Shown piece by piece: positions 1 to 64,000 of a stretch of DNA of 64,000 nt; within the stretch, counting starts at the first letter, position 1; each line of letters begins with the position of its first letter. A model generated the notes under the pieces. That model saw only the letters and a program-made list of their open reading frames with translations, ran no database searches and was not told where the DNA came from. The position numbers and the translations under genes were made by a program. The stretch comes from Pseudomonas wuhanensis (GTDB taxonomy: Bacteria > Pseudomonadota > Gammaproteobacteria > Pseudomonadales > Pseudomonadaceae), in contig NZ_CP117430.1 of the NCBI RefSeq assembly GCF_030687395.1, positions 4,836,001 to 4,900,000 of the forward strand, read 5' to 3'.

Positions 1-2
1 AC

Positions 3-41
3 GCGGTTGTTCCGTTCGGCACGGCGATGTGGCCTCTGTAA
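3..41 (+). CDS. possible 3' end of an upstream gene cut by the window edge
   Basis: An open frame runs from base 3 to a TAA stop at 39-41 and would encode a hydrophobic tail ending in FGTAMWPL. It is followed directly by a terminator-like hairpin, which suits the end of a transcription unit. Only about a dozen codons are visible, so the product cannot be named and the call may be chance. Confidence 0.25.
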   Translation, partial: AVVPFGTAMWPL

Positions 42-49
42 GACATCCC

Positions 50-86
50 GGCAGGCATGATCCGGCCGGTCGTGCCTGCCCCTTTC
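50..86 (+). terminator. terminator-like hairpin upstream of the first complete gene
   Basis: GGCAGGCATGA (50-60) pairs with TCGTGCCTGCC (70-80) through an 11-bp stem with one G-T wobble and a 9-base loop, followed by a pyrimidine-rich run. It probably ends the transcript entering from the left. The gene at 109 starts 23 bases after it, so an attenuator role is also possible. Confidence 0.5.
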
Positions 87-108
87 TCGGTTTGTCAGGG
101 AGGACTAC

Positions 109-1074
109 ATGGATAAGCAACGCGCCATCTCGCATTTCCTTTACTACCTCGAACATCACCCTGCCGTTGCCGGTATCAACCCGGCGAAGGTCTTGCTCGG
201 CCACACCGCTGATTACGAGGCACTGACCGGCGCCATCGCCGAACAGGCCGGAAACAGCCCAAGGTTCAACTTCAGCGCGATGCGTCTGGACCTCGAGCCC
301 ACCGAATTGCTGGCCCAGGCGATTACCGACAGCGATCTGTACATTTTCTTTTACGACTCTTCCACCTTGCCCAACCCGCGTCCCGACGGCCCGGAGTTTG
401 TTCGCGCACTGCAAGCCGTGATGGCGGAAAACTGGAAGAAGTCATTGCTGTTCAAGGATTACGGCGATTACTTCTACGACACCTTCAGTGTCACCCCGCA
501 GCGAATTGCCGGGTTGAACAGCCACTTGATCCAGCGCATGTCCCACGCCACCACCCTGAGCTTCAAAGATGATCATGGGTCGTGGTTCGAAGCACCTTTG
601 AGCAGTATCAAGAAGTGGACCGACATCAACGGTATCGGCAACTTCGACCTGGCGCCCGGCGAGATCGCCACTCATAGCGAGGCCATTAATGGGCGGGTGA
701 AGTTTATGGGGACTTTCCTCAGTACGATTCCATTTGCCCGCAAGTACGGCGTGTTGGCATCACCGTTGGAGTTGTGGATCGAAAACTCGACCATCAGCAA
801 AATCGCCACCGATGTGCCGGGACTGGAACATGACTTCAACAAGTACCTGGACGCCAATCCATCCAATCGGCGAATCGAGGAGTTGGGGATCGGCACCAAC
901 GAAGGCGTGAAAGATTTGTATGCGCGCAATGCCGGGTTCGAGGAACGCCATTGCGGCTTGCACCTTGGCCTGGGTGGTGGCGCCAAGGGTAGTCATCATT
1001 TGGACCTGATCTTCTCCAGTGGCGTGTTGGCGCTGGATGATGACCCGCTGTTTGATGGGCGGTTTGTGTTTTAA
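109..1074 (+). CDS. M29/NicX-like leucyl aminopeptidase family protein
   Basis: A 321-residue protein whose C-terminal part (about residues 275-321) carries the His-rich signature of the M29 aminopeptidase / 2,5-dihydroxypyridine dioxygenase (NicX) superfamily: ERHCGLHLGLGGG followed by SHHLDLIFSSG, with His and Asp residues placed to bind a metal. Members are often annotated leucyl aminopeptidase, but this superfamily includes a ring-cleaving dioxygenase, so the reaction cannot be fixed here. A good ribosome-binding site (GGGAGG) lies just before the ATG. No signal peptide or membrane segment is seen, so it is probably cytosolic. No pathway partner lies inside the window; the gene downstream is convergent. 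Confidence 0.55.
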   Translation: MDKQRAISHFLYYLEHHPAVAGINPAKVLLGHTADYEALTGAIAEQAGNSPRFNFSAMRLDLEPTELLAQAITDSDLYIFFYDSSTLPNPRPDGPEFVRALQAVMAENWKKSLLFKDYGDYFYDTFSVTPQRIAGLNSHLIQRMSHATTLSFKDDHGSWFEAPLSSIKKWTDINGIGNFDLAPGEIATHSEAINGRVKFMGTFLSTIPFARKYGVLASPLELWIENSTISKIATDVPGLEHDFNKYLDANPSNRRIEELGIGTNEGVKDLYARNAGFEERHCGLHLGLGGGAKGSHHLDLIFSSGVLALDDDPLFDGRFVF

Positions 1075-1085
1075 CCGAAAAGCTG

Positions 1086-1190
1086 ATCGTTCCCACGCTC
1101 TGCGTGGGAATGCATCAATGGACGCTCTGCGTCCGCGGTTGGGACGCAGAGCGTCCCGGGCTGCATTCCCACGCGGAGCGTGGGAACGAT
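1086..1190. repeat. long imperfect palindromic repeat (CCCACGCTCTGCGTGGG type)
   Basis: The outer arms ATCGTTCCCACGCT and AGCGTGGGAACGAT pair across the whole element. Each end also carries its own small palindrome (CCACGCTCTGCGTGG on the left, CCCACGCGGAGCGTGGG on the right), and a central GACGC..GCGTC pair adds a third. It fills the space between the M29-like gene and rluB. It is a different sequence family from the REPs in the rest of the window. Confidence 0.8.
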
Positions 1191-1200
1191 TAATCAGACA

Positions 1201-1232
1201 AAAAAACGCCATCCCGAGGGATGGCGTTTTTC
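1201..1232 (-). terminator. rho-independent terminator of rluB
   Basis: AAAAACGCCATCCC and GGGATGGCGTTTTT form a near-perfect stem with a 3-base loop and a T-run on either strand. It lies 17 bases beyond the rluB stop on the minus strand and could also stop transcription arriving from the plus-strand gene at 109. Confidence 0.85.
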
Positions 1233-1248
1233 ATGCAGCGCTTACCGA

Positions 1249-2517
1249 TTACTCAGGCTTGCGACGACCGAAGCCCGGACGCTGGCCGGAACCGGCTGGC
1301 GCGCCACGACGTTTGCCCGATGGCGCATCACGGTCGACCAGCACGATGCCTGGGCGTTTCTTCGGCGCCGGCTTGGCCGGGCGCTTGGTGTCGGCCGGGC
1401 GGTCTGCCACGGGCGTACCACGACCGGCAGGCGCGCCGCGATCGCTACGACCACCGGATGGAGCGCCACGACCTTCGCCACGCTCAGTGCGACCGTTGGC
1501 CGGACGTGGCGTGCGTGGGCCGCGCTCGCCGTCCTGACGTGGCGCCGGCTTGCGGGCCGGGCGTTCGCCTTCGATCTGTGGCTCGCGGGAATCACGCGGA
1601 GCAACAGCTGTCTGGCCACCGGCTGCTGGACGCAACGTACGCACGCGCTCGGTCTTGCCCATCGGACGCGACGATTTACGCTGCATGCGATCGAGCTTGT
1701 CTTTGCTCTTGGCGTTCATTTGCGGCATCGCCACCGGCGTCAGGCCGACTTCAGCACTGAGAATGTCGACTTCGTACTGGCTCATTTCACGCCAGCGGCC
1801 CATCGGCAGGTCGGAGTTGAGGAACACCGGACCGAAACGCACGCGCTTCAGGCGGCTGACCACCAGGCCCTGGGATTCCCACAGACGACGGACTTCGCGG
1901 TTACGACCTTCCATCACCACGCAGTGGTACCAGTGGTTGAAACCTTCACCACCTGGAGCCTGTTTGATGTCGGTGAACTTGGCCGGGCCATCTTCGAGCA
2001 CCACGCCTGCTTTCAGGCGTTCAATCATCTCGTCGTCGACTTCGCCACGTACACGTACCGCGTATTCACGGTCCATTTCGTAGGAGGGGTGCATCAGGCG
2101 GTTGGCCAACTCACCGTCGGTGGTGAACATCAGCAAACCGGTGGTGTTGATGTCCAGACGACCGATGTTGATCCAGCGACCTTCTTTCGGGCGCGGCATC
2201 TTGTCGAACACGGTCGGACGACCTTCAGGGTCGTTACGGGTGCAGATTTCACCGTCGGGTTTGTTGTACATGATCACGCGGCGTACCGACTCGGCGGCTT
2301 CTTCGCGCTTGATCACCCGGCCATCGATGGTGATGGCGTCATGCAGGTCGACGCGCTGGCCGAGGGTGGCGTCTTTGCCATTGACCTTGATGCGGCCGTG
2401 GCTGATCCAGGCTTCTACGTCACGGCGCGAGCCGACGCCGATACGGGCGAGGACTTTCTGCAGCTTTTCGCCTGCGGGGCCGATTTCCTGGTCGTCTTTC
2501 TGGTCGTTGATACTCAT
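1249..2517 (-). CDS. rluB: 23S rRNA pseudouridine synthase RluB with long basic tail
   Basis: 422 residues. An S4 RNA-binding domain (about 15-75; EKLQKVLARIGVGSRRDVEA) precedes a RsuA/RluB-type catalytic domain (about 80-260) that contains GRLDINTTGLLMFTTDGELA, where D is the catalytic aspartate, and the late motif EGRNREVRRLWES. RluB isomerises U2605 of 23S rRNA in E. coli. Residues from about 270 to the end form a disordered Arg/Pro/Gly-rich tail (RGAPSGGRSDRGAPAGRG and similar), longer than in E. coli and probably an RNA-binding extension. The ATG is preceded by GGGAGGTG. It lies downstream of scpAB on the same strand but is separated by a 350-bp gap with a REP. Confidence 0.93.
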   Translation of the reverse strand: MSINDQKDDQEIGPAGEKLQKVLARIGVGSRRDVEAWISHGRIKVNGKDATLGQRVDLHDAITIDGRVIKREEAAESVRRVIMYNKPDGEICTRNDPEGRPTVFDKMPRPKEGRWINIGRLDINTTGLLMFTTDGELANRLMHPSYEMDREYAVRVRGEVDDEMIERLKAGVVLEDGPAKFTDIKQAPGGEGFNHWYHCVVMEGRNREVRRLWESQGLVVSRLKRVRFGPVFLNSDLPMGRWREMSQYEVDILSAEVGLTPVAMPQMNAKSKDKLDRMQRKSSRPMGKTERVRTLRPAAGGQTAVAPRDSREPQIEGERPARKPAPRQDGERGPRTPRPANGRTERGEGRGAPSGGRSDRGAPAGRGTPVADRPADTKRPAKPAPKKRPGIVLVDRDAPSGKRRGAPAGSGQRPGFGRRKPE

Positions 2518-2867
2518 CTGGGCACCTCCCGGTGTGGTCTGTTCAGGCTTTTGCCTGAAGCGATGTAAATCTGGGTACTTTTTTGAAGCGCTTGGGCGAA
2601 GCGATCGCCGAAGGGTCGCGAATCATACGCTCATGGAGACGTTCGCGCATCAGAGACTAGCGGATCAATGACGACTTACTTGATTTTCCGCCGACCGGTG
2701 GTGCCGAACTCGATCAACCGCAGTTGATACTCCAGTCAATACAACACCCTGTGGGAGCGGGCTTGCCCGCGATAACGGTGGGTCAGCCAGCAATGATGTT
2801 GACTGACACTCCCTCTTCGCGGGCAAGCCCGCTCCCACAGGGATTCCCGTTGCCCGCAGGATTTGGG
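2518..2867. other. 350-bp gene-poor gap between scpB and rluB
   Basis: The gap holds the rluB ribosome-binding site, a REP palindrome (2747-2842) and, on the minus strand at 2676-2732, a short open tail ending in FGTTGRRKIK before TAA that looks more coding-like than its surroundings but has no start. No other gene is evident. The rluB promoter presumably lies between 2518 and 2660. Confidence 0.6.
2747..2842. repeat. REP doublet (GTGGGAGCGGGCTTGC family)
   Basis: CCCTGTGGGAGCGGGCTTGC and its inverted partner GCAAGCCCGCTCCCACAGGG enclose about 55 bases with a GACAC spacer. This is the class A REP of this window, and its intact GCCCG-CT-CCCACA end matches the site used by the insertion sequence at 10622. 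Confidence 0.9.
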
Positions 2868-3872
2868 TCAATCTTCGAACTGGCGACGCTCGGCCTCGAT
2901 TGCTTCTGCCAGAGCCTTGGCTTCGGCTTCTTCGTCGGTCAACTCGGGCTCGGGTTTCGATTGTTCAAGAGCGGCAACGGCGGCCAGGAGTTTTTCACGA
3001 GCTTCGGCGACGCCAAGAATGTCATCTTCCTGTTCCTGTTCTGGTTCTGGTTCTGGTTCTGGTTCGACTTCAGCTTCAGCTTCAGCCTCGACCTGAGGTT
3101 CAACTTCGGCTTCAAGCCCGGGTTGAGCCAATTCCCCTTCGCTCTCGGTCACCGCACCATCGCGCAACAAATCGTCGAAGTCTGTCTTGAGCCCTTCTTC
3201 CATGGTGTCCAGTTCCAGCAACAGTGTGTGGAAACTGGTTTCTTCCTTGGGCTCCTCCGGTTCAGCGCTGGAATCGGCCAGTTCTTGCAACCCGGCCGGC
3301 ACCGGCGCGTCGTCGAAATCGAGGACAGGATCAGGTTCCAGCTCACGCAGCTCGGCGAGCGGCGGCAGGTCGTCGAGGTTTTTCAGGTTGAAGTGATCGA
3401 GAAACGCCTTGGTGGTGGCGAACATCGCGGGTTTGCCGGGTACGTCGCGGTAACCGACGATGCGGATCCACTCACGTTCCAGCAGGGTTTTCACAATGTG
3501 GCTGTTGACTGCCACGCCGCGCACGTCTTCGATCTCGCCCCGGGTGATCGGCTGACGATAGGCAATCAAGGCCATGGTTTCGAGCATGGCGCGGGAATAG
3601 CGTTGCGGCCGCTCTTCCCACAAACGTCCTACCCACGGCGCGAACTTTTCGCGGATCTGCAGGCGATACCCGGAGGCGACTTCCTTCAACTCGAAAGCAC
3701 GACCGTCGCAGGATTTGGCCAGAATTGTCAGCGCTTTCTTGAAAACAGGGGGCTCGGGCCGCTCGCCTTCTTCGAAGAGTTCGAACAGGCGTTCAAGCGA
3801 TTGCGGTTTTCCCGAGGCCAACAGAAAGGCTTCAAGCAGTGGCGCCAGCTCGCGGGGTTCAGTCAGGTTCAT
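2868..3872 (-). CDS. scpB: segregation and condensation protein ScpB with acidic repeat tail
   Basis: 334 residues. The paired winged-helix ScpB core spans about 8-185 (APLLEAFLLASGKPQSLERL and, later, ALIAYRQPITRGEIEDVRGV). ScpB joins ScpA and SMC in the condensin that organises the chromosome. The part after residue about 185 is a highly acidic, low-complexity tail with a run of Glu-Pro and Glu-Gln pairs, encoded by tandem GGTTCT hexamers (about 3040-3066). Many ScpB proteins are close to 200 residues, so this tail is long. It lies 11 bp downstream of scpA and is surely co-transcribed with it. Confidence 0.93.
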   Translation of the reverse strand: MNLTEPRELAPLLEAFLLASGKPQSLERLFELFEEGERPEPPVFKKALTILAKSCDGRAFELKEVASGYRLQIREKFAPWVGRLWEERPQRYSRAMLETMALIAYRQPITRGEIEDVRGVAVNSHIVKTLLEREWIRIVGYRDVPGKPAMFATTKAFLDHFNLKNLDDLPPLAELRELEPDPVLDFDDAPVPAGLQELADSSAEPEEPKEETSFHTLLLELDTMEEGLKTDFDDLLRDGAVTESEGELAQPGLEAEVEPQVEAEAEAEVEPEPEPEPEQEQEDDILGVAEAREKLLAAVAALEQSKPEPELTDEEAEAKALAEAIEAERRQFED

Positions 3873-3883
3873 GATTCAACTCG

Positions 3884-4702
3884 TTATTCGGCTCGGGCCC
3901 GGACATGGATCGCCGCGAACGGCTCATTCTGCACCAGCTCGACCAAGGATTCCTTGACCAGTTCGAGGATCGCCATAAAGGTCACCACCACCCCCAGGCG
4001 CCCTTCTTCAGCGGTGAACAGCTCGACAAACGGCACAAAACCGCCGCCCTTGAGCCGTTCCAGTACATCGCTCATACGCTCACGGGTGGACAGCGCTTCA
4101 CGACTGACCTGGTGGCTTTCGAACATGTCACCACGGCGCAAGACCTCGGCCATGGACATCAGCAACTCTTCCAGACTCACATCCGGCAATAGTTTGCGCG
4201 CCCGGGCTTCCGGGGCATCGAGCTTGGGCACCACCACGTCGCGGCCGACGCGGCTCAGGCCATCGATGCCTTCGGCAGCAGCCTTGAAGCGCTCGTACTC
4301 CTGCAAGCGGCGAATCAGCTCGGCACGAGGATCGTCTTCTTCGTCTTCGATCGTTTCGGCACGGGGCAACAGCATCCGCGACTTGATCTCGGCGAGCATC
4401 GCGGCCATCACCAGGTACTCGGCGGCCAGCTCCAGGCGCACCGACTGCATCAACTCGACGTACCCCATGTACTGACGGGTGATTTCCGCCACCGGGATGT
4501 CGAGGATGTTGATGTTCTGTTTGCGGATCAGGTACAGCAGCAAGTCGAGCGGGCCTTCGAAAGCTTCAAGAAAGACCTCGAGCGCATCCGGTGGAATGTA
4601 CAAGTCCAGCGGCATTTCCATGACCGCCTGGCCATAGACCATGGCGAAAGGCAGTTCTTGCTGGGCGCCGGCCTGGCTGTCGACGGGTTCTACTGCAGAC
4701 AT
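3884..4702 (-). CDS. scpA: segregation and condensation protein ScpA
   Basis: 272 residues, the kleisin subunit of SMC-ScpAB. The family hallmark FEGPLDLLLYLIRKQNINIL (about residues 48-67) is followed by the ITRQYMGYVELM segment and a central acidic linker (EDEEDD). A C-terminal winged helix (about 205-270) binds SMC. The first 30 residues are variable. Its start abuts the stop of yciO with no gap, so it is translated within the rnm-yciO-scpA-scpB run. Confidence 0.93.
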   Translation of the reverse strand: MSAVEPVDSQAGAQQELPFAMVYGQAVMEMPLDLYIPPDALEVFLEAFEGPLDLLLYLIRKQNINILDIPVAEITRQYMGYVELMQSVRLELAAEYLVMAAMLAEIKSRMLLPRAETIEDEEDDPRAELIRRLQEYERFKAAAEGIDGLSRVGRDVVVPKLDAPEARARKLLPDVSLEELLMSMAEVLRRGDMFESHQVSREALSTRERMSDVLERLKGGGFVPFVELFTAEEGRLGVVVTFMAILELVKESLVELVQNEPFAAIHVRARAE

Positions 4703-5332
4703 CTAGGCCTCGGCCATGAAAGGCGCAGGGTCGCCGCAACCGACGCGGATGACTTCCGGCTCGCCGTCGGCGAGGCTGATCACGGTGGACGCCTTGATCC
4801 CGCCGAAACCGCCGTCGATGATCAGGTCCACCTGATGCTCGAGCAACTGGCGCATTTCGTAAGGATCGCTCAACGGGTCGGTGTCGCCGGGCATGATCAG
4901 AGTCACGCTCATCAGCGGCTCGCCAAGCTCTTCCAGCAATGCCAGGGCAATCGGATGGCTCGGCACACGCAGGCCGATGGTGCGTTTTTTCGGGTGCAGC
5001 AACAGCCGCGGGACTTCGCGGGTGGCGTTGAGAATGAAGGTGTAAGGCCCCGGCAAGTGAGCCTTGAGCACCCGGAAGGTGCCGGTATCGATCTTGGCAA
5101 ACAGCCCCAACTGCGACAGGTCGCTGCAAATCAGCGCGAAGTTGTGCTTTTCATCCAGCTGACGCAGCCGGCGCACGCGCTCCACGGCATTTTTGTCGCC
5201 GATCTGGCAACCAATGGCGTAGGAAGAGTCTGTGGGATAAATCACCACCCCGCCGTTGCGGATGATCTCGACAGCCTGTTTGATCAGGCGCGGTTGCGGG
5301 TTTTCCGGATGAATCTGGAAAAATTGACTCAC
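4703..5332 (-). CDS. yciO: YciO-type Sua5/YrdC family protein
   Basis: 209 residues from a GTG start chosen because VSQFFQIHPENPQPRLIKQA aligns with the N terminus of E. coli YciO and is preceded by AGGTAGAGA; the longer open frame upstream lacks a ribosome-binding site and overlaps rnm. The YrdC fold is shown by GGVVIYPTDSSYAIGC (nucleotide and threonine pocket), a KHNFALICSDLSQL segment and TIGLRVPSHPIALALLEEL. YrdC/Sua5 relatives make threonylcarbamoyl-AMP for tRNA t6A, but the role of YciO is less certain. It starts 13 bp after the rnm stop. Confidence 0.88.
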   Translation of the reverse strand: MSQFFQIHPENPQPRLIKQAVEIIRNGGVVIYPTDSSYAIGCQIGDKNAVERVRRLRQLDEKHNFALICSDLSQLGLFAKIDTGTFRVLKAHLPGPYTFILNATREVPRLLLHPKKRTIGLRVPSHPIALALLEELGEPLMSVTLIMPGDTDPLSDPYEMRQLLEHQVDLIIDGGFGGIKASTVISLADGEPEVIRVGCGDPAPFMAEA

Positions 5333-5345
5333 ATTCTCTACCTGT

Positions 5346-6209
5346 TCAGACGGCGGTAATAATTGGGTCATGTTTGAATCGACACCACAGTGGTGGCAGA
5401 TCCTCCGGGAGCGGGCGGTATTCACCGATCTCGGACCAGCCTCCAGGGCCATGAAAATCACTGCCGGCGCTGACCAGCAGACCAAACTCGCGGGCTAGAA
5501 TCGCCAGGCTGCCCACCTGCTCGGCGGGTTGATGGCCATTGACCACTTCTATCGCGTGGCCCCCTGCTTGAATATAGTCGGCAATCAGGCGACGACGCTT
5601 GCTACGAGTGAAATCGTAGTGCCAGGGATGCGCCAGGCTGATCCAGGCACCCGCGGCGCGCAGGGTTTCGACGGTGTCTTCCAGAGTCGGCCAGTGTTGT
5701 TTGACGTCCCCCAGTTTGCCGGCGCCCAGCCATTTGCGGAACGCTTCGGCGCGATCCTTGACGAAACCTTCGCGCACCATCCAGTCGGCGAAGTGCGGAC
5801 GGGCCGGCGCATTACCGCTGTCGCCCAACTCCTGTTGAATGGCCCGGGCGCCATCGAGCGCCCCCGGCATGCCTTTCAACGCCAACTTGCGGCTTATTTC
5901 TTCGGACCGTAGCCAGCGGCCATCGTGCAATTTTGCGATGGCCTCGACCAACGGCGCCGCATTGACGTCGAAACCGTAGCCCAGCACGTGAATGGTTGCC
6001 CCGCCCCAGGTGCAGGACAATTCGACGCCATTAACCAGTTGCATCCCCAGCGCCGTCGCGGCGCTACGGGCCTCGTCGAGGCCTTCAAGGGTGTCATGAT
6101 CGGTCAAGGCCAGGACTCGCACGCCTTTCTCGAACGCACGCGCAACCAGTGCCGCAGGCGCCAGGGCGCCATCGGAAGCCGTGCTATGGCAGTGCAAATC
6201 AACATTCAC
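5346..6209 (-). CDS. rnm: PHP-domain phosphatase/exonuclease (Rnm, YciV/TrpH)
   Basis: 287 residues beginning MNVDLHCHSTASDGALAP, with metal-binding His residues in HCHS, the TDHDTLEG motif, GVELSC, and late motifs SLAHPWHYD and SAGSDFHGPG. All are expected of a trinuclear-metal PHP enzyme. E. coli YciV/Rnm is a 5'-3' exonuclease that matures 5S and other rRNAs, and relatives dephosphorylate 3',5'-nucleoside bisphosphates. It leads the rnm-yciO-scpA-scpB run and is transcribed divergently from yciB across an 87-bp gap. Confidence 0.9.
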   Translation of the reverse strand: MNVDLHCHSTASDGALAPAALVARAFEKGVRVLALTDHDTLEGLDEARSAATALGMQLVNGVELSCTWGGATIHVLGYGFDVNAAPLVEAIAKLHDGRWLRSEEISRKLALKGMPGALDGARAIQQELGDSGNAPARPHFADWMVREGFVKDRAEAFRKWLGAGKLGDVKQHWPTLEDTVETLRAAGAWISLAHPWHYDFTRSKRRRLIADYIQAGGHAIEVVNGHQPAEQVGSLAILAREFGLLVSAGSDFHGPGGWSEIGEYRPLPEDLPPLWCRFKHDPIITAV

Positions 6210-6296
6210 AGGACTGTGTCACCTCAAATCAGCTGACGCTATCGCGCGTCAATATGTTTGTTATTATGCCGCCACATCCTGCTTCTGGCTGCCACT

Positions 6297-6893
6297 GTGA
6301 AACAATTCATCGACTTCATCCCGCTTCTGCTGTTTTTCATCGTCTTCAAAATCGATCCACGTGTCGTCGACATCGGCGGTTATCAACTGTCTGTCGGTGG
6401 TATCTACAGCGCCACCGCAGTGCTGATCCTCAGCTCCCTGGTGGTCTACGGCACGCTGTTCATCAAGCAGCGCAAGCTGGAGAAGAGCCAGTGGCTGACC
6501 CTCATCGCCTGCCTGGTCTTCGGTAGCCTGACCCTGGCGTTCCACAGCGAGACCTTCCTGAAATGGAAAGCGCCGGTGGTCAACTGGCTGTTCGCCCTCG
6601 GGTTCATCGGCAGCCACTTCATCGGTGATCAACTGCTGATCAAACGCATCATGGGCCACGCACTGACGCTGCCGGAGCCGGTCTGGACCCGTCTGAACAT
6701 CGCCTGGATCGGCTTTTTCCTGTTTTGCGGCGCCGCCAACCTGTTCGTTGCGTTCACGTTCCAGAGCTACTGGGTCGACTTCAAAGTCTTCGGTAGCCTG
6801 GGCATGACGTTGCTGTTCCTGGTCGCCCAGGGCATTTACTTGTCCCGCCACCTGCACGATGCCGATACCACAACGCCAAAAACCGAGGACTGA
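6297..6893 (+). CDS. yciB: inner-membrane septation protein YciB family
   Basis: 198 residues from a GTG start; the N terminus [20 protein letters not shown] matches the family start, so the 13 extra codons upstream are excluded. Five or six hydrophobic segments fill the chain ([20 protein letters not shown] in the middle). YciB (IspZ, intracellular septation protein A) is an inner-membrane protein linked to cell-envelope synthesis and division. Its stop is one base from the yciI start, so the two are an operon, as in E. coli and P. aeruginosa. Confidence 0.9.
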
Positions 6894-6894
6894 C

Positions 6895-7194
6895 ATGCTT
6901 TACGCAATCATTGCCACAGACGTCGCCAACTCCCTGGAAGCCCGCCTGGCCGCACGGCCTGCGCACCTTGAGCGCCTGCAAGTGCTCAAAGGCGAAGGTC
7001 GTATCGTATTGGCCGGTCCGCACCCGGCGGTCGACAGCAATGATCCGGGCGCGGCGGGTTTCACCGGCAGCCTGATCGTCGCTGAGTTCGATTCGCTGAG
7101 CGCCGCACAGGCCTGGGCCGATGCTGACCCGTATATTGCCGCAGGCGTCTACGCCAACGTTTTGGTCAAGCCGTTCAAGCAAGTCCTGCCATAA
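6895..7194 (+). CDS. yciI: YciI-like protein
   Basis: 99 residues: [20 protein letters not shown], then RPAHLERLQ with the conserved His, [11 protein letters not shown], and the [20 protein letters not shown] ending of the dimeric ferredoxin-like YciI/YCII fold. Its biochemical role is unknown; the conserved His-Asp pair suggests an enzyme. It is translationally coupled to yciB and followed by a strong terminator. Confidence 0.88.
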
Positions 7195-7203
7195 AGCCCT
7201 CCC

Positions 7204-7236
7204 GCGCGATGAGCCTTGTCGGTTCATCGCGCTTTC
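7204..7236 (+). terminator. terminator after yciI
   Basis: GCGCGATGAGCC pairs with GGTTCATCGCGC (12 bp, one G-T) around a 5-base loop, followed by TTTC. It starts 10 bases after the yciI stop and separates yciBI from the cpx module. Confidence 0.75.
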
Positions 7237-7304
7237 AATCGCTCATTATTCTTGTTTACCGGCCGACAACCTGCCCAGTACTCGTATTGGAATCAGGAGT
7301 TGCG

Positions 7305-7718
7305 ATGCGCAAAGGTCCGTTGTGTCTGATGTTGGTGACGTTGTCGATCATGGCGCCCGCCCATGGTGAAGAGAGCGCCAATGGCGGTAGTTCGACGCCG
7401 CTGTCCTTGAGCGCCGGCGGCCAGATCACCGAGTTGCAGCAGCGCTTGAAGGCAAGCGAACAGCAACGAGAAGAACTGAGCAAACAACTGCAAAATACCG
7501 ATAGCGAACGTGAAAGCGCTCAGCTGAGCCGGTTGCGCCAGGAGAATCAGCGCCTCAAGCTGCAACTCAAGGAGGCTCAGGCCAGCAGCTCGCTGCCACG
7601 CCTGCTGACAGATCAGCAGCAATGGTTCGTTATCGGTGCCGCAGTAGCGCTATTGGCCTTGCTCTGCGGTATCTTCGCCAGTGGTGCAACCAGAAAACGT
7701 CGGCAATGGCTAAATTGA
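7305..7718 (+). CDS. small periplasmic coiled-coil protein with C-terminal membrane anchor
   Basis: 137 residues from the ATG after CAGGAG; the longer open frame has no ribosome-binding site and the chosen start gives a proper signal peptide (MRKGPLCLMLVTLSIMAPAHG). Residues about 45-100 form a Glu/Gln/Leu-rich coiled coil (LRQENQRLKLQLKEAQ), then a transmembrane helix (about 110-130) and a basic tail RKRRQWLN. The layout recalls the TIGR04211 / YgiM-type family without its SH3 domain, though I am not certain. It ends 7 bp before cpxR and is probably in that operon. Confidence 0.7.
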   Translation: MRKGPLCLMLVTLSIMAPAHGEESANGGSSTPLSLSAGGQITELQQRLKASEQQREELSKQLQNTDSERESAQLSRLRQENQRLKLQLKEAQASSSLPRLLTDQQQWFVIGAAVALLALLCGIFASGATRKRRQWLN

Positions 7719-7725
7719 GTGAGTG

Positions 7726-8403
7726 ATGAGCGAGCTGTTATTAATTGATGATGACCAAGAGCTGTGTGAGCTCCTGAGCAGTTGGCTGAGCCAGGAAGGC
7801 TTTCAGGTCCGTGCCTGCCACGATGGCCAGAGCGCGCGCCGGGCGTTGGCCGAAACATCCCCCGCGGCCGTGGTGCTGGACGTGATGCTGCCGGACGGCA
7901 GCGGCCTGGAACTGCTCAAGCAACTGCGCAGTGACCATCCGGATTTACCGGTACTGATGCTCTCGGCCCGTGGCGAACCGCTGGACCGCATTCTCGGCCT
8001 GGAACTCGGTGCCGATGATTACCTGGCCAAACCGTGCGACCCACGGGAACTGACAGCCCGCCTGCGCGCGGTGTTGCGCCGCAGTCATCCGACGGCCGTC
8101 TCCAGCCAGCTCGAATTGGGTGACTTGTGCTTCAGCCCGGTGCGTGGCGTGGTCAGCATCGATGAACAGGAATTCACCCTCACCGTCTCCGAAAGCCGTC
8201 TGCTCGAAGCCCTGCTCAAGCAGCCCGGTGAACCGCTGGATAAACAGGAACTGGCGCAAATCGCCCTTGGTCGCAAACTGACCCTGTACGACCGCAGCCT
8301 CGACATGCATGTCAGCAACCTGCGCAAAAAAATCGGCCCGCACCCCGATGGCCGCCCGCGCATCGTTGCTCTGCGCAGTCGTGGTTACTACTACAGCCTG
8401 TAA
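7726..8403 (+). CDS. cpxR: OmpR-family response regulator CpxR
   Basis: 225 residues. The receiver domain has acidic residues at the start (LLIDDDQEL), phospho-acceptor D52 in VVLDVMLPDGSG, and K in YLAKPCDPREL. A winged-helix DNA-binding domain follows (about 130-225, LDMHVSNLRKKIGPHPDGRP). The assignment to CpxR rests on the neighbours, a CpxP-like gene and a CpxA-type kinase. In P. aeruginosa the matching regulator responds to envelope stress. The ATG at 7726 overlaps a GTG at 7723; either could be used. Confidence 0.87.
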   Translation: MSELLLIDDDQELCELLSSWLSQEGFQVRACHDGQSARRALAETSPAAVVLDVMLPDGSGLELLKQLRSDHPDLPVLMLSARGEPLDRILGLELGADDYLAKPCDPRELTARLRAVLRRSHPTAVSSQLELGDLCFSPVRGVVSIDEQEFTLTVSESRLLEALLKQPGEPLDKQELAQIALGRKLTLYDRSLDMHVSNLRKKIGPHPDGRPRIVALRSRGYYYSL

Positions 8404-8432
8404 GAACCGAGAAAGAACTGGATAAGCGCAAC

Positions 8433-8526
8433 CTGTGGCGAGGGAGCTTGCTCCCGTTGGACTGCGCAGCAGGCCTTTTTTTGGGGCCGCTTCGCAGCCC
8501 GACGGGAGCAACCTCCCTCGCCACAG
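8433..8526. repeat. REP doublet (TGGCGAGGGAGC family)
   Basis: CTGTGGCGAGGGAGCTTGC and the inverted CTCCCTCGCCACAG flank a 60-base centre containing GCTTCGCAGC. This is the class B REP, located between cpxR and the cpxP promoter, where it may block read-through or shield the 3' end. Confidence 0.88.
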
Positions 8527-8567
8527 TTCACTGCCAGCAAAATGTGTAAGGACGCCACGAAATCATC

Positions 8568-8583
8568 TTTACCCAAGCTTTAC
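8568..8583 (-). promoter_or_regulatory. candidate CpxR box upstream of cpxP
   Basis: TTTAC-N6-TTTAC on the plus strand, which reads GTAAA-N6-GTAAA on the other strand, fits the tandem GTAAA consensus known for CpxR (spacing usually 4-8). It lies 82 bases before the cpxP start, a sensible place for activation. Seen in sequence; binding is inferred. Confidence 0.6.
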
Positions 8584-8665
8584 GCTCCGCTGACCGCCGC
8601 TGACCTTGATCTCCGTAATCTGCACACATCCGGAACGTACCGGGAATGAGACAAGGAGATACACC

Positions 8666-9115
8666 ATGCGCAAGACTCTTATCGCTTTGATGTTTGCTGC
8701 CGCCCTGCCGACCGTTGCCATGGCCATGCCTGAAGGCGCAGGCCCGATGGGTGACCACATGGACGGCTCGCGCCACGGCGGTCAGATGCACGGCATGCAC
8801 GGTAAAGGCCCTTACAGCCAGCTGGACCTGAGCCGCGAACAGCGCGAGCAAATCCGCAAGATCATGGGCGAGCAGATGCATGAGCGTCAGCAACTGGTCG
8901 ACAAGTACCTGGAAAAACTCTCGCCAGCCGACCAGAAAGCCCTGAAAGACGAGATGGAGGCCAAGCACAAGAAAGCCGAAGCCGACGTTCGCGCACTGCT
9001 GAAGCCGGATCAACAGAAGCAATTCGACGAGATCCAGAAGAAAAAGGCTGAGCGCCGCGCCGAATGGGCCGAGTTCAAGGCCTGGAAAGCGCAGCAAGCG
9101 CAAAAAGCGCAATAA
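8666..9115 (+). CDS. cpxP: Spy/CpxP-family periplasmic protein
   Basis: 149 residues from the ATG following AAGGAG. A signal peptide (about 1-21, ending AMA) precedes a His/Met-rich stretch (MHGMHGKG and nearby, a possible metal ligand) and a helical LTXXQ-type core with LDLSREQREQIRKIM and LKPDQQKQFDEI. The Lys/Ala/Gln-rich C terminus is unusually charged. CpxP dampens the Cpx sensor and binds misfolded periplasmic proteins. It lies between the regulator and sensor genes, with its own candidate CpxR box upstream and a terminator after it. Confidence 0.85.
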   Translation: MRKTLIALMFAAALPTVAMAMPEGAGPMGDHMDGSRHGGQMHGMHGKGPYSQLDLSREQREQIRKIMGEQMHERQQLVDKYLEKLSPADQKALKDEMEAKHKKAEADVRALLKPDQQKQFDEIQKKKAERRAEWAEFKAWKAQQAQKAQ

Positions 9116-9128
9116 TGCGCTAACCCCG

Positions 9129-9159
9129 GACCCAACGGCTAAACCCCGTTGGGTCTTTT
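9129..9159 (+). terminator. terminator between cpxP and the sensor kinase gene
   Basis: GACCCAACGG and CCGTTGGGTC form a perfect 10-bp stem with a 7-base loop followed by TTTT. It lies 13 bases after the cpxP stop and should make cpxP transcript levels exceed those of the kinase gene. Confidence 0.85.
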
Positions 9160-9192
9160 GCCACATGGATTGCGTTTGTTCGAGGATTTTCT

Positions 9193-10533
9193 GTGCGCTC
9201 ATTGTTCTGGCGTATCCTGGCCAGCTTCTGGCTGGCTATCGCTCTGGTTGCAGGGCTTTCCATTCTGCTCGGGCACATGCTCAACCAGGATGCGTGGATT
9301 CTCAGCCGCCACCCGGGCCTTAACACGTTGGCCGAACAGTGGACACAAACCTACGAAAGCCAGGGTGAAGAAGCCGCCCAGGACATTCTGGAACAGCGCA
9401 AGCGTCAGTATCACATCAACGTTCAAGTGCTCAACGAGGCGGGTGACCCGGTGGTACGCGGCACCTTCCCCCGGCGGGCGGCGGCCTTCGAAGCCCGGCA
9501 GAACAATGACGATCGACGCCTGCCATGGCGGCGTCTGACCGATGAATACACCAGCGCCAAGACAGGCGACACCTATCTGCTGATCTATCGCGTTCCGCAC
9601 CCGGAACTGGACGCCTGGCACCGCGAAAGCCTGCTCTGGCCGTTGAGTGCACTGGGCATCGCGCTGGTGGTGTTGACTCTGTTCAGCTTGCTGGTGACCT
9701 TTTCCATCACGCGACCACTGAGCCGTTTACGAAGCGCCGTGCATGACTTGGGGCAGACGACGTATCAACAAAACAGCCTGGCGCAGCTGGCCAACCGCCG
9801 CGATGAGTTCGGCGTGCTGGCCAACGACTTCAACCGCATGGGCGCTCGCCTGCAAAGCCTGATCGGCAGCCAGCGGCAATTGCTGCGGGACGTGTCTCAC
9901 GAATTACGCTCACCCTTGGCCCGACTGCGCATAGCGTTGGCGCTGGCCGAGCGGGCCAACTCTGAGGAGCGGGAAAAGCTCTGGCCACGCCTGACCCGTG
10001 AATGCGATCGACTGGAAGCGCTGATCAGCGAAATCCTGGTACTGGCGCGCGTCGATGCCGACAACGCCAGTGCTGAAGACGTGGATCTCAACGCGCTGCT
10101 CAATACCCTGCAAAAAGATGCGCAGCTGGGCTCGCCCGAGCAGAACGTACGCCTTGAGGCCGAGCCGCAACTGAACCTCAAAGGCTGGCCGACCATGATC
10201 GAGCGCGCCGTGGACAACCTGCTGCGCAATGCCCAGCGCTTTAACCCGGTCGGGCAGCCGATCGAAATGCAGGCGTTGCGTCAGGGCGACAGGATTGTAG
10301 TCAGCGTGCGTGATCACGGCCCCGGGGTAGAGGCCGAGCATTTGACTCAGTTGGCTGAACCCTTCTATCGGGCGCCGGGGCAGACAGCGGCCGGGCATGG
10401 CCTGGGGCTGGCCATTGCGCGGCGTGCGGCGGAGCGACATGGCGGCAGTCTGGTGCTGGCCAATCACCCGGAGGGCGGGTTTGTTGCCAGCCTGGAACTG
10501 CCGCTGGTGCCGGGGGCGGTGGTTCAACCCTGA
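9193..10533 (+). CDS. cpxS: CpxA-type sensor histidine kinase
   Basis: 446 residues from a GTG start after CGAGGA. N-terminal transmembrane helix (about 7-28), periplasmic sensor region (about 30-150), second helix (about 152-176), HAMP (SITRPLSRLRSAV), HisKA with H236 in RDVSHELRSPLARL, and HATPase with DNLLRNAQRF, VSVRDHGPGV and AGHGLGLAIARR. The sensor region is of CpxA size. It should phosphorylate CpxR at D52 in response to envelope stress. The gene order regulator-cpxP-sensor with a terminator ahead of the sensor suggests separate dosage control. The name cpxS follows P. aeruginosa usage from memory. Confidence 0.87.
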   Translation: MRSLFWRILASFWLAIALVAGLSILLGHMLNQDAWILSRHPGLNTLAEQWTQTYESQGEEAAQDILEQRKRQYHINVQVLNEAGDPVVRGTFPRRAAAFEARQNNDDRRLPWRRLTDEYTSAKTGDTYLLIYRVPHPELDAWHRESLLWPLSALGIALVVLTLFSLLVTFSITRPLSRLRSAVHDLGQTTYQQNSLAQLANRRDEFGVLANDFNRMGARLQSLIGSQRQLLRDVSHELRSPLARLRIALALAERANSEEREKLWPRLTRECDRLEALISEILVLARVDADNASAEDVDLNALLNTLQKDAQLGSPEQNVRLEAEPQLNLKGWPTMIERAVDNLLRNAQRFNPVGQPIEMQALRQGDRIVVSVRDHGPGVEAEHLTQLAEPFYRAPGQTAAGHGLGLAIARRAAERHGGSLVLANHPEGGFVASLELPLVPGAVVQP

Positions 10534-10534
10534 A

Positions 10535-10621
10535 CCCTGTGGGAGCGGGCTTGCTCGCGAAGACGGAGTGTCAGTCGACATCATCGTTGCCTGACACACC
10601 GCTTTCGCGAGCAAGCCCGCT
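10535..10621. repeat. REP doublet interrupted by the insertion sequence (left part)
   Basis: CCCTGTGGGAGCGGGCTTGC begins a class A REP whose inverted partner reads GCGAGCAAGCCCGCT up to 10621 and then stops matching. The missing end, CCCACAT, reappears at 11864 after the insertion sequence. Joining the two sides restores a normal REP. Confidence 0.9.
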
Positions 10622-10644
10622 TGTGTCTTGCGCAGGACTTAGAC

Positions 10645-10800
10645 TGAAGATGAGAGCGGTGAGTGGCAAGCTGAACGCCCGGAGTGCTAGCAGCACGTGT
10701 GGGAGCCCATGCTGCCATTCACCTCTCCACTCTGGTTATTGAGCCCGAACAGTTGAACGAGCCGACCTCGAACATTACAAGCGTGGAGCCCAACCAGAGC
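10645..10800 (+). ncRNA. candidate bridge RNA of the IS110-family element
   Basis: Two stem-loops are visible. The first stem pairs 10654-10668 with 10713-10727 (15 positions, one mismatch, one G-T). Inside it a GTGCT/AGCAC hairpin (10684-10696) separates two strands: GCCCG (10677-10681), identical to the REP target just left of CT, and TGTGGGAGC (10698-10706), complementary to GCTCCCACA at the right junction. The second stem pairs CTCTGGTT (10730-10737) with AACCAGAG (10792-10799). Its loop has ACAGTTG (10749-10755), identical to the element's right end next to CT, and ACAAGC (10777-10782), complementary to GCTTGT spanning CT and the left end. This two-loop plan is that of bridge RNA. The exact 5' and 3' ends are not determined. 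Confidence 0.75.
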
Positions 10801-10832
10801 GCTCTCATTTATGAGTGTAAGAGGGTTTAGCC

Positions 10833-11762
10833 ATGTTTTCCTGCGCAGGCATTGATGTTTCCAAAGACAGTCTGGAAGTCTGGATTAATTCGCAAGGCAT
10901 TGGTGCGAGTTTTCCGAACAGCGCCAGTGGTTTCCCGGTGCTGATTGATTGGTTAAAAGGCTTCGAAGTCACCCGCGTGTTACTGGAAGCCACCGGTGGC
11001 TACGAGCGGGGGCCCATGAAGGTGCTTCAAAGGGGCGGCTTTGACGTCTTACGAATCAATCCTCGTCGGGCGAAAGATTTTGCCAAGGCAATGGGTTATC
11101 GCGCTAAAACAGACGCGATAGATGCGCGGCTTCTCGCCGAATTTGCAACGATTATAAAGGACGCCGATAGCCGTATCACCAGCGCCGAACAGGACAATTT
11201 GCGTGCGCTGGTACAGCAACGCGAAAACTTTGTTCAGCAGCAAAGTGACGACAGGCGGCGTATCAAAACGGCTTCTGTCGACTCGATAAAACCCTTGTTG
11301 CAAAGCCATATCGACTATTTAGATCAGGCAATAAAGTCGATAGAACAGCTGATCTGCCAAAGCGCCAAAGACCTGGACAGTGAAAAAATTGCCCGCTTGC
11401 GCTCGGTTAAGGGACTAGGGCTCGTGACCGCAGCCAGCATCATGGCCTACCTGCCTGAGCTGGGAGAGGTTGGACGGCACGAGATCGCAGCACTGGCAGG
11501 GATCGCCCCTTACAACGACGACAGCGGCAACCACGAAGGGCCTCGTCATATAAGCGGTGGCCGATTTGCCGTGCGACGTGCGATGTACATGGCCAGTTGG
11601 GCTGTGATTTTGCGACAACCCGAGTTCAAAGCCCGATATGACGCGCTTCGCCTGAGAGGTAAATGCGCGAAAGTGGCGCTGATCGCCTGCATGCGGGTGT
11701 TGTTGATAAGGCTGAACGCGATGATCCGTGACCAAACTGAGTGGAGAGAGCAGGCAGCCTAA
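10833..11762 (+). CDS. IS110-family transposase (DEDD, bridge-RNA-guided recombinase)
   Basis: 309 residues. The N-terminal RuvC-like DEDD domain shows D8 (AGIDVSKD), E52 (VLLEATGGYERG), and D94 and D97 (AKTDAIDARLLAEFA). The middle is a coiled coil (about 110-180). The C-terminal transposase_20 domain has the helix-hairpin-helix SVKGLGLVTAASIMAYLPEL and ALAGIAPYNDDSGNHEGPRH, where S231 fits the serine nucleophile of IS621-type recombinases. The frame is intact and all catalytic positions are present. Codon use is more A+T-rich than in the neighbours, consistent with a mobile gene. The ATG follows AAGAGGG with the leader RNA region directly upstream. Confidence 0.93.
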   Translation: MFSCAGIDVSKDSLEVWINSQGIGASFPNSASGFPVLIDWLKGFEVTRVLLEATGGYERGPMKVLQRGGFDVLRINPRRAKDFAKAMGYRAKTDAIDARLLAEFATIIKDADSRITSAEQDNLRALVQQRENFVQQQSDDRRRIKTASVDSIKPLLQSHIDYLDQAIKSIEQLICQSAKDLDSEKIARLRSVKGLGLVTAASIMAYLPELGEVGRHEIAALAGIAPYNDDSGNHEGPRHISGGRFAVRRAMYMASWAVILRQPEFKARYDALRLRGKCAKVALIACMRVLLIRLNAMIRDQTEWREQAA

Positions 11763-11861
11763 ACAGACTGCTTGCTCATTTGGGAAATCACATGGTTTGA
11801 GACTGTGGAAGTTCGGCTGCCCTTTGATCAAACTTCAAAATAAAAGACATCAAGACAGTTG

Positions 11862-11870
11862 CTCCCACAT
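11862..11870. repeat. REP remnant on the right of the insertion sequence
   Basis: CTCCCACAT is the end of the class A REP begun at 10535. It is displaced 1.24 kb by the insertion and lies 14 bases from the nitroreductase stop. Confidence 0.8.
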
Positions 11871-11883
11871 TGAATCTACGCCT

Positions 11884-12450
11884 TCAGGCCTTACCGGGCC
11901 AGGCGCTGACGAATTCGGCCAGATCAACCTTCTCCGCAACACGCGGCTCTTTCTGCGGCGTGCCAAGGTAAAGAAACGCAATCACCTCTTCCCCTTCCGC
12001 CAGCCCCAAGCCTTTGGCCACATGCGCCGAATACGCCAGCTCACCGGTGCGCCACACCGCGCCAATGCCTTGCGCATAGGCCGCCAGTAAAATCCCGTGA
12101 GCCGCACAGCCTGCCGCCAACAGTTGCTCGGACTTGGGATACTTGTCGTGCTCCTGCAAACGCGCAATCACCACAACCACCAGCGGCGCACGCAACGGGC
12201 CGTTGCGCGCCTTGTCCAGCAAGGCTTCGGACACATCACTGTCTTGCAGCTTCGCCGCTTCGGCCAGCAACTCACCCATTTGCTCGCGTGCCGCGCCTTC
12301 GACTGTCAGGAAGCGCCAAGGCTGCAAGTGGCCATGGTCTGGCGCGCGCATCGCGGCGGCAAACAGCACTTCCCGTTGCTCGGCAGTGGGCGCCGGATCG
12401 AGCAGTCGTGGGACGGAAACACGGTTGAGCAAAGCGTCGAGAGCCTGCAT
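11884..12450 (-). CDS. YdjA-type nitroreductase family protein
   Basis: 188 residues, the length of E. coli YdjA. Conserved features include the N-terminal MQALDALLNRVSVPRLLDPA, the flavin-contact motif MRAPDHGHLQPWRF, DKARNGPLRAPLVVVVIAR, and the C-terminal EEVIAFLYLGTPQ. The family binds FMN and reduces nitro or quinone compounds with NAD(P)H; the physiological substrate is unknown. It is transcribed divergently from trkH. The insertion sequence sits only 20 bp beyond its stop and may have replaced part of its 3' region. Confidence 0.85.
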   Translation of the reverse strand: MQALDALLNRVSVPRLLDPAPTAEQREVLFAAAMRAPDHGHLQPWRFLTVEGAAREQMGELLAEAAKLQDSDVSEALLDKARNGPLRAPLVVVVIARLQEHDKYPKSEQLLAAGCAAHGILLAAYAQGIGAVWRTGELAYSAHVAKGLGLAEGEEVIAFLYLGTPQKEPRVAEKVDLAEFVSAWPGKA

Positions 12451-12572
12451 CGGCCACCTCCTGTAGAAAATGTTTGGCTATTCTAGCGTCAACTGTCGCG
12501 ACGGCGTCGGTTTACATGCCCTGCCCCACAGGTAGAATGGCGCCCTTCCCACTATCAGCCCGAGCGGACTTC

Positions 12573-14027
12573 ATGGCGTTGCCGACCTTACGGATCATTG
12601 GTTTCATCATCGGCATCTTCCTGATCACGCTGGCCATCGCTATGGTCGTGCCCATGGCCACCCTGGTGATCTTCGAACGCACCAGCGACCTGCCATCGTT
12701 CCTCTGGGCCAGCATGATTACCTTTGTCGCCGGCCTGGCCCTGGTGATACCCGGGCGCCCCGAGCACATCCATCTGCGCCCGCGCGACATGTACCTGCTG
12801 ACCGTCAGCAGCTGGCTGGTGGTGTGCATCTTCGCCGCCCTGCCATTCTTGCTGACCCAACACATCACCTACACCGACTCGTTCTTCGAAAGCATGTCCG
12901 GCATCACCGCCACCGGTGCGACGGTGCTCACAGGCCTGGACAACATGTCTCCCGGCATCCTGATGTGGCGCTCATTGCTGCACTGGATCGGCGGCATCGG
13001 CTTTATCGGCATGGCGGTAGCGATTCTGCCACTGCTGCGCATCGGTGGCATGCGGCTGTTTCAGACCGAGTCGTCGGACCGTTCCGAAAAGGTCATGCCC
13101 CGTTCGCACATGGTGGCGCGTTTGATCGTTGCGGCCTACGTCGGCATCACCATTTTCGGCAGCCTGGCGTTCTGGTGGGCCGGGATGAGCCCGTTCGATG
13201 CAATCAATCACGCGATGTCAGCGATTTCCACCGGTGGTTTCTCGACTTCCGACCAGTCTCTGGCCAAGTGGCCGGAGCCTGCGGTGCATTGGGTTGCGAT
13301 TGTCATCATGATTCTCGGTGCCCTGCCGTTCACCCTGTACGTAGCGACCCTGCGCGGTAACCGTCGGGCCTTGATCAAGGATGAACAGGTTCAAGGCTTG
13401 CTCGGCATGTTGCTGGTGACCTGGTTGGTGCTCGGCACCTGGTACTGGTGGACCACTCAGTTGCATTGGCTGGAGGCCCTGCGGCATGTGGCACTGAACG
13501 TGACATCGGTGGTGACCACCACTGGTTTTGCGCTGGGGGACTACAGCCTCTGGGGCAACTTCTCGCTGATGCTGTTCTTTTATCTGGGATTTGTTGGCGG
13601 CTGCTCGGGTTCGACCGCGGGCGGGATCAAGATTTTCCGCTTCCAGGTTGCCTACATTCTGCTCAAGGCCAACCTTAACCAGTTGATTCACCCGCGCGCG
13701 GTGATCAAGCAGAAGTACAACGGCCACCGTCTCGACGAAGAGATCGTGCGCTCGATCCTGACCTTTTCGTTCTTCTTCGCCATCACCATTTGCGTCATCG
13801 CACTGCTGCTGTCGCTACTGGGCGTGGACTGGATGACAGCGCTTACCGGCGCGGCCGCCACGGTGTCTGGCGTAGGCCCGGGGCTAGGCGAAACGATTGG
13901 CCCGGCGGGTAACTTCGCCAGCCTGCCGGATGCCGCGAAGTGGATTCTCTCGTTCGGCATGCTGCTGGGCCGGCTGGAGATCATTACGGTGTTTGTTCTG
14001 TGTATCCCGGCGTTCTGGCGTCATTAA
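12573..14027 (+). CDS. trkH: Trk system potassium uptake protein TrkH
   Basis: 484 residues, equal to E. coli TrkH. The start was placed at MALPTLRIIGFIIGIF, after GAGCGGA; the longer frame adds non-conserved residues. Four pore-loop repeats typical of TrkH/KtrB are visible, with segments such as SMSGITATGATVL, SAISTGGFSTSD, VTTTGFALGDY and SGVGPGLGETIGP, plus GGCSGSTAGGIKIFRFQ. TrkH is the inner-membrane K+ channel subunit and needs TrkA, which is not in this window. Its last 44 bp overlap the end of the convergent AraC regulator gene. Confidence 0.93.
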   Translation: MALPTLRIIGFIIGIFLITLAIAMVVPMATLVIFERTSDLPSFLWASMITFVAGLALVIPGRPEHIHLRPRDMYLLTVSSWLVVCIFAALPFLLTQHITYTDSFFESMSGITATGATVLTGLDNMSPGILMWRSLLHWIGGIGFIGMAVAILPLLRIGGMRLFQTESSDRSEKVMPRSHMVARLIVAAYVGITIFGSLAFWWAGMSPFDAINHAMSAISTGGFSTSDQSLAKWPEPAVHWVAIVIMILGALPFTLYVATLRGNRRALIKDEQVQGLLGMLLVTWLVLGTWYWWTTQLHWLEALRHVALNVTSVVTTTGFALGDYSLWGNFSLMLFFYLGFVGGCSGSTAGGIKIFRFQVAYILLKANLNQLIHPRAVIKQKYNGHRLDEEIVRSILTFSFFFAITICVIALLLSLLGVDWMTALTGAAATVSGVGPGLGETIGPAGNFASLPDAAKWILSFGMLLGRLEIITVFVLCIPAFWRH

Positions 14028-15045
14028 TCGGCAAGGGTGCTTCCATCAGCCGCGTCCGGTATTCGCCGGGGGTGGAATCGAACCAGCGTCGGAAGGCGCG
14101 GAAGAAATTGCTCGGATCGGCAAACCCCAGCAGGTAGGCAATTTCCAGCAGGGTCATGTTCGGTTGCGCCAGGTATTGCTCGGCCAGTTCACGTCGGGTG
14201 TCGTCCAGCAACGTTTGAAAACTCGTGCCCTCTTCCTGCAAGCGACGCTGCAAGGTGCGTTGCGACAAGTGCAGTGTCTGGGCCACCGCATCGCGCTTGG
14301 GTTCGCCCTGGGGCAGCAGACGGCATAACACCTGCCGCGCCTTGTGGGTCACGCGGGTCTCGGAAAACCGCGCCAGGTATTCGCCGGCAAACCGGTCGTG
14401 CAACCGCGCCATGGCCTCGTTGGCGGTGGGCAGCGGCGCCTCCATGTCGGCGCGCTCGAAGATCAAGGCGTCATACGGCGCGTTGAACATCAACGGGGCA
14501 TGGAAGGCTTGTTTATAAGGTTCAAGATCAACGGGCTCATCACCTTGCAGCAAAACCTTGCGCGGCTGGAACGTGCGACCGGTCAGCCAGCCGCAGAGTG
14601 CCAGGGCGCAGGCCAATGATGCTTCGGCACTCTGTCGGGTCGGCGGCAGGTGATCGCCATGGACCGTCAGAATCAGCGCATAACCCTCATCCAGCAATCG
14701 GAAACTCAAGTCGGCACTTTCGGCGATGATTCGCTGATAACGCACCAGACGTTGAAAGCCTTCAGCCAGGGTCTGGCTGGACATCAAGGCATAACCGGCG
14801 ACATGGAAGGACGCCGGTCGCACCACCTTGCCCATGTTCAGGCCAATCGCCGGGTTGCCGGACAACTCGACCGCGCGCTGCCAGAGCCGCGTCATGGAAT
14901 CTTGCGGGAAGCGCGCATCCGGATCATCCAGTGCCGCATAGTCGAGCCCTAGCTGCCTGAACAGAACCCGGCAATCCAGGCCGTCCATTTCCAGTGCTTT
15001 GACAATCCCCATCGCCCAGCTTGCAGAAGTCGTTCGTTCGCTCAT
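13984..15045 (-). CDS. AraC-family regulator with arabinose-binding-type N-terminal domain
   Basis: 353 residues from MSERTTSASWAMG; the longer frame was rejected because the extra 28 residues do not look conserved. The N-terminal region (about 15-200) resembles the Arabinose_bd domain of OruR/GbdR-like Pseudomonas regulators. The C-terminal double helix-turn-helix (about 240-335) is clear: LHLSQRTLQRRLQEEGTSF and EIAYLLGFADPSNFFRAFRRWF. The ligand is unknown. The C terminus runs past the usual end of the domain (EAPLPINDARTPGY), and that extension overlaps trkH on the opposite strand. It is divergent from the Mpo1-like gene at 15204, a possible target. Confidence 0.85.
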   Translation of the reverse strand: MSERTTSASWAMGIVKALEMDGLDCRVLFRQLGLDYAALDDPDARFPQDSMTRLWQRAVELSGNPAIGLNMGKVVRPASFHVAGYALMSSQTLAEGFQRLVRYQRIIAESADLSFRLLDEGYALILTVHGDHLPPTRQSAEASLACALALCGWLTGRTFQPRKVLLQGDEPVDLEPYKQAFHAPLMFNAPYDALIFERADMEAPLPTANEAMARLHDRFAGEYLARFSETRVTHKARQVLCRLLPQGEPKRDAVAQTLHLSQRTLQRRLQEEGTSFQTLLDDTRRELAEQYLAQPNMTLLEIAYLLGFADPSNFFRAFRRWFDSTPGEYRTRLMEAPLPINDARTPGYTEQTP

Positions 15046-15203
15046 GGCGTTTACTACGTAATGGCCGCATGCCACGACCCAATACCCAAGGATACTAAAG
15101 TGGCGCCTATTGTCACTGGCTGATACCAATGATCACTCTAGACTTAAATAAGCTACCCGCAGCACTACTTGTCGCGTGCACAGCAACCACAGAGATCGCA
15201 GTC

Positions 15204-15515
15204 GTGGAAAACATCAAGCGTTTCAATAGCTTCGCTGAGTTTTACCCGTATTACCTCAGCGAACACCGCAACAGCACTTGCCGACGATTGCACTTTGTCG
15301 GCACCTCCCTGGTTATTTTCATTCTGGTGCTGACCATCGGCAACGGCGCGTGGTGGATGTTGCTGGCCCTGCCGCTGGCCGGTTACAGCTTCGCCTGGGT
15401 CGGGCATTTCTTCTTCGAGAAGAATCGCCCTGCCACCTTTCAGCATCCTCTTTACAGCCTGCTCGGCGATTTCGTCATGTACCGCGACATGATTCTGGGT
15501 CGCGTGCCGTTCTAG
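15204..15515 (+). CDS. Mpo1-like (DUF962) small membrane protein
   Basis: 103 residues from a GTG start (VENIKRFNSFAEFYPYYLSE) preceded by GAGATCG; the longer frame upstream has no conserved look. Conserved His motifs YLSEHRNSTCRRLHFVGT and GHFFFEKNRPATFQHP, with two hydrophobic helices between them (about 35-75), match the DUF962/Mpo1 family. Yeast Mpo1 is an Fe-dependent dioxygenase that shortens 2-hydroxy fatty acids; the bacterial function is unproven. It is divergent from the AraC regulator and may be controlled by it. Confidence 0.75.
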   Translation: MENIKRFNSFAEFYPYYLSEHRNSTCRRLHFVGTSLVIFILVLTIGNGAWWMLLALPLAGYSFAWVGHFFFEKNRPATFQHPLYSLLGDFVMYRDMILGRVPF

Positions 15516-15614
15516 GCTCCATTGGCCACAAAAGCGTCCTGTGCGGCCAGTGCGGTGCTAAATCCAAGCCCTACACTCGAAACATCCCTTTCCGTCAGAA
15601 CAAGAGGATAGCCG

Positions 15615-16205
15615 ATGAATGCCCACGCCCGTTTCACTCACATGCAGGACGGCACGCAGGAAGACTGGGCGATCATCGCCGCGGATTTCAGCGCCTATGC
15701 CCGGCAATTGCCCAAACGGATCGTGGCGCACCTGAAGTTACTGGAGGGGGATTTCGGCGGTTTCCCGGTGGATCGCCTGACTCACTCCCTGCAAACCGCC
15801 AGCCGCGCCTGGCGCGATGGTCGCGACGAAGAGTACGTGGTCTGCGCCCTGCTCCATGACATCGGCGACACATTGGGCTCCTACAATCACCCGGACATCG
15901 CCGCGGCGATCCTCAAGCCGTTCGTCAGCGCCGAGAACCTGTGGATGGTGGAGAAGCATGGAATTTTCCAGGGCTATTACTTCTTTCATCACCTGGGCAT
16001 GGACCGGCATTTGCGCGAGCAATTCAGTGGTCATCCGCAGTATCAGGCGACCATCGAGTTTTGTGCCCGGTACGATGCGGCGGCGTTTGATCCGGCGTAC
16101 GACACGCTGCCGCTGAGCTTCTTCGAACCGATGGTGGAGCGCTTGTTTGCGCAGCCGAAGAATTCGATTTACAAGGCGGCGATGGAAGAACACGCGCCAG
16201 CCTGA
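15615..16205 (+). CDS. HD-domain phosphohydrolase-like protein
   Basis: 196 residues. Metal-binding histidines and aspartate appear in RLTHSLQTASRAWRDG and VCALLHDIGDTLGSYNH, with later His pairs (GYYFFHHLGMD). The order resembles the HD enzymes related to PhnZ and myo-inositol oxygenase, so a mixed-valent di-iron oxygenase is as likely as a phosphohydrolase. A ribosome-binding site (AGAGGAT) precedes the ATG. No phosphonate or inositol genes are near. Confidence 0.7.
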   Translation: MNAHARFTHMQDGTQEDWAIIAADFSAYARQLPKRIVAHLKLLEGDFGGFPVDRLTHSLQTASRAWRDGRDEEYVVCALLHDIGDTLGSYNHPDIAAAILKPFVSAENLWMVEKHGIFQGYYFFHHLGMDRHLREQFSGHPQYQATIEFCARYDAAAFDPAYDTLPLSFFEPMVERLFAQPKNSIYKAAMEEHAPA

Positions 16206-16255
16206 TAGGTCTCAGGAGACCGCTTCGCGGTCCATCGCGGGCAATATCCTGATTT

Positions 16256-17071
16256 TTAAGCCGGCTCCGTGACCTTCACCGCCTTCAACTCCGCCTCCCG
16301 CGCCTGGGCATCGGCCAACCGATACAGCTCGATCGACCCATCCCAATGCTCGATCAGCGCCGTGCATGACTCCACCCAATCCCCGCAATTGAGGTAATCC
16401 ACCCCGCCGACCTTGCGAATCTCGGCATGGTGAATGTGCCCGCACACCACACCGTGCAACTCGCGTTTGACGCATTCGTGGGCGATGGCTTCTTCAAAAT
16501 CGCTGATGAAACTGACGGCGGTCTTGACCTTGTGCTTGAGGTACGCCGACAGCGACCAGTAGCCGTAGCCATAACGGGCACGCCAATGGTTGAGCCAACG
16601 GTTGAGCGTCAGGGTGAATTCGTAGGCCGAATCGCCGAGAAACGCCAGCCAGCGATGGTAACGGGTGATCACGTCGAACTGGTCGCCGTGAATAACCAGC
16701 AAATGACGGCCATCGGCGGTCACGTGCACGGCTTCGTCCACCAGTTGGATATTGCCCAGTATCAGCTTGGAATAACGGCGCAGGAATTCGTCATGGTTGC
16801 CGGTGACGTAGATCACTTCGGTGCCGCGCTTGCTCATGGTCAGCAGGCGACGAATCACATTGGTGTGCGCTTGCGGCCAATACATACCGCTGCGCAGTTT
16901 CCAACCGTCGATGATGTCGCCGACCAGGTAGATCTTGTCGGTGTGGTAGCCCTTGAGAAACTGCGACAGGTGTTCGGCCTGGCAGTCCCGAGTGCCCAGA
17001 TGCACATCGGAAATCCATAAGGTCCGCACACGTTGCTTACGGCTGGGTTTGGCGAGCTCGGCGCTGGTCAT
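16256..17071 (-). CDS. LpxH-like metallophosphoesterase (UDP-2,3-diacylglucosamine diphosphatase family)
   Basis: 271 residues. All calcineurin-like metal motifs are present in order: WISDVHLGTRDCQA, LVGDIIDGWKLRSG, VTGNHDEFLRRY, VIHGDQFDVI and CGHIHHAEIRKVGG. The chain resembles COG2908 proteins of about 270 residues, which are longer than canonical LpxH (about 240). Such proteins may hydrolyse UDP-2,3-diacylglucosamine or another pyrophosphate at the membrane; whether this is the main lipid A enzyme cannot be told. The ATG at 17071 is chosen over an in-frame TTG two codons upstream because GAGGG is spaced correctly. Confidence 0.83.
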   Translation of the reverse strand: MTSAELAKPSRKQRVRTLWISDVHLGTRDCQAEHLSQFLKGYHTDKIYLVGDIIDGWKLRSGMYWPQAHTNVIRRLLTMSKRGTEVIYVTGNHDEFLRRYSKLILGNIQLVDEAVHVTADGRHLLVIHGDQFDVITRYHRWLAFLGDSAYEFTLTLNRWLNHWRARYGYGYWSLSAYLKHKVKTAVSFISDFEEAIAHECVKRELHGVVCGHIHHAEIRKVGGVDYLNCGDWVESCTALIEHWDGSIELYRLADAQAREAELKAVKVTEPA

Positions 17072-17207
17072 GGGCAACCCTCAGGACAAGTTTTGGCAAG
17101 CTTGCGCCGGTCGGGTTAATTGCCCATGACAATCGCAAGTCAGTCCTGTGACAACGCGCGCATGCGTGCCCTCGGTGTAGACTGGCGCCTCACTCATCAA
17201 AATCGCC

Positions 17208-17978
17208 ATGAGACCTGCGATGAGACCGATCCTCACGCTACGCCAGTACACCCACGACCTGATCGTCCACAGCCACGACCACGCGCAACTGGTGTTCGGG
17301 CTGTCGGGCGCGCTGGACTTCGAGGTCGAGGGGCATGGCAGTCAGGTGGTGCAGCAGAGTTTCGTGGTGGTGCCGTCGGGCGCGCATCATGCCTGCGACA
17401 GCGCCCATGGCAGTCGTTGCCTGGTGCTGGATGTGCCGAGCGACCAGTGGGTTTCGCAGTCCCTTGGCGATCACGCCGAAGCCAGCCGCCGCTTGCTCGA
17501 CAACGCCGGGCGTCTGTCGCTGGACGCCGGGCAAAGCCAACTGGTGAGTTGGCTGGCGGGCAGCCAGATCAGTGATCCGCTGATCGCCCAGCAAGGCGCG
17601 GTGCTGTTGCTGGCCAGCCTGAACAACGCCAAACCCGACAGTGTGGGCGGTCGACGTCTGCCTTATGCGGCGCTGAATGCGCACATCGATCAATACGCGG
17701 CCTATCCACTGCAAGTCGCCGATCTGGCGCGCATTGCCGGGCTGTCCAGCGCTCGATTGCATGCACGGTTCGTGACGGAATGCGGGCAGACGCCGATGGA
17801 CTACATTCGCAGTCGTCGGCTGCACATTGCCGTGAGCCTGTTGCGCGATTCAGCGCTGCCCATTGGCGAGATCGCCTGTCGGGTCGGCTACAGCTCGCAG
17901 AGCGCTTTCGCCGCAGCGGTACTGCGTGAGTTTGGCGCCTCACCCGGTAAATTGCGCCGCGAGGCTGGCGACAAATGA
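17208..17978 (+). CDS. AraC-family regulator with cupin domain
   Basis: 256 residues. An N-terminal cupin (about 10-95; HSHDHAQLVFGLSGALDFEV) is followed by a C-terminal AraC DNA-binding domain (about 150-250; VADLARIAGLSSARLHARFV and IACRVGYSSQSAFAAAVLREF). The start may instead be the ATG at 17220, which has a GAGACC ahead of it. It lies 78 bp upstream of an EamA transporter gene on the same strand, so it probably regulates that exporter. The inducer is not predictable. Confidence 0.85.
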   Translation: MRPAMRPILTLRQYTHDLIVHSHDHAQLVFGLSGALDFEVEGHGSQVVQQSFVVVPSGAHHACDSAHGSRCLVLDVPSDQWVSQSLGDHAEASRRLLDNAGRLSLDAGQSQLVSWLAGSQISDPLIAQQGAVLLLASLNNAKPDSVGGRRLPYAALNAHIDQYAAYPLQVADLARIAGLSSARLHARFVTECGQTPMDYIRSRRLHIAVSLLRDSALPIGEIACRVGYSSQSAFAAAVLREFGASPGKLRREAGDK

Positions 17979-18056
17979 CGCGAGTCTGGCGACAGACATA
18001 ACCGGCTCAGCACGGTTCAATGTAGGACATTTGTTCGTTTGTCGTTAAGGATTGCA

Positions 18057-18950
18057 ATGACTCCCCGTACCGCCCTTGGCGCTCTGCATATCGGTGCACT
18101 GATGTTCGGCCTGACTGGCGTATTCGGCAAACTCGCCGCTGCCTCGCCGGCCATCATCGTGTTCGGCCGTGCCGCGTTTGCCGTCCTCGCCCTGGCATTT
18201 TTCGCACGGTTCGCCAGCAATACCCGCTGGCAGAAACTCAACGCCGTGGACCTGCGTCGCCTGCTGCTCAGCGGTTTGCTGCTGACCGGGCACTGGGTGA
18301 GTTTCTTCATCGCGGTGAAGGTGGCCGGGGTGGCGATCGCGACCTTGGGTTTTGCCAGTTTTCCGGCGTTTACCGTGATCCTCGAAGGGCTGATCTTCCG
18401 CGAGCGCATCCGCGCCAACGAAATCCTGCTGGTGGTACTGGTCAGCGTCGGATTGGTACTGGTCACGCCGGATTTCGATCTGGCCAGCGGCGCCACCGCC
18501 GGCCTGTTGTGGGCGGTAGCTTCCGGCTTGCTGTTCGCGCTGCTGTCCCTGACCAACCGCGCCAGCTCCGGACGAATTCCGCCGGTGCAGGCTGCACTGT
18601 GTCAGAACGTGGTGGTTGCGATCTGCCTGCTGCCGGTGGCGGTGCCGCAGTTGAGCGAAGTGCGCGCCATCGACTGGCTGTGGATCGGCCTGCTCGGGGT
18701 GTTCTGCACCGGCGTCGCCCACAGCCTGTTCGTCGCCAGCCTGGCGGTGATCAAAGCCCGGACTGCGTCAGTGGTGTTTGCTCTGGAGCCGGTTTACGGT
18801 ATCACCCTGGCCTGGCTGCTGTTCGATGAAAACCCGACGCTGCGCATGCTGATCGGCGGTGCGCTGATCATCGTGGCCATCGTAGTCTCGAGCCGGTTGT
18901 CCGGCAGTTCAAGCAAGAACGCCGTGGCGGCGCAAGCCCCGTCTCACTGA
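18057..18950 (+). CDS. EamA/DMT-family transporter
   Basis: 297 residues with about ten hydrophobic helices arranged as two EamA halves; the repeat is visible as FGLTGVFGKLAAASP in the first half and ASVVFALEPVYGITLAWLLF in the second. The start is the ATG after AAGGATTG. Family members export amino acids, nucleosides or drugs; the substrate is unknown. Paired with the preceding AraC regulator. The stop overlaps the end of the convergent SelW-like gene by 7 bp. Confidence 0.87.
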   Translation: MTPRTALGALHIGALMFGLTGVFGKLAAASPAIIVFGRAAFAVLALAFFARFASNTRWQKLNAVDLRRLLLSGLLLTGHWVSFFIAVKVAGVAIATLGFASFPAFTVILEGLIFRERIRANEILLVVLVSVGLVLVTPDFDLASGATAGLLWAVASGLLFALLSLTNRASSGRIPPVQAALCQNVVVAICLLPVAVPQLSEVRAIDWLWIGLLGVFCTGVAHSLFVASLAVIKARTASVVFALEPVYGITLAWLLFDENPTLRMLIGGALIIVAIVVSSRLSGSSSKNAVAAQAPSH

Positions 18951-19231
18951 GTGCGGTCGTTGTGGCCCAGGTCGCGGTCCGGATCGATCTGATCGCGGAC
19001 CCGCTGCTTGAGCACCTTGGCCTCGGGAAAACCACCGTCGGCCTTGCGCTCCCAGAGCTGCACATCGTCACAGAAAATGTGAAAAACCCCGCCGGTGCCA
19101 GGCACCAGAGACACTTTGCCCAGGTCGTCGCCGAAGGTGCTGAGCAGTTCCTGGGCCAGCCAGGCGGCGCGCAACAGCCATTGGCATTGCGTGCAATAGG
19201 TGATGACGATTTCCGGTTTACGTGCGGTCAT
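18944..19231 (-). CDS. SelW/SelT/SelH (Rdx) family redox protein
   Basis: 95 residues from MTARKPEIVITYCTQCQWLL. The CxxC motif (CTQC) at the N-terminal strand-loop-helix is the cysteine form of the selenoprotein W redox centre, and GTGGVFHIFCDDVQLWERK fits the thioredoxin-like Rdx fold. The natural partner is not known. An in-frame TTG three codons upstream is an alternative start. It is convergent with the EamA gene and divergent from plpD. Confidence 0.82.
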   Translation of the reverse strand: MTARKPEIVITYCTQCQWLLRAAWLAQELLSTFGDDLGKVSLVPGTGGVFHIFCDDVQLWERKADGGFPEAKVLKQRVRDQIDPDRDLGHNDRTQ

Positions 19232-19299
19232 GATTGGCAAAACTCCTGTGCCAGAGGGCGTCGCTATAATAGCCGCCTTTATCGCTTGCCCCGAGATCC

Positions 19300-21492
19300 A
19301 TGATGCGCCGTTTGCTGTCCTGCCTGTTGCTGTGCCTCTTCCCCTTGATCGTGCAAGCCACTGAAGCCCCCCGACCGAAAATCGGTCTGGTGCTGTCCGG
19401 TGGTGCTGCCCGTGGCCTGGCGCACATTGGTGTGCTCAAGGCACTGGAAGAACAAGGCATTAAGATTGATGCGATTGCCGGCACCAGCATGGGCGCGGTC
19501 GTCGGCGGCCTGTATGCCTCGGGCTATCAGATCGATGAGCTGGAAAAACTCGCCCTCGGCATCGACTGGCAGCAGGCACTGTCCGACGCTCCTCCTCGGG
19601 AAGATGTGCCCTTCCGGCGCAAGCAGGATGATCGGGATTTCCTCGTCAAACAGAAACTCAGCTTCCGCGACGACGGCAGCCTCGGTCTGCCGCTTGGGGT
19701 GATTCAGGGCCAGAACCTGGCGCTGTTGCTGGAAAGCCTGCTGGCCCACACCAGCGATACCCGCGACTTCGACAAATTGCCAATCCCCTTTCGAGCGGTG
19801 GCAACGGACATCGCCAGCGGCGAAAAAGTGGTGTTCCGCAAGGGCCACCTGCCTCAGGTGATTCGCGCCAGCATGTCGATCCCGGCGGTGTTCGCACCGG
19901 TCGAGCTCAACGGCCGCTTGCTGGTGGACGGCGGCATGACCGACAACATCCCATTGGACGTGGCGCGGGAGATGGGCGTCGATATCGCTATCGTGGTCGA
20001 CATCGGCACACCACTGCGCAATCGCAAACAACTGACCACCGTGGTCGATGTGTTGAACCAGTCGATCACCCTGATGACCCGGCGCAACTCCGAGGAACAA
20101 CTGGCCGCCCTGCACAAAGACGACGTATTGATCCAGCCACCGCTGGCGAGTTTCGGCGTTACCGATTTCGGTAAAGCCCAGGAAATGATCGACGCTGGCT
20201 ACCGCGCAACCCGAATTCTCGACGCGCGTCTGGCGCGGCTCAAACCTGTACAACCGCTGGACGCCGAACTGACCGCCGCCCGGGCGCCGAGCCAACGCAC
20301 CCCCATCATCACCGCGATCAAAGTGGAAAACGACTCGAAGGTCGGCGATGACGTAATCCGCTACTACATTCGCCAGCACATTGGCGAACCGCTGGACCTG
20401 GGCCGTCTGCAAACCGACATGGGCACCCTGTACGGCCTCGATTACTTCGAGCAGGTGCAATACCGCGTCGTCCATAAGGGCGCCGATCACACCCTGGTGA
20501 TCAGCGCCCGCGGCAAACGCAGCGGCACCGATTATCTGCGGGTGGGTTTGAACCTGTCGGACGACATGCGCGGCGACAGCGCTTTCAACCTGGGCGCCAG
20601 TTACCGGGTCAACGGCATCAATCGCCTCGGTGCCGAATGGCTGACCCGGGCGCAGCTCGGTGACAAGCAGGAACTTTACACTGAGTTCTATCAGCCGCTG
20701 GATGTCGGCTCGCGCTACTTCATCGCGCCTTATGCGGCATTCGAAGCGCAGAACGTCGAAGCGATCCTGGACAACGATCCAATCGCCCAATACCGCGTCG
20801 AACGCTACGGTTTGGGCCTGAACGTCGGCCGGCAAATCGGCAATAGCGGCGAAGTGCGCTTCGGTGTCGGTGAGGCCTGGGGCAAGGCTGACGTGCGCAT
20901 CGGCGATCAGGATTTACCGAGTGAAAACTTCAACGAGGGTTTCTATGAACTGAAGTACTCGTTCGACTCGCTGGACAATGTCTATTTCCCTCATGAAGGC
21001 CAGGATATCGGCCTGTCATTCCGTCAGTTCGAACCGGGCTTGGGTTCGGACAAACGCTATCGCCAATGGGAGTTCAAACTGGACAAGGCCCTGAGTAGCG
21101 GCCCGGACACCTTTATCCTTGGCGGGCGTTACGGACGCACGCTGGATGAGGCCAACGTGGTCACTTCCAGTTTCCTGCTCGGCGGTGCGCGGCAGTTGTC
21201 GGGCTTTCGCGAGGATGCGATCTCCGGACAAAACGTCAGCCTGATGCGCGGGGTTTACTACCGCCGCCTGACACCGCGCTCGTACCTGGCGCTGGACTTC
21301 CCCCTGTACATCGGAGGCTCGCTGGAGCGTGGCCGGGCGTGGAACAACGACAATGAATTCGACAGCGGCTACATCAATGCGGCCAGTGTGTTCATCGGTT
21401 TCGACACGCCGCTGGGACCGCTGAACTTCAGTTACGGCATTAACGATGCGGATGAACAGGCGGTTTATCTGAACCTGGGGCAGACGTTCTAA
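19300..21492 (+). CDS. plpD: patatin-like phospholipase PlpD (type Vd autotransporter)
   Basis: 730 residues in one chain. Signal peptide (1-20); patatin domain (about 27-330) with oxyanion loop SGGAARGLAHIG, nucleophile S63 in GTSMG and catalytic D210 in LVDGGMTDNIP; a POTRA-like segment (about 330-400); and a C-terminal Omp85-type barrel (about 410-730) ending in Phe (NLGQTF). This layout is that of P. aeruginosa PlpD (PA3339), a fused two-partner secretion protein releasing a class A1 phospholipase. All catalytic residues are present. It lies alone, convergent with the FimV-like gene. Confidence 0.92.
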   Translation: MMRRLLSCLLLCLFPLIVQATEAPRPKIGLVLSGGAARGLAHIGVLKALEEQGIKIDAIAGTSMGAVVGGLYASGYQIDELEKLALGIDWQQALSDAPPREDVPFRRKQDDRDFLVKQKLSFRDDGSLGLPLGVIQGQNLALLLESLLAHTSDTRDFDKLPIPFRAVATDIASGEKVVFRKGHLPQVIRASMSIPAVFAPVELNGRLLVDGGMTDNIPLDVAREMGVDIAIVVDIGTPLRNRKQLTTVVDVLNQSITLMTRRNSEEQLAALHKDDVLIQPPLASFGVTDFGKAQEMIDAGYRATRILDARLARLKPVQPLDAELTAARAPSQRTPIITAIKVENDSKVGDDVIRYYIRQHIGEPLDLGRLQTDMGTLYGLDYFEQVQYRVVHKGADHTLVISARGKRSGTDYLRVGLNLSDDMRGDSAFNLGASYRVNGINRLGAEWLTRAQLGDKQELYTEFYQPLDVGSRYFIAPYAAFEAQNVEAILDNDPIAQYRVERYGLGLNVGRQIGNSGEVRFGVGEAWGKADVRIGDQDLPSENFNEGFYELKYSFDSLDNVYFPHEGQDIGLSFRQFEPGLGSDKRYRQWEFKLDKALSSGPDTFILGGRYGRTLDEANVVTSSFLLGGARQLSGFREDAISGQNVSLMRGVYYRRLTPRSYLALDFPLYIGGSLERGRAWNNDNEFDSGYINAASVFIGFDTPLGPLNFSYGINDADEQAVYLNLGQTF

Positions 21493-21524
21493 AGCGAACA
21501 CCTCTACAGGTATCCTCTATAAAA

Positions 21525-21616
21525 ATGTGGGAGCGGGCTTGCTCGCGAAAGCGGACTGACAATCACCAAAGAGGTTGAATGTTATGACGCTTTCGCGAGC
21601 AAGCCCGCTCCCACAT
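21525..21616. repeat. REP doublet (class A) between plpD and the FimV-like gene
   Basis: ATGTGGGAGCGGGCTTGC and GCAAGCCCGCTCCCACAT flank a 55-base centre. It lies between two convergent genes, a typical REP location, and has an intact GCCCG-CT-CCCACA end. Confidence 0.9.
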
Positions 21617-21634
21617 TGGATCTTCAAAACTTCC

Positions 21635-23446
21635 CTATCGGATACCGGCCAACAGAGTCCGGGCCGTCTCCTTGAGCGGTTCGTCGCCGTCCTTGAGTAA
21701 CTCGTTAAGCAGCTCGATGGCGCTGTCCAGATCGCCGTCGTCGATGCAGGTCTGGGCCTGTTCGAGTTTGCCCGCGCTGCTCGGCCCCGCCGGCTCAAGA
21801 TCCATCAATTCAGCATTCAGCGGCTCAAGCTCCAGTGGCTGGAGAGGATCGCTGAATTCGTTGAGAAAGGTCTCGTCCAGAGATTGAGCGTCAGGCTCGG
21901 CGATCCATTCAAGCTCGGGCTCGTCCAGCGTCGGCTCCTCGGGCATTTCGAAAACATCGGGCAATACATGCAGATTCGAAGTGAAGCCGGGGTCGTCTAC
22001 CTGCGTTGGCTCATTCGACGGTTTGGCGCTGGACGGTGAGCTTTCAAAGGGGCTGATCAGGTCCCAGTTCGAATCCATCGACAGGTCATCGAGGTTCAAC
22101 TGGAACTCATCGCTCGGTGCCGCTTCAGGGATTGCAGGCATGGGTGGCGCCACTGCCACGGCGGCGACCACCGGTGCGGCGCTGAGCAGTTTCGGATGGC
22201 GGGCGCGGATGTCCTGAAGTTGCTGTGCATCGAACCCGGCGTCTCGCAGGCTACTTTCCTGCGTGTCGTAAGCTTGCACGTCGCCCTGTTTACCGAGGAC
22301 TTCCAACAGTTGCACGGCCAGATCGGTGCGCTGGGGTTCCCTGACCAACGCGTCTCGCAACAAACCGGCCGCCTCGGAAAAACGCCCATACGCCAGATAG
22401 ATACCCACCCCTTCCAGCACGTCGCCTGCAGGAGTTTCTTCGGCCGATCCGGCTAGCGGTTGCGGCTGGGACGCCGGCCTGATCGGTTCTGCGGTACGGT
22501 TGAGCACCGGTTCATGACGCGACGGCAGCACGGGTAACGGCTCGGACTGGACCTGAGCCTGAACCTGCTGTCGTTGACGACGAATGAATACGCCGAGCAA
22601 TACCAACGCCACCACTGCCAGCAACCCGATGATCAGCAGCCACGGAGTCGGTTCAGACTCCTCTACTACAACGGGCACCGGTGCCGTCACCTGGGGCACG
22701 ACCGGCTCTAACGATGCCTGTTTGACTTCCGCCAATTGGGTTTGCAGCTCGATCACCTGCTTTTTCTGACCGGCGATCTGCTCGTCCTGCCCCTGAAGCT
22801 TCGCATTGAGTTCATCGATGGTCTTTTGCAACTGTTGATTCTGCAGCACGCTGGCGGCCAGTTGTTCGGCAACAGCATCATTGGAAGGTGCGGTAGCTGG
22901 TTTATCGACATCAGGCTTGGGCGTCGCCCCTTTCACAGCCGGTGGCGGTGCAACAGCCGGTTCGACGGACGGGAACGCGGAAGATTGAGGGCGCGGCGTG
23001 GGTTCGTCGTTGACGGGAACAATTCCCGGCGAACCCGGCGGATCGATCAGCACTGTGTATTCGCGCAGCAAACGCCCGTTGGGCTGATTGAGCTGCACCA
23101 GAAAATTCAGGAAGGGTTCATTGACCGGTTTGTTGGAGGTTACCCGGATCAGGCTACGGTTGCCTCGCAGGATCGGTGTGAACTTCAGGTCATTGAGGAA
23201 GAACACCCGCTCGACGCCAGCGCGGCTGAACTCGTCCGCCGTTGCCAGGCTGACCGATAGCTCGCCCTCCCCCAGACCGCCGGCGTCCACCAGGGCGATG
23301 TCGGCATTGAACGGCTGATTCAACGCCGAATGCTGGGTGATCTCACCCAACCCGAGCGCAGGGGCCAATGCCGAGTAAGTGACAGCACCACCGACCAACA
23401 GCAGCCTGGCGCAACACCGCAATACAACGTGCCAACTCTCGAGCAT
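21635..23446 (-). CDS. FimV-like peptidoglycan-hub protein (shorter paralogue)
   Basis: 603 residues. N-terminal signal segment and the FimV N domain (about 30-145: LGEITQHSALNQPFNADIAL, RGNRSLIRVTSNKPVNEPFL), a Pro-rich linker, a coiled coil (about 190-235), one transmembrane helix (about 258-280, PWLLIIGLLAVVALVLLGVF), an acidic cytoplasmic region, and a C-terminal FimV/TPR-like motif (KLEQAQTCIDDGDLDSAIEL). FimV proteins organise type IV pili and cell-pole signalling. This chain is shorter than P. aeruginosa FimV (about 900) and lies beside plpD and a MarR gene as PA3340 does. No LysM is obvious. The start uses the second ATG, six bases after AAGGG. Confidence 0.8.
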   Translation of the reverse strand: MLESWHVVLRCCARLLLVGGAVTYSALAPALGLGEITQHSALNQPFNADIALVDAGGLGEGELSVSLATADEFSRAGVERVFFLNDLKFTPILRGNRSLIRVTSNKPVNEPFLNFLVQLNQPNGRLLREYTVLIDPPGSPGIVPVNDEPTPRPQSSAFPSVEPAVAPPPAVKGATPKPDVDKPATAPSNDAVAEQLAASVLQNQQLQKTIDELNAKLQGQDEQIAGQKKQVIELQTQLAEVKQASLEPVVPQVTAPVPVVVEESEPTPWLLIIGLLAVVALVLLGVFIRRQRQQVQAQVQSEPLPVLPSRHEPVLNRTAEPIRPASQPQPLAGSAEETPAGDVLEGVGIYLAYGRFSEAAGLLRDALVREPQRTDLAVQLLEVLGKQGDVQAYDTQESSLRDAGFDAQQLQDIRARHPKLLSAAPVVAAVAVAPPMPAIPEAAPSDEFQLNLDDLSMDSNWDLISPFESSPSSAKPSNEPTQVDDPGFTSNLHVLPDVFEMPEEPTLDEPELEWIAEPDAQSLDETFLNEFSDPLQPLELEPLNAELMDLEPAGPSSAGKLEQAQTCIDDGDLDSAIELLNELLKDGDEPLKETARTLLAGIR

Positions 23447-23574
23447 GAGCATCCCTTAGATAACCAGAACCAACCTGTACGTATTCGCACATCCGGTACG
23501 AACACGATATTGCCTAGTAGTTCTTTATAGTCTGCCCAACGGGGTATCTCAAAAGTCCGGCGCGTGGTTGTGCC

Positions 23575-24009
23575 TCAAGATTTTTCCAGGTTGGCCAGGA
23601 TGTGCCCGTGGACTCGCATGCAGACCTTCAAATCCGCCTCATCGACGCCATTGAACAGTTCGTGGCGCAATTGCGTGGCAATGGTTTCAATTTGTTCGAT
23701 CAAGGGCCGGGCCGGGGCACAAAGAACGATTTTTTTCGCCCGACGGTCTTCCAGCACGGATTGGCGCTGCACCAGGCCCTGACTTTCCAGGCTGTCGAGC
23801 AATCGAGCCAGGGTGGGCCCTTCGACGCCGACGCTTTGCGCCAGTTCGCGTTGGGTGGGGGCATTCTCGAAGCGTGCCAGGTGCAGCAGCACCAGCCAGC
23901 GCGCCTGGGACAGACCCAGGCCAGCCAGTCGGCGGTCCAGTTCGGCACGCCAGCCACGAGACATCTGGGCCAGCTGCATGCCAAAGCGGTGTTGATCGGT
24001 TAACGGCAT
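23575..24009 (-). CDS. MarR-family transcriptional regulator (SlyA-like)
   Basis: 144 residues with the winged helix-turn-helix of MarR proteins: LSQARWLVLLHLARFENAPTQ, then the recognition region VGVEGPTLARLLDSLESQGL and the wing VLEDRRAKKIVL. It probably binds a palindrome as a dimer and responds to a small aromatic or oxidative signal; neither can be read from sequence. The run ATTAGTCAGCTAA around 24050 upstream could hold its own operator. Between the FimV-like gene and recQ, all on the minus strand but with gaps over 100 bp, so it is probably monocistronic. Confidence 0.87.
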   Translation of the reverse strand: MPLTDQHRFGMQLAQMSRGWRAELDRRLAGLGLSQARWLVLLHLARFENAPTQRELAQSVGVEGPTLARLLDSLESQGLVQRQSVLEDRRAKKIVLCAPARPLIEQIETIATQLRHELFNGVDEADLKVCMRVHGHILANLEKS

Positions 24010-24129
24010 AAAACACTCATGGTTAGACTGAAAATAGAGAAAAACTAATTATTAGTCAGCTAAGCATGACCTTTGGCTATAGGCAAGGTTTGCTCTGTAC
24101 TGAATCGTTACATCTGTGCCGCAGGTCAT

Positions 24130-26256
24130 TCAGACTTCAAATTCCGACTGAAGGGCGGCACGAACGCAATACAAAACACCTTCCGGAACTCTTCCTGCGA
24201 ACAGCGCGGCAACCTCCGACACGGGCGGCAACTCGCCTTCGCCGTCGAGGAAAGCGTCCTGGACTTCGCCCATCAACTCTTCAGGCAAATCCAGCGCCTG
24301 TTCCAGTGACAACTGCTGCTTGCCAATCGCCTCGGCGAGCATCGCGTAGACGTTCTTTTCCGAGCATTGCAGCTGACCGGCGATCTGCAGGGGTGTCATG
24401 CCGGCCCGGGCCAGTGTGATCAGCTCGTGGCGCACATCGGCCACCACTTTCGGCGCCTCGACCTGACCGCCGAGCACTTCGAGGAAGGCTTCGCCGTAAC
24501 GCTCCAGCTTGCGCGCGCCGACACCGCTGACCGTGGCCATTTCCGCCAGCGAGGTCGGCTGGCTGCGGAGCATTTCCAACAGTGTCGAGTCGGGGAAGAT
24601 GACGTACGGCGGCACGCCATGCTCCTCGGCCAATTTGCGACGCAGGGCACGCAAGGCTTCCCACTGTTCGCGTTCTTCACCGCGAACCAGTTGGCTGGCC
24701 TGGCTCTTGCTGCTTTTGGCGGTGGTTTGCGGCTTGAGGTCGCGACGCAGTTCCAGGGTCACTTCGCCCTTGAGCAGCGGCCGACAGGTATCGCTCAGGC
24801 GCAGACCGCCGTAGCCTTCGAGGTCGATGTCTGCCAGACCACGGGCAACAAGCTGTCGGAACAAGGAGCGCCATTCGCTCTCCCCCATCGCTTTGCCTAC
24901 GCCGTATACCGACAAATGCTGATGACCGAAGCTGCGAACTTTTTCGTTGTCCTTGCCCAGCAATACGTCGACCAGATGACCGACGCCATAACGCTGGCCG
25001 GTGCGGTAAATCGCCGACAGTGCCTGACGGGCCGGCTCGGTGGCGTCCCAGGTCTGCACGCCATCGACGCAGTTGTCGCAGTGGCCGCAGGGCTCGGGCA
25101 TGTCTTCGTCGAAGTACGCAAGCAGGGTCTGGCGGCGGCAGCGGGTTTCTTCGCAGAGCGAGAGCATGGCGTCGAGCTTGTGCTGCTCCAGACGCTTGTG
25201 GCGCTCGTCGCCTTCGGAGTTTTGCAGCATCTGCTTGAGCATCACCACGTCTTGCAGGCCGTACGCCATCCAGGCATCCGCCGGCAGGCCATCACGACCG
25301 CCGCGACCGGTTTCCTGGTAGTAGGCCTCAAGGGATTTCGGCAAATCGAGGTGCGCGACAAAACGTACGTTAGGTTTGTCGATGCCCATGCCGAACGCCA
25401 CGGTGGCTACCATGATCAGCCCTTCCTCGTTGAGGAAGCGCTTCTGGTGGTGAGCCCGGGTGTCGTTGGGCAGACCGGCGTGGTACGGCAGCGCCGGGAA
25501 ACCTTGCTCGCTGAGGAACACCGCTACTTCATCAACCTTTTTGCGCGACAGGCAGTAAACGATACCGGCATCGCTGCGCCGCTCGGTGAGGAACGCCAGC
25601 AACTGCTTGCGCGGTTGTTCCTTGGGCACGATGCGATAGAAAATATTGGGGCGGTCGAAACTGGACAGGAAGCGCTCGGCATCCTGCAAATGCAGGCGAT
25701 CGACGATTTCTTCGCGGGTGCGCTTGTCGGCGGTGGCGGTCAGGGCAATGCGCGGAACGTTGGGGAACAATTCCGCCAACTGGCCCAGTTGCAGGTATTC
25801 CCGACGGAAGTCGTGGCCCCACTGGGACACGCAATGCGCTTCGTCGATGGCGAACAGGGCAATTTCCAGGCTTTGCAGGAAGGCCAGCATGCGCGGCTGA
25901 ACCAGGCGCTCGGGCGCCAGGTAGAGCATTTTCACCTCGCCGCGCTTGATCCGCGCCGCCAGATCACGCTGTTGCTCAGCGCTCAACGTGGAGTTCAACG
26001 CCGCCGCGGCGACGCCCAGCTCTTCGAGGGTGGCGACCTGATCGTCCATCAGCGCGATCAGCGGTGACACCACCACCGCCAGGCCCTCGCGCAGCAATGC
26101 CGGCACCTGGAAGCACAAGGATTTGCCGCCACCGGTAGGCATCAGCACCAGGGCGTCGCCGCCACTGGCCACGCGCTCAATGATTGCACCCTGACGGCCA
26201 CGGAAACTGTCGTAGCCGAAGATGTCCTTGAGGACGCGTTGAGCCTGTTCGAGCAT
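24130..26256 (-). CDS. recQ: ATP-dependent DNA helicase RecQ
   Basis: 708 residues from [23 protein letters not shown] preceded by TTGGAG, and the longer frame ahead is non-coding. Helicase motifs: Walker [21 protein letters not shown] box [15 protein letters not shown], motif [12 protein letters not shown], motif [11 protein letters not shown]. Zinc-binding cysteines follow (CEETRCRRQ and EPCGHCDNC), then the winged helix and an HRDC domain. The C terminus (about 620-708) is longer than the E. coli 610-residue form and holds an extra helical region before SEFEV. Acts in recombination repair and fork restart. Divergent from the YecA-like gene. Confidence 0.94.
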
Positions 26257-26580
26257 AAAAACTCCAAAAATCACCGAAACATCCCTGCAAGGCTGGTTCA
26301 GAATCATGAAAGCTGCACCGACAAATCGTAAGTGCGCATTGCATGACGCTGCACATTTCAGCCGTGACGCCAGCAGGGCATCACAAAACGCGCGAGTATA
26401 CCCGAGCCCTCCCCTGCAAAGGGCGCCGCTGAGAAGACACATGAAAAGCCAATGCAATGCAGACCTTGTGGGTTTCTATTAACCCAACCACATATTCCAT
26501 CACATATGCCGCGCGGCTGGCCTGAGCGCTCAAGAAGGCCTAGAATTCCCGCATCGTATATTCCCCAAGGTAGCCCTTTA
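26257..26580. other. 324-bp divergent promoter region, recQ / yecA-like
   Basis: No gene is seen here. It holds the recQ ribosome-binding site at one end and AAGGTAG before the YecA-like start at the other; TAGAAT near 26540 may be a -10 element for the latter. A dyad-like GTGCGCATTGCATGACGCTGCAC lies in the middle (about 26333-26355) but I can assign no factor. Confidence 0.4.
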
Positions 26581-27168
26581 ATGTCCTTCGCTGAGCAACT
26601 AACCCGCCTGCAAGTCTTCCTCGACGCCGACGAGCTGCATGACGAGGCGCTGGACTACGTGGCCGCCCACGGCTACCTCACCGCGCTGTCGATCTGTTCC
26701 GAGAGCGTTCCCGACCGTGAATGGATCGACGCTTTGTTCGCCGAAGAGCCGCATTACGCCGACGACACCGAGCGTGAAGCGATCGAGTCCACCCTGCTGC
26801 TGCTCAAGGCGCACATCGCCCGCCAACTGGCGTCCGACGAAGAGTTCGAGCTGCCGTGCGACCTCGACCTGGGCGATGACCCGGACGATTCCGACCTGCG
26901 CGGCTGGTGCATCGGTTTCATGGAAGGCGTGTTCCTGCGCGAAGCAGCCTGGTTCGAAACCGCCGAAGACGAAGTCAGCGAAATGCTGCTGCCGATCATG
27001 GTCGGTTCGGGCCTGTTCGACGAACAGCCTGAGTTCTCCGATATCGCGGCCGACGCCAACCTGATGGATGACATGATCGTGCAGATCCCGGAAGCCCTGA
27101 CCGCGCTGTACCTGCTGTGCAACGCGCCAGACGAAAAACCGGCGATTCTCAAGCCACGTCACCACTAA
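26581..27168 (+). CDS. YecA/YgfB (UPF0149) family protein
   Basis: 195 residues, acidic and mostly helical: LTRLQVFLDADELHDEALDY, YLTALSICSESVP, and the family segment LRGWCIGFMEGVFLREAAWF. No zinc-binding SEC-C tail is visible, unlike E. coli YecA. The function of UPF0149 proteins is unknown; P. aeruginosa YgfB affects ampDh3 expression. It ends ten bases before a DUF454 gene and is probably co-transcribed with it. Confidence 0.82.
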   Translation: MSFAEQLTRLQVFLDADELHDEALDYVAAHGYLTALSICSESVPDREWIDALFAEEPHYADDTEREAIESTLLLLKAHIARQLASDEEFELPCDLDLGDDPDDSDLRGWCIGFMEGVFLREAAWFETAEDEVSEMLLPIMVGSGLFDEQPEFSDIAADANLMDDMIVQIPEALTALYLLCNAPDEKPAILKPRHH

Positions 27169-27178
27169 GGTTTTGCCT

Positions 27179-27574
27179 ATGGACAACCCCATAGGCAACC
27201 GCCCCCTGATGTTGCGCTACGTGCTGCTGGCCATCGGCTGGCTGAGCGTAGCGCTGGGGGTGATCGGGATTTTCCTGCCGGTGCTGCCCACTACACCGTT
27301 CCTGTTGCTGGCGGCCGCCTGTTTCGCCCGCAGCTCGCCGCGTTTCTATCAGTGGCTGGTGGAACATCCACGGCTTGGGCCGTGGGTTCGTGACTATCTG
27401 AGTGGCAACGGTATTCCGCTCAAGGGCAAGGTCTACGCCCTCGGGTTGATGTGGACGAGCATCCTGCTTTCCTGCTACCTGGTGCCCCTGCCGTGGGCGC
27501 GGGGGTTCATGCTGACCAGTGCAGTGCTGGTGACGGTATACATCCTCAAGCAGAAAACCCTGCATAAACCCTGA
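27179..27574 (+). CDS. DUF454 (YbaN-like) inner-membrane protein
   Basis: 131 residues with three hydrophobic helices. The family signature GVIGIFLPVLPTTPFLLLAA and CFARSSPRFYQWLVEHPRLG is intact, as is the loop GIPLKGKVYAL. The start is the ATG at 27179 rather than the in-frame TTG at 27173, since AAGG sits 8 bases before it. Function unknown. Follows the YecA-like gene. Confidence 0.85.
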   Translation: MDNPIGNRPLMLRYVLLAIGWLSVALGVIGIFLPVLPTTPFLLLAAACFARSSPRFYQWLVEHPRLGPWVRDYLSGNGIPLKGKVYALGLMWTSILLSCYLVPLPWARGFMLTSAVLVTVYILKQKTLHKP

Positions 27575-27600
27575 TCCCCGTTTGTGGCTCAGGGGGCTTT

Positions 27601-27733
27601 TGTGGCGAGGGAGCTTGCTCCCGCTGGGTTGCGAAGCGACCCCAAAACCAGCCACCTAACTTTTCCTGACACACCGCACTGACTGGTTTTGCGACTGCTG
27701 CGCAGCCGAGCGGGAGCAAGCTCCCTCGCCACA
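27601..27733. repeat. REP doublet (class B) upstream of lapG
   Basis: TGTGGCGAGGGAGCTTGC and GCAAGCTCCCTCGCCACA are 100 bases apart, with inner arms GGTTGCGAAGCGACC and GCGACTGCTGCGCAGC. It fills most of the gap between the DUF454 gene and lapG. Confidence 0.88.
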
Positions 27734-27829
27734 GAAAGCAACCCGCCGATGTCTTTCCTCCGACGACCTGCCCTCCCTCGCTGAAAACACCGCCTAGACT
27801 TCAGACATCTGCACCCCGAGCAGCCAGAC

Positions 27830-28537
27830 ATGTCCCGCAGTCCGCGTAGTCCAGGATGGTCAACGCTCCGACTTCGGTTCGGCGGATGGCTGCTGCTGAC
27901 GAATTTTCTGCTGGCAGGGTTGGGCAGCGTCTGGGCCGACTGGGACTTTGCTCAGATTCTGCAAACGGCCGAAAAACGCTACGGCCCCCTTGGCCCGGCC
28001 CGGGGACGGATCGAGGCCTGGAGTCAAATGCTGCAAAGCGAACTCAACCAGCCTGAGCGCGAACAACTGAACGCGGTCAATCGCTTCTTCAATCAACAAC
28101 TGAGTTTTCAGGACGACACGCGCATCTGGCGTCAGACCGATTACTGGGCCACACCAGTGGAATCCTTGATGAAAGCCGCAGGCGACTGTGAGGATTACGC
28201 CTTGGCGAAATATTTCAGCTTGCGCCACCTCGGAATTCCCAGCGAGAAACTGCGCATCACCTACGTCAAGGCCCTGACCCAGAACCAGGCGCACATGGTG
28301 TTGACCTTCTACAGCAGCCCAACGGCCGATCCGCTGGTGCTGGACAATTTGATCGGCGAGATCCGCCCCGCTTCCCAACGCAAAGACCTGTTGCCGGTGT
28401 ACGCCTTCAACGCCGAAGGCCTGTACTTGCCGGGAGCCAAGGGTGGCGAACGTAGCAGCGACTCGAAAAAACTGTCGCGCTGGCAAGACGTGTTGAAAAA
28501 GATGCAATTTGAAGGGTTCGCCGTGGGCGAAGGCTAG
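27830..28537 (+). CDS. lapG: periplasmic cysteine protease LapG
   Basis: 235 residues: N-terminal signal segment (about 15-36), then a transglutaminase-like protease domain with C120 in AAGDCEDYALAKYF, H155 in NQAHMVLTFY and D172 in LVLDNLIG. The spacing is close to the Cys-His-Asp triad of P. fluorescens LapG, and the acidic residues by C120 fit its calcium site. LapG cleaves the N-terminal retention module of large adhesins (LapA, CdrA) and releases them from the surface when c-di-GMP is low. It ends 22 bp before lapD. No adhesin or type I secretion genes lie in the window. Confidence 0.93.
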   Translation: MSRSPRSPGWSTLRLRFGGWLLLTNFLLAGLGSVWADWDFAQILQTAEKRYGPLGPARGRIEAWSQMLQSELNQPEREQLNAVNRFFNQQLSFQDDTRIWRQTDYWATPVESLMKAAGDCEDYALAKYFSLRHLGIPSEKLRITYVKALTQNQAHMVLTFYSSPTADPLVLDNLIGEIRPASQRKDLLPVYAFNAEGLYLPGAKGGERSSDSKKLSRWQDVLKKMQFEGFAVGEG

Positions 28538-28559
28538 CCGCTACTGCAAGGAGCGTTTT

Positions 28560-30500
28560 ATGTCACTGCGCAAACAGTTGTTTCTCGCCATTTGCCTGTT
28601 CTTGCTGGTGGCCTTCGGCGGCAGTTTTTTTGTCAGCCTGGAAAGCTCTCGCGAACAGGTGCTCGGCCAGTTGCGCTCTCACGCCCAGGACGCCGCAACA
28701 GCGCTGGGCTTGTCATTGACTGCGCAGATCGACGACCCGGCGATGATCGAATTGATGGTCAGCTCTATTTTCGACAGTGGGTATTTCAGCAGCATTCGGG
28801 TCGTCGATATTGTGGATGAACGGGTGCTGGTGGAACGTAGCACCCCGGCGCAAATCGAAAGTGTTCCCGGCTGGTTCGTCAGCCTGGTGAACCTGCGCCC
28901 ACAGGGTGGCGATGCATTGATCATGCGTGGCTGGGAGCAAGCGGCTCGGGTCGAAGTGCTGAGCAATCCGCAATTCGCCCTGGCCAAACTCTGGGACAGT
29001 ACGCTTGGCAGCCTGATCTGGCTGTTGATTTGCGGACTGCTCAGCGCCGTGTTTGGTGGCTGGCTGTTGCGTCGCCAATTGCGCCCGCTCGACAGAATGG
29101 TCAAACAGGCTGAAGCCATCAGCAAACGCGAGTTCCACAGTTTGCCTAAACTGCCGCGCACACCGGAACTCAGACGCGTGGTACTGGCCATGAACCAAAT
29201 GGTCGAGAAGCTCAGAGCGTTGTTCGCCGAAGAGGCGGCCCGCAGCGAAAAACTGCGGACCGAATCCTATCAGGACAGCCTCACGGGCCTGGCTAACCGG
29301 CGCTTGCTGGATGAACAACTGGCTGACCATTTGCTGGTCTCCGAGCAGAGCAGCGACGGCCACTTGCTAATGCTGAGGATCAACGATCTGATCGGCCTCA
29401 ACCAGCGCCTGGGTGGTCAGCGCACCGATGCTTTGATCAGCGCGGTCGGCGAACTGCTCAAGCGCCTGACGCAACCACCGGAACGTCGCACCTGGCTCGC
29501 GGCACGCAATCGCGGTGGCGAATTCAGCCTGCTGATGCCGGGTCTGGACAGCACAGACGCCGCACGCCTCGCCTCCGAAATCAGCGCCACCCTGGAAAAC
29601 CTGCGCCTCACCGGGACCAGCGACTGCATGCCCGTGGCGCACCTGGGCGTTGTCGCCTATCACCCCGGCGAACCGGCGAGCGACGTGCTGCTGCGCCTCG
29701 ATCAGGCATTGACCCAAGCCCGGCAACATCCAGAGCGGCCATGGATACACCTGGCCCACTCCGATACTGTGCAGAACCAGTCCCAACACGACTGGCGCAG
29801 CTGGATCGACGACGCGCTGACCGAAGGCAAGCTGCAGTTGTATTTCCAACCAGTGGTGCAATGCAGCGACACCAGCCAGGTACTGCATCACAAAGTCCTC
29901 GCACGCCTGCTCGACCCGCAGGGCGAGGCAATTGCCGCCGGGCATTTCCTGCCGTGGATCGAGCGCCTTGGCTGGTCGGCGCGATTCGATCTGGCGATGC
30001 TCGAAACCACCCTTGAATACCTCGCCGCCAACCGTTGGCCGCTCGCGCTGAGCCTGTCCGGCAGCACTCTGCGCGATCAGACCCAGCTGAAACTGATCTG
30101 CGACATACTTGAATCACTGCCGGAACTGGCGCCGCTGCTGACCCTGGAAATCGACGAACGCCAACTGCCGCCCCCCGAAGAACTGCAACGCCTGAGTCAC
30201 AGCCTGCTCAACACCGGTTATCGCATCGGTTTGCAGCACTTCGGCGGCAGCTTCAGCCAGATTGGTAACCTGACGCAACTGGGACTGGCTTACCTGAAAA
30301 TAGACGGAGCCTACATTCGGGGTATTGATGAACAGACTGACAAGCGACTGTTCATCGAGGCAATTTTCCGGGCGACCAACAGCATTGATTTGCCGTTGAT
30401 TGCCGAGATGGTGGAGACCCAGGAGGAGTTGGAAGTGATACGGGAGTTGGGGTTGTTTGGGGTGATGGGAAGACTGATTGGGCCACCGGAGCCGATGTGA
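28560..30500 (+). CDS. lapD: c-di-GMP receptor LapD with degenerate GGDEF and EAL domains
   Basis: 646 residues. Transmembrane helix (about 5-25), periplasmic output domain (about 26-150) with W125, the residue position used to hold LapG, second helix (about 152-175), HAMP (about 176-230), GGDEF domain with RGGEF in place of GGDEF, and EAL domain with KVLAR in place of EAL. Both catalytic signatures are lost, so it should bind c-di-GMP without making or degrading it. High c-di-GMP makes LapD sequester LapG and keeps adhesin on the surface. ATG follows AGGAGCG. Directly after lapG in one operon. Confidence 0.93.
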   Translation: MSLRKQLFLAICLFLLVAFGGSFFVSLESSREQVLGQLRSHAQDAATALGLSLTAQIDDPAMIELMVSSIFDSGYFSSIRVVDIVDERVLVERSTPAQIESVPGWFVSLVNLRPQGGDALIMRGWEQAARVEVLSNPQFALAKLWDSTLGSLIWLLICGLLSAVFGGWLLRRQLRPLDRMVKQAEAISKREFHSLPKLPRTPELRRVVLAMNQMVEKLRALFAEEAARSEKLRTESYQDSLTGLANRRLLDEQLADHLLVSEQSSDGHLLMLRINDLIGLNQRLGGQRTDALISAVGELLKRLTQPPERRTWLAARNRGGEFSLLMPGLDSTDAARLASEISATLENLRLTGTSDCMPVAHLGVVAYHPGEPASDVLLRLDQALTQARQHPERPWIHLAHSDTVQNQSQHDWRSWIDDALTEGKLQLYFQPVVQCSDTSQVLHHKVLARLLDPQGEAIAAGHFLPWIERLGWSARFDLAMLETTLEYLAANRWPLALSLSGSTLRDQTQLKLICDILESLPELAPLLTLEIDERQLPPPEELQRLSHSLLNTGYRIGLQHFGGSFSQIGNLTQLGLAYLKIDGAYIRGIDEQTDKRLFIEAIFRATNSIDLPLIAEMVETQEELEVIRELGLFGVMGRLIGPPEPM

Positions 30501-30577
30501 GTCGCAAGGCCCGTATCATCAGATACAGCGCGTCATCGCGAGCAAGCTCGCGCCCACAGGCGTTCGGTGCTGGCGCC

Positions 30578-31633
30578 TCAGGGGCGGCGATCCTCGACCC
30601 GAGCCTGACTCTTGCTCCAATCGGTCAACAGGCTGTAAGCCACGGCCAACAACGTAGGGCCAATAAACAACCCGATAAACCCAAACGCAATCAACCCGCC
30701 AAACACTCCGAGCAGCACAATTACCAACGGCAAGTTCCCACCCCGACTGATCAAGTACGGCTTAAGCACGTTGTCGACCCCGCTGATAATGAACGTCCCC
30801 CAGATTCCGAGGAACACCGCCATCCCGTACTCGCCCTTCCAGGCCAACCACGCCGTGGCCGGAATCCACACCAACGGCGGCCCCATCGGAATCAGACTGA
30901 GCAAAAACGTCACAATCCCCAACACCAGCGCCCCGGGCACGCCGGCAATCAGGAAGCCGATCAATGCCAGCACTGCCTGAGCCGCCGCTGTGCCGATCAC
31001 CCCGTTGACCACGCGCTGCACGGTGCCCGCCACCAATTCGATGTAGTAGCTGGCGCGGTCACCAATCAGCCGCTCCAGCAACCCATGGACAAACACCGCC
31101 AACCGCGGCCCGTCCCGGTAGAAAAAGAACACAAAGACAATACTCAGCGTCAGCTCAAGGATGCCGCCACCAATCTGCGCACTGCGCGCCAGCAACCAGT
31201 TACCGACCTGCCCCAGATAAGGCTTGATCGCCAGCATCATCGCCGCGCCTTGCTGATCGATGCTGTTCCAGATACCCACCAACCGCTCGCCGACCAAGGG
31301 AATAGCGCCCAGCCAGGCCGGTGCTTCAGGCAGACCATCGACTTGTACATCCTTGATGAACACCGTGACATCGCGTACATGATCCGCCAGGTTGAAACCC
31401 AGCCACACCAACGGTACTGCCACCAACAACATCCAGCCTAACGTCAGTAACAGCGCCGCCAGGGATTCACGGCCATTGAGCCAACGGGTCAACAAACGCA
31501 TCAGCGGCCAACTGGCAAACGCCAGCACCGCGCCCCAGAACAGCGCCGACCAGAACGGCGCCATCACCCAGAAGCTCGCGCCAAATAGCACCAGAAGCAG
31601 AATCTGCACCAACAGCCGATCGTTACTGGGCAT
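30578..31633 (-). CDS. AI-2E (YdiK/PerM) family membrane transporter
   Basis: 351 residues with about eight hydrophobic helices. Family features are ALFWGAVLAFASWPLMRLLT near the N terminus, the SIVFVFFFYRDG segment, and LSLIPMGPPLVWIPATAWLA near the C terminus. Members export autoinducer-2, Na+ or are uncharacterised; YdiK itself has no settled substrate. It converges with lapD across a 77-bp gap and follows the DUF4892 gene on the minus strand. Confidence 0.85.
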   Translation of the reverse strand: MPSNDRLLVQILLLVLFGASFWVMAPFWSALFWGAVLAFASWPLMRLLTRWLNGRESLAALLLTLGWMLLVAVPLVWLGFNLADHVRDVTVFIKDVQVDGLPEAPAWLGAIPLVGERLVGIWNSIDQQGAAMMLAIKPYLGQVGNWLLARSAQIGGGILELTLSIVFVFFFYRDGPRLAVFVHGLLERLIGDRASYYIELVAGTVQRVVNGVIGTAAAQAVLALIGFLIAGVPGALVLGIVTFLLSLIPMGPPLVWIPATAWLAWKGEYGMAVFLGIWGTFIISGVDNVLKPYLISRGGNLPLVIVLLGVFGGLIAFGFIGLFIGPTLLAVAYSLLTDWSKSQARVEDRRP

Positions 31634-31715
31634 GTATGATCCCGAAAAAAGTCAGACGAAAAGGTCAGTCACCAAAGAGTAGGCGAACGCGCAGAACGCG
31701 TTCGCCCAATGAAGC

Positions 31716-32534
31716 TTATCGCAACAGCTCGAAGTGCAGGCCAGAGCCTTCGACGCTGCCGGTTTCCATCCGCGCCGTGCGCACGCCCTGGCTGATCAGT
31801 GCCTGGCGCCAGGCTTCGGCACTGGGCCCGGAAATGCTGACTCGCAGTGTGGTGTCCAGGTTCAGGCCTCGGGAAATCAAACGCAGCCAGGTGTCGTCAG
31901 GGTCACCGTTGAGTTTGGGGAAATCGAGTTTCCCGGTGCTTTTGAGCTGGCGCAGCAACGTCGCGGACGTCGGCAACAAATCACCCAGCGGCGCCGAGGC
32001 ATCGAACTGCTCAACGTGCAGATAAGCCCTGCGATTACCGCGAGTGATGCTGTAAAGCGCCACCAGGGTGTTGTCTTGAGGCGCCGCCAGACGCAGCAGC
32101 AAATAAGCCTGCTGATTATCGGCGCCATATAGCTTGGCGTTGCCGAAGACTTCATTGGCCCACAGGCTGCTTTCCCCACAATCCCGGGCCTGACACCAGA
32201 ACAACAGCTCGGCGCCCTGTTTTTGCAAGGCTTCGCGAGCGATGGTGAAGGCATCGGTCGAGGAATGCTCCGGTGGCAATTCGTAGGTCACCGAGGTGGT
32301 TTGACCCCGGGCGGTGACTTGGCCGTCAAAGCGCAACTGGCCACTGATCTTGCGGATCGAACCCAGCGGGTAGATCCGCTCAAGCTCGACAGCCGGGCGA
32401 TAGTCGACGATCTGCGCATCGGCCATACGCGGCACGATCGGCAGGTCCTGACTGCCAGGGACATCAGCGGCAAATAAAAGAGGACTGAAACAACACAGTG
32501 CCAGCAAAGTGAGTGAACGCATGGATAGACTCAT
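31716..32534 (-). CDS. DUF4892 exported protein
   Basis: 272 residues with a signal peptide ([22 protein letters not shown], cleavage after about residue 22). The mature part has [19 protein letters not shown] at the start and two cysteines in [19 protein letters not shown], probably a disulfide. The DUF4892 family is found mainly in Pseudomonas and has no known activity. The ATG overlaps the GST stop as ATGA, so the two are translationally coupled; an internal ATG four codons later is also possible. Confidence 0.8.
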
Positions 32535-33190
32535 CGAATCAGCATGGCCTGGGCACCCTTGATGACACTGTCGTCATCGATGCGCTCGGGCACCAGTAAA
32601 CCGCGTTGTACCGCAGGGCGCGCCTCCATTGTCGCCATCCAGCGCTGCAGGGCTGACAAGCCATCCACCGCGACACCGGACCATTCATGGCCACGGATCC
32701 ACGGATAAGTGGCAATGTCGGCAATGCTGTACTCGCCCGCCAAAAACTCTACGGCTTGCAGACGCGTGTCGAGCACTTCATACAAGCGCCGGGTTTCATG
32801 TTGATAACGGTCGATGGCGCCCTGGAGTTTTTCCGGGAAGTAACGGAAAAACACGTTGGCCTGGCCTTGCATCGGGCCGATTCCGCCCATCTGGAACATC
32901 AGCCATTGCAACACCACCGAACGCCCCTTGGGGTCCTGTGGCAGCAGTTTGCCGGTCATCTCGGCGAGGTAAATCAGGATCGCGCCGGACTCGAACACGG
33001 CGAAATCGTCATTGGCACGGTCGACAATCGCCGGAATCCGCCCATTGGGATTGATCTTGAGGAAGTCCTCGGACTTCTGTTCCTTTTTGTCGAAACTCAA
33101 GGCATGCACCGTATAGGGCAGGCCGAGTTCCTCGAGCACGATAGAGACCTTGTGGCCATTCGGGGTCGCAGCGGTATACAGATCTATCAT
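32531..33190 (-). CDS. YfcG/YghU-type glutathione S-transferase
   Basis: 219 residues from [20 protein letters not shown], which matches the start of E. coli YfcG; ATG preceded by GGGAGA. The Thr-Pro-Asn segment replaces the usual catalytic Ser/Tyr and is the mark of the nu-class, which acts as a glutathione-dependent disulfide reductase. [13 protein letters not shown] supplies the cis-Pro loop and [20 protein letters not shown] the glutathione-binding part; the all-helical domain follows. Middle of a minus-strand run with hydrolase genes upstream and DUF4892 downstream. Confidence 0.88.
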
Positions 33191-33240
33191 GGTTGTCTCC
33201 CATTTCAACCCGCCCAGCCTCGACAGTTGCCGGGCTCAAG

Positions 33241-34095
33241 TCAAGGAACGGCGAAGAACCGATTGAAACAGTCTGCGACAAGGTCGGCACCGGGTTCGTC
33301 ATTCAGGTGCAAATGATGGCCGCCAGGCAACTGTTCACGGCTAAAGGGTAGACGTTCCAGCAACTCGGGATGTTTGGCGAGCATGCCGTCAGCCGCGACC
33401 ACCAGGTGAGCAGGACAACTGACACGCTGAACGAAGGCCATCGCCTGTTCAGTGGTCAGACGTAGCGGTGATGGAAGGGTCAGGCGGTTGTCGGTGCGCC
33501 AGGTATAACCGCCCGGCACCGGCATCAAGCCGCGCTGGGCCAGCAGTTCGGCGGCTTCGCGACTGACCGCCACCAAGCCTTTCATGCGCGCTTCGATGGC
33601 GCGGTCGAGGGTGCTGTAGACCGGTTTGCGTTTTTCCCGCAGGTCCAGCTGCGCTTGCAGGGCCATGCCCATGCGCTCGGCGGCGTTTTCGCCTTTGTCT
33701 GTAGGAGGAATAATGCCGTCGATCAAAGCCAGATGAGTCACCCGCTCCGGCAACGACCCGGCCAGCACCAGCGAGACGATCGCCCCCAGGGAATGCCCCA
33801 GCAGCGCAAAACGCTTCCACCCCAACTGTTCGGCCACTTGCAGCACGTCATGGGCGTAGTCCCACAGCGCGTAACCGGCGCCGTTCGGCCGATGCCCCGA
33901 GTGACCATGCCCGGCCATGTCCAATGCGATGATGCGCAAACCCTTGAGCTTGGGCGCCAGCCGGGCAAAGCTGTTGGCATTGTCCAGCCATCCGTGCAAG
34001 GCGATCACCGGCAAGCCGTCCTCGGGACCGAACAGGTGCGCCGCCAACTCGATATGCGGCAGGCTCAAGCGAACTTCTTCAACGACGCTGCTCAT
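33241..34095 (-). CDS. alpha/beta hydrolase (first of two adjacent)
   Basis: 284 residues from MSSVVEEVRLSLPHIELAAH. Alpha/beta-hydrolase fold: HGWLDNANSFARLAPKLKG (oxyanion region), nucleophile Ser in LLGHSLGAIVSLVLAG, and the late PGGHHLHLNDEP containing the catalytic His. It resembles bacterial serine hydrolases such as MEST/SERHL relatives; the substrate is unknown. Its ATG overlaps the stop of the preceding hydrolase gene by four bases, so the pair is coupled. Confidence 0.85.
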   Translation of the reverse strand: MSSVVEEVRLSLPHIELAAHLFGPEDGLPVIALHGWLDNANSFARLAPKLKGLRIIALDMAGHGHSGHRPNGAGYALWDYAHDVLQVAEQLGWKRFALLGHSLGAIVSLVLAGSLPERVTHLALIDGIIPPTDKGENAAERMGMALQAQLDLREKRKPVYSTLDRAIEARMKGLVAVSREAAELLAQRGLMPVPGGYTWRTDNRLTLPSPLRLTTEQAMAFVQRVSCPAHLVVAADGMLAKHPELLERLPFSREQLPGGHHLHLNDEPGADLVADCFNRFFAVP

Positions 34096-34898
34096 GCGCA
34101 ATCCTGTTGGCGGCGACCTTCCCAGCGACTGAACAGATTCTTCAGCAGCGTGGCCGTGTCTTGTGGGCGTTCGAGGGGAAACATGTGCCCGCCGGGCATG
34201 GTCAAGGACTCACCCAGAGGCATGCGCCCGACGGAACGCGCGTGATGGCGCATCACCACGCGGCTCTTGTGCCCGCGAACCACCGCCAGCGGCACTTTCA
34301 ACTGCCGTGCACGACCGGGACTGGTGTGGGGCACACCGCGGTAGATACTGATTTCCGTGGCCGCATCGAAACGCAGGCGCAGCTTGCCGCCGACATTGTG
34401 CAAACCATGTTGAAGATAGGCCTCGAAGCATTCTGGATCGAAGCCACGAAACAGGGTTTTACCGGCGAAATACAAGCGCGCCGCTTCCAGATCGGCGAAC
34501 TCTTCCCGTCGCCCCAACGTGCGACCAGCCGGGGTCAGACGATCAATGAAACCGAAGCGTTTGGCGGCACGGATCACCCATTGATCGGCCCGGGTCAGCA
34601 CCGGCGAATCGAGCATCACCACGCCGCGATACAACTCAGGGCAACGCAAGGCGGCATGCAAGTGCAGCACGCCGCCAAAGGAGTGACCGACGCCCCAGAC
34701 CGGTTCGGGCTGCTGCTTGAGGTGATGAATCAGCTCATCCACCAGATTGTTCCAGTTGTCGTCCGCTGGAAAACGCGGGTCGTGGGCGTGCTGCTCCAGA
34801 TGCGTCACCTGATACTCGGGCGCCAGCGCCGCGAACAACTTGCCGTAGGTCCCCGAAGGAAAGCCATTGGCGTGGGCGAAAAATATCTGTTGCGACAT
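34092..34898 (-). CDS. alpha/beta hydrolase (second of two adjacent)
   Basis: 268 residues from MSQQIFFAHANGFPSGTYGK; ATG after GCAGGT, and the long upstream extension is not conserved-looking. Nucleophile Ser in WGVGHSFGGVLHLHAA and catalytic His in MPGGHMFPLERPQDTA. The FFAHANGFP opening is typical of a Pseudomonas/Marinobacter group of short hydrolases. Only about 30% or less resemblance to its neighbour is apparent, so it is not a recent duplication. Part of the acyl-CoA synthetase to GST gene run. Confidence 0.83.
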   Translation of the reverse strand: MSQQIFFAHANGFPSGTYGKLFAALAPEYQVTHLEQHAHDPRFPADDNWNNLVDELIHHLKQQPEPVWGVGHSFGGVLHLHAALRCPELYRGVVMLDSPVLTRADQWVIRAAKRFGFIDRLTPAGRTLGRREEFADLEAARLYFAGKTLFRGFDPECFEAYLQHGLHNVGGKLRLRFDAATEISIYRGVPHTSPGRARQLKVPLAVVRGHKSRVVMRHHARSVGRMPLGESLTMPGGHMFPLERPQDTATLLKNLFSRWEGRRQQDCA

Positions 34899-35027
34899 AC
34901 CTGCAAATCCATGAGCGAGAACGGGGGTTGATTGTCCGTAAGACCGAGTCCTACAGCAATGACCGTAACTGACAGGAATGATGACAGTCGGGTCAGGGCT
35001 ATGACCATTCAGCATCCACTGAGAACC

Positions 35028-35055
35028 TTGTGGCGAGCGAGCTCCCTCGCCACAA
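35028..35055. repeat. short palindromic REP relic
   Basis: TTGTGGCGAG and CTCGCCACAA form a single short hairpin, the minimal core of the class B REP without the usual centre. It lies in the 194-bp gap ahead of the hydrolase genes and looks like a deletion product of a doublet. Confidence 0.7.
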
Positions 35056-35092
35056 AAATTCGGCGGCCATGAATCTTTGGCTCGATCAGGAA

Positions 35093-35536
35093 TCAACGCG
35101 CCGGCGGATTCTCCCCCAACGGCACCACTGCCATGGTCAGCCGCGACACACAACTGGCCTTGCCCTCATCGCTGTTCAAACGGATATCCCAGACATGGGT
35201 GGTGCGACCAATATGAATCGCCTTGGCCACCGCCGTCACCCGCCCACTGCGCAAGCCACGCAAATGGTTGGCGTTGATTTCCAGGCCCACGCAGTAAAAC
35301 TTGCTGGCGTCGATGCACAGGAAACTGGCCATCGAGCCGACGGTTTCGGCCAGCACCACCGAGGCGCCGCCGTGCAACAAACCATAGGGCTGGTGCGTGC
35401 GATGATCAATAACCATGCTCGCGGTCAGGGACTCGTCATCGAAGGTTTCGAAGCGAATATCCAGCACTTCGCCGATGGTGTTTTTCTGGATTGCGTTCAA
35501 CTGCTCGACGTTGGGAGTGGTGCGCCACAGACTCAT
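35093..35536 (-). CDS. hotdog-fold acyl-CoA thioesterase (YdiI/MenI-like)
   Basis: 147 residues from MSLWRTTPNVEQLNAIQKNT; ATG after AAAGGAACG. The family core THQPYGLLHGGASVVLAETVGS is nearly that of E. coli YdiI, with the catalytic Glu in LAETVGS, followed by VGLEINANHLRGLRSG. YdiI cleaves aromatic and other acyl-CoAs, including DHNA-CoA; pseudomonads use ubiquinone, so a menaquinone role is unlikely here. It starts 32 bp after the acyl-CoA synthetase stop, suggesting the pair activates and releases acyl groups. Confidence 0.9.
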   Translation of the reverse strand: MSLWRTTPNVEQLNAIQKNTIGEVLDIRFETFDDESLTASMVIDHRTHQPYGLLHGGASVVLAETVGSMASFLCIDASKFYCVGLEINANHLRGLRSGRVTAVAKAIHIGRTTHVWDIRLNSDEGKASCVSRLTMAVVPLGENPPAR

Positions 35537-35568
35537 CGTTACGTTCCTTTCTTGGAGTTGTTCGTGGC

Positions 35569-37236
35569 TCAATCCTGCCACAGCACCGCCTCGCTACGCT
35601 CGCTCCATTCTTCGAAGCGCGCACCGTAAGCCGCTTCGATCATGTTGCGCTTGATCTTCAGGGTCGGTGTCAGAAAGCCGTTTTCCACCGCCCAACTGTC
35701 CTTGACCACCACCAGCCGACGCAAGCGCTCATGCCTGTCGAGGACGCCGTTGACCTCTTCCAGCAGTTTTTCCAGGCTTGAATGCAAACCCGCCCGGGCC
35801 GATCCATTGGCGTCCTGTTGACCTACCGCCGACAGCACGCACAGCCCCAGTGGTGCGCTCAGCCCATCGCCAACCACGCACACTTGTTCGATCCGCGCAT
35901 GCACCGCCAGGCGATTTTCAATCGGTGCCGGGGCAACGTATTTGCCTTTGCTGGTTTTGAAGATTTCCTTCAGGCGCCCGGTCAGGCGCAGGTTGCCTTC
36001 GGTATCTTCCTCGCCCTTGTCACCGGTACGCAGGAAACCGTCCTCGGTGATGGCTTCGGCGGTTTTCCCAGGCTCCTTGAAATAGCCGAGCATGGTCGCG
36101 CCGCTGCGCACCAGTACTTCACCAGACGGTTCGATGCGCACTTCGACTTCCGGGCATGGCTTACCGATCCAGCCCGGTTTGTTCTGACCCGGCAGGCAGA
36201 TGTGGGAATAACCGCAGCTTTCGGTCATGCCGTACACCTCCAGCACATCCAGCCCCAGTTTTTGGTACCAGAGCAGCAAGGTCTGCGGCACTGGCGCGGC
36301 GCCGGACAAGGCGATGCGCAAGGCGTCCAGCCCCAGCCCGGCGAGGACGTTGTGCCCTACCCGCTTGCCGATGAAGGGCAAGCCGAGCAGGAAGTCGAGG
36401 CGTTTTGCCGGAATCTTGCTGTAGACGCCCATCTGGAATTTGGTCCAGATCCGCGGCACGCCGAACAGCGCGGTGGGCCGGGCACGTTTTAGATCAGTGA
36501 GGAAGGTATCGAGGCTCTCGGCGAAGAACACGGTTTGCCCGGTGTAGATCGACGCCAACTCGACGAACATTCTCTCGGCGACGTGGCACAGCGGCAGGTA
36601 GGACAGCAGGCGATCCGACTCATTCAGGCCGAACAACTGCGTGCCACGGGTGGTGGCAAATCCCAGGTTGCCGAAACTGTGCATCACGCCTTTGGGCTGG
36701 CCCGTGGTGCCGGAGGTGTAAATGACGGTCGCCAGTTGATCGGCGGCGGGTTTGGGGTCGTCCTGAATCGGCGAACTGCGCTGCAGATCGGCCCAGCTGA
36801 AATCGAAGGTGCCGGCCGGGCACAGCGGCAGGCTGATGGTTGGCAGGTCGGATCTGACCCCGACGGACATGCCCGGCCAGTCATCCAGCTTGCCAATGAA
36901 CACCAGCGCGGCTTCGGAATGATCAAGCACCTGGGCCACGGAATCGGCGGTCAGATTGGGATAAAGCGGCACCGAGACATGCCCGGCCATCCAGATCGCG
37001 AGGTCGGCGATGATCCAGTGGGCGCAGTTTTTCGAGATCAATGCGATGTGGCTGCCTTGCGGCAATTCGCGAGCCCGCAGCCAGTGGGCAGCGCAGCGCG
37101 CCTGATGGCCGACATCGGCCCAGGTCAGCGTTTCGACCTGACTGCCCCCGGTCGGCTGGACCAGAAAGCGCTGGCGCGGATGACGGGCTTCGCGCTCGTA
37201 GAAGACGTCCAGTGGCAAACGAAAAGCAGCGGACAT
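35569..37236 (-). CDS. long-chain acyl-CoA synthetase (AMP-binding)
   Basis: 555 residues. Adenylating-enzyme motifs in order: P-loop YTSGTTGQPKGVMHSF (A3), LSYLPLCHVAERMF, the A5 segment VLEVYGMTESCGYSH, LRTGDKGEEDTEGNLRLTGR (A7-A8), and the catalytic Lys region near LTPTLKIKRNMIE. The overall form is that of FAA1/LACS-type bacterial fatty acyl-CoA ligases rather than FadD. No transmembrane segment. ATG follows GGGAG. First gene of the minus-strand run acyl-CoA synthetase, thioesterase, two hydrolases, GST, DUF4892. Confidence 0.9.
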   Translation of the reverse strand: MSAAFRLPLDVFYEREARHPRQRFLVQPTGGSQVETLTWADVGHQARCAAHWLRARELPQGSHIALISKNCAHWIIADLAIWMAGHVSVPLYPNLTADSVAQVLDHSEAALVFIGKLDDWPGMSVGVRSDLPTISLPLCPAGTFDFSWADLQRSSPIQDDPKPAADQLATVIYTSGTTGQPKGVMHSFGNLGFATTRGTQLFGLNESDRLLSYLPLCHVAERMFVELASIYTGQTVFFAESLDTFLTDLKRARPTALFGVPRIWTKFQMGVYSKIPAKRLDFLLGLPFIGKRVGHNVLAGLGLDALRIALSGAAPVPQTLLLWYQKLGLDVLEVYGMTESCGYSHICLPGQNKPGWIGKPCPEVEVRIEPSGEVLVRSGATMLGYFKEPGKTAEAITEDGFLRTGDKGEEDTEGNLRLTGRLKEIFKTSKGKYVAPAPIENRLAVHARIEQVCVVGDGLSAPLGLCVLSAVGQQDANGSARAGLHSSLEKLLEEVNGVLDRHERLRRLVVVKDSWAVENGFLTPTLKIKRNMIEAAYGARFEEWSERSEAVLWQD

Positions 37237-37334
37237 GCGACTTGCTCCCTTATTTCTGATCTGGAGCAAGCGTAGTCAACCGAGCAAGTGCTTGGTTGAC
37301 TATTTCACGCAAAAACCAAGAATGCCGCCGACTC

Positions 37335-37423
37335 TGTGGGAGCGTGGCTTGCCCGCGATGGCATCAACGCGGTTTCACTGATACACCGTGGTGTCTGCAT
37401 CGCGGGCAAGCCACGCTCCCACA
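37335..37423. repeat. REP doublet (class A, GTGGCTTGC variant)
   Basis: TGTGGGAGCGTGGCTTGC and GCAAGCCACGCTCCCACA flank a centre with paired ACACCGTGGTGT. It lies between sixA and the acyl-CoA synthetase gene. The arm has CCACG where most class A copies have CCCG, so it lacks the GCCCG-CT target of the insertion sequence. Confidence 0.9.
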
Positions 37424-37432
37424 AAAAGCAGG

Positions 37433-37885
37433 TTACGGGTGTTTGATGCCGTTGAGCTTCATTGCCCCGACCAGCAGTTCATCGCCCTCAAGCTCCGCCA
37501 GCCCGGCAGTGCAGACTCTCTCCGGTTCCTGCACATGGCCATGCTGCAAATAACCCAGCAGGTTGCCGACCAGCGGGTTATGGCTGACCAGCAGCGCGTG
37601 ATCCACGGACACCAACTGCTCCGCCACCGCTTGCGGATTATTGTCGGGCGTCAGCCACTCGACGGTGCGAATCTCCGGTGCAAACCCCAGCTCCTTGCGC
37701 ACCAGCATTGCGGTCTCCTGTGCTCGCAGGTAAGGGCTGGCATAAATGGCAGTCAGGTGTTTGCCCTTCAATTTGGCCGCGATGCGCTTCACCTCTTTGC
37801 ACCCCTTGTCGGTCAGCGCCCGCTCGGAGTCCGGGCGGGTACCGTGAGGTTCGGCTTCACCATGACGCAATACCCAGAGTTTCAT
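37433..37885 (-). CDS. sixA: phosphohistidine phosphatase SixA
   Basis: 150 residues with the histidine-phosphatase RHG motif containing H8 (MKLWVLRHGEAE), the early Arg-rich loop DSERALTDKGCKEV, YASPYLRAQETA, and the second catalytic His in LLVSHNPLVGNLLGY. SixA removes phosphate from phosphohistidine on Hpt or PTS-Ntr proteins; Hpt-domain proteins such as GacS are in this window but a link is only conjecture. Its ATG overlaps the DUF4389 stop as ATGA. Confidence 0.9.
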   Translation of the reverse strand: MKLWVLRHGEAEPHGTRPDSERALTDKGCKEVKRIAAKLKGKHLTAIYASPYLRAQETAMLVRKELGFAPEIRTVEWLTPDNNPQAVAEQLVSVDHALLVSHNPLVGNLLGYLQHGHVQEPERVCTAGLAELEGDELLVGAMKLNGIKHP

Positions 37886-38229
37886 AGTTTCGGTTCCTCA
37901 TCTCGGGCCGGATGCGGCGCCGGCGCCACAACGTGCGGGGCTTCACCTTCCGGTGTACGCGGCGCTGGCCAGTCGGCGAACGGCCAGGGCTTCTGGTCGC
38001 TGTGAAAGCTGCCGAAACGACCGATCTGCGCCAGAAACTGGCTCAGGCTGTCGCCGAAATTCATCAGGCTGGCGCTCGGTGCGCCATATATCAAACGATA
38101 GATCAGCTGCACCAGCACCACTGCGCCGAGGATCAATTGCGCCACTTGCCAGACCAGCACATAAACAATCATCCACAGCACCCGCAGCAGGATGGATTCG
38201 TACTTGGCTTCTACTTTCGGATCATTCAT
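37882..38229 (-). CDS. DUF4389 membrane protein
   Basis: 115 residues with one or two hydrophobic helices (about 14-45, RVLWMIVYVLVWQVAQLILG) and the DUF4389 segment LNFGDSLSQFLAQIGRF-like (here MNFGDSLSQFLAQIGRFGSF). The C-terminal 35 residues are Pro/Ala-rich. Function unknown. It lies between gpsA (30-bp gap) and sixA (4-bp overlap) and is probably transcribed with both. Confidence 0.85.
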   Translation of the reverse strand: MNDPKVEAKYESILLRVLWMIVYVLVWQVAQLILGAVVLVQLIYRLIYGAPSASLMNFGDSLSQFLAQIGRFGSFHSDQKPWPFADWPAPRTPEGEAPHVVAPAPHPARDEEPKL

Positions 38230-38259
38230 GTCTTGCTCCCTGCCCTGTAGATGGGGTGT

Positions 38260-39285
38260 TTAGTTGAAACCGCTGGTGGAGATAAAGTCGACGTCGGTTT
38301 TAGGCTCGGCACGCATCAGTAGACCGATGACCTGCTCCAGCGTGCGCCCTTCGAAGAGGATGGCATGCAATCCGGCGACCAGCGGCATATACACGCCCGC
38401 TTCCTGCGCCTTGGCCTTGAGCACCTTGAGGGTGTTCACGCCTTCGGCGACTTCGCCAAGACGCGCCACCGCATCCTCAAGGCTCAACCCCTGGCCGAGG
38501 GCAAATCCGACCTGATAGTTGCGGCTTTTCGGCGATGAGCAGGTGACGATCAAATCGCCGACCCCCGCCAGCCCCAGGAACGTCATCGGGTTGGCGCCCT
38601 GACTCACCGCGAAGCGGGTCATTTCCGCCAGTGCCCGGGTGATCAGCATGCTCTTGGTGTTTTCACCCATGCCCAATGCCACCGCCATGCCGGCGATGAT
38701 GGCGTAGACGTTTTTCAGCGCCCCGCCCAGCTCCACACCAAAGCGGTCGGCGCTGGCGTACACACGAAAGGTCTTGCCATGCAGCGCTTCCTGAACCCGT
38801 TGGCAAAGCTCTTCGTCTTCACTGGCGACCACCGTGGCGGTCAGCGCGTGTTCGGCGATTTCCCGGGCCAGATTCGGCCCGGACAGTACGCCGATGCGCG
38901 CTTGCGGAGCGATCTCTTCAAGGATCTCGCTCATCAGCTTGAACGTATGGGCTTCGATGCCTTTGGTCAGGCTCACCAGCAGTTTGCCGCGCAAACGGTC
39001 GGCGTACGGAACCAATACCGAGCGCAACGCGCTGGACGGCAGCGCGACGAAACACAGGTCGCAGGCCTCCAGGGTGGCTTGCAGGTCCGTGACCGCTTCC
39101 ACCGCCGGAAGAATCTTGATGCCTTTGAGATAACGCGGGTTCTCACGATTGACCCGAATGGCCTCGGCCTGTTCGGGGTCGCGCATCCACAGCCGGACCT
39201 GATGCCCATTCTCGGCCAGCAGATTAGCCACGGCGGTACCAAAACTTCCGCCTCCCAGGACCGCAATCGGGCGCTGTTCAGTCAT
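38260..39285 (-). CDS. gpsA: glycerol-3-phosphate dehydrogenase [NAD(P)+] GpsA
   Basis: 341 residues from [20 protein letters not shown]; the N-terminal glycine-rich loop binds NAD(P)H. Other family segments are [50 protein letters not shown] with the catalytic Lys, and [19 protein letters not shown]. Makes sn-glycerol 3-phosphate for phospholipid synthesis in the cytosol. First gene of the gpsA-DUF4389-sixA unit. Its proximity to fabAB places two lipid-precursor functions side by side. Confidence 0.94.
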
Positions 39286-39481
39286 ATGCAATCCGTTAAT
39301 CCATACCAGTGGCGATGCCGGCATTATACGGAGCGGCCCGGTCGCGGCCAGCCCCAGCATCAATTACCGACACTTGTAGGAAGAAGACCAAGAAAACCGA
39401 GGAAAATGCCCACAACGTGACTGGAAAAGTCTTTGTGCTCGGTTAACATGCGCGCCAACTAATCGCTATCAAGGCCGTGCC

Positions 39482-41605
39482 GTGTCTTTTGGCTTTCCCT
39501 GTCCTCGCTCGCCGCTGGTATTAGCGCTGATCTTCAGCTCGCCATTGCTGGCCGACGACCTGTTCCTCGACAATGATCCATTGCCGCAAGTGCTGACGGC
39601 GACGCGCTTGAAGCAGTCGCCTGCGGCCGTGCCGGGGAGCATGACGGTGATCGACAGCGAACTGATCAATGCCAGCGGCGCGCGGGACATCAGCGAATTG
39701 CTGCGGCTGGTGCCGGGAATGATGGTCGGTAATATCAGCGGCAATCAGGCGGCGGTGAATTACCACGGCACCAACGCCAGCGAAGCGCGGCGCATGCAAG
39801 TGTTGATCGACGGCCGCTCGGTGTACCGCGCAGGCCTGGCCACGGTGGACTGGAGTGATATTCCGGTGGCCATGGAAGACATCGAGCGCATCGAGGTTTT
39901 CCGTGGCCCGAACACCGTCAGCTACGGCGCCAACGCGCTGATGGCGGTGGTCAATATCATCACCCGCAAACCGGCCGACAGCCACGGCACGCGGCTGAAA
40001 GTCACCCGTGGCCAGCGCGGTATCAACGATTTCTACGCCAGCCAGGGCATGGGCTGGGACAGCGGCGATTTGCGCCTGTCGTTGTCCGGCCAGCAAGACG
40101 ATGGCTTCGACTCGGATCGCACCGGCGCCGATTACCGCGACAGCCGTCGCTTGAACCGCTTCAGCCTCGCCGTCAGCCAGACGCTCAATGAAAACCAGAG
40201 CATCGACTGGCAACTGAATGCCAAGGACGGGACCAACCAGAGGCCATATACCTACCGTCCGGTGTTCTCAGGGATTACCGCCGCCGGGGACAATTCCGAC
40301 GTCATCGCCAAGGACTATGCCGGCTCACTGCGCTGGAACCTGGACATCAACCCCGATCACAGCCTTTATATTCAAGGCTCGGCGCAACACTGGGATCGTC
40401 AGCAGACCTGGCGTGCCTGCGATGCAGAGATATCCTTCAGCCCAGAGCTGACCCAACTTTGGCAGCTCAATCCCAATTACACCGAGCGTCTGGCGCGCAA
40501 CATCGCACGTTTCACCGACCGCGGCGCGCCCCCTGGCACGGCGGCGGAACAAGCCCTGGCCAATCAGGTACTGGCGCAATGGCGAAACGGTGCCAGCCAA
40601 ACGCTGTGCGGCGACATCGACCAGAGCACCCGAGAATCACGCTACGACGTCGAACTGCAAGACACCCTCAGCCTGTCCGACACCCTGCGGCTGGTCAGCG
40701 GCATGAACTATCGTTACGACCGGGCCAACTCTGAGACCTATTTCAATGGAACGCTCGACGACACCACTTGGCGAGCGTTTGGCCAACTCGAATGGCGCGC
40801 TACCGAGCACTGGTTGCTGCAAGGCGGGGCGATGTTCGAAGACACGCAATTGACCGGCAGTTCGCTGACCCCACGGGTGGCGGTCAACTACCTGATCACC
40901 CCTCGTCACGGCTTGCGCGCGGTGTATTCGGAAGCCGTCCGCTCACCGGACATGTTCGAAAACAGCGTCAACTGGAGCTATCAGGTGACCAACCTGCACC
41001 CCAGTGCCTACGGCCAGAGCAGCGCCCGCTATTTCGTCAGGACCCGTGGCCCGGGCGACCTCGAACAGGAACGCATGCGTTCCCGGGAACTGGGCTACAA
41101 CGGTTACTTCACAGAGTGGGGGCTGACGGTCGATGTAAAGCTGTTCTACGACGAAATCAACGGCATGATCAGCGAACCTCTGCGCAACAATCAGTACATC
41201 GCCAGTAACTCAAACAGTTCGCGCTTCAGCGGGACTGAAACCCAGCTGGACTGGCGCGTCGGCAGCGCCGACCGTCTGCGCCTGACCTATGCCTACGTCG
41301 ATGCCGAGGCCAGTAACCCGCTGGATGCACAACAGACCGCGCGCAACAGCGGCTCCGCCGGTTGGCTACGCAGTTGGGGCCAGGGCTGGAACAGCGCGCT
41401 CTTCTACTATGGTGCCGACGCCCTCAACGGTTATCGCTTCGAACGGGTCGACACGCGCATCGCCAAACGCGTCGGTTTGGGCAAGGCCAATCTGGAGCTG
41501 GCCGGGGTCCTCCAGCAACGCCTCGACAATCAGCCCACCACCTTCGTCGACAACAACTACGACAATCGCCGGGTGCTCTACTTCAGCGCGGAGCTGGAGT
41601 TCTAA
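39482..41605 (+). CDS. TonB-dependent outer-membrane receptor
   Basis: 707 residues from a GTG start; signal peptide of about 24 residues (ending LLADD), a TonB-box-like DPLPQVLTATRL, plug domain (about 45-160: ELLRLVPGMMVGNISGNQAA, EDIERIEVFRGPNTVSYG, NALMAVVNIITRKP), and a 22-strand barrel ending in Phe (YFSAELEF). Two cysteines (about 317 and 375) may form a loop disulfide. No siderophore or cobalamin genes are near, so the ligand is unknown. Its stop is one base before the periplasmic-protein gene, which overlaps a hybrid kinase gene, so all three form one operon. Confidence 0.9.
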   Translation: MSFGFPCPRSPLVLALIFSSPLLADDLFLDNDPLPQVLTATRLKQSPAAVPGSMTVIDSELINASGARDISELLRLVPGMMVGNISGNQAAVNYHGTNASEARRMQVLIDGRSVYRAGLATVDWSDIPVAMEDIERIEVFRGPNTVSYGANALMAVVNIITRKPADSHGTRLKVTRGQRGINDFYASQGMGWDSGDLRLSLSGQQDDGFDSDRTGADYRDSRRLNRFSLAVSQTLNENQSIDWQLNAKDGTNQRPYTYRPVFSGITAAGDNSDVIAKDYAGSLRWNLDINPDHSLYIQGSAQHWDRQQTWRACDAEISFSPELTQLWQLNPNYTERLARNIARFTDRGAPPGTAAEQALANQVLAQWRNGASQTLCGDIDQSTRESRYDVELQDTLSLSDTLRLVSGMNYRYDRANSETYFNGTLDDTTWRAFGQLEWRATEHWLLQGGAMFEDTQLTGSSLTPRVAVNYLITPRHGLRAVYSEAVRSPDMFENSVNWSYQVTNLHPSAYGQSSARYFVRTRGPGDLEQERMRSRELGYNGYFTEWGLTVDVKLFYDEINGMISEPLRNNQYIASNSNSSRFSGTETQLDWRVGSADRLRLTYAYVDAEASNPLDAQQTARNSGSAGWLRSWGQGWNSALFYYGADALNGYRFERVDTRIAKRVGLGKANLELAGVLQQRLDNQPTTFVDNNYDNRRVLYFSAELEF

Positions 41606-41606
41606 G

Positions 41607-42539
41607 ATGCAGCATCGCCCGTCACCGAAAACGCCAACCCTTGGCCGCCTGCTGGCCGGGTTGTGTCTGGTGTTTACCGGGCTGCTATGCAATCTGCCGG
41701 CACGGGCCGCTGACATTCTGCTGACCGGTGCCGAGGACAGCCCCGGCGTGCAGTCTTTCGTTCAGGCCCTCAGCGAGTTGCGCCCCACCGACAGCGTGCG
41801 CTTCCAGCCTGTCGCCAGCCTGCCGGCGCCAGGCCAACTACCCGTCGACACCCGCCTGGTTCTGCTCGACTTGCCCAGCCTCGACTGGCGCCTGCAAGAC
41901 GCACAGGGCCCGGCAACGCTGGTGCTGCGCATCAGCCGCCTGCAAGCCCGCCGACGCTTGGGCAATGAAATGCCTCCGCACCTCAGCCTGCTCTGGAGCG
42001 ATCCGCCGCTGGACCGACAGTTGCGCCTGACCCGATTGCTTCTGCCTGAGGCCCGGCGGGTCGGCGTGCTGTTCGACAGCCACAGCGAATTCTTGTTGAA
42101 GGAACTGCGTCAGGCCGCCCTGCCCCTGGGCCTTGAAGTGGTCACCGAGCGTTGGGATAACACCCATGACAGCCGCCCCTTGCAGGCCCTGCTGAAGAAC
42201 AGTGATGTGCTGCTGGGCCTGGACGACCCTGATCTGTACAACCCGAAAACCGTGAAAAACCTGCTGCTCAGCAGCTATGCGCGGCAACTGGCGCTGATCG
42301 GTCCCAACGCAGCCTTCGTCAGGGCTGGGAGCCTGGCCAGTACTTACAGCGACCAGAGCGATTGGCTGAAGATTCTCGACGAGCTGCTCGACCGCCCCTC
42401 GAGCACCTGGCCGCGCGCACTGTATCCGCAACACTTCAAGGTCTTAAGCAACCCGCAAGTGACTCGTTCATTAAGTATTGAACCGATGAATGAGGCCTCT
42501 GTCGCAACACAGCTGGCCGAAGGAGAACGCCGCCCATGA
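41607..42539 (+). CDS. ABC-type periplasmic substrate-binding-like protein (no ABC genes nearby)
   Basis: 310 residues: signal segment (about 14-34, ending ARA), then two alpha/beta lobes typical of TrpX/YtrF-like binding proteins ([60 protein letters not shown]). No permease or ATPase gene is present. Placed one base after a TonB receptor gene and overlapping a hybrid kinase gene by ATGA, so it more likely presents a ligand to the kinase than feeds a transporter. Ligand unknown. Confidence 0.8.
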
Positions 42540-44437
42540 CCTTCCGTCGCGGTTGGGACATCAATACCCGCACCCAGATCATCAGCCTGGGCCCGGCCCT
42601 GTTGCTGACGTTGCTGCTGATCAGTTTTTTCACCTTCGTGCGGATCCAGGACCTGCGTCAGGAACTCAATCACACCGGTCAGCTGATCGCCAATCAACTG
42701 GCGCCGGCCACCGAATACGGGGTAATTTCGGGCAACAACGAGGTGCTCGAAAGTTTGCTCAAGGCCACTCTGGCCACGCCCAACGTGCGTTTTCTGGAAG
42801 TACAGGACAGCGCCAACCGGATTCTGGTGTACGTCGAGCAGCCGTCGGAAGCCCACAACCGCTCGCATCAGGTCGAAGTGTTCCAGGCACCGGTGCGCCT
42901 GCAACGCATCGCGCTCAACAATGACTTCTTCCAGAACAGCCGTACCGTCGCCAGCGCGCCAGGAGAGGATTATCTGGGCCGGGTGATTGTCGGCCTGTCC
43001 AATGACGCCTTCAACCAGCGCCAGCAGGAAATCCTCTTCAAGGCCGGGATCCTCGCCTTGTTCGCTCTGCTGTTTACGTTCCTGCTGGCCCGGCGTCTGG
43101 CTGGCAGCCTGTCGCAACCGATCCACGACATCGGCAATGCGGTCAAGGCGATCCAGAAAGGCGACTACAAAACGCCCCTGCCGATTGTCGACGACACTGA
43201 ACTGGGCGCCCTGTCGCAGCACATCAACAACCTTGCCCAAGGCCTTGAGCAAGCCAGTCGCGAACAGCATCAGGCCATGGCGCAATTGATCCAGACCCGC
43301 GAGGAAGCGGAAAAGGCCAACAACGCCAAATCAGATTTCCTCGCGATGATGAGTCACGAATTGCGCACGCCGATGAATGGCGTGCTGGGCATGCTGCAAC
43401 TGCTGGAAACCACCGAGATGACCGAGGAGCAGATCGAGTACGCGGCGCTGGCTTCGGAATCCACCGAACACCTGCTCAAAGTGATCAACGACATTCTCGA
43501 TTTCTCGCGCATCGAGCGTTCGGAACTGGAGTTGGAGCACATTCCATTCAACCTCGCGGAGCTGATCGGCAGTTGCGCCCAGTCGTTCCAGCACAGCGCG
43601 GCGCAACGCGGGCTAGAACTGCAACTGCGGATACCCGAGGACATGCGCGCCCTTCAGGTTCAAGGCGATCCGACGCGGATCCGGCAAATTCTGGTCAATC
43701 TGGTCGGCAACGCGCTGAAATTCACCGAACGGGGCCGCGTCACGATCGAATCGCAGTGGCAGTCCCTGGATCACGAACTGCTGTGGTTCACCTGCACTGT
43801 GCGCGACAGCGGAATCGGCATCCCGCCCGAAAGCCTGGAATTGATGTTCAACGCGTTCCAGCAAGCCGACAGTTCTATTTCAAGACGTTACGGGGGCACC
43901 GGACTGGGGCTGCCGATTGCCCGCACTCTGGCTGAGCGGATGGGCGGCACCTTGCGCGCTCAGAGCGAAGAAGGCGTTGGCTCGGTGTTCACCCTGGAAA
44001 TTCCTTTGGCTCTGTACAAGCAGCCACTGCCGGTGCCGACGCCACGAGGACATACCGGCAATGATCACGGCGAAGGTCGCGATGTGCTGCTGGTGGAGGA
44101 CAACGCGGTCAACCGCACCGTTGTCGAAGCAATGTTGCGCAGTCTGGGCTTTACTGTCAGCGTCGTCACCGATGGGGCACAAGCGGTGCGTAGCGCCGAG
44201 AGCCTGATTTTCGACGCGATTCTGATGGACTGCCGACTGCCGGTCATCGACGGCTACGAGGCCACCCGACAGATCCGCCGACTGCCCGGCTGTGCTGACG
44301 TGCCGATCATCGCCCTGACGGCCAATGCCTTGCAGGGCGACCGTGAAGCCTGTTTATCGGCGGGAATGAACGATTACCTGGCCAAGCCCTTCAAACGCAC
44401 TGATCTGCAGCAAATTCTGCAGCGATGGGTGCAGTAG
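42536..44437 (+). CDS. hybrid sensor histidine kinase, positioned like PA1611
   Basis: 633 residues: transmembrane helix (about 14-36), periplasmic domain (about 38-165), second helix (about 168-188), HAMP ([18 protein letters not shown]), coiled coil, HisKA with H274 in [16 protein letters not shown], HATPase ([20 protein letters not shown]), and a C-terminal receiver with D565 in [12 protein letters not shown]. No Hpt domain, so it needs a separate phosphotransfer protein. Immediately upstream of fabAB, as the RetS-interacting kinase PA1611 is in P. aeruginosa (from memory). Here, however, it is coupled to a receptor and a binding protein. Confidence 0.9.
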
Positions 44438-44535
44438 TACAGGCCTTTCGGCTATCTGCGACTGGCGTGAAAGACGAAAGTGCGGCAGTCTTAGGCACCC
44501 GAACAGGCCCGAAAAGGGGCTTGAATAATAATTTC

Positions 44536-44553
44536 AGTGCACAAGTGTACATT
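44536..44553. promoter_or_regulatory. candidate DesT/FabR-type operator before fabA
   Basis: AGTGCACAAGTGTACATT is an imperfect 18-base palindrome (core TGCACA-AG-TGTACA). It resembles the operators of the unsaturated-fatty-acid repressors FabR (E. coli) and DesT (P. aeruginosa), which sit ahead of fabA. It lies 131 bases upstream of the fabA start. Seen in sequence; factor identity is inferred. Confidence 0.5.
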
Positions 44554-44684
44554 CATGTCCTTGGTGCTGTGACTTTCACCACAACGCAATAGTCTATGAG
44601 TAGGCTGCTGACTCGAGGCATGAACGCTTCGATCGGCCGGGAAGATTCGCCCCACCCTGCCGCATGGACTATTGAGGAGCTCGC

Positions 44685-45200
44685 ATGACCAAACAAAACG
44701 CCTTTACCCGGGAAGACCTGCTGCGCTGCAGTCGTGGTGAGTTGTTCGGCCCGGGTAACGCGCAACTGCCCGCCCCGAACATGCTGATGGTCGATCGCAT
44801 CACTCATATCAGCGAAGAGGGTGGCAAGTACGGCAAAGGTGAATTGGTCGCCGAGCTGGATATCACTCCAGACCTGTGGTTCTTCGCCTGCCACTTCGAA
44901 GGTGATCCGGTAATGCCGGGCTGCCTGGGCCTTGATGCCATGTGGCAACTGGTCGGTTTTTTCCTCGGCTGGCAAGGCTTGCCGGGCCGCGGACGCGCCC
45001 TGGGTTCGGGCGAAGTTAAATTCTTTGGCCAGGTACTGCCGACCGCCAAGAAAGTCACCTATAACATCCATATCAAACGCGTCCTGAAGGGCAAGCTGAA
45101 CATGGCCATTGCCGATGGTTCGGTGACCGTCGACGGCCGCGAAATTTATACCGCCGAAGGCCTTCGGGTCGGCGTTTTCACCTCCACTGACAACTTCTAA
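44685..45200 (+). CDS. fabA: 3-hydroxydecanoyl-ACP dehydratase/isomerase FabA
   Basis: 171 residues, same as E. coli. Active-site H70 ([17 protein letters not shown]) and D84 ([11 protein letters not shown]) are present, so it can both dehydrate and isomerise the C10 intermediate. That step commits carbon to unsaturated fatty acids. ATG follows GAGGAGC. The fabB start is 11 bp after the stop, giving the classic fabAB operon, and a DesT/FabR-like palindrome lies upstream. Confidence 0.97.
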
Positions 45201-45211
45201 GGGTTATCCGC

Positions 45212-46432
45212 ATGCGCCGCGTCGTTATCACTGGTCTGGGCATCGTTTCGTGCCTGGGCAATGACAAAGAGACCGTCTCCGCTAACCTGCGTGCAAGCCG
45301 CCCTGGCATCCGGTTCAACCCGGAATATGCCGAAATGGGTCTGCGTAGCCAGGTTTCCGGCTCCATTGACCTTCCCCTCGAAGAGCTGATCGATCGCAAG
45401 ATCTATCGCTTCGTCGGCCACGCGGCGGCTTACGCCTACCTGGCCATGAAAGATGCCATCGCTGACTCCGGCCTGACCGAAGAGCAAGTGTCCAACCCGC
45501 GTACCGGTCTGATCGCCGGTTCCGGTGGTGCCTCCACGCTGAACCAGATGGAAGCGCTGGACATCCTGCGCGAGAAAGGCGTCAAGCGCGTCGGCCCATA
45601 TCGCGTAACGCGGACCATGAGCAGCACTGTTTCCGCCTGCCTGGCCACCCCGTTCAAGATCAAGGGCCTGAACTACTCCATCGCTTCTGCCTGCGCCACC
45701 AGTGCCCACTGCATCGGTACGGCCATGGAACAGATCCAGATGGGCAAGCAGGACATCGTGTTCGCCGGCGGCGGTGAAGAAGAGCATTGGAGCCAATCGT
45801 TCCTGTTCGACGCCATGGGCGCACTGTCCAGCCAGTACAACGAAACCCCGGAAAAAGCTTCCCGCGCCTACGACGCCAAGCGTGACGGTTTCGTCATCGC
45901 CGGCGGTGGCGGCATGGTCGTGGTCGAAGAGCTGGAACACGCTCTGGCCCGCGGCGCGAAGATCTACGCGGAAATCGTTGGCTACGGAGCGACCTCCGAC
46001 GGCTACGACATGGTCGCCCCAAGCGGCGAAGGCGCCATCCGCTGCATGCAGATGGCCATGTCCACCGTCGACGCACCGATCGACTACCTGAACACCCACG
46101 GCACCTCGACTCCGGTCGGCGACGTCATGGAAATGAAAGGTGTGCGTGAAGTGTTCGGCGACAAGGCTCCGGCCATCAGCTCCACCAAGAGCCTGTCGGG
46201 TCACTCCCTGGGCGCCGCCGGCGTTCACGAAGCGATCTACTGCATGCTGATGATGGAAGGCAACTTCATGGCAGGCTCCGCCAACATCGACGAACTGGAC
46301 CCGGAAGTGGCAGACATGCCAATCCTGACCAAGACTCGCGAAGACGCCACCATCAACACCGTGATGAGCAACAGCTTCGGCTTCGGTGGCACCAACGCCA
46401 CGCTGGTACTGAAGCGCTGGCAGGGCAAGTAA
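45212..46432 (+). CDS. fabB: 3-oxoacyl-ACP synthase I FabB
   Basis: 406 residues. Catalytic Cys-His-His triad: C161 in [14 protein letters not shown]296 in [13 protein letters not shown] and H331 in [13 protein letters not shown]. The C-terminal [17 protein letters not shown] loop is intact. FabB elongates the cis-3-decenoyl-ACP produced by FabA. It is followed by a strong terminator, closing the fabAB operon. Confidence 0.97.
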
Positions 46433-46453
46433 TACCCCGCCGCTTCGCCGCAA

Positions 46454-46488
46454 ACAAAAACGCCCCGACTGGTTCGGGGCGTTTTTTT
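46454..46488 (+). terminator. rho-independent terminator of fabAB
   Basis: AAAAACGCCCCGA and TTCGGGGCGTTTTTTT make a stem of about 12 bp with an ACTGG-type loop and a seven-T tail. It lies 22 bases past the fabB stop. Confidence 0.92.
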
Positions 46489-46520
46489 GTGCCTGAAATA
46501 ATTAATCGGGCAAGGCGTAA

Positions 46521-46617
46521 AACCTGTGGGAGCTGGCTTGCCTGCGATAGCGGTGTGTCAGGCAACATCAATGTCTGATGTGCCGACGTCATCGCGGGCA
46601 AGCCAGCTCCCACAGTT
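46521..46617. repeat. REP doublet (class A, GCTGGCTTGC variant) after fabB
   Basis: AACCTGTGGGAGCTGGCTTGC-type and GCAAGCCAGCTCCCACAGTT arms flank a centre with TGTCAGGCAACATC. The arm reads CCAGCT rather than CCCGCT. Confidence 0.9.
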
Positions 46618-46855
46618 TCTGCGATGTTTAATCCATCAGGCTCGAACCGCGGTTTTCTTCCTCTCGAACATGAAACATTTGTCATGAAACTCAATGGCCT
46701 GCGACTGAATGTCGCGTATTTCGCGGGCTGCAGGACTTTTGCCGATTTCGCAAAAATTCGTTACCGAACTCAGTCGTTTACTTAGCAGGCTAACCAAACA
46801 TATAACAAAGACCTGCACACGCCTTGCTGCAGATAACAGAGATTGGAGCTAGCAG

Positions 46856-47044
46856 ATGACTGTAAAAGTAACTGAACGCGACGATTCACATATGTCCCAT
46901 GAAGGCATCGCCGCCGGTATCCGCATCTGGGATGTACATCAACAAGACCTGCTGGTCGGGATGTTCCACTCCGAGACCGAAGCCCACAAATACAAGGCCG
47001 AACTGGAAACACTGGAGCAGCAGCGCGAAGCACGCTCTGCATAA
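46856..47044 (+). CDS. small hypothetical protein
   Basis: 62 residues: MTVKVTERDDSHMSHEGIAA, then a WD-containing hydrophobic patch (GIRIWDVHQQDLLVGMF) and a Lys/Glu/Gln-rich helix (TEAHKYKAELETLEQQREA). Preceded by TTGGAGCTAG with good spacing, and the codon use is typical of the window. No signal peptide or cysteines. Not recognised; such short acidic helices can be protein-binding adaptors, but no function is assigned. It stands alone between fabB and a REP. Confidence 0.65.
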   Translation: MTVKVTERDDSHMSHEGIAAGIRIWDVHQQDLLVGMFHSETEAHKYKAELETLEQQREARSA

Positions 47045-47086
47045 CGAACGCATTGAAATCAACAAAACCCTTGTATCAGTGGGAAC

Positions 47087-47203
47087 TTGTGGCGAGGGAG
47101 CTTGCTCCCGCTTGAGTGCCGTAGCACTCACAAAAATCGGCAATTATTGTCAGATTTTTGGGGCCGCTACGCAGCCCGGCGCGAGCAAGCTCGCTCGCCA
47201 CAA
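47087..47203. repeat. REP doublet (class B) downstream of the 62-residue gene
   Basis: TTGTGGCGAGGGAGCTTGC and GCGAGCAAGCTCGCTCGCCACAA-type arms; the inner arms contain GAGTGCCGTAGCACTC and AAAAATCGGCAATTATTGT. One arm reads GCTCGCTCGCC instead of GCTCCCTCGCC. It lies 4 bases from the DUF2058 stop. Confidence 0.88.
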
Positions 47204-47207
47204 CGGC

Positions 47208-47750
47208 TTACCACATCAGATCGTCAGGGATCTGATAGGCCGCGTACGGATCGTCCTCGGCAGCGACTTCTTCCTTCTTGACGTTCAGCTGCACGATCCG
47301 TTGTGGATCGCGTTCCTGGATCTTCAGGGCCGCCTCACGGGGGATCACTTCGTAACCGCCGGCGTGGTGCACGATCGCCAGGAAGCCATTGCTCAGCTGG
47401 TTGCGCATCAGCGTGTTGACGGAGATGCGCTTGACCTTCTTGTCATCGACGAAGTTGTAGTAGTCCTCGGTGGTCAGCTTGGGCAGGCGTGAGACTTCGA
47501 TCAATTGCTTGACCTGAGCGGCGCGGGCCTTCGCTTCGGCCTTCTCCTGCTGCTGGCGGTTCAGCTCCTGATCGCGCTTGACCTTCTCGGCCATGGCTTC
47601 CTGAGCGGCACGCTGCTGGGAGTCATCGAGTTCGATCTGGCCTTTGTGGGCCAGACGTTGCTGCTTCTGCTTCTCTTTGCCGACCTGTTTGGCCTGCTTT
47701 TGATTGACCAGCCCTGCTTTGAGCAACTGGTCGCGAAGGGAAATGCTCAT
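47208..47750 (-). CDS. DUF2058 (YaiL-like) nucleoprotein/polynucleotide-associated protein
   Basis: 180 residues, very rich in Lys, Gln, Ala and Glu in the first half (LLKAGLVNQKQAKQVGKEKQ, a long basic coiled coil), then a compact C-terminal part (TEDYYNFVDDKKVKRISVNT, NGFLAIVHHAGGYEVIPREA). The YaiL/DUF2058 family is listed as polynucleotide-associated, without a proven reaction. It follows mazG by 28 bp and is probably co-transcribed with it. Confidence 0.85.
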   Translation of the reverse strand: MSISLRDQLLKAGLVNQKQAKQVGKEKQKQQRLAHKGQIELDDSQQRAAQEAMAEKVKRDQELNRQQQEKAEAKARAAQVKQLIEVSRLPKLTTEDYYNFVDDKKVKRISVNTLMRNQLSNGFLAIVHHAGGYEVIPREAALKIQERDPQRIVQLNVKKEEVAAEDDPYAAYQIPDDLMW

Positions 47751-47778
47751 GGTGCTTATTTCTCACTTAGGCAACTGC

Positions 47779-48612
47779 TCAACCGCAGCTGGGCAAATTC
47801 TTTTCCTGACGTTTGGCTTCGCCCCACAAGGCGTCCAACTCTTCGAGGGTGCAATCTTCTATGGGACGGTGGGTGTCGCGCAATGCCTGTTCGATAAAAC
47901 GGAAGCGTCTTTCAAATTTTGAGTTAGCGCCGCGCAGTGCGGTTTCCGGATCGACCTTGAGGTGTCGCGCCAGATTGACCACGGAAAACAGCAAGTCGCC
48001 GACTTCATCGGCAATCGCTGCCGAGTCATTGTCGGCCATGGCTTCGAGCACTTCATCGAGCTCTTCGCGAACCTTGTCGAGCACCGGCAAGGCGTCCGGC
48101 CAGTCGAAACCGACCTGCCCTGCACGCTTCTGCAGTTTTGCCGAACGGGACAGCGCCGGTAACGCGGCAGGCACGTCGTCGAGCAAGGACAACTGCTCCG
48201 GCGCCGAAGACTTCTCGGCGCGCTCTTCAGCCTTGATCTCTTCCCAGCGTTGCTTGACCTGCTCTTCATTCAGTCGCGGGATGTCCAGCGGCGCATACAG
48301 ATCACCGGTGGGGAACACGTGAGGATGACGACGGATCAGCTTGCGCGTGATGCTGTCGACCACGCCATCGAACTCGAAACGCCCTTCTTCCCGAGCCAGT
48401 TGGCTGTAATAAACCACCTGGAACAGCAAGTCGCCCAACTCACCCTGCAAATGATCGAAGTCCCCGCGCTCGATGGCATCGGCGACTTCGTAGGCTTCTT
48501 CCAGGGTGTGCGGGACGATGGTCGCGTAGGTTTGCTTGATGTCCCACGGGCAGCCGTACTGCGGATCGCGCAGACGGTTCATCAGGTGCAGCAAGTCTTC
48601 AAGTGAATACAT
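47779..48612 (-). CDS. mazG: nucleoside triphosphate pyrophosphohydrolase MazG
   Basis: 277 residues with two MazG repeats. The first has CPWDIKQTYATIVPHTLEEA and the metal-binding ExxE EEAYEVADAIERGDFDHLQG, and the second has VREELDEVLEAMADNDSAAI and DEVGDLLFSVVNLARHLKVD. MazG hydrolyses all NTPs to NMPs and pyrophosphate and, in E. coli, lowers ppGpp during starvation. It lies downstream of relA on the same strand, separated by a REP; this pairing is conserved. ATG follows AAGATG without a strong ribosome-binding site. Confidence 0.92.
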   Translation of the reverse strand: MYSLEDLLHLMNRLRDPQYGCPWDIKQTYATIVPHTLEEAYEVADAIERGDFDHLQGELGDLLFQVVYYSQLAREEGRFEFDGVVDSITRKLIRRHPHVFPTGDLYAPLDIPRLNEEQVKQRWEEIKAEERAEKSSAPEQLSLLDDVPAALPALSRSAKLQKRAGQVGFDWPDALPVLDKVREELDEVLEAMADNDSAAIADEVGDLLFSVVNLARHLKVDPETALRGANSKFERRFRFIEQALRDTHRPIEDCTLEELDALWGEAKRQEKNLPSCG

Positions 48613-48630
48613 CTTTTAATCTCTACATAC

Positions 48631-48705
48631 CTGTAGGACCGAGGCTTGCCCGCAAAGGCGGAAAACCTGACACACCGCCTTCGCGGGCAAGCCTCGCTCC
48701 TACAG
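48631..48705. repeat. REP doublet (class A, CTGTAGGA variant) between mazG and relA
   Basis: CTGTAGGACCGAGGCTTGC and GCAAGCCTCGCTCCTACAG arms with a CACACCGCC centre. The arms have diverged from the GTGGGAGC core to GTAGGACC / GCTCCTAC, forming a subfamily represented once here. Confidence 0.85.
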
Positions 48706-48731
48706 TCACCATCAATTTCCGTGCAGCTCTC

Positions 48732-50975
48732 TCACGGTGTGCGGTTACGACGGGTTTCGATGATGTTCGGCAACTGGGAAATCCGCCCCAGCAACCGCCC
48801 CAGTGCATCCAGCCCCGGAATCTCGATGGTCAGGGACATCAACGCCGTGTTGTCCTCTTTGTTCGAACGGGTGTTGACCGCCAGCACGTTGATCCGCTCG
48901 TTGAGCAGTACCTGCGACACGTCACGCAGCAGACCGGAACGGTCGTAGGCACGGATGATGATGTCCACCGGATAAGTGAGCACCGGCACCGGCCCCCAGC
49001 TGACCTGAATGATCCGCTCCGGCTCGCGCCCGGCCAGTTGCAGCACCGAGGCGCAGTCCTGACGGTGGATGCTCACGCCACGGCCCTGGGTGATGTAACC
49101 GACGATGGCGTCCCCCGGCAACGGCTGGCAGCAGCCGGCCATCTGGGTCATCAGGTTGCCGACGCCCTGAATCTGGATGTCGCCACGCTTACCCGGTTTG
49201 TAGCCAGTCGCTTTGCGCGGGATCAGTTCCAGCTGTTCGTTGCCGCGTTCCGGCTCGACCAGTTGCTGCGCCAGATTCACCAATTGCGCCAGGCGCAAAT
49301 CGCCTGCGCCCAATGCGGCGAACATGTCCTCGGCGGTCTTCATGTTGGCCTTCTCGGCCAGCTTGTCGAAGTCCACCTGCGGCAGGCCGAGGCGATTGAG
49401 TTCGCGCTCGAGCAAGGTTTTACCGGCCGCGACGTTCTGATCGCGCGCCTGCAATTTGAACCAGTGAACGATCTTCGCCCGCGCCCGCGAGGTAGTGATG
49501 TAACCCAGGTTCGGGTTCAGCCAGTCGCGGCTCGGAGTGCCGTGCTTGCTGGTGATGATCTCGACCTGTTCACCGGTTTGCAGGCTGTAGTTGAGCGGCA
49601 CGATCCGCCCGTTGATCTTGGCGCCGCGGCAGTTGTGACCGATTTCGGTGTGCACGCGGTAAGCGAAGTCCAGCGGTGTCGCGCCCTTCGGCAAGTCGAT
49701 GGCGTGACCGTCCGGGGTAAAGATGTAGACCCGGTCCGGCTCGATATCAACGCGCAGTTGTTCGGCAAGGCCACCAATATCACCCAGCTCTTCGTGCCAC
49801 TCGAGCACCTGACGCAGCCAGGAGATCTTCTCTTCGTAGTGGTTCGAGCCGGACTTGACGTCGGTGCCCTTGTATTTCCAGTGGGCGCAGACCCCCAGCT
49901 CGGCTTCTTCGTGCATCGCATGGGTGCGGATCTGCACTTCCAGCACCTTGCCTTCAGGGCCGATTACCGCGGTGTGCAGCGAGCGGTAGCCGTTCTCCTT
50001 CGGGTTGGCGATGTAGTCGTCGAACTCTTTCGGAATGTGCCGCCACAGGGTATGGACGATGCCGAGCGCGGTGTAGCAGTCACGCATTTCCGGCACCAGC
50101 ACACGAACAGCGCGCACGTCGTAAATCTGGCTGAATTCCAGACCCTTGCGCTGCATTTTGCGCCAGATCGAATAGATGTGTTTGGCCCGACCGCTGATGT
50201 CGGCATCGACGCCGGTGGCCTGCAACTCGTCTTTGAGTTGGGTCATCACGTCGGCGATGAAGCGCTCGCGGTCCAGCCGTCGCTCGTGGAGCAACTTGGC
50301 GATCTGCTTGTACTGATCGGGCTCAAGATAGCGGAAGGACAAGTCCTCCAGCTCCCACTTGATATGACCGATGCCGAGGCGGTGGGCGAGCGGCGCGTAA
50401 ATGTCGAAGACTTCACGGGCGACGCGATTGCGCTTCTCGTCGTCGGCTGTTTTCACCGCGCGGATCGCACAGGTGCGCTCGGCCAGCTTGATCAGCGCGA
50501 CGCGCACGTCGTCGACCATGGCCACGAGCATTTTGCGCAGGTTTTCGACCTGGCCCTGAGTGCCCAGTACCAAGGATTGACGGGGGCTCAGGCTGGCGCT
50601 GATCGCCGCCATGCGCAACACGCCGTCGATAAGTTTGGCGACCACCGGACCGAAACGCTGGCTGACCGCCGGCAACTGGATCTGGCCTTCGCGTACGCCG
50701 CGGTACAGCACCGCCGCGACCAACGAATCCTGGTCGAGTTTGAGGTCGGCGAGAATCTCGGCGATTTCAAGGCCCGTGCGGAAACTCGAGGTCCCTTCGG
50801 ACCACAGATTCTTCGCCGCATTGGCTTGTTGTTCGGCCTCGCGAGCGAACTCGCAGGCTTCCTTCAAGGCTTCGCGATCCAGTGCCGCATCGACACTGAC
50901 CGCATGATCGAGCCAAGCCTCGAGATTGATACTGCCGTCGGTGTTGATCGGCTGGTGTGCTCTCACCTGTACCAT
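48732..50975 (-). CDS. relA: GTP pyrophosphokinase RelA
   Basis: 747 residues. Degenerate HD hydrolase-like domain (about 30-190; the HD pair is lost and replaced by YRGVREGQ), synthetase domain (about 230-375) with ELEDLSFRYLEPDQYKQIAK, RAVRVLVPEMRDCYTALGIV and PKENGYRSLHTAVIGPEGKV, TGS (about 405-465; VYIFTPDGHAIDLPKGATPL), zinc-finger or RIS region with cysteines (AGCCQPLPGD), and ACT (about 665-745). This is the ribosome-bound (p)ppGpp synthase of the stringent response. A gap of 128 bp separates it from rlmD upstream on the minus strand. Confidence 0.96.
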   Translation of the reverse strand: MVQVRAHQPINTDGSINLEAWLDHAVSVDAALDREALKEACEFAREAEQQANAAKNLWSEGTSSFRTGLEIAEILADLKLDQDSLVAAVLYRGVREGQIQLPAVSQRFGPVVAKLIDGVLRMAAISASLSPRQSLVLGTQGQVENLRKMLVAMVDDVRVALIKLAERTCAIRAVKTADDEKRNRVAREVFDIYAPLAHRLGIGHIKWELEDLSFRYLEPDQYKQIAKLLHERRLDRERFIADVMTQLKDELQATGVDADISGRAKHIYSIWRKMQRKGLEFSQIYDVRAVRVLVPEMRDCYTALGIVHTLWRHIPKEFDDYIANPKENGYRSLHTAVIGPEGKVLEVQIRTHAMHEEAELGVCAHWKYKGTDVKSGSNHYEEKISWLRQVLEWHEELGDIGGLAEQLRVDIEPDRVYIFTPDGHAIDLPKGATPLDFAYRVHTEIGHNCRGAKINGRIVPLNYSLQTGEQVEIITSKHGTPSRDWLNPNLGYITTSRARAKIVHWFKLQARDQNVAAGKTLLERELNRLGLPQVDFDKLAEKANMKTAEDMFAALGAGDLRLAQLVNLAQQLVEPERGNEQLELIPRKATGYKPGKRGDIQIQGVGNLMTQMAGCCQPLPGDAIVGYITQGRGVSIHRQDCASVLQLAGREPERIIQVSWGPVPVLTYPVDIIIRAYDRSGLLRDVSQVLLNERINVLAVNTRSNKEDNTALMSLTIEIPGLDALGRLLGRISQLPNIIETRRNRTP

Positions 50976-51103
50976 CTTGCTTTACCTTCCCTACGACGCA
51001 GATTCAATGCGTCAAATCGCTGACCGTTGCTGCCCGTGTGCACTCGCGGGGCTAAGACGAATGCGCTTTGCACGAGCGGGTCAGTCGGACCAGACGAGCC
51101 GTC

Positions 51104-52456
51104 CTAGCTCGCGTCAAATAACGCCATGGCCTCGACATGTGCCGTCTGAGGAAACATATCGAGAATCCCGGCACGTTTTAACCGGTAGCCCTGCTTGATC
51201 AATTCGGCCGTGTCGCGCGCCAACGTTGCAGGGTTGCACGACACATACACCAATCGTTTGGCGCCCAGGGACGCCAGCTTGCGCACCACCTCGAAAGCGC
51301 CGTCGCGAGGTGGGTCCAAGAGTACCGCACAAAAGCCTTCATCGGCCCATTCGGCATCGGCCAAAGGCTGGGATAAATCGGCCTGAAAAAACTTTGCGTT
51401 ATGCAGATTATTGCTGACAGCATTCGCGGCGGCACGCTCGACCATCGCCTGCACGCCCTCCACCGCCACCACTTCGCGAACGGTTTTGGCCAGCGGCAAG
51501 GCAAAGTTGCCCAACCCACAAAACAGATCCAGAACCCGCTCATCAGATTTCGGCGCCAACCACGCCAACGCCTGGGCGACCATCGCTTCGTTGACCCCGG
51601 CATTGACCTGGATGAAATCCCCCGGCCGATACGCCAGGTTCAAGTCCCACTGTTCAAGGCGATAGCCCAGCGACTGATCGGCCTCGACCGGTTGGGGCTC
51701 GCCCTCCCCATGCAGCCACAACTGGGCTTCATGGAACGCGCAGAATTCCTTGAGGATGGTCATGTCGGCTTCGGACAACGGCGCCATGTGCCGCAGCAAT
51801 ACCGCCAATGACGAACCACTGAACAACTCCACATGCCCCAGTGCCTGAGGTTTGCTCAAGCGCCGCAGCATCTCCGGCAAGCGGGTCATGATCGGTTGCA
51901 AGGGCTGTACCAGCACCGGGCATTCGTTGATGGCGACGATGTCCTGACTGCCGGCAGCGCGGAAGCCGACCTCGAGTTTTTTCGCTTTCATGTCCCAACG
52001 CACCGCCACTCGGGCGCGACGACGGTAGCCGAATTCCGGACCGCTCAACGGCGCTGCCCACTCATCAGGTTCGACACCGGCAACCCGCGACAATTGCTCG
52101 GCGAGCATGCGCTGTTTCAGGGCGAGCTGTTCGTTGTGGGGCAGATGCTGCACGCTGCAACCGCCACAACGAGCGGCATGAGCGCACGGTGCCGGGCGGC
52201 GCAATTCACTGGACTGGAACACGCGCTCGGTGCGCGCCTCGACCACTTTTCCGTGGGCACCCAAGACCCGCACCTCGACATCTTCACCGGCCAATGCGCC
52301 GATGACGAACCAGGTGCGACCTTCGAAAAACGCGATACCGCGACCGTCATTGGCCAGGCGCTCGATGGTCAAGCGCTGCTTTTTGCCGGTCGGGACTTGC
52401 GGGGCCTTGCTGCCGCCCGTGGGCTGGAAGCGCAGGCCTCTCTCGTGCTTGGCCAT
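51104..52456 (-). CDS. rlmD: 23S rRNA m5U1939 methyltransferase RlmD
   Basis: 450 residues. N-terminal TRAM domain ([20 protein letters not shown]), a four-cysteine Fe-S cluster site including [16 protein letters not shown] and NECPVLV, and a class I methyltransferase domain with [17 protein letters not shown] (SAM loop) and the nucleophile motif [13 protein letters not shown] followed by [13 protein letters not shown]. Uses SAM to form m5U1939 of 23S rRNA. Its ATG shares one base with the cysM stop (TGATG), so the two are coupled. The relA gene lies downstream. Confidence 0.95.
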
Positions 52457-53358
52457 CAGTTGGGCGCGTCGAAAATGCCGGTCGACAAGTAACGGTCGCC
52501 ACGGTCGCAGATGATCGCGACGATCACCGCGTTTTCAACTTCCTTGGACAGACGCAGCATCGCCGCCACGGCACCGCCAGAAGACACACCACAGAAGATG
52601 CCTTCTTCGCGGGCCAGACGACGGGTCACGTCTTCGGCTTCGCTTTGCGCCATGTCGACGATCCGGTCCACGCGATCGACCTGGTAGATCTTCGGCAGAT
52701 ATTCCTGCGGCCAGCGACGGATGCCCGGAATCGCCGAGCCTTCCATCGGTTGCAGGCCGATGATCTGCACGTTGTCGTTCTGTTCCTTGAGGTAGCGCGA
52801 AACACCCATGATGGTGCCGGTGGTGCCCATCGAGCTGACGAAATGCGTGATGGTGCCCTGGGTCTGACGCCAGATTTCCGGGCCGGTGGTGGTGTAGTGC
52901 GCCTCGGGATTGTCGAAGTTGGCAAACTGGTCCAATACTTTGCCCCGGCCCTCGGCTTCCATTCGCTGGGCGAGGTCGCGCGCGCCTTCCATGCCTTCTT
53001 CCTGGCTGACCAGAATCAGCTCGGCGCCATAGGCCGTCATCGCGGCTTTGCGTTCGGCGCTGGAGTTGTCCGGCATGATCAGGATCATCTTGTAACCCTT
53101 GATCGCGGCAGCCATGGCCAGGGCGATCCCGGTGTTGCCCGAGGTCGCTTCGATCAGCGTATCGCCGGCGTGGATCTGCCCGCGCAATTCGGCGCGGGTG
53201 ATCATCGACAGCGCCGGACGGTCCTTGACCGAACCCGCCGGGTTATTCCCTTCGAGCTTGAGCAAAAGGGTGTTGCTGGTGGCGCCAGGCAGGCGCTGCA
53301 AACGGACCAGCGGAGTGTTGCCGACGCAATCGGCGATGGTTGGGTACTGCAAGGTCAT
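52456..53358 (-). CDS. cysM: cysteine synthase B (CysM)
   Basis: 300 residues from [23 protein letters not shown]-binding Lys in [19 protein letters not shown] and the substrate loop [35 protein letters not shown] closes the PLP phosphate site. [20 protein letters not shown] separates it from CysK. Makes cysteine from O-acetylserine with sulfide or thiosulfate. It is the first gene of the cysM-rlmD run, diverging from gacS across 368 bp, as cysM and gacS do in P. aeruginosa. Confidence 0.95.
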
Positions 53359-53726
53359 GGCGTATTCGCAATCCAGACTGCGGGGGCGCCTATCATACCG
53401 GCAAACGTGCGCAGGCCATATCACGCAAAGTAAGGGGCTTATGGTTTATGGGAATAAGGGCGGTTTTTATCGTGGATGTGAGGGGCCTCTTCGCGGGCAA
53501 GCCCGCAATGGCGTCATCAGCCAATAAAGCAACTCGGCCGTGTTTAAGGGATTGCCTGGCCAGGGGCACCCCAAGGTTTGTCCCTGGCCACCAAAGCATG
53601 GAACTGGCCGACGAATGACGACATCAATTTTACGAAGATTGCCCGCATGCAAATCGCTACACTGCGCAGGTGGCACGTGCCGGACGCATGTGCAGGTCAA
53701 TAAACAGCTGGATGCGGGAGAGATGC
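53359..53726. other. 368-bp divergent region between cysM and gacS
   Basis: It holds a lone REP half (CTTCGCGGGCAAGCCCGC, 53490-53507) and a strong hairpin: TGGCCAGGGGCA (53557-53568) pairs with TGTCCCTGGCCA (53579-53590), 12 bp with one G-T and a 10-base loop, no T-run. TACACT near 53653 may be a gacS -10 element. The gacS ribosome-binding site GGGAGAG is at 53716. No gene is seen. Confidence 0.55.
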
Positions 53727-56477
53727 GTGCTCAAGAAACTGGGAATTAAAGGCCGCGTGCTGTTGCTGACCCTGTTGCCGACCACCTTGATGGCGCTGGT
53801 TCTGGGCGGCTATTTCACCTGGATGCAGCAATCGGACCTGCAAGCCCAACTCATGCAGCGCGGCGAAATGATTGCCGAGCAGCTGGCGCCGCTGGTGGCA
53901 CCGGCGATGGGTCATAAAGACAACGACCTGTTGGAGCGCATCGCCACCCAGTCCCTGGAACAAACCGACGTGCGCGCGGTGACCTTCCTCGCCCCCGACC
54001 GCACGCCGCTGGCCCATGCCGGCCCGACCATGCTCAATCAGGCCCCTTTGGGCAACGGTTCACAGTTGCTGCGCCGCAGTGGCAATGACGCCACGCGTTA
54101 CCTGCTGCCGGTGTTCGGCAAGCACCGCAACCTGGCCGGCGACCTGATCCCGGATGAATCCGACCGTCTGTTGGGCTGGGTCGAACTCGAACTGTCCCAC
54201 AGCGGCATGTTGCTGCGCGGTTACCGTAGCCTGTTCGCCAGCCTGCTGCTGATCGGAGGGGGGCTGGCCGGTGCGGCGTTATTGGCGTTGCGCATGGGCC
54301 GGACCATCAACCGGCCGCTGAGCCAGATCAAACAAGCCGTGGCGCAGCTCAAGGACGGGCACCTGGAAACCCGCCTGCCGCCCCTCGGCAGCCAGGAGCT
54401 GGATGAACTGGCGTCCGGTATCAACCGCATGGCCGGAACCCTGCAGAACGCTCAGGAAGAATTGCAAAACAGCGTCGACCAGGCCACCGAAGACGTGCGT
54501 CAGAACCTGGAAACCATTGAAATCCAGAACATCGAGCTGGACCTGGCACGCAAGGAAGCCCTTGAGGCGAGCCGGATCAAATCCGAATTCCTGGCCAACA
54601 TGAGCCATGAAATCCGCACGCCGCTCAACGGCATTCTCGGCTTCACGCATTTGCTGCAAAAAAGCGAGCTGACCCCGCGCCAGCTCGATTACCTGGGCAC
54701 CATCGAAAAGTCCGCCGACAGCTTGCTGGGGATCATCAACGAGATTCTCGACTTCTCGAAAATCGAGGCCGGCAAACTGGTGCTCGACCATATTCCGTTC
54801 AACCTGCGCGACCTGCTGCAAGACACCTTGACCATCCTCGCCCCGGCCGCCCACGCCAAAGAGCTTGAGCTGGTGAGCCTGGTTTATCGCGATACACCAC
54901 TGTCGCTGGTGGGCGATCCGCTGCGACTCAAGCAGATCCTCACCAACCTTGTGAGCAACGCGATCAAGTTCACCCGCGAAGGCACCATCGTCGCCCGAGC
55001 CATGCTCGAAGAAGAGCATGAAGACAGCGTGCAACTGCGCATCAGCATTCAGGACACCGGCATCGGTCTGTCGAATCAGGACGTGCGCGCCTTGTTCCAG
55101 GCCTTCAGCCAGGCCGATAACTCGCTGTCCCGGCAACCTGGCGGCACCGGCCTGGGGCTGGTGATTTCCAAACGCCTGATCGAACAGATGGGCGGCGAGA
55201 TCGGCGTCGACAGCACACCGGGTGAAGGCTCGGAATTCTGGATCAGCCTGAGCCTGCCCAAAACCCGCGACGATGCCGAAGACCTGCCCGGCCCACCCTT
55301 GCTCGGTCATCGGGTGGCGGTTCTGGAAAACCATGAGCTGGCCCGTCAGGCATTGCAGCATCAACTGGAAGACTGCGGTCTGATGGTCACGCCGTTCAAC
55401 ACCCTGGAAAGCCTGGCCAATGGCGTGACCGGCGCCCATCAGACCGATCAGGCCATCGGTCTGGCAGTGCTCGGCATCACCAGCAATGACATGCCGCCGG
55501 AGCGTCTCAACCAACATGTCTGGGATCTCGAACACCTGGGCTGCAGAGTGTTGGTGCTGTGCCCGACCACCGAACTGACGCTGTTCCACCTCTCGGTGCC
55601 CAACCCCCACAGCCAGCTGCAGTCCAAACCGGCCTGCACGCGCAAACTGCGCCGGGCCCTGTCCGATATGGTCAACCCGCGCCAGCAGCGCAGCGACCCC
55701 GGCGAGCCGCTTTCCAGTCGCGCGCCGAAAGTCCTTTGCGTCGATGACAACCCGGCCAATCTGCTGCTGGTGCAAACCCTGCTCGAAGACATGGGCGCCA
55801 AAGTGCTCGCGGTGGAAAGCGGTTACGCCGCGGTCAAGGCGGTGCAGAACGAGACCTTCGACCTGGTGCTGATGGACGTGCAGATGCCCGGCATGGATGG
55901 CCGCCAAAGCACCGAAGCCATTCGTCAGTGGGAAAGCGAGCGGCATTGCACGCCACTGCCGATCGTCGCCCTCACCGCCCACGCGATGGCCAACGAAAAA
56001 CGCGCGTTGCTGCAAAGCGGCATGGATGACTACCTGACCAAACCCATCAGCGAACGGCAACTGGCGCAGGTGGTGTTGAAATGGACCGGCCTGGCGTTGC
56101 GCAATCTGGGGCCGGAGCGCTCCAGCGAAAGCAATCACGGTAATGAATTGCAGGTGCTCGACCACGACGAAGGCCTGCGCCTGGCGGCCGGCAAAGCTGA
56201 TCTGGCGGCGGACATGCTGGCAATGCTGCTGGCCTCCCTGGAGGCTGACCGCGAGGCCATCCGCGTCGCTCGTGAAGCCAATGACCAGAATGCCCTGATC
56301 GAGCGAGTCCATCGCCTGCATGGGGCCACCCGTTATTGCGGCGTCCCGCAGTTGCGCTCCGCCTGCCAGCGCAGCGAAACCCTGCTCAAGCAACAAGACC
56401 CCAAAGCCTCCGGTGCCCTGGAAGAACTCGAACGAGCCATCAATCGCCTGGCGGCCCATGCGCGTATCGATGCCTGA
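53727..56477 (+). CDS. gacS: tripartite sensor kinase GacS (BarA)
   Basis: 916 residues from a GTG start ([20 protein letters not shown]) after GGGAGAG; longer frames were rejected because this start reproduces the known numbering of the phospho-sites. Helices at about 11-33 and 165-190 flank a periplasmic domain; then HAMP, coiled coil, HisKA H294 ([16 protein letters not shown]), HATPase ([21 protein letters not shown]), a pseudo-receiver (about 530-650), receiver D717 ([12 protein letters not shown]), and Hpt with H862 ([13 protein letters not shown]). It drives GacA and thereby the Rsm small RNAs that control secondary metabolism and biofilm. GacA is not in the window. Confidence 0.97.
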
Positions 56478-56565
56478 TGCAGCGCAATAACGCCGGGCGC
56501 CTTGCAGGCTAAGCTCAAGGTCTGTAGCAGCTGCCGAAGGCTTGCTACACAGCCAGGAGGACAAC

Positions 56566-57555
56566 ATGCGCACGATTCTTTTCAGCAGCCAGACCTACGA
56601 CCGCGACAGTTTCATGAGCGCAGACCTGCCCGCCGGCATCGAGTTGCATTTCCAGCCGGCGCGCCTGAGCCTCGACACCGTGGCGCTGGCGGAGCATCAC
56701 GAAGTGGTCTGTGCCTTCATCAATGATGACCTCAGTGCTCCGGTACTCGAACGTCTGGCCGCGGGCGGCACACGCCTGATCGCTCTGCGCTCGGCCGGTT
56801 ACAACCATGTCGACCTGGCGGTGGCCAAGCGCCTGGGACTTTCGATTGTGCGGGTTCCGGCCTACTCGCCTCACGCGGTGGCCGAACATGCGGTGGCGCT
56901 GATCCTGGCGCTTAACCGCCGACTGTACCGTGCCTACAACCGTACTCGTGAGGGGGATTTCAGCCTGCACGGGCTGACCGGTTTCGACCTCGTGGGCAAG
57001 ACCGTCGGCGTAGTCGGCACCGGGCAGATCGGCGCGACCTTCGCGAAAATCATGAACGGCTTCGGCTGCCGGTTGCTGGCCTGTGATCCTTACCCGAACC
57101 CGCAGGTCGAAGCGCTCGGCGCGCGCTACCTCAGCCTGCCGCAACTGCTGGCCGAGTCGCAGATCATCAGCCTGCATTGCCCGCTCAATGAACAAAGCAA
57201 ACACTTGATCAACAGCGAAGCGCTGGCGCGTATGCAGCCCGGCGCGATGCTGATCAACACCGGGCGCGGCGGCCTGGTGGACACGCCGGCGCTGATCGAC
57301 GCGTTGAAGGACGGCCAATTGGGCTATCTGGGGCTGGACGTGTATGAAGAGGAGGCGCAGCTGTTTTTCGAGGATCGGTCCGACCTGCCGCTGCAGGACG
57401 ATGTGCTGGCGCGCCTGCTGACCTTTCCGAATGTCATCATCACCGCGCACCAGGCCTTCCTCACCCGCGAAGCCCTGGGCGCGATTGCCGCGACCACCCT
57501 GCAGAACATCGCGGCCTGGGCGGCCGGTTCGCCACAGAATCAGGTCGAGAGCTGA
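56566..57555 (+). CDS. ldhA: fermentative D-lactate dehydrogenase LdhA
   Basis: 329 residues from MRTILFSSQTYDRDSFMSAD after CAGGAGGAC. NAD-binding GVVGTGQIGATFAKIMNGFG, substrate Arg in NTGRGGLVDTPALID, catalytic Glu in GLDVYEEEAQLFF and His in VIITAHQAFLTREA. The family reduces pyruvate to D-lactate, or the reverse. Located 88 bp after gacS on the same strand, as in P. aeruginosa. It has its own ribosome-binding site, and no terminator is visible between the two genes, so read-through is possible. Confidence 0.93.
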   Translation: MRTILFSSQTYDRDSFMSADLPAGIELHFQPARLSLDTVALAEHHEVVCAFINDDLSAPVLERLAAGGTRLIALRSAGYNHVDLAVAKRLGLSIVRVPAYSPHAVAEHAVALILALNRRLYRAYNRTREGDFSLHGLTGFDLVGKTVGVVGTGQIGATFAKIMNGFGCRLLACDPYPNPQVEALGARYLSLPQLLAESQIISLHCPLNEQSKHLINSEALARMQPGAMLINTGRGGLVDTPALIDALKDGQLGYLGLDVYEEEAQLFFEDRSDLPLQDDVLARLLTFPNVIITAHQAFLTREALGAIAATTLQNIAAWAAGSPQNQVES

Positions 57556-57560
57556 TCGGC

Positions 57561-57947
57561 TCAGGCCTTGGACAAAAGGATCATCAGGGCCAGCCAGCCG
57601 AAGCCCAGCAAGCGCTGCCCCAGCGAATGCCCGCGACGCAGCAGGAACCAGACAAAAAACGGCGGCAGAAAGAAAATCATCAGTTTCAGCCATTGCTCCA
57701 CCGGACGCGGCCCGCCGGGTGCCGGTGCCGGGATCTCTGCCTCGACTTCGGTTTTACGTTTGCGCCCGAAAGCGGCCGGGGTCACTCTGGGCACGCTCTC
57801 ATTGGTCGGTAAACGCCCGAAAGAAAGAGGCGCCTGCGTTGCCGTGGATGTAGCGGCTTCTGCCACCGCAGGTGCACCGCAATGAATGCAAGCAGGCGCC
57901 GTAGAGCTGATGCGTTGCTTGCACTCAAAACATTCGATCAACGCCAT
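57561..57947 (-). CDS. zinc-ribbon membrane-anchored hypothetical protein
   Basis: 128 residues. An N-terminal double-CxxC zinc ribbon (MALIECFECKQRISSTAPAC and IHCGAP) is joined by a Pro/Ala-rich linker (about 30-85) to a hydrophobic region (about 88-127, LMIFFLPPFFVWFLLRRG), probably two helices. No signal peptide, so the ribbon should face the cytoplasm. Function unknown. It converges with ldhA (6-bp gap) and diverges from another zinc-ribbon protein gene at 58082. Confidence 0.75.
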   Translation of the reverse strand: MALIECFECKQRISSTAPACIHCGAPAVAEAATSTATQAPLSFGRLPTNESVPRVTPAAFGRKRKTEVEAEIPAPAPGGPRPVEQWLKLMIFFLPPFFVWFLLRRGHSLGQRLLGFGWLALMILLSKA

Positions 57948-58081
57948 TTCTGTTCCTTAGAGATGCAAAAGCGGCAGTGTGCCATGACTCGGCAGGTCAT
58001 TTGAACCAGATCGAAGGTTACATGCCCGCGCCATGCTGCGTTCATGCCCGTGCTAGCATATCGCGCATATTTGGAGGACCC

Positions 58082-58516
58082 ATGGTCGAACACGATTTTC
58101 GCTACAGCCTGATGAACCCGCAACACACCCTCACCGAATGCCGCGCCCTCGTGCCGGGGCGTTATCAAGTCACCGGCAACGGTGGCTCGATTCGTAATAA
58201 CGACGTGCTGATAGTGACCCTTAAAGGCAGCAAGGACTTGTCCATGCGCCTGACCGTCGAAACGGTTCGCCATCTGATCAACCCGCCGGGCCAATGGGTC
58301 GCGGTGGCCAGTGGTCCGGTGTTCGGCGAACTGGCAATCCACACCTGGAAAGTCAACTGCGACAGCTGCGCCAAAGAGCTGAGCTTTGAGTTCGCGGTCG
58401 ACGCCAAGCTGGGCAACAAGGCGGAAAAACCGGCGGCCACTGCGCGCATTGCCGAGCTGGGCTGGGCCACAGTCGGTGACAAGCACCTGTGCAAGAAGTG
58501 CCAGGAGCCTGCGTAA
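58082..58516 (+). CDS. conserved protein with C-terminal zinc ribbon, function unknown
   Basis: 144 residues from the ATG after TTGGAGGAC. The N-terminal half is beta-rich (VTGNGGSIRNNDVLIVTLKG). Two CxxC pairs, VNCDSCAKELSFEF and LCKKCQEPA, form a split zinc ribbon about 50 residues apart. Found in P. aeruginosa beside gacS-ldhA as well. Its stop overlaps the ATG of the META lipoprotein by one base (TAATG), so the two genes are coupled. Confidence 0.75.
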   Translation: MVEHDFRYSLMNPQHTLTECRALVPGRYQVTGNGGSIRNNDVLIVTLKGSKDLSMRLTVETVRHLINPPGQWVAVASGPVFGELAIHTWKVNCDSCAKELSFEFAVDAKLGNKAEKPAATARIAELGWATVGDKHLCKKCQEPA

Positions 58517-58920
58517 TGAAACGCCTTGCTCTGACCGCCATGGCTGGCGCCAGCCTGTTGGGCTGCGCCGCCGAACCGGTGCAATTGCAACAAAATCGCA
58601 GCTACATTCTGGAATGGATCGGCGAGCGTCCGCTGATGGACTACAGCCATCTGACCATCACCCTCGATGAAGACGGTCGGGCCTATGGCAATGGCGGCTG
58701 CAACCACTGGTTCGCGCCGTATACCCTGGAAGGCGACAAGCTGAGCTTCGGCAAGATCGGCAGCACCCGCAAAATGTGTGCGCCGGCGTTGATGGAGCAG
58801 GAGAAACGCTTCCTGCAGGCGCTGGAGAACGTGCAGCGCTGGGATGTATCACCAATCGACCAGATGCGCTTCTGGCCGGCGCAAGGCAAACCGTTGCGTT
58901 GGTGGCTTGAAGAGGGTTGA
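58516..58920 (+). CDS. META-domain lipoprotein (HslJ-like)
   Basis: 134 residues: lipoprotein signal with lipobox LLGC (cysteine about residue 17), then one META domain (LEWIGERPLMDYSHLTITLD, GRAYGNGGCNHWFAPYTLEG, KIGSTRKMCAPALMEQEKRF). The GGCN and MC cysteines probably pair. META proteins such as HslJ are outer-membrane-linked and associated with stress tolerance; mechanism unknown. Translationally coupled to the preceding zinc-ribbon gene. Confidence 0.86.
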   Translation: MKRLALTAMAGASLLGCAAEPVQLQQNRSYILEWIGERPLMDYSHLTITLDEDGRAYGNGGCNHWFAPYTLEGDKLSFGKIGSTRKMCAPALMEQEKRFLQALENVQRWDVSPIDQMRFWPAQGKPLRWWLEEG

Positions 58921-58947
58921 TCACCCCGGTTGTAGCCAACTGAACAA

Positions 58948-59098
58948 CTGTGGCGAGGGAGCTTGCTCCCGTTGGGCTGCGAAGCAGCCCTAAACCCTGA
59001 AGCCTCGGTTCATCAGACATTGCGCCTGCACAGGTTTTGCGACTGCTGCGCAGCCGAGCGGGAGCAAGCCCCCTCGCCACAAAGCTCCCTCGCCACAG
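58948..59098. repeat. REP doublet (class B) with a duplicated end
   Basis: CTGTGGCGAGGGAGCTTGC and GCAAGCCCCCTCGCCACA form a normal doublet to about 59080. A second copy of the terminal arm, AAGCTCCCTCGCCACAG, follows directly (59081-59098). It lies between the META lipoprotein and TlpA-like genes (convergent). Confidence 0.88.
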
Positions 59099-59110
59099 GT
59101 CGGCGCTCGG

Positions 59111-59578
59111 TCAGTTGACCGCCTGCAACGCCTCAAGCTTCGCCATCACCCCCGCCGCCGTTTGCTCGCCCATCAACTGTTCCCGCACCTTGCCCTTATT
59201 ATCAATGATGTAAGTCACGGGCAGCGCTTCACTGCGCGGCAACTCGAAAAGGTCGGCCGGATCCTGGGCCAGCACGGTGAACTTGATCCCTAGTTTTTCA
59301 CTGGCGCTTTTCAGCTCTTCGCCCTGCACATTGTCGAAGTTGACCCCGAACACCCCGATCTTCTTGCCCTTGAGCTGCTCGGCCAGCACGTTCAATTCAG
59401 GAATCTCTGTCCGGCACGGGCCGCACCACTCAGCCCAGTAATTGAGCACCAGCCATTGTTTGTCCAGACGCTCGGCGGCGACTTTGTGGCCATTTTGGTC
59501 GGTACCATAGTCATTGCCGCAGCCTCCCAGTAATAACGCCCCCATGATCGCCAATGCCGCTGCCAGTCGCCTTGTCAT
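59111..59578 (-). CDS. TlpA/ResA-like thioredoxin-fold lipoprotein
   Basis: 155 residues: signal peptide with lipobox LLGGC (cysteine about 20), then a thioredoxin fold with active site WAEWCGPCRTEIPELN, and cis-Pro in EALPVTYIIDNKGKV. Periplasmic, membrane-anchored thiol-disulfide exchange, probably reducing. The insertion between the strands is typical of TlpA/ResA. Cytochrome-maturation genes are not nearby, so its partner is unknown. Divergent from the ArsC-like gene. Confidence 0.88.
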   Translation of the reverse strand: MTRRLAAALAIMGALLLGGCGNDYGTDQNGHKVAAERLDKQWLVLNYWAEWCGPCRTEIPELNVLAEQLKGKKIGVFGVNFDNVQGEELKSASEKLGIKFTVLAQDPADLFELPRSEALPVTYIIDNKGKVREQLMGEQTAAGVMAKLEALQAVN

Positions 59579-59692
59579 GTCTCAATCCTTGTCAAAAATA
59601 GAATGCACCTGCGACCCATCGCCTCCCAAGGTTCTGGATTACGCGCCGCACAGTTAGAATAGCCGTCACTTTACGCAAGAAGCGACCCGCAC

Positions 59693-60639
<947 letters not shown>

Positions 60640-60640
60640 C

Positions 60641-61066
60641 ATGGCCAAAAAGCCGAAGATTCTGCCCTCCATCGAATGGCTCGAACCGCGAGTAAGGGCG
60701 ATGCGCGTCATCAGCCTGCTGTGCTTTTTCGGCCTGGTGGGACTGCTCTGCGTCTACTACCTGGTATTCGCCGATCTGCATGGCGCGCGGCCATGGGTGA
60801 TTCTGCTGATCGAACTGGTGCCGCTGCTGTTGCTGGCGCCGGGGATGATCATCGGCAGCGCCCGTGGGCATTCGTGGATGTGTTTTGTGGTGAACCTGTA
60901 TTTCATGAAAGGCGCATTGGCCGCCTATGACCCGAACCGGCAACTGTTTGGTTTACTGGAGATGGGCGCCAGCCTGGCGGTGTTCTGCTCGGCAATGTTG
61001 TATGTGCGGTGGCGGTTTCAGTTGAATCGCAAGTTGGCGGGTGAAGGCGAGACCAGCGTCGCTTGA
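60641..61066 (+). CDS. DUF2069 inner-membrane protein
   Basis: 141 residues with four hydrophobic helices (about 22-42, 52-72, 78-95, 105-122). The family segment MIIGSARGHSWMCFVVNLYF is present and the Lys-rich N terminus faces the cytosol. Function unknown; DUF2069 genes commonly follow wrbA in Pseudomonas, as here with a one-base gap. Confidence 0.85.
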   Translation: MAKKPKILPSIEWLEPRVRAMRVISLLCFFGLVGLLCVYYLVFADLHGARPWVILLIELVPLLLLAPGMIIGSARGHSWMCFVVNLYFMKGALAAYDPNRQLFGLLEMGASLAVFCSAMLYVRWRFQLNRKLAGEGETSVA

Positions 61067-61077
61067 CACACCGCCAT

Positions 61078-61170
61078 CGCAGGCAAGCCAGCTCCCACAG
61101 GATCTGTGTTGAAACACAATGGTGTGATCAACTCAAAACCCTGTGGGAGCGGGCTTGCCCGCGATGAAAT
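61078..61170. repeat. two REP half-elements in outward order
   Basis: GCAGGCAAGCCAGCTCCCACAGG (second arm, 61078-61101, GCTGGC type) precedes CCCTGTGGGAGCGGGCTTGCCCGC (first arm, 61138-61161, GCGGGC type). The halves belong to two different class A subtypes and are in reverse order compared with a normal doublet, as if two doublets had recombined. They lie between the convergent DUF2069 and glycosylase genes. Confidence 0.75.
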
Positions 61171-61180
61171 CGACTCGGTC

Positions 61181-61855
61181 TCAATGATTCACGGTGTAAG
61201 CCAGCATCATCGAAATCTGGCTCATCGGCCGTCCACCGCTCTCTTCATGCCACTGGTTGAACGCATTCTGCACCGTGGCCATGTCCCTCAGACTAGTCGG
61301 CACCTTATCGACGATCTTCTGCGCACTCAGCGCTGCTACCACGTCGTAGCTCGGCACGAAGGTGTCCTTGCCCACCATCCGCAAGAATCGCGGTGCCGAT
61401 AACCCGCCCAACTGATGCCCGTGTTTTTTCAGGTAGGTCCACAACCCGACGATGTCGGTCACCGGCCATTCGGCGATCAACGCGCCAAAGCTGCCCTTCT
61501 CATGGGCCACGTCCAGAATGAACTGCGCATTGCGCGGTACGCTCTTGAGTTTGCCCAGGTGGCGGATGATCCGTGCGTCCTGCATCAAACGCTCCAGATG
61601 CTCGGCGCTCATCAGCACGACTTTTTCCGGGTCGAACTTGAAGAACACCTCTTCGAACGCCGGCCACTTGGCGTCCACCAGGCTGTGCTTGAGCCCGGCG
61701 CGGAACACCCGCAACGCCATGGTCGAGAGGTAGCGGTCGTCGCTGATCTTGCGCAATTGCGCCGGGGTCTTGGGAACGGGCAGATGGGCTTCCAGTTCAG
61801 CCGCCGAACCGAAGCGGTTCAAGCAGTATTCGTTCAGCCACTTGTAGTCGCGCAT
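61181..61855 (-). CDS. 3-methyladenine DNA glycosylase (COG2818/Tag family)
   Basis: 224 residues from MRDYKWLNEYCLNRFGSAAE. The helical adenine-glycosylase fold includes LSTMALRVFRAGLKHSLVDA, the WPAFEEVFFKFDPEKV segment, and RFLRMVGKDTFVPSYDVVAA near the C terminus. The usual Tag Cys/His zinc-binding ends are not obvious, so this is the COG2818 variant. Expected to excise alkylated adenine. The ATG is preceded by CAGGAGAGG. Confidence 0.82.
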   Translation of the reverse strand: MRDYKWLNEYCLNRFGSAAELEAHLPVPKTPAQLRKISDDRYLSTMALRVFRAGLKHSLVDAKWPAFEEVFFKFDPEKVVLMSAEHLERLMQDARIIRHLGKLKSVPRNAQFILDVAHEKGSFGALIAEWPVTDIVGLWTYLKKHGHQLGGLSAPRFLRMVGKDTFVPSYDVVAALSAQKIVDKVPTSLRDMATVQNAFNQWHEESGGRPMSQISMMLAYTVNH

Positions 61856-61905
61856 GCCCTCTCCTGAGGATTGAAATGAAAACGGCGCCTGCGAGCGATA
61901 AAACC

Positions 61906-61995
61906 TGTGGGAGCGGGCTTGCTCGCGAAAGCGGTGTGCCATTCAACATGAATGTTGGCTGACACTACGCATTCGCGAGCAAGCCCGCTCCCACA
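61906..61995. repeat. REP doublet (class A) between the glycosylase gene and ttcA
   Basis: TGTGGGAGCGGGCTTGC and GCAAGCCCGCTCCCACA flank a 55-base centre with GTTGGCTGACAC. The arms are intact and include GCCCG-CT-CCCACA, the target-like end. Confidence 0.9.
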
Positions 61996-62001
61996 TATCG
62001 C

Positions 62002-62826
62002 TCAGAGGTTTACTACGTTGACGAACCGCGATGCGGCGGTTTCATCGATGCGCAGATTGGTGAAGTCAAACAGATTGCGGTCGGCCAGTTGCGACGGGAT
62101 CACGTTCTGCAAACTGCGGAAAATGCTTTCGGTCCGGCCAGGGGTCTTGCGTTCCCAGTCCTGCAGCATCTCTTTAACCACCTGGCGTTGGAGGTTTTCC
62201 TGGGAGCCACAGAGGTTGCACGGGATGATCGGGAATTGCTTGAAGTCCGAGTAAGCCTGGATGTCTTTTTCGTTGCAGTAGGCCAGCGGGCGGATCACCA
62301 CGTTGCGACCGTCGTCGGCGCGCAGCTTCGGCGGCATGGCCTTGAGCGAGCCGTTGAAGAACATGTTCAGGAAGAACGTCTCGACGATGTCGTCGCGATG
62401 GTGACCAAGGGCCATTTTGGTCGCGCCGATTTCATCGGCAAAGGTGTAGAGCGTGCCGCGACGCAGGCGCGAGCACAGCGAACAGGTGGTCTTGCCTTCC
62501 GGGATCAGCTCCTTGACCACCGAATAGGTGTCTTTCTCGACGATGTGGTACTCGATGCCCAGTTCTTTGAGGTAAGCCGGCAGCACGTGCTCGGGAAAAC
62601 CTGGCTGCTTCTGGTCCATGTTCACGGCCACGATCTCGAACTTGATCGGGGCGACCTTCTGCAAATGCATCAGCACGTCGAGCAGGGTGTAGCTGTCCTT
62701 GCCACCGGACAGGCAGACCATGACCTTGTCGCCGTCTTCAATCATGTTGAAATCGGCGACAGCCTCACCCGCCTGGCGGCGAAGGCGCTTTTGCAGTTTG
62801 TTCTGGTTGACCGTAAGAGTGCCCAT
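62002..62826 (-). CDS. ttcA: tRNA 2-thiocytidine synthetase TtcA
   Basis: 274 residues from [20 protein letters not shown]; the longer frame runs through a REP and is rejected. PP-loop [20 protein letters not shown], the Fe-S ligands in [15 protein letters not shown] and [11 protein letters not shown], and [16 protein letters not shown]. It thiolates C32 of certain tRNAs using an Fe-S cluster and ATP. ATG preceded by a weak TTTCGCGTC-type context. Confidence 0.94.
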
Positions 62827-63232
62827 GACGCGAAATCCGTGAGGTGTGACGAAAGGCCGGCATTTTACGCAAAAACCTATGACTTGAGCATACCCCTGTG
62901 GCGAGGGAGCTTGCTCCCGCTCGGCTGCGAAGCAGTCGCAAAATCTGCCGCTACGGTTTGCCTGACACAACAGGGTGGATGTCTTGGGGCCGCTTCGCGC
63001 CCCAGCGGGAGCAAGCTCCCTCGCCACAGGTTTCATTCGGCACAGACCCGGCGGCGATTAACAGGATTTTTTACAGCGCGATTTGCTCTAAGCCCTTCGC
63101 ACTATTACCGGTAACTCCTTTCTATACTGCGGCATAAGGTCGCACACATATTCAGACCTGTACTTACCTGGCCACTTTGGCCCGTAAGCGCTCCGCTGGG
63201 GGGCGATGGCAACAACAAGAGGAGTGACTGGC
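62827..63232. other. 406-bp divergent region, ttcA / Yip1-family gene
   Basis: It contains a class B REP (62895-63030), then about 170 bp with TATACT at 63122-63127 as a possible -10 for the Yip1 gene and AGAGGAG before its start. No ORF with good codon use was seen in the rest. Confidence 0.5.
62895..63030. repeat. REP doublet (class B) upstream of ttcA
   Basis: CCTGTGGCGAGGGAGCTTGC and GCAAGCTCCCTCGCCACAGG flank a centre containing GGCTGCGAAGCAGTC and GGGGCCGCTTCGCGCCCC. Confidence 0.9.
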
Positions 63233-63835
63233 ATGATCCATCACGTAGTGGGGCTCTTCACCCACCCTGACCAGGAATGGAAAGAAATCCGTGGCGACCA
63301 GGAGGAAAGCATCAGCCACATGTACCTCACGCATACCCTGATTCTGGCGGCGATCCCTGCCGTGTCGGCGTTTATCGGCACCACGCAGGTCGGCTGGGTC
63401 ATTGGTAACCGGGCGCCGGTAATGCTGACCATGGAAAGCGCGCTGTGGATGACCATCATGTCGTACCTGGCAATGCTGGGCGGTGTCGCGGTGATGGGCG
63501 CGTTCATCCACTGGATGGCCCGCACCTATGACGCCAACCCGAGCCTGGCACGCTGTGTCGCGTTTGCCACGTACACCGCGACTCCGCTGTTCATCGGCGG
63601 TCTGGCGGCGCTGTACCCGCACATGTGGCTGGGAATGATCGTCGGCACCGCGGCCATCTGCTACACGGTGTACCTGCTGTATGTGGGCCTGCCAACGTTC
63701 ATGAATATTCCGTCGGACGAGGGATTTCTGTTTTCAAGCTCGGTGCTCGCCGTAGGACTGGTGGTGCTGGTGGCTATCATGGCGTTCACGGTGATTGTCT
63801 GGGGACTTGGCGTGGGGCCGGTCTATACCAATTAG
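63233..63835 (+). CDS. Yip1-family inner-membrane protein
   Basis: 200 residues with five hydrophobic helices (about 36-55, 70-92, 105-130, 135-160, 170-195). The opening MIHHVVGLFTHPDQEWKEIR and the HTLILAAIPAVSAFIGT segment match bacterial Yip1 (DUF1282) proteins common in gamma-proteobacteria. Function unknown. The start is the ATG nine bases after GAGGAG, not the earlier in-frame ATG at 63206. A terminator follows. Confidence 0.85.
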   Translation: MIHHVVGLFTHPDQEWKEIRGDQEESISHMYLTHTLILAAIPAVSAFIGTTQVGWVIGNRAPVMLTMESALWMTIMSYLAMLGGVAVMGAFIHWMARTYDANPSLARCVAFATYTATPLFIGGLAALYPHMWLGMIVGTAAICYTVYLLYVGLPTFMNIPSDEGFLFSSSVLAVGLVVLVAIMAFTVIVWGLGVGPVYTN

Positions 63836-64000
63836 CAACACACCCACCAAAAACAAGATCTGCCAACACAGGCCGCCGCAAGGCGGCCTTCTACTCTCTA
63901 AGTAAGAGCAGGAGGTACGACCATTCGGCGCCTCGGCGATTCGCAACTCCCGAGGGTTGCGGCATACTCGACGTCTCTGGAGATCCATCAAGCATGCCCG
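63836..64000. other. tail region with terminator and possible next gene start
   Basis: A terminator-like stem, AGGCCGCC (63870-63877) with GGCGGCCT (63882-63889), is followed by TCTACT and closes the Yip1 gene. At 63994 an ATG (ATGCCCG) lies about 12 bases after TGGAGA and may start the next plus-strand gene, cut by the window. Only seven bases are visible, so no product can be given. Confidence 0.4.
63870..63892 (+). terminator. terminator after the Yip1-family gene
   Basis: An 8-bp perfect stem (AGGCCGCC / GGCGGCCT) with a GCAA tetraloop and a short pyrimidine tail, 34 bases past the stop codon. The T-run is weak. Confidence 0.65.

Follow-up and report, generated by a model that had tools for sequence, protein, structure and literature searches.

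The leader of an IS110-group insertion sequence in Pseudomonas wuhanensis very probably encodes a bridge RNA, whose target-binding loop matches the REP site where the element sits. The element lies in a 64,000-nucleotide stretch of contig NZ_CP117430.1 (positions 4,836,001 to 4,900,000), which we will call the window; all coordinates are those of the window. The original prediction had proposed a bridge RNA on the basis of the target loop. This reading is supported by relatives, in which the guides covary with the targets, and by a donor-binding loop behind the target loop, which the original prediction did not include.

The element and its insertion site

The insertion sequence spans 10620-11863. 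Both transposase domains, PF01548 and PF02371, score above their cut-offs, so the protein combines a DEDD (RuvC-like) N-terminal domain with a C-terminal Transposase_20 domain that has the conserved serine. It also matches NF033542 (IS110 RNA-guided transposase) with 217.8 bits (cut-off 140), and its best solved relative by sequence is IS621 (8wt6, E = 7e-32), which aligns over residues 5-290, including the SG motif. Which of the aligned residues are catalytic is partly our assumption. The element has a CT core at both ends, and its long noncoding end is upstream of the transposase. We rejected the IS1111 group, whose seekRNA is encoded downstream, because the long noncoding end is not downstream of the transposase. 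The parts of the element are:

10620-10621, no strand: CT core, left copy (2-bp repeat at the REP insertion point), from comparison of the 11 copies
10622-10832, + strand: left end (LE), 211 nt, noncoding, with the putative bridge RNA, from the sequence and the copy comparison
10833-11762, + strand: IS110 transposase/recombinase, 309 amino acids, from the domains and the IS621 homology above
11763-11861, + strand: right end (RE), 99 nt, with terminus ..GACAGTTG, which gives the TTG of the -35 box in the circle, from the copy comparison and junction rows
11862-11863, no strand: CT core, right copy, followed by CCCACA of the REP, from comparison of the 11 copies

The 6.59 Mb host genome contains 11 full-length copies, and all 11 sit at a single REP-type point, CCCG/CT..CT/CCCACA, with CCCGCT as the left flank and CTCCCACA as the right flank. 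The bases before the core are GCCCG in 10 copies and ACCCG in one (L012). Eight of the 11 are identical over 1240 bp. In two copies the transposase frame is shortened (69 and 183 amino acids), and another encodes 308 amino acids. The window's copy is inserted at GCCCG/CT/CCCACA, and its target, with both sides and the core, reads GCCCGCTCCCACA. The genome contains 805 GCCCGCTCCCAC sites, versus 6 for the reversed pattern.

Two other observations concern the copies. Beyond CACCCGCT, the left flank of L012 (G000:C1:5041640) no longer resembles a REP, possibly due to recombination between copies. At G000:C1:2586240-2586277, a 38-base stretch matches the left terminus (89%) and the rest of the element is absent; this is possibly a remnant. 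A plasmid search with the element's DNA gave no match, and the best plasmid relatives by protein were about 42% identical.

Guides, fold and predicted promoter of the leader

We identified the following features in the leader:

10640-10645, + strand: candidate -10 box TAGACT, 17 nt after TTGCTT in the circle, with the TTG from the right end (from the sequence; activity predicted)
10651-10657, + strand: outer helix, 5' strand TGAGAGC, near the expected start of the bridge RNA (from the folds; start predicted from the -10 box)
10658-10668, + strand: target-loop stem, 5' strand (consensus fold, compensatory changes)
10677-10681, + strand: left target guide GCCCG, the five bases before the core, which would pair with the bottom strand (sequence, relatives)
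10684-10696, + strand: apical hairpin of the target loop, GTGC..GCAC (sequence, consensus fold)
10698-10706, + strand: right target guide TGTGGGAG, the complement of CTCCCACA including the core, plus C10706 (sequence, relatives)
10713-10723, + strand: target-loop stem, 3' strand (consensus fold)
10730-10737, + strand: donor-loop stem, 5' strand CTCTGGTT (both folds)
10749-10755, + strand: left donor guide ACAGTTG, which repeats the final 7 bases of the RE, 11855-11861 (sequence)
10777-10783, + strand: right donor guide ACAAG (10777-10781) plus CG (sequence)
10792-10799, + strand: donor-loop stem, 3' strand AACCAGAG (both folds)
10801-10807, + strand: outer helix, 3' strand GCTCTCA (both folds)
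10814-10819, minus strand: possible antisense -10 box TACACT, adjoining the ribosome-binding site (TANNNT in relatives; transcript predicted)

The target guides are complementary to the bottom and top strands of the target, and the donor guides are complementary to the RE-LE junction. As originally predicted, GCCCG at 10677-10681 equals the five bases before CT at the actual insertion site, as determined by comparing the copies. The right guide stretch reads TGTGGGAGC in full. Its C10706 is complementary to the G that precedes the core in both the target and the donor, and the first base of the right target guide is not constant among relatives. In the donor loop, ACAAG is complementary to CTTGT, which is the core plus the left end, and the left guide precedes the right guide, as known from IS621. 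The CG after ACAAG could pair with target bases -2 and -1 after strand exchange and so play the handshake role; the handshake guide of IS621 is described as pairing analogously (PMC11208160, PMC11208158).

In the leaders that we parsed, the right guides include AG and no CT comes after the left guides, which implies that the left guides stop before the core. The left guide of the window, which had been drawn as part of a match on both sides of CT, is thus read as ending before the core, and we do not see the core paired by all four guides, as it is in IS621. In G018 and some other relatives, the left guide is followed by the C of the core, and in two distant relatives (G188b and G717) the left target guide is followed by CT, so inclusion of the core varies within the family.

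To estimate how often such matches arise by chance, we made 20,000 dinucleotide shuffles of 10651-10806, with match lengths that were picked after the matches were known. The 5-base left match appeared in 5,441 shuffles, and in the leader itself GCCCG recurs at 10743-10747. Because so many shuffles reproduce it, we rejected the left match alone as evidence. The right match had been called unlikely by chance, and taken as 8 bases, a length chosen post hoc, it appeared in just 63 shuffles. The ordered target pair (left before right) appeared in 7 shuffles, the ordered donor pair in 26, and both ordered pairs jointly in none.

The fold modifies one part of the original prediction, which had the target loop closed by a 15-position stem (10654-10668 with 10713-10727). 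By hand, 14 of the 15 positions pair; G10663-T10718 is a wobble and C10657-T10724 is unpaired. But the outer end of this stem probably belongs to a separate, enclosing helix. The inner 11 pairs (10658-10668 with 10713-10723) are present in both the single-sequence and the consensus folds, while the outer part competes with the helix 10651-10657/10801-10807, which encloses both loops and which both folds favour. By simple pairing, both alternatives can form across the 19 aligned leaders; the one exception is the outer helix of G018, with 3 of 6 pairs, where the alignment looks shifted. The predicted GTGCT/AGCAC hairpin is present at 10684-10688/10692-10696. Covariance folding, which had been suggested as a check, yielded a consensus of the 19 leaders with 43 pairs, of which 11 have changes on both sides.

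Excision of the element would give a circle in which the joining of RE to LE creates a promoter, TTGCTT-17-TANNNT. A hexamer beginning with TTG, a 17-nt spacer and TANNNT are found in 33 of the 33 junction rows that we parsed (one is a duplicate, as TH10 and G742 are one locus). The -35 box is weak: it agrees with TTGACA in the TTG only. The -10 boxes agree with TATAAT at 3-5 of 6 positions. In L037 (from G018) and L122 (from G790), the right core is preceded by an additional G (GTTGGCT), and the left end is one base shorter; with one base gained in the RE and one lost in the LE, the spacing stays 17. Restoration of a promoter across the circle junction is thus a prediction from the sequence. 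In the integrated element, a sigma-70 scan gave a single promoter-like site, which is on the minus strand within the gene (0.6 expected), and 2 terminator-like sites (2.3 expected), so the scan is uninformative.

Given these features, the mechanism is most likely as follows. The junction promoter would transcribe an RNA from near 10651. The target loop would pair with the REP, with the left guide on the bottom strand and the right guide on the top strand plus the CT core, and the donor loop would pair with the circle junction. The recombinase would then join target and donor at CT. From IS621 we infer that the RNA is transcribed, that the protein binds it and that recombination takes place.

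Natural retargeting among relatives

To find relatives, we searched 298 genomes of the genus with the window's transposase and found matches in 27 (including its own genome); the same query gave 11 loci in genome_contigs. We also searched a partly overlapping set of 398 genomes of the genus with the G018 transposase, and 33 matched. Guides and flanks were parsed for each locus and scored by lineage (with the commonest guide and target) and by copy. Both scores leave out 24 unparsed loci, which have other leader types or were missed by our patterns; among them are two members of the close clade, TH10/G742 and L154. Duplicates (L169, L051 and the RGM locus; also L048, which is a second fetch of one copy) were removed before counting. 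For L014 and L018, we set the right flank by hand from the 11-copy comparison, and G127, which lacks a full left flank, was scored on the right side only.

The core and five further bases of the right guide fit the target in 90 of 91 copies. By lineage, 182 of 182 positions fit across all 26 lineages, of which 52 positions are the constant core. The permutation mean was 172.5, and the observed value was reached in 30 of 200,000 permutations; this and the other permutation figures are optimistic, because lineages share ancestry and so are less independent than the figures imply. At the eighth base, as many as 19 of the 91 copies (L115 among them) disagree with the target. The 9-base right match at 10698-10706 that was originally noted, TGTGGGAGC, is therefore present but longer than the conserved pairing.

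The left guide is looser. Of the 84 copies with a flank, 78 fit (36 by Watson-Crick pairing and 42 with wobbles only) and 6 are misfits. Among 25 lineages, 12 fit fully, 10 fit with wobbles only (a U of the guide facing C in the target, or a G facing A), and three are misfits (G165, G188a and G117). Of the 125 positions in these lineages, 109 are identical; the permutations averaged 97.1, and 4 of 200,000 reached the observed value. When each distinct guide pair was counted once, with its majority target, the fit was 63 of 63 on the right (793 of 200,000) and 34 of 40 on the left (1,418 of 200,000), but use of the majority target hides G165, G289 and G734 in the GCCCG class.

The clearest case of covariation is G018, with the left guide ATTCG and the target ATTCG in six of six copies. 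G158 and G735 have a GCCCC guide for a GCCCC target (one copy with a readable flank each), and G265 has an ACCCG guide for an ACCCG target (one copy). On the right side, the guide differs from the window's within seven bases in three lineages, and their targets differ likewise: G127 and G790 have the guide GTAGGAG and the target CTCCTAC, and G161 has the guide TAGGAAG and the target CTTCCTA. For G127 and G161, we predicted the targets from the guides before the flanks were displayed, and both predictions held over seven bases. The flank of G127 was exactly CTCCTAC, as predicted. For G161, we predicted CTTCCTAAC and the flank was CTTCCTACA, which agrees through CTTCCTA and diverges beyond.

The original prediction named relatives with a different target and the same loop bases as counter-evidence. 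Mostly, the loops changed along with the target. The clearest exception is G165, whose three copies (L029, L091 and L092) have the guide GCCCG and yet the target GCCCC; this mismatch adjoins the core and perhaps reflects tolerance or a change in the guide after insertion. G289 and G734 also keep GCCCG, and their targets are mostly ACCCG, where the G of the guide could form a wobble pair. The other left misfits are G188a (one base off), G117 and one copy from G734. The sole right exception among the 91 copies is L115 (from G156), whose point-changed guide GTGGGGGAGC is not matched by its target CTCCCACA; this mutation possibly postdates the insertion.

The donor loop and the donor ends are nearly invariant within the close clade. 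In distant relatives, which are about 30-41% identical, we read by eye that the left donor guide tracks the end of the element: it is ACGGTTGC in G188b, G765 and G197 (the end of G197 is visible in part), ACAGTATCT in G012 and ACGGTATCTA in G060. This donor covariation involves a few distant relatives and does not include G269, G142, G068 or G229. G188b also has matches for both of its target guides, including the core. G717 is presumably from the Xanthomonadaceae, judging by the Rfam family that its genome contains. Its guides, TAACGCCT and TAATTCAGC, fit another type of site, TAACGC/CT/GAATTA, which we take to be similar to an integron attC. Four IS110 copies of G717 (L064, L071, L077 and L080) have target guides that match this attC-like site.

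These data bear on two other explanations for the matches. If the protein alone determined the site preference, the matches would be due to chance. REP targets are common to most lineages, so conservation by itself is weak evidence against this; the left match is easily reproduced by shuffling; and G165 shows a differing target without a change in the guide. But target and loop change together across lineages, and no shuffle contained both ordered guide pairs, so we consider this explanation to be almost certainly wrong. Another idea is that the structure of the 5' UTR only controls translation of the transposase, and that TGTGGGAGC is a captured fragment of a REP. The REP that adjoins the element does contain TGTGGGAGCGGGC, and the 5' UTR of ISPpu9 is reported to fold and to limit translation (PMC8450116). 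A captured fragment would leave the donor loop unexplained, as well as the guides that change together with the target (G018, G127, G161 and G790) and the guides of G717 that match another kind of site. Capture plus purely translational control is largely refuted by the covariation of guides and targets, and we consider it very unlikely.

The antisense strand, sX15 and known elements

The leader also matches a known RNA family on its opposite strand. RF02234 (sX15) matches 10644-10809 on the minus strand with 27.8 bits (E = 0.034), a weak yet full-length match that is below the family's gathering score of 55 bits. RF02234 is annotated as an independent small RNA of Xanthomonadaceae, whereas here it is antisense to an IS110 leader; we took the strand of sX15 from the Rfam annotation. 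Among 369 genomes drawn from the class, RF02234 was found in one, and within that genome's family it was found in 9 of 60 genomes (6 of 60 above the cut-off).

We examined the surroundings of the 20 RF02234 matches listed (L062-L081, presumably from Xanthomonadaceae), two of which duplicate others on the opposite strand. Of the 18 distinct places, 13 have an IS110 frame that starts about 20-40 nt beyond the match and runs in the opposite direction. For 12 of these, the frame was found by tblastn (L066 over 55 residues only); L065 had no tblastn hit, and its frame was identified by eye. The remaining five places comprise three fragments at contig ends, a partial match and a second copy (L072). 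Conversely, we tried eight Pseudomonas relatives of the window's element, and all match RF02234 over its full length, antisense to the transposase leader, with scores of 29.7 to 59.4 bits. Two of the eight (L031 and L034) score above the gathering score, and L023 has an E-value of just 0.28. Judging from these alignments, the sX15 family of Rfam represents bridge-RNA leaders of IS110 elements, read on the antisense strand. A limited literature search found no link between sX15 and IS110. Among the papers listed, just one, on Herbaspirillum, combined sX15 with Xanthomonas and small RNAs, and it names sX15 once, in a table. The listed papers that contain sX15 as a word deal with unrelated subjects, judging by their titles and the beginnings of their abstracts.

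The antisense strand may have its own promoter. In 33 of 33 leaders that our pattern caught, the antisense strand has TANNNT 5-8 nt from the stem, beside the ribosome-binding site, and the inner bases vary; these leaders are related, include one duplicate (TH10/G742), do not include G117 or G265, and were counted with no chance control. The placement is as described for the promoter of Asr9, the antisense RNA of the ISPpu9 leader, whose -10 box overlaps the ribosome-binding site (PMC8450116). An antisense promoter may be conserved here. We tentatively suggest, as something that may well prove wrong, that the leader is used on both strands, with the sense strand as the bridge RNA and the antisense strand as a stable complementary RNA that acts as a regulator. 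This antisense RNA (Asr9 in ISPpu9, sX15 in Xanthomonadaceae and a predicted RNA here) would cover the whole bridge RNA. In a limited literature search on IS110, bridge RNA and antisense, the titles and the beginnings of abstracts revealed no such RNA.

Alternatively, the functional guide might be an antisense transcript of the Asr9/sX15 type, since its loops would be equally complementary to target and donor; guide complementarity by itself is blind to strand. In favor of this idea, sX15 is annotated as a small RNA on the antisense strand, and Asr9 is reported to be very stable and to raise transposition when overproduced (PMC8450116). Wobble pairs do distinguish the strands. Across the cells of the consensus fold, there are 39 G-U versus 4 A-C combinations (32 versus 1 without the misaligned G018). 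Because 19 of the 39 G-U cells come from one invariant pair, we also counted without that pair: 20 versus 4, or 14 versus 1 if G018 is left out as well. For the left guide, 44 deviating cells can be paired by a sense RNA and none are of the antisense type. Both asymmetries favor the sense strand, and IS621 is reported to use the sense strand (PMC11208160). We rejected the antisense guide because of the wobble asymmetry and consider it highly improbable. Wobble direction, promoter spacing and fold covariation all point to a sense-strand bridge RNA.

This kind of element is already known: a bridge RNA is proven for IS621 (PMC11208160) and predicted for ISPpu10 (PMC11208160, legend of Extended Data Fig. 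10), and REP insertion of ISPpu9 and ISPpu10 was reported by Tobes and Pareja in 2006 (PMC1525189). As described by Durrant 2024 (PMC11208160) and Hiraizumi 2024 (PMC11208158), IS621 from E. coli is similar to the window's element in its IS110-group recombinase and LE-encoded RNA; in having the target loop before the donor loop, with a 5' guide for the bottom strand and a 3' guide for the top strand; and in its CT core, promoter across the circle junction and REP targets. IS621 differs in that the core is included in all four guides, while the left target and donor guides end before the core here. Also, the right guide pairs over at least seven bases here, compared to four in IS621, although some orthologs with a longer right guide were already reported (PMC11208160). 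And a helix encloses both loops here, while the IS621 RNA is described as a 5' stem-loop followed by two loops.

ISPpu9 and ISPpu10 from P. putida KT2440, which we compared by their description, are likewise IS110-family elements with a single REP position and a 2-bp repeat (PMC1525189). ISPa11 and other seekRNA elements of the IS1111 group are similar in being RNA-guided DEDD recombinases with REP or attC targets, but their guide RNA is downstream of the transposase and its guides are reversed, while the RNA is upstream here (PMC11187229). The seekRNA and natural reprogramming were described in the same paper.

What is new is this predicted bridge-RNA element and a natural series of retargeting within one genus. 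The series covers REP variants with GCCCG, GCCCC, ACCCG or ATTCG on the left and CCCAC, CCTAC or TCCTA on the right, and its many near-identical, recent copies should help to show which positions of the guides, and which wobbles, are tolerated. The re-identification of sX15 would join the observations on ISPpu9/Asr9 and on sX15 in one frame. If the leader is indeed used on both strands, the antisense RNA would be an intrinsic regulator that controls how much guide is available across this whole branch of IS110.
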